Part shown: positions 1-20,679 of the stretch, one piece after another
Layout of the letters: each line of letters opens with the position of its first letter
Position numbering within the stretch: position 1 is the stretch's first letter
Origin: a virus
Virus record (IMG/VR): IMGVR_UViG_3300017762_000105
Coordinates: 1-20,679 of that record
Strand: one strand, 5' to 3'
DNA: 20,679 nucleotides
Made by a program: the position numbers and the translations under genes
Notes under the pieces: generated by a model
Databases searched by the model: none
The model's input: the letters and a program-made list of their open reading frames with translations, nothing else
What the model was told of the DNA's origin: nothing

Positions 1-225
1 GGTGAGAGCCAAAACAGCCCTACAACAGCGCATCATCCAATACACGATAGATTTAGCACTGAGAAACGGCCTGATAGCACTGCTATTCCGTTATGTGAGG
101 GGCATCATCAAGGGCTTTGGGATCAGACTAAAATAGCTTTACATAAAGAAACAAAGCTATGGCGTGAAACTTATGGTGCTGATTATTCTTATTCACCAGG
201 ATTTGTCCAAGACACTGACATATAA
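1..225 (+). CDS. Ref-like (RecA-dependent nuclease) HNH protein, C-terminal part
   Basis: Open from the left edge in frame 1 to a TAA at 223-225, giving the last 74 residues of a protein whose start lies outside the window. It contains AHHPIHDRFS (residues 10-19), then PDSTAIPLCEGHHQG (24-38), followed by ALHKETKLWRETYG (about 46-59). The HH...PLC.GHHQG pattern is that of the zinc/HNH-type Ref family (recombination enhancement function, RecA-dependent nuclease) of phages and plasmids. Family knowledge: Ref cuts DNA in RecA-made D-loops. In phages such proteins sit among replication and recombination genes, which fits the RusA gene that follows tail-to-tail. Its last 37 bases overlap the end of that oppositely oriented gene. 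The assignment rests on motifs recalled from the family; a related HNH protein of another family is the main alternative. Confidence 0.68.
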   Translation, partial: GESQNSPTTAHHPIHDRFSTEKRPDSTAIPLCEGHHQGLWDQTKIALHKETKLWRETYGADYSYSPGFVQDTDI

Positions 226-626
226 AGCACTGCACCACGATCAGGATGACAATACATCTTTTTAGCTTTTATACTGGTTACTTGCTTGTCAGAGGCATAT
301 ACAGCCCCTTCCATGCCATCTAACGCTGCCTTTACTATATTGTCTAAGTCAGGTTTTGTTGTGTGCTGTAGAGCGCCATATTCAGCCTCCATGCGTTTTA
401 CGTTAGACCATGACTTAGGTATTTCCATGAACGCTATTATTTCTACTGACACAAAACGCTCTGTCATATCTAGCTTCATGTTCTGCATTGCTTTCCAAGC
501 TGCTGCTTGAATACGGCTTTCATATTCCCTAGTTTTATCTGGCGTGTAAGCTTTGCCTGTTCTGGTGAACCTAGGTCTGCCCTTGCCTTGTGGTTGACCT
601 GATACCTCAATTTCTACTTTGTACAC
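189..626 (-). CDS. rusA: RusA-family Holliday-junction resolvase
   Basis: A 145-residue protein of normal RusA length. RusA proteins are homodimeric, metal-dependent endonucleases that resolve four-way junctions during phage recombination and before packaging. Seen here: the N-terminal GQPQGKGRPRFT stretch (residues 10-21), and the catalytic signature KPDLDNIVKAALDG (91-104) followed by YASDKQV (110-116). The acidic residues D93, D95 and D113 align with the three catalytic aspartates of E. coli RusA. The start is GTG at 626. An in-frame TGA lies a few codons upstream, so no earlier start is possible, and an AGG sits 9-10 nt before the GTG. A sigma70-like promoter lies directly upstream (656-684). 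It is the only minus-strand gene in the first 2.6 kb, and its end overlaps the Ref-like gene. Confidence 0.93.
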   Translation of the reverse strand: MYKVEIEVSGQPQGKGRPRFTRTGKAYTPDKTREYESRIQAAAWKAMQNMKLDMTERFVSVEIIAFMEIPKSWSNVKRMEAEYGALQHTTKPDLDNIVKAALDGMEGAVYASDKQVTSIKAKKMYCHPDRGAVLYMSVSWTNPGE

Positions 627-655
627 TGCTTTAACCTGTCAATTGATTTTTATTA

Positions 656-684
656 TTTATAGTTTTTATCAAATTTTTTTTCAA
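656..684 (-). promoter_or_regulatory. Sigma70-like promoter for the rusA gene
   Basis: On the minus strand a TTGAAA (complement of 679-684) and a TATAAA (complement of 656-661) are separated by exactly 17 bases. Each box is one mismatch from consensus, and the spacer is extremely A/T-rich. The predicted start of transcription is about 20-25 bases ahead of the GTG at 626, giving a short leader. Caution: the region is so AT-rich that chance matches are more likely than usual. Confidence 0.5.
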
Positions 685-712
685 TCTTGTTAAATTAATT
701 GTAAATAAGGTG

Positions 713-747
713 TTGACAAGTCTCATATCTGATACTATGTATATAAT
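713..747 (+). promoter_or_regulatory. Candidate promoter of the early plus-strand cassette
   Basis: A perfect TTGACA is at 713-718. At the ideal 17-bp distance lies TATGTA (736-741), a weak -10 box. A perfect TATAAT is at 742-747, but 23 bp away. The nearest downstream start codon is at 769, with AGAGG at 756-760 as ribosome binding site, so the position suits a promoter for the eight-gene plus-strand cassette. It is divergent from the rusA promoter, about 30 bp away. Which -10 is used cannot be decided by eye. Confidence 0.42.
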
Positions 748-768
748 ATAAACAAAGAGGTACAAAAA

Positions 769-1086
769 ATGTGTAAACCAATGACAAAAGAAGAAAGACA
801 AGCGTCAATAACGCGCGAAAAAATTAATCATAGTTGGGCAATGATGAAACCACATTACCAACATATACCAGTAGAGTATCGTGGCTTTGAATTTGTATTA
901 GAGGTTTATTACTCTTTTACAGAAAGCCAATACAGCGACGAACTACAGGGTTGTAGTGCAGACTTTGATGTTTGTGACTTGCACCACCCAGAAAGAGCTA
1001 GACCTATCTCAGCGCGGCTCTCCAAGGCTCTTATAGCCGAATACCACAACAGTATCCATGAACAGTTAGTAGAGGAGCATATATAA
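769..1086 (+). CDS. Hypothetical early protein, 105 aa
   Basis: First gene of the plus-strand cassette, started by ATG at 769 with AGAGG 8 bases ahead and a candidate promoter just upstream. The N-terminal third is charged (MTKEERQASITREKI). The middle holds an aromatic stretch (YRGFEFVLEVYYSF, about residues 37-50) followed by CSADFDVCDLHHPERARP (about 62-79) with two Cys and two His. A small metal site is conceivable, but the spacing matches no finger I can name. The C-terminal part looks helical. No signal peptide or membrane segment. Its TAA shares an A with the ATG of the next gene (TAATG), so translation is probably coupled. I do not recognise the family; phage early genes of this kind often act on the host. 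Confidence 0.75.
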   Translation: MCKPMTKEERQASITREKINHSWAMMKPHYQHIPVEYRGFEFVLEVYYSFTESQYSDELQGCSADFDVCDLHHPERARPISARLSKALIAEYHNSIHEQLVEEHI

Positions 1087-1295
1087 TGCGTGTTAAATTA
1101 GACATTATGGAACAAGAAGAAATGGCATGGTCTGCGTTTGCTGACACACTGCCAACTTGTGAGACATTAGGTGATGCACAAGAAAAAGCACACAAGCTAA
1201 TGAAAGAACGCAACTTAGAAGAATACATAGAAGAAAACATCATTGACGAAACAGTAACCGAATACTGGAACGAAAGATGGAGTAAATACATATGA
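1086..1295 (+). CDS. Hypothetical acidic early protein, 69 aa
   Basis: Small, strongly acidic, probably all-helical protein (MRVKLDIMEQEEMAWSAF at the start; EEYIEENIIDETV near residues 45-57). The start ATG overlaps the previous stop (TAATG at 1084-1088) and its own TGA overlaps the next ATG (ATGA at 1292-1295), placing it in one translationally coupled string. No membrane segment, cysteine cluster or known DNA-binding motif is visible. Function unknown. The coding call rests on the tight overlaps at both ends and the lack of any competing frame. Confidence 0.68.
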   Translation: MRVKLDIMEQEEMAWSAFADTLPTCETLGDAQEKAHKLMKERNLEEYIEENIIDETVTEYWNERWSKYI

Positions 1296-1384
1296 GCAAG
1301 CAAGAAAGATGGATAGCGTTTTTCTGGGCTGTAATGCTTGGATTAGCAGTCATTAATATAGATACATTTTTTGTGGTGCAATAA
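1292..1384 (+). CDS. Tiny single-span membrane peptide, 30 aa
   Basis: A 31-codon frame from ATG at 1292 to TAA at 1382-1384. It starts in an ATGA overlap with the preceding gene and ends in a TAATG overlap with the next, filling exactly the space between two confident neighbours. The peptide has a short polar start (MSKQER) followed by one hydrophobic stretch (about residues 7-29, WIAFFWAVMLGLAVINIDTF), long enough to cross the inner membrane once. Tiny membrane proteins of this type are frequent in phage early regions and often target host membrane complexes. No function can be assigned. The gene is below usual length cut-offs and would be missed by automatic annotation. Confidence 0.62.
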   Translation: MSKQERWIAFFWAVMLGLAVINIDTFFVVQ

Positions 1385-1581
1385 TGGAAACCTGGAACGA
1401 AATAAATGAAAGACATAGGCGTGAACGGCTTGACCTAGTAGCGCAATTCTCAAAAGAAACTACGCAAACAGAAGCAGCAAAAAAGCTAGATATGTCTTTG
1501 CAAGCCCTTAATAACTTTGTGCATAGAAACAACATACATTGGAGCATTATCAAACAAGGCATTAGAAATGAAAAAACTTAA
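1384..1581 (+). CDS. Small helix-turn-helix protein, 65 aa
   Basis: Residues about 27-53 (TQTEAAKKLDMSLQALNNFV and on through HRNNIHW) have the layout of a helix-turn-helix: a first helix with the AA.KL pattern, a turn at D-M-S, and a recognition helix (LQALNNFVHRN). Residues 1-24 are a charged helix (NEINERHRRERLDLVAQF). The protein probably binds DNA and could control the divergent promoters at 656-747, but that role is inferred from position only. It starts in a TAATG overlap with the tiny membrane peptide, and its end overlaps the next gene by 14 bases. Many phages carry similar short HTH proteins of the resolvase/Hin-recognition type without a catalytic domain. Confidence 0.72.
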   Translation: METWNEINERHRRERLDLVAQFSKETTQTEAAKKLDMSLQALNNFVHRNNIHWSIIKQGIRNEKT

Positions 1582-1750
1582 TTACGGACAAGAACAGGAG
1601 CTTAAATATTTTAAACAACAAGAAGCTAAATGGTCTGAGGAAAGGTATAGAAATGACCATGATAAAAACGCTTGGAATAATTATGAATTAGCAAAAACAG
1701 AGTTAAAACTGTTTGTAAGTAAATTGAGGAAAGAAGGTTACAACATATGA
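1568..1750 (+). CDS. Hypothetical charged helical protein, 60 aa
   Basis: Starts at ATG 1568, inside the last 14 bases of the HTH gene. An earlier in-frame ATG at 1517 would overlap that gene by 65 bases and is less likely. The protein is highly charged and probably one long helix or coiled coil (QEQELKYFKQQEAKWSEERY, then LAKTELKLFVSKLRKEGY). It ends in an ATGA overlap with the next gene. No known family is recognised. The coding call rests on the overlap pattern and composition. Confidence 0.62.
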   Translation: MKKLNYGQEQELKYFKQQEAKWSEERYRNDHDKNAWNNYELAKTELKLFVSKLRKEGYNI

Positions 1751-1926
1751 ATTATATAGAGGCATTTAAAAGTAAATTTCAAAGATTACCAACAGAAAAA
1801 GAAATAGGTTTCCTAATGGTAGCAGTAGCAGAAGAAGAACAGATGAACCCACAAACAAGAGCAAATCGTTTTATGAGAAATGGGTTTGTTGCAACTACAT
1901 ACCAGGAGTGTCGTGGGGAAGATTAG
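1747..1926 (+). CDS. Hypothetical protein, 59 aa
   Basis: Frame from ATG at 1747 (ATGA overlap with the preceding stop) to TAG at 1924-1926. The protein begins MNYIEAFKSKFQRLPTEKEI and continues with a short helical part and an Arg/Gln-rich end. It may be a small helical adaptor, but no family is recognised. Its stop codon lies in the loop of a strong hairpin (1914-1939). It is the last gene before the only real gap in the plus-strand cassette. Confidence 0.6.
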   Translation: MNYIEAFKSKFQRLPTEKEIGFLMVAVAEEEQMNPQTRANRFMRNGFVATTYQECRGED

Positions 1927-1939
1927 GAGCACTTCCCCA
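1914..1939 (+). promoter_or_regulatory. Strong 8-bp hairpin at the end of the 59-aa gene
   Basis: TGGGGAAG (1914-1921) pairs perfectly with CTTCCCCA (1932-1939) around a 10-base loop that contains the TAG stop and an AGGAG. It is followed by A6, not a U-tract, on the plus strand, and it lacks a downstream U-tract on the minus strand too, so it is not a classical terminator. It occupies the only intergenic gap in this cassette. An RNA-processing or mRNA-stability role is possible. Confidence 0.5.
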
Positions 1940-1974
1940 AAAAATTAATACAAAACCAATGAGGAAAAAACAAT

Positions 1975-2457
1975 ATGAAATACGATATTAAATTTACAGA
2001 GTATGAAAGTATCGCAGATTTTTGTGATTATCATGAAATTAAAAGATGCCCATACCACAGGGGATATAATGGATCATTTGTATATGTTATGTGCCTTGAT
2101 TTATTATTAGATGGGTCATCAATTGTTCCATTATATGTAGGATGCACAAGCAATATAAATACTAGAATTTTAGATCATTCTACCAAAGCATGGTTTCAAT
2201 ATGTTGATTTTATTATGATTGAGCAATTTCATGATAGGCGTGAAGCTGAAAAAACCGAAAGCGATATGATAACACGAACACGCCCTGTTTTTAATAAACA
2301 AGTAGCAAAAAGAAAAAAGAAAAAAAAATATATACCAAAATTAGCAATGGTTAAAAATGTAAAAACTTTAATGTATGATGAAAATTTTAATGGTGACGAT
2401 GCATATCATTGGGTTACTGAGGAACTACCGTACATACAGCCGATTGGATTACAATAA
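1975..2457 (+). CDS. GIY-YIG family nuclease
   Basis: A 160-residue protein with a GIY-YIG catalytic fold in its first two thirds. The first strand reads FVYVM (residues 35-39) and the second PLYVGCTSN (52-60, with Y54-V-G56 as the YIG element). R64 and H68 follow in NINTRILDH, and the metal-binding Glu is most likely E95 in TESDMITRTRPVFN, whose N107 ends the usual motif. GIY-YIG enzymes cut DNA with one metal ion. Residues 111-118 are a run of Arg/Lys, and the C-terminal ~40 residues are of unknown type. A clear ribosome site (GAGGA, 1961-1965) supports the start. It is free-standing, not inside another gene, so a homing endonuclease, a repair enzyme or a host-DNA nuclease are all open. The end overlaps the next start (TAATG). 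Confidence 0.78.
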   Translation: MKYDIKFTEYESIADFCDYHEIKRCPYHRGYNGSFVYVMCLDLLLDGSSIVPLYVGCTSNINTRILDHSTKAWFQYVDFIMIEQFHDRREAEKTESDMITRTRPVFNKQVAKRKKKKKYIPKLAMVKNVKTLMYDENFNGDDAYHWVTEELPYIQPIGLQ

Positions 2458-2669
2458 TGCTAAAATACTTCACATTTATGGTATTAACTTATTTTATCCA
2501 AGGCGAACAAACAACGCATAACATAGTATTTCCATCATATGACGCTTGTAGCCATTCTAAGGCCGCTATGTACGCCATAATGGAATATCAGCACGATGAT
2601 GTACTAATTTACTGTAAGGGTACTCAGGTGGCTTCTAATACGCTTGTAAAGCCTATGCCTAGACCTTAA
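2457..2669 (+). CDS. Small putatively exported protein with two Cys, 70 aa
   Basis: The N-terminus (MLKYFTFMVLTYFIQGEQ) has one Lys followed by a hydrophobic core (about residues 4-14), which looks like a signal peptide or a membrane anchor. The rest is small and polar, with cysteines C31 and C53 that could form a disulfide in the periplasm. No lipobox is seen, so it is not an obvious outer-membrane spanin. The spacing (FPSYD..C...A...//..C) resembles the 53-aa minus-strand protein at 4393-4554. It begins in a TAATG overlap with the GIY-YIG gene and ends tail-to-tail with the endolysin, the two stop codons sharing TTAA. Confidence 0.62.
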   Translation: MLKYFTFMVLTYFIQGEQTTHNIVFPSYDACSHSKAAMYAIMEYQHDDVLIYCKGTQVASNTLVKPMPRP

Positions 2670-3274
2670 CTAAGCCATTTATATATTTTCATGGTTTCTT
2701 CTTGGCGGTGCTTTAATCCATTGTAACCGCCATTTACTCTTTTTGTCAGAGCCTTAACGCTTTCTGATGATGGAGAAACATCGCACATATCCCAAAGCTT
2801 GTTACGCTTAAAAAACCATATGGCACTTTCCATAGGATAATCTGTTGCAACCAGGTCTGGGTCTTTCATTACTTCTGGCAGGTTCATATCATTGGCAAAC
2901 ATGGCATAATTTTCTTTAAAAGTGCATTGTAAAAATCCGCGTCCTCGCCATAAATAACCCTGACCCATATTACCGTATCTGTGTCCGTAAACCCTATCAG
3001 CAAGCGCCTGTGGGTTTCTAGCGCACGTTTCAGCTTCACTTTCGCTGTCAAAATATTTACCGAAAACTTTAAGAATAGATGCTGTAGAATAATTAAGGTT
3101 TTCTTCTGTGTAACGAAATGTACCACTTTCATGCACTAACTGCCCTAGAAAGTGCGCTCCGCGCTCTGGGTTTAACGTGTAGTGATTGCAGATAGCCTTT
3201 GCCGTATTAGGCCCAAAACTACCATCAGCACTTGAGCCTATTTTAACCTGAAGTTTTTTTAATGCTTCACTCAT
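2666..3274 (-). CDS. GH19 chitinase-like endolysin
   Basis: A 202-residue lysin that should cleave peptidoglycan at the end of infection. Residues 8-28 (LQVKIGSSADGSFGPNTAKA) look like a shortened peptidoglycan-binding repeat. The GH19 lysozyme/chitinase domain follows: QLVHESGTFRYTEENLNYS (45-63) with the probable acid E49 and base E58, then YGHRYGNMGQGYLWRGRGFL (96-115) and the substrate-loop motif NGGYNG (181-186). There is no signal peptide, so release depends on the holin upstream. The ATG at 3274 is chosen because it starts exactly at the family-like N-terminus and overlaps the preceding gene by 8 bases. A longer frame from 3376 would bury 100 bases of that gene. Confidence 0.92.
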   Translation of the reverse strand: MSEALKKLQVKIGSSADGSFGPNTAKAICNHYTLNPERGAHFLGQLVHESGTFRYTEENLNYSTASILKVFGKYFDSESEAETCARNPQALADRVYGHRYGNMGQGYLWRGRGFLQCTFKENYAMFANDMNLPEVMKDPDLVATDYPMESAIWFFKRNKLWDMCDVSPSSESVKALTKRVNGGYNGLKHRQEETMKIYKWLS

Positions 3275-3527
3275 TAACAAATTCCTTTGTTCCACATAAT
3301 CGTTCGTAAACCATATCGGTTGTATATGCTTCTGCCCACTTGTTTTCTGTGAATGTACAGAACGTCCACAAGTCATTTACATCATCATTCAATATATCAA
3401 TTATATCTTGTTGTGCAGATGTTTGGCCTTGTAGATGCTCAATGTCATGCACCAGCCCAGAAATATACCACACCAATGCAACCAATTGAACGATCATTGC
3501 AAAGGCTAATGAAATGTTTATCTTCAT
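3267..3527 (-). CDS. i-spanin-like small membrane protein, 86 aa
   Basis: One N-terminal membrane span (about residues 5-25, SLAFAMIVQLVALVWYISGL) is followed by a periplasm-sized domain with a short coiled-coil-like stretch (about 27-52, HDIEHLQGQTSAQQDIIDIL). This N-in, C-out layout directly between holin and endolysin is typical of Rz-type inner-membrane spanins, which help disrupt the outer membrane after lysin action. No partner lipoprotein gene could be found in another frame. The start is in an ATGA overlap with the holin stop (3524-3527), and the end overlaps the lysin by 8 bases. The spanin role is inferred from topology and position, not from sequence family. Confidence 0.6.
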   Translation of the reverse strand: MKINISLAFAMIVQLVALVWYISGLVHDIEHLQGQTSAQQDIIDILNDDVNDLWTFCTFTENKWAEAYTTDMVYERLCGTKEFVNE

Positions 3528-3982
3528 TTTTTTACACCATAGTATTTACTTACGGCTCTATTACCAAACCAAAAAGACATTATTGCAGCGAATAAACCTT
3601 GTGTCTCTGGCGTCCACATTAACGGTATAGCATCTTGCCAGTTGCCACCTTCATTGATAACTTTCATCATCACAACTACTTGTACGGCAACGAAAAGACC
3701 AAAAAAAGCATAAGTAATAACAGGACGTACACTACCTCGTAGTGCGTTAACAAACCCTCCAGCGTCAATAGCGTCATGCTTATATAACCCCTCAGTTTCT
3801 TTTATCTCTGCTTGTTTATCTATGATGTTAAGCTTTAATTCATTTCGCTTTGTCATCATGTCCATTTCAACACTCATACGCTCCAAGGTATGTTTATGAT
3901 CCTGACTAGCTTTGAAATAATTTAAAACTTCTGGCAAAAACGATGTACCAAAGCCTAAAAGACTACCTAACAGTGTCATCAT
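3524..3982 (-). CDS. Holin, 3TM gene-transfer-agent type
   Basis: A 152-residue membrane protein matching the 3TM holin family first described in alphaproteobacterial gene transfer agents. An N-terminal hydrophobic helix (MMTLLGSLLGFGTSFLPEVL) is followed by a charged linker predicted helical (about 25-65). Then comes the signature SVRPVITYAFFGLFVAVQVV (84-103) and a last span ending FWFGNRAVSKYYG. Holins form lesions in the inner membrane that let the endolysin out. The ATG at 3982 is preferred. It is preceded by GGGAGGGAAG at proper distance, and a longer frame from 4060 would add 26 residues that overlap the upstream gene. The start lies in the last 20 bases of the EF-hand gene. Confidence 0.82.
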   Translation of the reverse strand: MMTLLGSLLGFGTSFLPEVLNYFKASQDHKHTLERMSVEMDMMTKRNELKLNIIDKQAEIKETEGLYKHDAIDAGGFVNALRGSVRPVITYAFFGLFVAVQVVVMMKVINEGGNWQDAIPLMWTPETQGLFAAIMSFWFGNRAVSKYYGVKK

Positions 3983-4286
3983 TTTTCTTCCCTCCCATGT
4001 TAGAAAAACCAAAGTAGGCTGATGTAATACCAGCCACAGCAACAACATAAACAGCCGCAATATCTGCTAATAATTCTGCTGCTTGTGACAAGCCAAAATA
4101 TGATGCAATGACAATTAAAAACGGATATCCCAACATTCCTGACAAGCTATACCAGCACATTTTTAGCTGTGCGTCTCTTTTGGCATCAGCATCATCTATG
4201 CGTCTTTTGCGATCATCCAGCAATAGAGCCTTTTCATCAGGGTCTATTGTGCCATTGTTATTTAAATCATAGTTGTCTTTATTCAT
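3963..4286 (-). CDS. EF-hand loop membrane protein, 107 aa
   Basis: Residues 7-18 (DLNNNGTIDPDE) form a canonical 12-residue EF-hand calcium loop, with ligands at D7, N9, N11, T13, D15 and E18, and Gly and Ile at the conserved positions. A charged helix follows (20-40, rich in Asp/Lys/Arg), then two hydrophobic spans (about 48-66 and 70-93) and a short basic tail. Only one loop is present, whereas calcium sensors usually pair them. It lies immediately before the holin, so a role in controlling or assisting lysis is plausible but not shown. Start ATGA overlaps the small frame at 4283-4396. Confidence 0.72.
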   Translation of the reverse strand: MNKDNYDLNNNGTIDPDEKALLLDDRKRRIDDADAKRDAQLKMCWYSLSGMLGYPFLIVIASYFGLSQAAELLADIAAVYVVAVAGITSAYFGFSNMGGKKNDDTVR

Positions 4287-4396
4287 TTTTTCGCCCTAGC
4301 ATATGCAATTGCTATTCTTTTTTCTCGTGTAATTATAACAACTTTTCCTAATTTGTCATATATTATGTATTTATTGCGAAATTCTCTAAGTGTCAC
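4283..4396 (-). CDS. Tiny basic protein, 37 aa, GTG start
   Basis: A 38-codon frame from GTG at 4396 to TGA at 4283-4285. Both ends are overlaps: GTGA with the stop of the preceding gene and ATGA with the next gene, so the frame fits exactly in the operon. The peptide (VTLREFRNKYIIYDKLGKVV, then IITREKRIAIAYARAKK) is strongly basic and has an alternating pattern suggesting a small beta sheet followed by a helix. No family is recognised. The GTG start and very short length keep confidence moderate. Confidence 0.5.
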   Translation of the reverse strand: MTLREFRNKYIIYDKLGKVVIITREKRIAIAYARAKK

Positions 4397-4554
4397 AACT
4401 CTATTTTAATACATACCACTTTTGCTTTATCGCTTGTGACAAGAACTTTAGCGTCTTCTTTAGCAATCTCACACACCTCTTGTTTGGTGTAGCTTCCAAC
4501 ATGATAGTGTTCAAATCCACCTGTTGATAATTGCACCCAAAGTAAAACCCACAT
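4393..4554 (-). CDS. Small two-Cys protein with hydrophobic N-terminus, 53 aa
   Basis: Frame from ATG at 4554 to TGA at 4393-4395. The start shares its A with the stop of the 159-aa gene (TAATG), and the end overlaps the following GTG. The N-terminus (MWVLLWVQLSTGG) is a short hydrophobic stretch. The rest (HYHVGSYTKQEVCEIAKEDA to VVCIK) has cysteines C28 and C48 at a spacing like the 70-aa protein at 2457-2669. It may be exported or membrane-attached with a disulfide. No function can be named. It is too short for common gene finders. Confidence 0.6.
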   Translation of the reverse strand: MWVLLWVQLSTGGFEHYHVGSYTKQEVCEIAKEDAKVLVTSDKAKVVCIKIEL

Positions 4555-5033
4555 TACCAGCGCCCTTGCTTGCTTCCCCAGAAATAAAATAACCCAAATA
4601 ATATAGCTGCACCAACACCAAATATTATTGCACCTATTGCAAAGTTAATTACACTATCAATTTGTTGTTGTTTTCTATATACTTCGTCTCTGCGTTTTTT
4701 TCGCATTTGAGCCTCTATTGCTAATAATTCTTCGTATCCAGATTTTCCGTAGTGCCAGGTAATTAGCTCTTTCATTTCAAGACGCATCCCCTCTAAACGT
4801 TTTTTTTGAGCAAAAATTTCTAAAGCATTTTCTTCATCTGAACCTTTAAAAGTTTTTTTCCAGAAGGGTGGGTTAAGTTCTCTTTGCTCACAATTATTAA
4901 AATCTGAGAAAGCTTTTCCCCATTCATTAAGCTGCCCTGCACAGTCGGCTAAATCACGCCCTGCACTTACAGTTGCCTTAATTGCTTTAAATGCGCCAGT
5001 GGCAAGACCTACACAGCTTATAGGGTCTAGCAT
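4554..5033 (-). CDS. Phage membrane protein, 159 aa
   Basis: Starts MLDPISCVGLATGAFKAIKA, a glycine-rich helical segment seen at the start of a protein family common in marine tailed phages but of unknown role. Residues 53-115 form a long charged helical region (ALEIFAQKKRLEGMRLEMKE; AQMRKKRRDEVYRKQQQ). A single hydrophobic span at about 128-152 (INFAIGAIIFGVGAAILFGL) near the C-terminus would anchor it. Such proteins sit next to lysis genes. A role in lysis timing or as a virion membrane protein are both conceivable. It overlaps both neighbours by one base (TAATG at 5033 and at 4554). Confidence 0.72.
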   Translation of the reverse strand: MLDPISCVGLATGAFKAIKATVSAGRDLADCAGQLNEWGKAFSDFNNCEQRELNPPFWKKTFKGSDEENALEIFAQKKRLEGMRLEMKELITWHYGKSGYEELLAIEAQMRKKRRDEVYRKQQQIDSVINFAIGAIIFGVGAAILFGLFYFWGSKQGRW

Positions 5034-5203
5034 TAGACCTTAGTAAGAATAGAAACCAACATTATGATCATCGCGCCAGCACTACCAAGAATAACCATTT
5101 CCACCCTTTGTATTCTTGCCATCATTTGTTTCCAGCGTTCATCAAGTTGAGTTTCCACTTTTACTACCCTCTTATCTAAAGATGCTAATGTTGGTTTATT
5201 CAT
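5033..5203 (-). CDS. XhlA-like coiled-coil/tail-anchored protein, 56 aa
   Basis: Frame from ATG at 5203 to TAA at 5033-5035. Residues about 5-34 are a heptad-like helix (TLASLDKRVVKVETQLDERW KQMMARIQRVE), followed by one hydrophobic span (35-53) and a Lys-Val end. This helix-then-C-terminal-span layout is that of XhlA-type proteins, which work with holins in cell lysis. The start is one base after the TGA of the gene before, and the end overlaps the next ATG. Its family membership is judged by layout only, since such short sequences carry little signal. Confidence 0.62.
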   Translation of the reverse strand: MNKPTLASLDKRVVKVETQLDERWKQMMARIQRVEMVILGSAGAMIIMLVSILTKV

Positions 5204-5204
5204 A

Positions 5205-5489
5205 TCAATATCCGTTTGCTACTAATTTAGAAAAATCGCCACTCATAAGTTTCTTTTTAACGTATGCTTGAAACTCTTGCGATCCTATATTTGCACCACA
5301 TTCTTTAGCCCACATTTCAGCAACAACAAAAGGTATAGAACCAGCTAAACGCATTTCGCTGTTACGGTTGTGACCGTCTATATTTCGCTCTTTGTTGAAA
5401 TCTAATATGCGCTGTACGTCCTGAGAACGCTTTATAATAAGCTTACCATCTTCTGTGTGGTAAGAGGTATTTAATATGTTTTGGCTCAT
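5205..5489 (-). CDS. Conserved phage protein after the capsid gene, 94 aa
   Basis: A 94-residue protein starting MSQNILNTSYHTEDGKLIIK. ATG 5489 is chosen because it overlaps the preceding stop (ATGA) whereas an upstream in-frame start would run into that gene. The first half contains SQDVQRILDFNKERNIDGHN, the second a helical stretch (SIPFVVAEMWAKECG) and a basic-aromatic end (FQAYVKKKLMSGDFSKLV). Proteins of this shape follow the capsid gene in several marine podovirus-like phages, with unknown role. A small head-completion or capsid-associated protein is the best guess from position. No membrane segment is seen. Confidence 0.68.
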   Translation of the reverse strand: MSQNILNTSYHTEDGKLIIKRSQDVQRILDFNKERNIDGHNRNSEMRLAGSIPFVVAEMWAKECGANIGSQEFQAYVKKKLMSGDFSKLVANGY

Positions 5490-5728
5490 TCTGGTGCTTC
5501 TCCACCTTCCCACGCTTCATTTACGTCAGGGGTGCTAGGATCGTCTGCCATTAACTGCCCTTTATCGTTTCGCGCTCGTTTAGGTTTTTCATCAGATGTA
5601 ACTTCTTCTGCAAATCCATTTTCAATAAAAGTTGCAGCGTCTTCTGCGCTTACTTCTACAATGTCACCCATGTTTTTAGGTTCATCATCAAGAAATGGTT
5701 GCCTATCTGTTGTAATTTTTATTTTCAT
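5486..5728 (-). CDS. Small acidic head-region protein, 80 aa
   Basis: Begins MKIKITTDRQPFLDDEPKNM and contains the segment GDIVEVSAEDAATFIENGFA (about residues 21-40). This is a pattern found in short phage proteins located just after the capsid gene. The C-terminal half is acidic and Pro/Gly-rich, probably disordered. The start at 5728 has GGAG seven bases ahead; an ATG at 5740 lacks such a site. A head-decoration or connector role would fit the position but is inferred. A GC-rich hairpin lies between this gene and the capsid gene, which could set its expression relative to capsid. Confidence 0.7.
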   Translation of the reverse strand: MKIKITTDRQPFLDDEPKNMGDIVEVSAEDAATFIENGFAEEVTSDEKPKRARNDKGQLMADDPSTPDVNEAWEGGEAPE

Positions 5729-5747
5729 ACAAAACTCCATTGGTAGA

Positions 5748-5763
5748 GGGGCATTACTGCCCC
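5748..5763 (-). promoter_or_regulatory. GC-rich hairpin with GUAA loop after the capsid gene
   Basis: In the minus-strand RNA, GGGGCA and UGCCCC pair perfectly around the four-base loop GUAA, a member of the stable GNRA tetraloop class. It lies between the capsid stop codon (5772-5774) and the ribosome site of the next gene. No U-run follows directly, so it is more likely an mRNA-stability or partial-attenuation element than a full terminator. Confidence 0.5.
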
Positions 5764-5771
5764 CCTTAATA

Positions 5772-6764
5772 TTATGATGCGTTTACATCTGCAACGACAC
5801 CATGTGCCTTTTGAGAAGTAACCTGTAAGCCATATTCACAGCTTATTAATCGACGCTCTGACAGACCTGTTTTCGCTAATGGCTCTTGCTTCGCTGTTTG
5901 TAAATAAGCAACTTCCGCAAAGCTAGGATCAAGAACAAAAACGTCTGGTGTATAATCTACACTAGACACCGTTCTTACACGCATATGGCGGTTTGGAACG
6001 ATTTGTAGCTCACCAAAATCACCAATATAAACGTCAATAGCAGCATTTAATTTGCTATCTTCAGCTTCTTTAAAACGTGTTGCGTTACCTGTAAAAGCAG
6101 ATATTTTTTGCTTTTGTGCAGAACCACACATAACTACTGACGGCTGTGCGCCACTATCCCAACAACCTTTAATAACATCTTTTAACAATGTTTCAGTTAA
6201 TGGTCTTAGAGTACCATCAGTTGCTGCTGCGTTTACAGAACCACTTTCACCTGATCCAGATGTAGTACCGTTAGCACCACCAGAGCCACGCGAAACGTTT
6301 GCAGTCAAGTAAGCTGGTAGCCCTGCTGTTTGTCTAGCAGTACCAGATGAACCAGCAGCCGCTGCTACGTTACTTAGCAACATAGCTTCCATGTCTCTTT
6401 TTAATTCAGAGAGTTTGTAAGCTACTTGCTTTGCAACAGTTTGTGCATTTGCCACACCATTTACAGCTTGGTTGGTTGAAGATACTTCTACAACTTTAGC
6501 TGAAATCTGTGTGTAACCACCTTTACGAACAGCGTTAGTTGGTGCTGTGTTAGATAGTCCTACATCACCCTCTATCTGCCTGTTTGCGCCAGTAGCCGCC
6601 AAATCCACTTCACTCCACTCAAAGTAGGTGTTGTCAACGTTGCGTGATCCAATTGTAGACATAAAAATAGTCTCAGTTGGGGTTATAGAAGCCATAGCTT
6701 CGCTTAAATCCTCACGGATTGTTGAGACATCATACGTCTCGTTTGTATTTGCTGTAACAGCCAT
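5772..6764 (-). CDS. Major capsid protein, SU10 family
   Basis: A 330-residue capsid protein matching the SU10-type major capsid family (HK97 fold). The N-terminal signature REDLSEAMASITPTETIFMS (residues 17-36) followed by YFEWSEVDLA (about 47-56) is typical: these lines set the start of the capsid domain. A Gly/Ser/Ala/Thr-rich stretch (about 137-185) is probably an exposed loop or surface insertion. The C-terminal part holds the conserved DVYIGDFGELQIVPNR and DVFVLDP elements. It is preceded by a strong AAGGA ribosome site (complement of 6773-6777) and followed by a stable hairpin, consistent with high expression. It lies directly downstream of the scaffold gene, as in other phages. Confidence 0.92.
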   Translation of the reverse strand: MAVTANTNETYDVSTIREDLSEAMASITPTETIFMSTIGSRNVDNTYFEWSEVDLAATGANRQIEGDVGLSNTAPTNAVRKGGYTQISAKVVEVSSTNQAVNGVANAQTVAKQVAYKLSELKRDMEAMLLSNVAAAAGSSGTARQTAGLPAYLTANVSRGSGGANGTTSGSGESGSVNAAATDGTLRPLTETLLKDVIKGCWDSGAQPSVVMCGSAQKQKISAFTGNATRFKEAEDSKLNAAIDVYIGDFGELQIVPNRHMRVRTVSSVDYTPDVFVLDPSFAEVAYLQTAKQEPLAKTGLSERRLISCEYGLQVTSQKAHGVVADVNAS

Positions 6765-6786
6765 TGCTGTATCCTTTCTGCAAAAG

Positions 6787-7773
6787 TTAAGGGTTCAAAA
6801 GATAATTAGCTATACTGTCTATATCACCTTTTGATTTCATATTCGCCTCTGCTTGTTTTGCCCTTGATACTTTCCCTGCATTAGCCGCACGTTTTGCTGC
6901 TGGCTTGACCACTGGCCTTGCACCTTCAGCTTTTTGTTTAGCTTTACCTTTATTGGCCTGTAATTCTCGCCATTTTAAAGCATCATTTAAAACCATAACT
7001 TCTTCAGCATGTTTTACAGTACCTATCTGTTCGTCCGATAAGTTGTAATGTTTTTTAGCTTTAGTCGCTATTTCTTGGATAAATACACTACGTTTTTCAG
7101 GATCACCAAACTCAGGCATCCACTCAGCAAGTCGCATTGCCTGTTGGCTAAGAAATTCTTGCTCTTGCTTTTGTTTTTGCTGCGTTTGTTGTTGCATCTG
7201 AACTTGTAGTTGTTGCTCAAAATTTTGACGTTTATCTACAGCCCTGCGATATTCTGCTTCTTGTTCTAAATACCCTAGAGGGTCACTAGCTCGTAGTTCC
7301 TCTGATGGATACTCTGGTACTTTCGGAACATCACCACTTTGCAGTTGTTGTACCAAATGCTGAAGCACTTGGCGCTCTTGGGTTATTTGTAACTGTGCTT
7401 CATCTAATGTTTTTTTAGTTTCAGCATTATCAGCCATTCCCTTTTGGATATACTTTTGCCCTGAATAGCCACGTTGTAGCTCATCCAAAGTTACCTCAGT
7501 TTCAATGCCATCTACTTTGACTTTATACTGTGGTTCTGGTTGAACTTCGTCCTGTTCAGCTTCTTCGTATTCCTCACCCAAATCGTCCTCGTTGGCTTGG
7601 GCTTCAACGTCATCCTGTTCATCAACAACTTCTTCAGTTACTTCAGGTTGTTCGTCAACAATTGCTTCGACAACTTCGTCTGTTGTTTTCTCAGGATTAT
7701 CTGGCGTTTCCATAATCAAATTTTCGGCAACCGCCTGGTAATCATTGCCGTTGATTGGGTTAGTCGTGGACAC
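6787..7773 (-). CDS. Capsid scaffolding protein
   Basis: A 328-residue protein with typical scaffold composition: an extremely acidic N-terminal region (about residues 22-80), then a small ordered unit YKVKVDGIETEVTLDELQRG (83-102) often found in phage scaffold proteins. A long helical Gln-rich section follows (about 115-212, with a Q-run near 184-203), and a basic Ala/Lys-rich C-terminus (about 276-312) that would contact the capsid shell. It lies between the portal-side small gene and the capsid gene. Translation starts at GTG 7773 with AAGGG ahead of it; its first 14 bases overlap the preceding gene. Scaffolds organise capsid and portal and then leave the shell. Confidence 0.85.
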   Translation of the reverse strand: MSTTNPINGNDYQAVAENLIMETPDNPEKTTDEVVEAIVDEQPEVTEEVVDEQDDVEAQANEDDLGEEYEEAEQDEVQPEPQYKVKVDGIETEVTLDELQRGYSGQKYIQKGMADNAETKKTLDEAQLQITQERQVLQHLVQQLQSGDVPKVPEYPSEELRASDPLGYLEQEAEYRRAVDKRQNFEQQLQVQMQQQTQQKQKQEQEFLSQQAMRLAEWMPEFGDPEKRSVFIQEIATKAKKHYNLSDEQIGTVKHAEEVMVLNDALKWRELQANKGKAKQKAEGARPVVKPAAKRAANAGKVSRAKQAEANMKSKGDIDSIANYLLNP

Positions 7774-8002
7774 GGTGCTTTCCCTTCTTTGTTAGTAGCG
7801 TTAGTGTATCAACGTGTGATTGCAACTCACGCTCTATTGCATTTAATGCACAGATAATACTGTGCGCTTCTTCGCGTTCCTCCACTTCTGAAGGTGCGCT
7901 ATTCGCGAAAATAGATTTTTGTTCTTCTCGCAAATTCTTTATGGTTTCTTGAAACCATTCATTTTCTAATAGTGATTTAGACCTTTTGGCCTTTTGCTCC
8001 AT
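7760..8002 (-). CDS. Small helical protein between portal and scaffold, 80 aa
   Basis: Starts MEQKAKRSKSLLENEWFQET. ATG 8002 is preferred; a TTG at 8008 would add two residues and has a slightly better upstream GGGAA. The sequence is charged and predicted helical throughout, with a possible coiled coil (IICALNAIERELQSHVDTLT, about residues 50-69) and a basic end. Small proteins at this place between portal and scaffold occur in other podovirus-like genomes; function is unknown. It lies eight bases after the portal stop and overlaps the scaffold start by 14 bases. Confidence 0.7.
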   Translation of the reverse strand: MEQKAKRSKSLLENEWFQETIKNLREEQKSIFANSAPSEVEEREEAHSIICALNAIERELQSHVDTLTLLTKKGKHRVHD

Positions 8003-8009
8003 ATCCAAA

Positions 8010-10109
8010 TCACATTCCCATCATCTGATCGTTGTGTGGTCTAGGCGCATCTTGCTCTGCCTTAATACTAGCAGTATCAACAGCAGTGCCATATTTACCT
8101 AAAATCTCAGCAACTTTAACAGCTAAATCTTGCACCATTTCATCCCTAGATAAATCGTCATCCATGCCTAATTTGTGCATTTTATACTGCATGTCCATTT
8201 GAGCTTTAGACATATCTACTTGCGCTCTGGTTTGCGCTTTCATTGCTTCTGTTTGCATAAACGCAGCATTTGGATCAGGCTGTTGTCCTTGCATCATCGC
8301 TTGCTGTTGTGCCATTTGTTGCTGCTGCATCATCATTTGTTGCTCTATTTCTTGTGTCATAGGCATGAAATAACGATCTGCATTTCTCACACCACCAAGA
8401 GCTAATAAATCAGCCAAAGTATTTCTGATTTGTGTCAATGTAACTACACCATTATTAGCACCATATGATTGATATATACCTTGTTGGATTTGTAAGGTTT
8501 GCTGTAATACGGCTGCACGTTCGTTTTCGCGCCCAGTGCCAAGACCAACAGTGACTATTAAGTCCATATCAGTTTCCCATACAGCAGGGTTTATTGGAAC
8601 AAATGTACCGTTTAAACGCATAAGTTCGTCACCGTCTGCATTTTTTACCATTAGCTCTAACATCAAACGAAACATTTGCTTCATGCCACCTTCTGCAAAA
8701 TTTCGCGCTATAACTTCCGCTTGTCCTGTTTGCCCTTCCATAGATGCTGCAATTGCTGTTGCTGTAGAAGACTTTAGCACATCTGGATTTAATCCTTGCG
8801 CCATTTTAGAAACGCCAGTTTTATTATCTACTAATTGGTCAAAATACTGTAACGCTGGCAATGTGCTACCAGCAGTAAATGGTACAGTCATTTCATTTAT
8901 AGCATTAGGTGACTTAACACGCACAATTCTTCCAATTTCGTTGTTAAGCAAATCTTCTACCGAAACTTGACCATCGACGTATTGAATACCTGGGTTGTTT
9001 GTAAGCGCAACATTATCCAACACACCACGCAACATTGCAGTTGCAGCATCCTGATCTGAGATTACTAAATCAACCAAACTTGTTCCAAAAAAAGCATGTG
9101 GTTCTGGGTCACACTCAAAAATTGCATATGGGGCTGTGTCAGCTTCGTAAAAATTAAGTATTTTATATGTCGATCCAACACACAAAAATTGGTACAATCT
9201 TGGTATTCCTGTACCTTCTATATCTAATTCCATATATGCTTGTGTCAGTGTTATTTTTTTTGACGATGTACTTACATTTTCATCTTCACCGTCATCGATA
9301 GCGTACCCACGCCTTTCAAACTCTGCCTCATCATCTACTGCACTATACTCTGTGTTATCTAATCCATCTAAATCTTCTATTGAAAAACCCATAGCGATAA
9401 TGTCAGAAACCCTTACCTCTGTGCTATGACCACAAACGTAATAATTATCAATTCCACGCGCATTACGATCTACGAAAAAGTCCTCTGGCGGCACACTTTC
9501 TATACATATTTCACCATGAGGTATAGACCGCGAAAGTTTTACATCATGCTCTGGAACTTCTATTTCTATACCTTCTGCATCAATAGATATGCTAGTGCGT
9601 ACTTCATGTTCTAAAACTTCAACATCGTCTTCTCCAACTAATGCTGTAAAAGCTTCGTCGGTAAGATTACGCATAGTAAATATTTCAGGCTTCATTGTGT
9701 CGTTGTAATAGACATACGCAATACCAGTTTTCTTGACCATTGCATCTTGGAAAACGTCATTTAAAACTTTATAACCATTATGTTTTTGAAACTTATAAGC
9801 AATAAAACTTGTGGCTTGCTCTGCTGCTGCAACATCTTCTGGGCCTTTTGGTACAAACTCAACAGGTTTTTCGCTTGTTAAAAAAATACGCTGTATGCTT
9901 GGTTTAATGCCTCGCACTGCTTCCCGACACTTTGATGCAACAACACCAGATCGACCTTCTTCGTGTCCTATATCAACTTGATTATCAAAATAGCGTTGAG
10001 CTTTTATTCTTTGTGGTGCTATCTCACTATCCACGAAATCCACCGCATCTTGTACTGCTTTGGAAACAATGCTTTCAATTTGTGTTTGATCTAATGGTTC
10101 TAATCGCAT
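8010..10109 (-). CDS. Portal protein, P22/SU10-like
   Basis: A 699-residue portal subunit, a usual length for P22/SU10-type portals. The dodecameric ring at one capsid vertex is the door for DNA and docks the tail. The N-terminal signature EGRSGVVASKCREAVRGIKP (51-70) followed by RIFLTSEKPVEFVP (about 74-87) is that of this family. The middle contains ESVPPEDFFVDRNARG, a common portal motif. The C-terminal tail is Gln/Met-rich (584-614) and helical, fitting the barrel or plug of long portals. The ATG at 10109 has TAGGAA just ahead. The gene starts seven bases after a gene for a large putative ejection protein and is followed by the small helical gene and the scaffold gene. Confidence 0.9.
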   Translation of the reverse strand: MRLEPLDQTQIESIVSKAVQDAVDFVDSEIAPQRIKAQRYFDNQVDIGHEEGRSGVVASKCREAVRGIKPSIQRIFLTSEKPVEFVPKGPEDVAAAEQATSFIAYKFQKHNGYKVLNDVFQDAMVKKTGIAYVYYNDTMKPEIFTMRNLTDEAFTALVGEDDVEVLEHEVRTSISIDAEGIEIEVPEHDVKLSRSIPHGEICIESVPPEDFFVDRNARGIDNYYVCGHSTEVRVSDIIAMGFSIEDLDGLDNTEYSAVDDEAEFERRGYAIDDGEDENVSTSSKKITLTQAYMELDIEGTGIPRLYQFLCVGSTYKILNFYEADTAPYAIFECDPEPHAFFGTSLVDLVISDQDAATAMLRGVLDNVALTNNPGIQYVDGQVSVEDLLNNEIGRIVRVKSPNAINEMTVPFTAGSTLPALQYFDQLVDNKTGVSKMAQGLNPDVLKSSTATAIAASMEGQTGQAEVIARNFAEGGMKQMFRLMLELMVKNADGDELMRLNGTFVPINPAVWETDMDLIVTVGLGTGRENERAAVLQQTLQIQQGIYQSYGANNGVVTLTQIRNTLADLLALGGVRNADRYFMPMTQEIEQQMMMQQQQMAQQQAMMQGQQPDPNAAFMQTEAMKAQTRAQVDMSKAQMDMQYKMHKLGMDDDLSRDEMVQDLAVKVAEILGKYGTAVDTASIKAEQDAPRPHNDQMMGM

Positions 10110-10116
10110 GTTATTC

Positions 10117-12357
10117 CTATCTAGGTATATTTGTGCCTGTTGTTCTTCTATATTGGTCTAATAACAAATCACCACCAATATCGCTACTTGCTGCTGCGCC
10201 ACCGATTGCAGACGGCAAGAGAGGAACTGCACTATTAGTTGTTACATCACCAACTCTAGATGCCATGCTTCTGCCTAATGTTTGTTTAGCACCTTCGTAA
10301 GCAAAATTTATTACTGGCAACATTGCTGCTGATCTAAAGAATATATTTCCACCAATAGTTTTTGTTAATTGTTGCATATAATTTGCTAATATATTTCCAG
10401 AATTTGAGTAATTTCTTGCTTGGCTTGTTATTCTTGAAGCAACAGATGCAAATTTGTTTATTAATTCCTGTTCTTCTTTTGAAAACAATTCACGCACTAA
10501 TACTGGATTATCTCTTTTCATTCCGTTCCAGTATTTAAGAAATTTTGCACCCGATAATTCTTGTTCGCCAGCTTCGCCAATTTTACCAGCAGATTGTCTT
10601 GCCATTTTTAAAAAAGCCTCTTGCCTTAATTGGTCAAATTGATTTTTTGGTAAATTTTCTTTTAGAACTCTCATAGTTCTGACTAATTCACCAGGTGCAG
10701 TTAATTTTGACCCTGACGCGGAAAACAAAAAATTTGCTACACTTTCAGGTGGAACTTTTAATACACGATTTCCGTCTTGCGTTACTTTTTCAGTTAATTT
10801 TTCTAAAACCCCACCTGATTTATATTTTGATGCAAAATCTGCATAATTTTTTATTGCTGCTATTTGTTTCGCAACAACACTTGGATCACCTGTCAGCAAA
10901 CCTTCATCAACATATTTTTCTAAACTTGCATCTAATTGTTTTTTTAAGGCTGTAGCTGCGGCTCTTTCTTGCGTTCCCATTGCGCCAGTGTTTACAAGCC
11001 TTGTTCTTATTTCAAACAAGCGTTTTACACTACCACGTTTTGATATAACATCTTGTATTTCTGTTGCTGATTTAAGTGTATTCGGTATTTCACCTGGATT
11101 ATATTTACTTACTACATTTGTTAAATCAGTTGACATTTCATCAGCAACAAATCTGTTTAAAAAAGCACTGCCAGCTTGATCAGCTTCATCAAACATTGCA
11201 GTTGCACGTTGCCGCGCTTGATTTCTAGCCTCTAATAATGCTTTTTGTGCAGCTTCTCCACCAGCGCCACTTTCTAATACTTGTTGACCACCTAACGTTT
11301 TTTGTATTTCAGGCAAATTGCTTGTTAGTTGATTTTGCTGCCGATTGTAAAAATCAGACATTATTTTAGCAGTTGTCTCTCCATACGCCCCAGACGCTAG
11401 TTGATCTTCTAAAAGTTGTTGTGGTTTAGAGCCACTGGCTTGACCTTTAGTAATAGATGTTGGAATTGGTAATGATTGTGCTTCCGCAACAGCAACACCA
11501 CTTTGTGGATCAACAGCAGTTTTGGCTTTTTTTAAAATATCTGCTGCAATACTTCTACTTATTGTATCAGGGTCTAACCCTAAATCTATTAAATCCTTTT
11601 TAACATTTGGTAAAAACTGTCCATTTTCATCAACGATACTTTTAGGGCTGCTTTTAAACCTTTTTAACAGTCCACCTAAATACTGCCCTGCTTTTACGCC
11701 ACCAGCGCCACCCAAAGCGCCAAGAGGAACATCAAAAACTTGAAATTGATCATCAGACAGAACCGAACTTGCAAGCTCTATTATCCCTGCTTCTGTAGCC
11801 CCAACAACACTGCCAGCTAATAGTGGTGATACAGCAGTTAATCCTAACGCTCCCACACCAGTAGAGATTAACTGACCAAGTGTTATAACGCCAGCAGCTT
11901 GCATCAAATCTTGAGTTTGTAACCCTACTGGATTGGGGTAAAATCTAGTATACTGCTGTAGCTCATTACCTTCATTATTGTATATTGGAGAAATGACAAC
12001 TAAATTTCCGTATTTATCTTTGTCGAATTGTGCATTTGGTATAATTTTACTTATACCTGACTGCAAACGATCATCACTAGCAGTTGTTGCAAGCAAAGCA
12101 GTCATTTGCGCTGCTTTTTGTGATGGCAAATTTAACGGTGCATTTTGTATTAAATCTATATTATCTTCTCTTTTTCCACCTTTTAACCAATCAATCAAAC
12201 CAATTTTTTCTGGTGCATCTTGCGTTGTTGGGTTTTCTAATTCTGAAAGCATTGCTTCTGGTGTCAGGAGATTACCGTTGCTTCCATTGCCCACAGTTTC
12301 GTTTACTGCGCCTTGTTCAGCTTCCAATACTTTGAGCATTTCATCTATTGTAGCCAT
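10117..12357 (-). CDS. Large internal virion (ejection) protein, putative
   Basis: A 746-residue protein placed between the portal gene and two Ala/Gln-rich virion genes. The N-terminal ~75 residues are acidic and linker-like (MATIDEMLKVLEAEQGAVNE). About 150-235 is a Gly/Ala-rich hydrophobic region (LGQLISTGVGALGLTAVSPL; GALGGAGGVKAGQYLGGLL) that could insert in a membrane. The C-terminal 500 residues are helical with many Lys/Gln. Large proteins with hydrophobic Ala/Gly segments next to the portal are typically the ones ejected with the DNA to form a channel across the host envelope. That role is inferred from position and composition, as I do not recognise a named family. Confidence 0.68.
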   Translation of the reverse strand: MATIDEMLKVLEAEQGAVNETVGNGSNGNLLTPEAMLSELENPTTQDAPEKIGLIDWLKGGKREDNIDLIQNAPLNLPSQKAAQMTALLATTASDDRLQSGISKIIPNAQFDKDKYGNLVVISPIYNNEGNELQQYTRFYPNPVGLQTQDLMQAAGVITLGQLISTGVGALGLTAVSPLLAGSVVGATEAGIIELASSVLSDDQFQVFDVPLGALGGAGGVKAGQYLGGLLKRFKSSPKSIVDENGQFLPNVKKDLIDLGLDPDTISRSIAADILKKAKTAVDPQSGVAVAEAQSLPIPTSITKGQASGSKPQQLLEDQLASGAYGETTAKIMSDFYNRQQNQLTSNLPEIQKTLGGQQVLESGAGGEAAQKALLEARNQARQRATAMFDEADQAGSAFLNRFVADEMSTDLTNVVSKYNPGEIPNTLKSATEIQDVISKRGSVKRLFEIRTRLVNTGAMGTQERAAATALKKQLDASLEKYVDEGLLTGDPSVVAKQIAAIKNYADFASKYKSGGVLEKLTEKVTQDGNRVLKVPPESVANFLFSASGSKLTAPGELVRTMRVLKENLPKNQFDQLRQEAFLKMARQSAGKIGEAGEQELSGAKFLKYWNGMKRDNPVLVRELFSKEEQELINKFASVASRITSQARNYSNSGNILANYMQQLTKTIGGNIFFRSAAMLPVINFAYEGAKQTLGRSMASRVGDVTTNSAVPLLPSAIGGAAASSDIGGDLLLDQYRRTTGTNIPR

Positions 12358-12361
12358 GAAA

Positions 12362-13438
12362 CTAACGCCTTTGCCTTATTGCTTCTATTAATTGCGCTCT
12401 TTGTACCTCATTTAAAGAGGCTCTATTTAGAAAAATTTCGTTCAATGCGGTTAGATCCATGTCAAGATAGGGGTTTCCCCCAACAGATGCTTCTGCTTGA
12501 TTTCTTCTCTGAATAACGATTGCTCTCCAATCTTGCGGTGTATTATTAGGATTTGACAAAAACATTGCAGCTTCTTCAGTGTATTTTCTTAATTTTTGCA
12601 ATGCTTCTTTTCTTCTTACTAAAAATTTTCGCAACTCTGGCGCAGATGCATTTTCTGGATATGCCGTTGCCATTGCGACTTGTAATTCAGAAGCTGATAG
12701 TGCGCCAAATGTTACTGATCCTACAATGTCTAATCCCATTTGTTTTAAAGCTCTATCTAAACTACCACTTTGTTCCGTAATATTTGGCAATAAGTTGAAA
12801 AAGACGCCTCTAGGCGCACCTGCATCAATAGAACGTATAGCCTCATCAATACTTGCAATACTTCCAGTCATTTGGTCTGATTTTTCAAAAGCATCGTTCA
12901 CTGTTTTAGCTTGAAATTTTTGCGCTTCTGACAAACCTACGCCTTGCGCTTGTAACAAGTTTTGACTTTCTTGCGCCTCTAATAATGTTTTGGCTGCTGC
13001 TTCACCTGTTACTAATTGACCTTGTGGATTGTATACCTTTCTACCAGCATCGGTAACAACATAATATGCGCCATTTGGAAATCTCTCAGTTGCTCTTATA
13101 ATGCTCCCAGACGTATCATATTGCGTTGTAATTAATTGTTTGAAAGCATCGGCTGGTGTCATTGCGCCAGCTTTGACTGCTGCAAGTAATTGTGCCGCCA
13201 TTGGGTTGTTAACTGCCATTTTTTCTAATTCAGAAATAGTCTTATTTCTGTTGCCTTGAGCAACACGCTGTGCGCCCTGTTCTCTTATTTGTTCTCCAGC
13301 CCTCATTTCAGGAAGTATTAACGGATCAAGTGCTTGTCCTAAATTTTGCAATGGGCTTAGACCAGTTGCTTGGTTTGGTCTACGCATACGATTTAAGAAA
13401 CTAAATAAACCACCTGTTTGTGGGTCTGGGTTCATCAT
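12362..13438 (-). CDS. Putative internal virion protein, 358 aa
   Basis: Begins MMNPDPQTGGLFSFLNRMRR and is mostly helical, with Gln/Ala-rich segments. A recognisable middle part (GKTLITTQ-like pattern absent; instead YYVVTDAGRKVYNPQGQLVT, about residues 126-145) resembles a small beta unit between helices. The C-terminal half holds long amphipathic helices (ELRKFLVRRKEALQKLRKYT). It lies between two other Ala/Gln-rich proteins and the 746-residue one, so an ejection-complex role is the best guess. The start has two ATGs in a row at 13438 and 13435; either may be used. It ends five bases before the next gene. Confidence 0.65.
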   Translation of the reverse strand: MMNPDPQTGGLFSFLNRMRRPNQATGLSPLQNLGQALDPLILPEMRAGEQIREQGAQRVAQGNRNKTISELEKMAVNNPMAAQLLAAVKAGAMTPADAFKQLITTQYDTSGSIIRATERFPNGAYYVVTDAGRKVYNPQGQLVTGEAAAKTLLEAQESQNLLQAQGVGLSEAQKFQAKTVNDAFEKSDQMTGSIASIDEAIRSIDAGAPRGVFFNLLPNITEQSGSLDRALKQMGLDIVGSVTFGALSASELQVAMATAYPENASAPELRKFLVRRKEALQKLRKYTEEAAMFLSNPNNTPQDWRAIVIQRRNQAEASVGGNPYLDMDLTALNEIFLNRASLNEVQRAQLIEAIRQRR

Positions 13439-13440
13439 GA

Positions 13441-14235
13441 TTACTTACCACCTGACATCATTGCTATTGTTTGTAGATAATTAAATAAACCAGGACTTGA
13501 GCTTGTTTGCTCACCTGAGACAGATGGTGTTCCTGATATAGCCGCCAACAGCGTGTTTAATCCTTGTGCTGGTGTTTGTTGGTATCTGTTGAAATCTGCG
13601 CGTCCAGCGTCAATTAGCTGTTGCTGTATACCGCGCTGCTGCGCCCCTTGTGCAGCCATTCTATCTTGCACCGACTGACCATAGCCAAAAGACTGTCTAC
13701 CTAAGTTACCAAGCTGCTGCGCAGCCCCTAGACGCTGTTGATTGCCTTGCAACCCTGCGCTTTGATTAACTTGTTGTGCAGTCATGCCAGCTTGTGCGCC
13801 AAACTGTGATGCTTGGTTTTGTGCGTTTGCTAAATTTTGCGCTGCACCTAATGCTGTATTAAATCCTTGCTGTCGTAAATTACCAACCATATTAGCTGCT
13901 TGTTTACCATACCCTAACCTAGTTTGTGCTTCTGCTACACCTTGCCGACTGCCACCAAATGCGTTTGCTGCTTGAGCTTGTGCGCCTAATTGATTAAGAC
14001 CTATATCTTGCGCTTGCCCAATATCAGCTAAACTTTGTTGTACTACTTGGCTTTCGTAAGGGTTTTGAAACTGCCCAATCATTGCCGCTGGATCAGCCGC
14101 TTGATAAGACGTTGCCTGTACTTGTGATGGCATATAACCCATACCAGCCCCTGTACCTGCTAATGCTGCTTGTTGCGCCCCTGATGCTTGTGCAAAAGGG
14201 TTTGCCGTCATTTGTGGATTTGCACCGCCAGCCAT
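13441..14235 (-). CDS. Gln/Ala-rich virion protein, putative DNA-ejection component
   Basis: A 264-residue protein dominated by Ala, Gln, Gly and Asn. Residues about 57-73 (QNPYESQVVQQSLADIG) and 91-104 (NAFGGSRQGVAEAQ) match motifs seen in a widespread group of phage virion proteins encoded beside portal or tail genes. The remainder is a chain of short Ala/Gln helices (QLGAQAQAAN; LGNLGRQSFGYGQSV). Such sequences are typical of proteins packed in the head and ejected with the genome. A clear GGAG lies ahead of ATG 14235. It is followed three bases later by the 358-aa gene. Confidence 0.7.
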   Translation of the reverse strand: MAGGANPQMTANPFAQASGAQQAALAGTGAGMGYMPSQVQATSYQAADPAAMIGQFQNPYESQVVQQSLADIGQAQDIGLNQLGAQAQAANAFGGSRQGVAEAQTRLGYGKQAANMVGNLRQQGFNTALGAAQNLANAQNQASQFGAQAGMTAQQVNQSAGLQGNQQRLGAAQQLGNLGRQSFGYGQSVQDRMAAQGAQQRGIQQQLIDAGRADFNRYQQTPAQGLNTLLAAISGTPSVSGEQTSSSPGLFNYLQTIAMMSGGK

Positions 14236-14244
14236 ATTATTCTC

Positions 14245-14676
14245 CTATTTTCCTCTGCTACCGCCTTGCATTTCTAAGGCTACAGGTTGATTTTGTGGCG
14301 CTCTTTCGCCAATTGTTCCATCAGGTGCTATGCCAAAACTTTCAGCATAATCTCTAATAGGTTGTGGTACATTACCGATCATTTGCTCAGTCATAGGTGC
14401 TGATGAATATCCTTGTATTCCACCCATGTTTTGTACTGGTGGCAAATAACTGCTTGTATCTACAGTTGGCATACCGAAAGATTGTGCCGCCATGTCTGTA
14501 TATTGATTTGCTAATTGTTCTTGCGGTGATAATGCTGCAACTTGCACACCAGTATCTGGTATGTATGTGCTTTGCAAAGGAACTAAATCAGCCGCCATGC
14601 CTAATTGTTGTTGTACTGGAGTTTCCAAAAACTCTGGCAAAATTACTTCTTGTGTTTGTGTACCGCCTTTAGCCAT
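14245..14676 (-). CDS. Hypothetical virion-region protein, 143 aa
   Basis: Begins MAKGGTQTQEVILPEFLETP, with a Pro/Gln/Gly-rich, poorly structured composition (LVPLQSTYIPDTGVQVAALS; MPTVDTSSYLPPVQNMGGIQ) and a Gly/Arg-rich end. The N-terminus resembles starts of short proteins found immediately before the NPYxxQV-type virion proteins, so the two may be partners or parts of one original longer protein. No catalytic motif is visible. It overlaps the preceding gene by 8 bases and is followed by the Gln/Ala-rich gene 9 bases later. Probable structural role, inferred from position only. Confidence 0.65.
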   Translation of the reverse strand: MAKGGTQTQEVILPEFLETPVQQQLGMAADLVPLQSTYIPDTGVQVAALSPQEQLANQYTDMAAQSFGMPTVDTSSYLPPVQNMGGIQGYSSAPMTEQMIGNVPQPIRDYAESFGIAPDGTIGERAPQNQPVALEMQGGSRGK

Positions 14677-15052
14677 CTTTTATGTCCTTATAAAAATGAA
14701 CGTGCTGCAATGTCCAACCGTTTTCTTTTAATGGTTTTTTCCACCCTAACCTACCTGTCATAATACCGCCAGTGCAACCATGTCGTTCTGCCCATACTCC
14801 AATATCGTGATCCATATCCATAATTTGGTCTAATTCTCCACCAGCTAAAAATATATTAATTACTTTCTTTCTTGGATATACCACAATTTCTGTGACGATG
14901 CACCCCCTTGGTGCTGCCCATAGCTGCATAGTGCCTTTTGCAATACCTACAACAATATCTTCCCATTCATGTGTGCCGTTACAATGCTCTAATGCGGCCT
15001 CTATCCACGGCTTACATCTTTGCAAATCTGGGCTTAATCTCCAATGTTCCAT
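14669..15052 (-). CDS. GNAT-like acyltransferase-fold protein, 127 aa
   Basis: A compact alpha/beta protein: MEHWRLSPDLQRCKPWIEAA (helix), then GTMQLWAAPRGCIVTEIVVY (two strands), KKVINIFLAGGELDQIM (strand and helix), and ERHGCTGGIMTGRLGWKKPL (strand, loop), ending with Trp-rich strands. The strand order and the GRLGWKK loop resemble small GNAT-fold proteins encoded near virion genes of podoviruses; T7 gp13 is an internal virion protein with a GNAT-like sequence. No clear acetyl-CoA P-loop (Q/R-x-x-G-x-G/A) is present, so an inactive structural member is possible. The ATG at 15052 (TGATG overlap with the previous stop) is preferred over a TTG one codon upstream. Confidence 0.6.
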   Translation of the reverse strand: MEHWRLSPDLQRCKPWIEAALEHCNGTHEWEDIVVGIAKGTMQLWAAPRGCIVTEIVVYPRKKVINIFLAGGELDQIMDMDHDIGVWAERHGCTGGIMTGRLGWKKPLKENGWTLQHVHFYKDIKDG

Positions 15053-15402
15053 CAATAACTAGCTAACGCTACCCTTTTCCAAATTGCTGTAGAACCATCG
15101 TGTGATCCAGTACAGATATAAATATAGTTCGTATCCCATGAAATCATCCCTGCCACATCACCACTTGAACCTACACTTGATGGCGGTGTTGCTTGCTTTG
15201 TTGCAAGTTGTCTAAATGCATTATCATGCGAAACCACTGCGTATTTATTTGTAGTATCCCATAAAATAATACCATCTTCTGATGGGTTATCATCTGCTGT
15301 TTTAAAATATAAACGTGGTAATTGCCTACGCAAATAGGCAGTCAGGTTATTACCCCATGCAGCAATGTTATCGCCAATCGGTGGTAATACTGGTGCAGCC
15401 AT
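15052..15402 (-). CDS. Putative tail/virion protein, 116 aa
   Basis: The protein has two related beta units: GIILWDTTNKYAVVSHDNAF (about residues 44-63) and GMISWDTNYIYICTGSHDGS (about 85-104), both of the form G-x-I-x-WDT-x-x-Y. The second, ending in IWKRVAL, is a short module also seen in marine phage fibre proteins. The first 40 residues (MAAPVLPPIGDNIAAWGNNL, RRQLPRLYF) form a helical start. It follows the nozzle-like gene with a one-base overlap (TAATG at 15402) and is coupled to the GNAT-like gene. A small tail-attached protein seems likely, but no family name can be given with certainty. Confidence 0.65.
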   Translation of the reverse strand: MAAPVLPPIGDNIAAWGNNLTAYLRRQLPRLYFKTADDNPSEDGIILWDTTNKYAVVSHDNAFRQLATKQATPPSSVGSSGDVAGMISWDTNYIYICTGSHDGSTAIWKRVALASY

Positions 15403-17213
15403 TATCTACTACCTCCCGATTTTGCATCAATTCTCATTGTTCCTACACGCCATGCAGCATACGGAGTGTCTCCATCTACACGCATACGAATTTGTCTACC
15501 AGAAAACCTTACAGACGTTGGATTAGTTGGGGTAAATGGCCCATGCGTACTTTCTGTAGCATTTGGATAAAATCTGCTTTTGAAACTTAGATTTACATCA
15601 CCTTGTGTTTTTTCATCAGGAATAAGATTAGTTACTTGCATGATTTTTTCACCGTTGCCGATACTTACAGGGCCAGTTTCCGCAAAAATACTATCAGCAG
15701 CGACTACAGAAATTGTATTACCCATGCCGTTACCATGTACAGTGCAGTAATATTTTAAAGACGCTGGCGCATTATCTGGCACTACAAAAGTAGTTTTTGC
15801 CCCACTATTGCCTGGTGTGCCTGTTGCAGTAACTCCCGATGTAAAAGAAGTATCATCTGAATTTTTAAATGCTATGGGATGGTTAGCATTACTATTATCG
15901 CTTTGATCAAAAATATAAGTATACCCTTTTTTCAACGTTAATGTTGGATAATTACTGGCGTCTAATATAAATTTATTACCGCCATCAACATTTGCTACCG
16001 TAACAGTGATTGTTTGCTTATCAAAATAAGATAAACCAACTTCGTGATCATACATCGCACCATCGAAACCCATTAACATAGGATAGGTAAATACACCTCT
16101 TGAAGTACCAGAAGTTCTTGACAAATTGCCAATTAACCAATGATTTTCTTTATAATCTAATGCAACATAGCGATCTATTTCGTTTGAACCACCAGAACAA
16201 TAAAACCACCATATTTCACCAAATTGTCCATTTGTAAAAGCCCATGTTTTGCTTTTTTGTGCAGTGTTCATATCGCCAAAAACGTAATCATGCACATCAC
16301 ATGGAATTTCTGACACGACATTTCCATCAAATCTAAAAAATGCACCGTTTCCCATCCAGAATACACCCATGTCAACATCTGCTGCTGCCATGCGTGAAAT
16401 AATACCTGAAGATGAACCTACTCTTTCAAACCCAAAAACATAAGGTGGGCCTATATAACGTGCAGTGTGGGCATCTATATCTGTAATAATTAATGTTTGC
16501 CCTCTTGTCCTTATTGCAGTTTGGATTTGACCTGATGTTTGCAATTCTATATCGCCAGCTTCATTTGTGGATAACGCAGACCATTGAGTATTATTTTCTC
16601 TATCGCACCAAGCAACTTTTCGTGGATTACCACCACTTCCTAGTGCAAAAATAAAACGCTCTTCAGTAACAATTAAACCTAAATTATTTGTTGGTGCGTT
16701 TGCAATTGCAGCAGCTTTTACACTTGTTCCTAGCTGCCACTCTAAAAGCCTACCATCTGTAGTTGAGCAAGCGACTAAGTATTCACCCCAGTTATCTATT
16801 GACCAGGTTGTAGCTTCTACCAAGTTACCAGTGTCTGGACGAGGTGTTCCATAAGTTCCAACGCCATAAAAGCCATAGCCGTACCCTATATTTACAGCAG
16901 CACTTTCTGTACCAGCAACTAGATCCGTAGGCGCTATATCATAAACAGTACCACCTGATAATGCAGCTTTTAATTCGTTAAAAGAACCTGCTGCCACATA
17001 CCTTGCGCCAGCGTTACTTTCCCATGTGTGCATACCTCTAGGGGCATTTGTTGTAATACTTGCTATATTTTCATTAGTTCGCCACCCACCTACTGGCCTA
17101 AGTGACCCATCGCGCCAACGCACTAATGATCCTTCACGCCACCGTCCAGAAGCGTCCAAATCTGTTCCTGTTTGATAAAAACCTGCTGGAATTTTAAGTG
17201 GTATAATTGCCAT
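15402..17213 (-). CDS. Tail nozzle-like protein with an inserted cupredoxin-like domain
   Basis: A 603-residue protein. The N-terminus (GRWREGSLVRWRDGSLRPVG, residues 23-42) and the following beta-rich body (residues 43-395, with FGEIWWFYCSGGSNEIDRYV) match a tail protein common in marine podovirus-like phages and placed at the tail tube or nozzle. The C-terminal part (about 508-590) holds IFAETGPVSIGNGEKIMQVT, IPDEKTQGDVNLSFKSRFYP and the family-type end SVRFSGRQIRMRV. Between them, residues 400-505 form a beta domain that interrupts this body and carries H445, C490, H493 and M497, the ligands of type-1 copper proteins. The end overlaps the 116-aa gene by one base. The nozzle role is inferred from family resemblance and position before the ejection genes. 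Confidence 0.75.
   Translation of the reverse strand: MAIIPLKIPAGFYQTGTDLDASGRWREGSLVRWRDGSLRPVGGWRTNENIASITTNAPRGMHTWESNAGARYVAAGSFNELKAALSGGTVYDIAPTDLVAGTESAAVNIGYGYGFYGVGTYGTPRPDTGNLVEATTWSIDNWGEYLVACSTTDGRLLEWQLGTSVKAAAIANAPTNNLGLIVTEERFIFALGSGGNPRKVAWCDRENNTQWSALSTNEAGDIELQTSGQIQTAIRTRGQTLIITDIDAHTARYIGPPYVFGFERVGSSSGIISRMAAADVDMGVFWMGNGAFFRFDGNVVSEIPCDVHDYVFGDMNTAQKSKTWAFTNGQFGEIWWFYCSGGSNEIDRYVALDYKENHWLIGNLSRTSGTSRGVFTYPMLMGFDGAMYDHEVGLSYFDKQTITVTVANVDGGNKFILDASNYPTLTLKKGYTYIFDQSDNSNANHPIAFKNSDDTSFTSGVTATGTPGNSGAKTTFVVPDNAPASLKYYCTVHGNGMGNTISVVAADSIFAETGPVSIGNGEKIMQVTNLIPDEKTQGDVNLSFKSRFYPNATESTHGPFTPTNPTSVRFSGRQIRMRVDGDTPYAAWRVGTMRIDAKSGGSR
15699..16016 (-). other. Cupredoxin-like domain within the nozzle-like protein
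   Basis: Codons 400-505. The domain has alternating strands (TITVTVANVD, TLTLKKGYTYIFDQSD), the His motif NHPIAFK (H445), a Gly/Thr-rich loop, TTFVVPDNAP, and the closing motif YYCTVHGNGMG. Four residues at cupredoxin-like positions, H445, C490, H493 and M497, form a His/Cys-x2-His-x3-Met set. Plastocyanin has Cys-x2-His-x4-Met; amicyanin has x2. The order (distant His first, then Cys-His-Met) is that of blue copper proteins. Marine phage fibre proteins contain related short modules ending YYC-x-x-H-x-G-M-G. Whether copper binds cannot be told from sequence. Confidence 0.7.
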
Positions 17214-17217
17214 TATT

Positions 17218-17634
17218 TTACTCTGGTTTTGTAGGCCATGAAATAGTATTTGGAAAGCCTGATTGCTGTGGCACGTTTAATAAGTCTGTACGGTACTGTG
17301 ACCACTCAGTTTGTTTTTCTGACGCCATATCTGCCCAACGTAGTGGGTTGGATACGATGCTATCTACTTCTGACTTCAATAAGTGATCTCGCATCATTCT
17401 TACTTCGCTTGCTACTTGTGCATCTAACTCTGCTTGCGTTGGCGCAGTGTATGCAACAAAATCCGATCCGATTAAAGATAACAAATCGTCATTATTTACA
17501 GTCATATCAGTATCAGTCATATCAAGTGTGTAAGGTATCCATCCAAAATCTGGGTGATTTATTTCGACATCAATACGGCTATTATCTAATTCTAAAGACG
17601 TTGCGTTTCTATATTCTGTAATTGGTATACTCAT
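17218..17634 (-). CDS. Tail assembly chaperone-like protein, 138 aa
   Basis: The C-terminal third (RDHLLKSEVDSIVSNPLRW, then WSQYRTDLLNVPQQSGFP, NTISWPTKP; residues about 82-137) matches the short family of phage tail-assembly chaperones with the R-x-x-LL...W-x-x-YR-x-x-L...P-x-Q...FP...WP-x-x-P pattern. The N-terminal half is a beta-rich head (MSIPITEYRNATSLELDNSR). Such proteins help assemble or fold tail fibres in tailed phages. It lies between a fibre gene and the nozzle-like gene, with a TAATG overlap at 17634 and a four-base gap before the nozzle-like gene. Confidence 0.8.
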   Translation of the reverse strand: MSIPITEYRNATSLELDNSRIDVEINHPDFGWIPYTLDMTDTDMTVNNDDLLSLIGSDFVAYTAPTQAELDAQVASEVRMMRDHLLKSEVDSIVSNPLRWADMASEKQTEWSQYRTDLLNVPQQSGFPNTISWPTKPE

Positions 17635-18482
17635 TATGAAATCCTTAAAAATAAACCTGATGCTGCCCTAACTGACTGATTATCTGCATTTGACATAGCT
17701 CTCCAAGTTCCACTAGGAATAGAGCCATTGATAGATGCGGCTGTGTCATCGCTGTAAGTGGTTGTTGAAAGAAACCCAGAATATTTTAACACAGAGCCAT
17801 TTACATAGGTATTCCCTGCAACGATAGTTGATTGTGTTGAAAAACCTAAAAAGGCGTAAGTTCCTACTGCGCCTAAAGCCAACCCTGCTGTTGCAGACCC
17901 AACTTGCGCTGAACTTGGTGCAGGGGCAGAGGTTAAGTAACCTGCTTGTCCGTGATCGCCCCACCCATAAGCAGTGTTCCAGTTTGATTGGCTAGACGTA
18001 GTTGGGATGCTGTAATTACTGGCTAGTGAGATTGCAAGTGTGCCTGTTGTCGTAACAGGTGAGCCACTAACACTTAATCCAGTTGGTACACTAAGACCAA
18101 CGCTTGTAACTGAGCCAGATCCAGCAGAGGCATTAATGTACGTCTTTATGTCTGAGAGCGCCACCTGCTTCATCGTGCCATCATCGTTAAATACAACGCG
18201 ATCTGCATCTACAACAGTTGTTGACGTAGCACTTGTATTACCATCCAATATATTAATTTCTGCTGTGGTAACAGTTGCGCCATCTAATTTATTTAATTCT
18301 GCTGCTGTTGAAGTAACCGCAACACCGCCAACCTGGAATGAGGTCATATTTGGTGTTGTTGCATTTGTACCGTCTGCGTTGTTGTTTACTTCTGTAACAA
18401 TGGCATCTAACGCTGCATTGGTGACACCACCCCATGTATCTTCATTTGATCCCACTGTTGCTTTTGTTATTGTTAAAGCCAT
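17634..18482 (-). CDS. Tail fibre protein with marine-phage fibre repeats
   Basis: A 282-residue beta-rich fibre protein. It opens with a connector-like helix (WGGVTNAALDAIVTEVNNNA, about residues 17-36), then two related repeats TAAELNKLDGATV and TAEINILDGN (about 59-82), a module found in many marine phage fibres. VTSVGLSVPTGLSVSGSPVT (125-144) and GWGDHGQAGYLTS (about 171-183) are further common fibre modules. The C-terminal 90 residues (GNTYVNGSVLKYSGFLSTTT; ending ASGLFLRIS) lack a known motif and may form a tip. A strong AGGAG precedes the ATG at 18482. It is coupled to the chaperone gene by TAATG. Confidence 0.82.
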   Translation of the reverse strand: MALTITKATVGSNEDTWGGVTNAALDAIVTEVNNNADGTNATTPNMTSFQVGGVAVTSTAAELNKLDGATVTTAEINILDGNTSATSTTVVDADRVVFNDDGTMKQVALSDIKTYINASAGSGSVTSVGLSVPTGLSVSGSPVTTTGTLAISLASNYSIPTTSSQSNWNTAYGWGDHGQAGYLTSAPAPSSAQVGSATAGLALGAVGTYAFLGFSTQSTIVAGNTYVNGSVLKYSGFLSTTTYSDDTAASINGSIPSGTWRAMSNADNQSVRAASGLFLRIS

Positions 18483-18494
18483 ATACTTTCTCCT

Positions 18495-19079
18495 TTATGC
18501 CGCTTGTGTCCAAGTATCATTGGCAGTAGAAACTTCTGTCCATGTCTTGGCTGTAATTGTTATTTTATCCCATGTAAATCTAACATTAGAGGCTGGCACA
18601 CAAGATATATTTGCTGCTGTTATATTATGCTCTTGTGTTAATATTGGAACATCTAATGCTGTTGCAGCTTCAATATTATTTGCTACAAAGTTGTGTGCTT
18701 CTGTAATGCTTGGCGTATCAATAGTAACAGTAGTTGTAATACTGTTAATTGGGAACAATTCTTGTACAATTGGTGCGCCAACAGATGTTGTAGCAGTAAT
18801 CCCATCAGCAACAAAACTATATACAAATTGGATATGCGGAACGCCAACCGATGTATTCAATTCTATGTTTGGTATAGAAAAGTTTTCTTCTTCTTGCATT
18901 GCAAGAGATCCAAAAACTACATTTGACGATAAATTATTTGCCGTTAAATTGTGTGTTTGAGTAATATTTACTTGAGAAATTACACTTGTTGCTGTAAAAT
19001 TCGTAATTTGAAAAGTAAAGCTAACAATACCTGTATCATCAGCTACTGGCGCTACAGCTAAAGGTGAAAATCCAAACAT
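18495..19079 (-). CDS. Tail protein with six ~22-residue tandem repeats
   Basis: The 194-residue protein contains six consecutive units of 20-22 residues at 23-152, each a variant of F-x-x-x-x-I-x-x-x-x-x-x-x-x-P-x-I-x-x-x-H-N (for example FVADGITATTSVGAPIVQEL and FVANNIEAATALDVPILTQE). Short beta-strand repeats with this Gly/Pro beat are known in several phage structural proteins with no known role. The N-terminal 20 residues (MFGFSPLAVAPVADDTGIVS) and the C-terminal Trp-rich end (TWDKITITAKTWTEVSTAND) differ. Location among fibre genes suggests a fibre shaft or decoration. AAGGC lies ahead of the start. Confidence 0.75.
   Translation of the reverse strand: MFGFSPLAVAPVADDTGIVSFTFQITNFTATSVISQVNITQTHNLTANNLSSNVVFGSLAMQEEENFSIPNIELNTSVGVPHIQFVYSFVADGITATTSVGAPIVQELFPINSITTTVTIDTPSITEAHNFVANNIEAATALDVPILTQEHNITAANISCVPASNVRFTWDKITITAKTWTEVSTANDTWTQAA
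18624..19013 (-). repeat. Coding tandem repeat, six units of about 66 bases
   Basis: Codons 23-152 of the tail protein encode six head-to-tail units: five of 22 codons and one (the fifth) of 20. Units are diverged at DNA level, so this is an old repeat kept at protein level, not a recent expansion. A seventh unit begins (ITAANISC) but breaks off. Confidence 0.72.
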
Positions 19080-19091
19080 TGTTAAGCCTTA

Positions 19092-19121
19092 TTATTTTTT
19101 TATGTCTCTTGCTTTACTCAT
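19092..19121 (-). other. Nine-codon mini-ORF, MSKARDIKK
   Basis: Between the 290-aa and 194-aa tail genes, in the 49-base gap, an ATG at 19121 preceded by GGTGAG opens a frame of nine codons ending TAA. The peptide MSKARDIKK copies the start MSKARDI that many marine and podoviral tail-fibre proteins share. It may be the leftover head of a lost fibre gene, or a translated leader. It is too short to be called a gene with confidence. Confidence 0.35.
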
Positions 19122-19128
19122 ATCTCAC

Positions 19129-20001
19129 CTACATATTTGTTAGCCAAATACTTAACACGTTGCCAGTGTCTATATCATATTGAGAATTTCTTATATTAGT
19201 GGGCGCATCGTAAGGCCAATCCTCCCAAGCACCTACATATGCAGAGTGGTAGGAAGATGGGCTAGACCTAGTGCTAGATGATCCACCACGATAGCCTATG
19301 TTAGCTTGATATGTAGAATTTGTATTGCTTACCCCATCTGCAATCATCCAATGATCGGTTTGAGGTGATCCACTTCTGTTATTCAATAAAATCATATAAT
19401 ATTTATTATCCTTATACCACCCAACATTATAATTTGAACCACCACTTACGCCTGAAGAAAAACCTCCACTTTCACCGCAAAAATAATCACCAAGCTTCGT
19501 AATAACTGTGGATTTTTCACTTCCAGATAAATCATTAGAAGCGACAAGAGGCAATGCACTATTTTGATTTGCACCTGTTGCAGCAACCCCATTTGCCGAT
19601 CTGCTACTTTTTGAAGTTATTGCAACATCAGTTGGATTAAAATTACTTCCAAGAGCAATGCATGAGACGGTAGAAGTGCTGTAATCAATTCCATTATTAG
19701 AGCGATTAGTAGAAGCTAGCCAATAGTCACTTCCAGACTGATAACGAAAACGCTCATCTGCACCACCGTCTGTAACAACAGAAATAAAGACCTCAATCCA
19801 TCCTTTACTATTATATTTAGCATATCTAACAGGAAAAGCACTTCCACCATGATATCCTGATACTGTGGTATAATATACTCCATCAGGATTATTAGCGGCG
19901 TACATCTCCGCTATACTAGCTGGACTACCAGAAGTTAGCCCCACTGGATTTACTACAGGGCCAAAAGTGCCGCCAAGCATGTTCATCATTACACCAGACA
20001 T
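19129..20001 (-). CDS. Putative fibre-tip/adhesin protein, 290 aa
   Basis: Begins MSGVMMNMLGGTFGPVVNPV. Residues 29-75 (SIAEMYAANNPDGVYYTTVS; GWIEVFISVVTDGG) resemble the start of fibrinogen-like domains, where a phage protein displays a D-G-x-Y-Y element followed by a beta strand. The remainder is rich in Ser, Gly, Asn, Tyr and Trp (RSGSPQTDHWMIADGVSNTN; SAYVGAWEDWPYDAPTN), a typical composition for receptor-binding tips. Only a few Cys are present. It is coupled to the preceding fibre gene by TAATG at 20001. Host-receptor binding is a good guess from composition and position but cannot be shown here. Confidence 0.68.
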   Translation of the reverse strand: MSGVMMNMLGGTFGPVVNPVGLTSGSPASIAEMYAANNPDGVYYTTVSGYHGGSAFPVRYAKYNSKGWIEVFISVVTDGGADERFRYQSGSDYWLASTNRSNNGIDYSTSTVSCIALGSNFNPTDVAITSKSSRSANGVAATGANQNSALPLVASNDLSGSEKSTVITKLGDYFCGESGGFSSGVSGGSNYNVGWYKDNKYYMILLNNRSGSPQTDHWMIADGVSNTNSTYQANIGYRGGSSSTRSSPSSYHSAYVGAWEDWPYDAPTNIRNSQYDIDTGNVLSIWLTNM

Positions 20002-20679
20002 TAGCTTACATTCCCTGTAATTACACAGACAGTGCCACTAATAAATAAAATCGTACAAACACCTCTAGTTGCTAACGTGACACTAGCCTTATCTGCATCT
20101 TCACCACCGATATACGCAGTAGTAATTGAACACGTTATTGTGCGGTCACCTGATGTATTGTTAAATATAGAAATTGCGTCACCTGCGGAAAATGTACTGT
20201 TTGGAACAGTTATTGACCCACCTGACCCAATACCTACAAAGTTTCCTATATCACCAGTAGTCAATGTGTAGCTTGAGGTTTTGTCAGAGCCAGATTGTGG
20301 TATAGCTCTTACGTCTCCGTCAGCATCCGATATAGTGCTATTAAATGTAGCTTTCCCTGCTTCTGACATATCAAGGGTGAGGGCAGTTATTGTACTACCA
20401 CCATCTTCTCCACTAAATTTAATGTCTTTATCATTAACAAGTGACCTCATCTCAAAATCACTATTGTTATTTTTTAATAGACCAATACTTGTACCAGCAT
20501 CCTTAAAAAAGAAATCACCACCATCAGCATCTAAAATGATGTCACCACCAGCATCTACCGTAAAATCACTAGCATGAGCAATGTCACCTGTCATCGTGCC
20601 ACCGCTTAACGGTAGCTTCGTAGCAATACTGTTTGTTACAGTTGTAGAGAAGCTTGCGTCATCTCCAAGTGCGGCTGCA
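20001..20679 (-). CDS. Tail fibre protein, C-terminal part (runs off right edge)
   Basis: Open across the right edge: in frame ahead of the internal ATG at 20594 the sequence continues with AALGDDASFSTTVTNSIATK and LPLSGGTMTGDI, so the start lies outside. The visible 225 residues hold fibre modules known from marine phages: the LSGGTMTGDI joint, a GGDIILDADGGD beta unit, and GGSTITALTLDMSEAG (a frequent fibre motif). A C-terminal domain (SGSDKTSSYTLTTGDIGNFV to ITVPNSTFSAGDAISIFNNT) is also shared among such fibres. The last codons read CTILFISGTVCVITGNVS. Its stop overlaps the start of the 290-aa gene. Confidence 0.85.
   Translation of the reverse strand, partial: AAALGDDASFSTTVTNSIATKLPLSGGTMTGDIAHASDFTVDAGGDIILDADGGDFFFKDAGTSIGLLKNNNSDFEMRSLVNDKDIKFSGEDGGSTITALTLDMSEAGKATFNSTISDADGDVRAIPQSGSDKTSSYTLTTGDIGNFVGIGSGGSITVPNSTFSAGDAISIFNNTSGDRTITCSITTAYIGGEDADKASVTLATRGVCTILFISGTVCVITGNVS

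Follow-up and report, generated by a model that had tools for sequence, protein, structure and literature searches.

The tail nozzle of the short-tailed phage SU10 is a hexamer of a β-propeller protein that carries four Ig-like domains inserted between the propeller blades, and ejection moves the domains of this nozzle (PMC9509320). Tailed phages also possess Ig-like and further decoration domains, mobile β-sandwich modules which occur on unrelated virion proteins and are absent from close relatives of their carriers. A metal has also been placed in phage tails, in the form of the iron 'Ferrojan' or Trojan horse idea, which concerns the HxH sites of T4 gp37-type fibres, where the paired histidines of trimeric fibres are proposed to hold iron (PMC11705849). 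Furthermore, plastocyanin-family genes occur in marine phages, where the cyanophage petE gene encodes a free photosynthesis protein (PMC3037559).

The window analysed here comprises 20,679 nucleotides (positions 1 to 20,679 of IMG/VR virus record IMGVR_UViG_3300017762_000105) and represents a 20.7 kb phage fragment with a portal and capsid of the SU10 type (PF23899; e-value: 3e-173, and PF17236; e-value: 1.6e-83). The annotated virus closest to it is Octadecabacter Antarctic DB virus 2, the nozzle protein of which shares 54% identity and is free of the domain considered below. In contrast to the SU10 nozzle with its Ig-like domains (PMC9509320), the nozzle of the window has a cupredoxin-type insertion, a module that differs from the Ig-like decoration domains in its fold and in its invariant set of metal ligands. 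It resembles the HxH iron sites in that a metal is envisaged in the tail of a phage in a marine setting, while differing from them in being a folded, type-1-copper-like domain (PMC11705849), and it differs from the petE product in forming part of a virion protein (PMC3037559). The reading that we favour, to which we assign a probability of about 0.55 as a whole, is that the domain is a genuine, metal-loaded cupredoxin that acts as an accessory host-contact module on the nozzle. In a literature search from which most subscription papers were absent, no report of cupredoxin modules in phage tails was encountered, and a prior mention is possible. Cupredoxins, nozzles and decoration modules are each known in their own right, whereas, as far as can be told, neither their combination nor the marine-wide family, nor the fact that it is shared with bacterial lipobox proteins, has been described.

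The tail nozzle protein and its inserted domain

A 603 amino acid tail nozzle protein of the P22 gp10/SU10 gp17/T7 gp12 β-propeller type is encoded on the minus strand (positions 15402-17213). The PHROG 3287 profile spans amino acids 4-603 (e-value: 2.7e-77), and comparison of the AlphaFold (AF2) model against cryo-EM nozzle structures with Foldseek identified the nozzle of Pa223 (e-value: 3.2e-22), as well as those of VP1, SU10 and Pam1, P22 gp10 and T7 gp12. The likeness to the nozzles of Pa223, VP1, SU10, P22 and T7 extends over the whole 603 amino acid body. The full-length profile and fold matches place the protein among the podophage tail nozzles, and the label 'tail nozzle-like', which it had received in a preceding sequence-only reading, was correct. 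The full-length model is of moderate confidence (pLDDT: 73.5), and the exact location of the domain on the nozzle is therefore not claimed.

The inserted cupredoxin-type domain covers amino acids 400-505, which correspond exactly to positions 15699-16016 (minus strand); the coordinates, reading frame and residue numbers given in the sequence-only reading are all exact. The insertion was surveyed in the 80 closest IMG/VR relatives of the nozzle protein, among which L001-L044 (598-608 amino acids where complete) and L051 (734 amino acids) bear the domain, while the other aligned relatives are 499-506 amino acids in length and lack it. In the 499 amino acid relatives, which are 80-87% identical to the window protein, precisely this segment is missing as a block, with an empty site that reads DHEVGLSY-AVSGTEQS-VFAESG as compared to DHEVGLSY-(domain)-DSIFAETG in the window. 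The same empty site is found in 20 more distant relatives. With PHROG 3287 matching on both sides, the split tail protein body previously inferred is thus real. The segment is a removable module that occupies a loop towards the end of the nozzle β-propeller, and its insertion site is marked by the segment MYDHEVGLSY (amino acids 387-396; positions 16026-16055, minus strand), which the domain follows in the window. In the wider nozzle family the domain is missing from most relatives, and it is therefore dispensable for nozzle function.

The AlphaFold model of the domain, based on an alignment of 74 sequences (pLDDT: 95.3; pTM: 0.88), was compared against known structures using Foldseek and VIA-align. 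All of the best 50 PDB matches belong to cupredoxins, to multicopper oxidases or to proteins composed of cupredoxin domains. The top match is the N-terminal cupredoxin of the Hyphomicrobium nitrite reductase (2dv6; e-value: 1.5e-5; Z: 9.9; rmsd: 3.0; 105 amino acids), with further matches to rusticyanin, small laccases and plastocyanin. Membership of the cupredoxin fold, a Greek-key β-sandwich like that of plastocyanin and azurin, is met in the predicted model, as the sequence-only reading had anticipated.

The link to the classical cupredoxins of family PF00127, such as plastocyanin, pseudoazurin, amicyanin, rusticyanin and the N-terminal domain of the three-domain Hyphomicrobium nitrite reductase, consists of the shared predicted fold, the ligand order and the single cysteine. 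The classical members are free electron carriers, whereas the phage domain is embedded in virion proteins. The latter also has an H-x3-M loop, lies below detection by the family profile and has proline after the first histidine, where asparagine is usual in classical cupredoxins. Neither the window protein nor its domain reached the PF00127 cut-off, and hhalign comparison against nine classical cellular cupredoxins gave only a weak match (probability: 17%; e-value: 0.0015). The 99.6% probability obtained between alignment A2, which contains 74 domains below 75% identity, and alignment A5 is partly circular, as A5 includes two members of the same family. The proline, the weak direct profile match, the failure of the window domain to reach PF00127 and the absence of the domain from most of the wider nozzle family count against the favoured reading. 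Two bacterial relatives do exceed the PF00127 cut-off of 21.2 bits (L544/L597: 24.5 bits; L604: 24.0 bits), and the phage profile finds the bacterial proteins L544 and L555 at e-values of 3e-23 to 3e-25. The family is therefore tied to plastocyanin and azurin through these bridging marine bacterial proteins, direct comparison being too weak. Judged from the predicted model and sequence comparison, the domain is a member of an undescribed, mainly marine cupredoxin family.

Distribution in marine phages and bacteria

Relatives of the domain were gathered by four single-sequence scans. With tblastn, it was located in 323 phage records of one collection, nearly all of them marine cyanophages (Synechococcus, Prochlorococcus), together with Pelagibacter and Methylophilales phages. 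The phage carriers include T4-type gp9 connectors, baseplate wedge proteins, tail fibres and other virion proteins, some of which contain tandem copies, while a few combine the domain with LamG, collagen or endosialidase-chaperone domains. At least two further, apparently propeller-type tail proteins bear the domain (L142 and L156). The profile of the window's nozzle family does not detect them, and their identity as nozzles is a reading of the sequence alone. With its absence as a block from close relatives and its presence in unrelated virion proteins, the domain qualifies as a mobile virion decoration module. Cultured phages are also among the carriers, namely S-SSM4 (gp9) and Mosig, Melnitz and Baldr (fibres), which makes laboratory testing possible.

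A search for the motif YYYCxxHxGMG in genomes from 84,980 species yielded 110 stretches, 80 of which were retrieved and derive, by their titles, overwhelmingly from marine lineages. One Pelagibacter match (L538) represents a fibre of the phage type, the N-terminus of which is that of T7 fibres. Many of the matches in SAR86, SAR92, K189A and Woeseiaceae carry a lipobox followed by a run of glycines (approximately 22/79, using a simple pattern). In these lipobox proteins (e.g. L501, L520, L544, L498, L509) the domain is C-terminal, and some also contain cadherin repeats. The genomic neighbourhoods of these bacterial proteins revealed no copper-related genes. The suggestion that similar modules exist in marine phage fibres was right and understated, given that baseplate, nozzle-like and bacterial lipobox proteins carry them as well.

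The presence of the same domain on lipobox proteins of marine bacteria, so that cells may have partners for it, and the precedent of the iron-based idea for HxH-bearing tail fibres (PMC11705849) lend some support to a copper 'Trojan horse', whereby the metal would act as bait and the tail would mimic a metal-loaded protein or chelate for a host outer-membrane receptor. This appears unlikely, however, since no receptor has been identified and hosts as different as Synechococcus, Prochlorococcus, Pelagibacter and Methylophilales make a single receptor improbable. Moreover, the copper of type-1 sites is normally partly shielded.

Conservation of the proposed ligand residues

The four proposed ligands, His445 (CAT; positions 15879-15881), Cys490 (TGC; 15744-15746), His493 (CAT; 15735-15737) and Met497 (ATG; 15723-15725), all encoded on the minus strand, occur in cupredoxin order, which verifies the ligand set previously put forward and supplies its exact codon positions. 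Amino acids 401-503 contain one cysteine, two histidines and one methionine, so that every cysteine, histidine and methionine of this stretch is a proposed ligand. The claim of cupredoxin spacing holds in that the loop is within the known range, with the nuance that C-x2-H-x3-M falls between amicyanin and plastocyanin, in which the histidine and methionine are separated by two and four residues, respectively. Among the representative domains, x2 is found in 57/89 and x3 in 27/89. The order of the ligands and a loop spacing of C-x2-H-x2/3-M are those of a type-1 copper site, as judged from sequence alone. The domain does not qualify as an HxH iron site, since its only two histidines lie 48 residues apart.

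In the 74 domains of A2, the sole invariant columns are F435, H445, C490, H493 and M497, and the variability among homologues that would have refuted the proposal is therefore absent. Of the representatives, 88/89 retain His445 and all 89 have methionine at the aligned column of Met497, while Cys490 is the single cysteine in 86/89 domains, which excludes a disulfide. Ligand codons vary while the amino acids remain constant, with TGT (54) and TGC (33) for cysteine, CAT (62) and CAC (25) for His493, and CAT (52) and CAC (35) for the other ligand histidine. When 55 otherwise unrelated full-length carriers were aligned (mean column identity: 8%), the ligands were among seven invariant columns. As a guard against circularity, a profile was built from the columns preceding the cysteine loop and is thus blind to the Cys-His-Met residues; it retrieved 207 distinct domains, 204 of which have C-x2-H-x(1-5)-M downstream. 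The three exceptions are L311, with a two-residue insertion in the loop, and the degenerate second copies of L087 and L088. In the reverse direction, the first histidine is kept in 81/83 bacterial and archaeal sequences picked by the Cys-His-Met motif alone. The conservation of the ligand set is far above chance.

These data bear on the alternative that the domain is a metal-free, rigid adhesion module, a borrowed cupredoxin fold in which the ligands are mere structural relics. Such a role would be in keeping with the Ig-like domains that decorate phage proteins, of which four are inserted in the SU10 nozzle (PMC9509320), and with the lectin, collagen or chaperone domains held by a few carriers. 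It is nevertheless rather improbable, as conservation among domains of below 75% identity peaks at the four chemically exact ligands, amid surroundings that vary strongly. Loss of the Cys-His-Met loop is possible but rare: the degenerate copies that lack it (L087, positions 6310-6522; L088, positions 6301-6537) are each accompanied by an intact copy within one and the same protein of a cyanophage. To return to the favoured cupredoxin reading, it is very likely that the His-Cys-His-Met site binds some metal, which is an inference made without metal or ligand-distance data, and probable that this metal is copper in a type-1 centre, again inferred in the absence of metal data.

Insertion sites, exchange and possible role of the domain

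The domain has entered nozzle proteins at more than one site. In L026-L044, which are about 63-65% identical to the window protein, it is located on the opposite side of the DHEVGL segment, preceding rather than following it, while a third site is represented by the L358 nozzle, with a copy after about profile position 172. The L358 protein (positions 463-3594), which was found with another query, is a single nozzle with two cupredoxin domains, the second in the same region as that of the window. A different insertion can be observed in the 734 amino acid nozzle of L051 (positions 4001-6202), which, besides the cupredoxin domain, has an extra segment of ~120 amino acids near residue 170, close to the third site and reminiscent of carbohydrate-binding modules.

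The domain also moves between neighbouring genes and between closely related phages. Downstream of a fibre-like protein gene (positions 17634-18482, minus strand; phrog_9729, weak; e-value: 0.0026), whose product has a C-terminal part that diverges between otherwise near-identical phages, lies a tail fibre assembly chaperone gene (positions 17218-17634, minus strand; PF16778; e-value: 5.6e-13; phrog_4628), in the block that diverges with the fibre tip. A further gene encodes a repeat fibre-like protein (positions 18495-19079, minus strand). The homologue of this protein in L058 bears the cupredoxin domain, its adjoining nozzle being without one, while in L012 the domain is present in both the nozzle and the fibre-like protein. 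Against L001-L003, in which the nozzle is otherwise near-identical, the domain differs at 52/255 nucleotides (20%), as compared to 14-15/1554 (0.9%) for the rest of the nozzle gene. Most of the stretch below 18,550 that was compared with the IMG/VR phage L002 is 94-100% identical. Identity falls below 90% only in the cupredoxin domain (15,748-15,948), in the block formed by the fibre tip and the chaperone (17,348-17,950) and, above 18,550, in the fibre genes. The domain has hence been exchanged between near-identical phages in the manner of fibre tips. This resemblance is a correlation and no proof of receptor binding.

A role in virion stability or assembly, with copper rigidifying the nozzle or switching it between assembled and ejecting states, can be argued from the position of the insertion after the propeller part and from the shift of SU10 nozzle domains on ejection (PMC9509320). 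It is improbable nonetheless, given that relatives at 80-87% identity manage without the domain and others bear it in a fibre instead, and that insertion on either side of a single short segment is difficult to reconcile with a mechanical function that is conserved. Redox activity at the cell surface, for instance electron exchange with respiratory or periplasmic proteins of the host, accords with type-1 copper proteins being electron carriers but is very improbable, as no redox partner domain or catalytic copper site is present and the module resides on adhesion-type proteins in phages of unrelated hosts. Adhesion is preferred over stability and redox activity mainly because the domain is swapped like a receptor-binding tip and has variable neighbours around invariant ligands.

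The comparative evidence, all of it drawn from sequences, thus favours host contact, while copper binding itself is an inference. We consider accessory host contact to have an even chance of being the actual role, its function being inferred and untested. Computed support for the favoured cupredoxin reading comes from the predicted fold, the insertion, the invariance of the ligands, the mobility and the swapping. The metal would probably be picked up after lysis, given the reducing conditions of the cytoplasm in which the nozzle is assembled, and if the nozzle is hexameric, as inferred from that of SU10 (PMC9509320), six metal-loaded domains would be displayed around the tail tip. The invariant metal site may set and stabilise the binding face, with the varying residues of the neighbouring loops providing the fit to different cell-surface partners.

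These data suggest that metal-loaded tail parts may be a widespread and unstudied means of contacting host cells. Should copper occupy the site, the virions of a widespread class of marine phages would be copper proteins by design. Were the reading true, a metal cofactor would be added to the phage adhesion toolkit and the iron Trojan horse idea would gain a concrete, testable counterpart. It would furthermore account for a 'tail fiber protein' module that has no assigned function in databases, and connect phages with the lipobox proteins of SAR86, SAR92 and their relatives. A broader proposition remains speculative and is on balance doubtful, namely that marine phages and marine bacteria have in common a family of cupredoxins displayed at the surface, that copper-loaded copies on nozzles, baseplates and fibres are swapped between strains in the way of receptor-binding tips, that copper-dependent contact with the cell surface is a general but unrecognised step in marine phage adsorption and that virions constitute a reservoir of protein-bound copper in seawater.

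As regards the fragment itself, a chimera or assembly artefact could be ruled out, as the same 603 amino acid architecture occurs in many contigs of other samples. A plasmid search returned no match. A match to the Pfam family Fim1C-like_C (e-value: 0.01, under the cut-off) and PDB sequence matches to nsp1 and SUMO constructs were regarded as due to chance. Elsewhere in the window, a 236 amino acid protein (positions 2666-3376) is a likely endolysin, with a weak match to GH19 chitinases just under the Pfam cut-off (e-value: 1.3e-4), while a GIY-YIG nuclease-like open reading frame (positions 1975-2457) is located on the plus strand, against the direction of most genes of the window.
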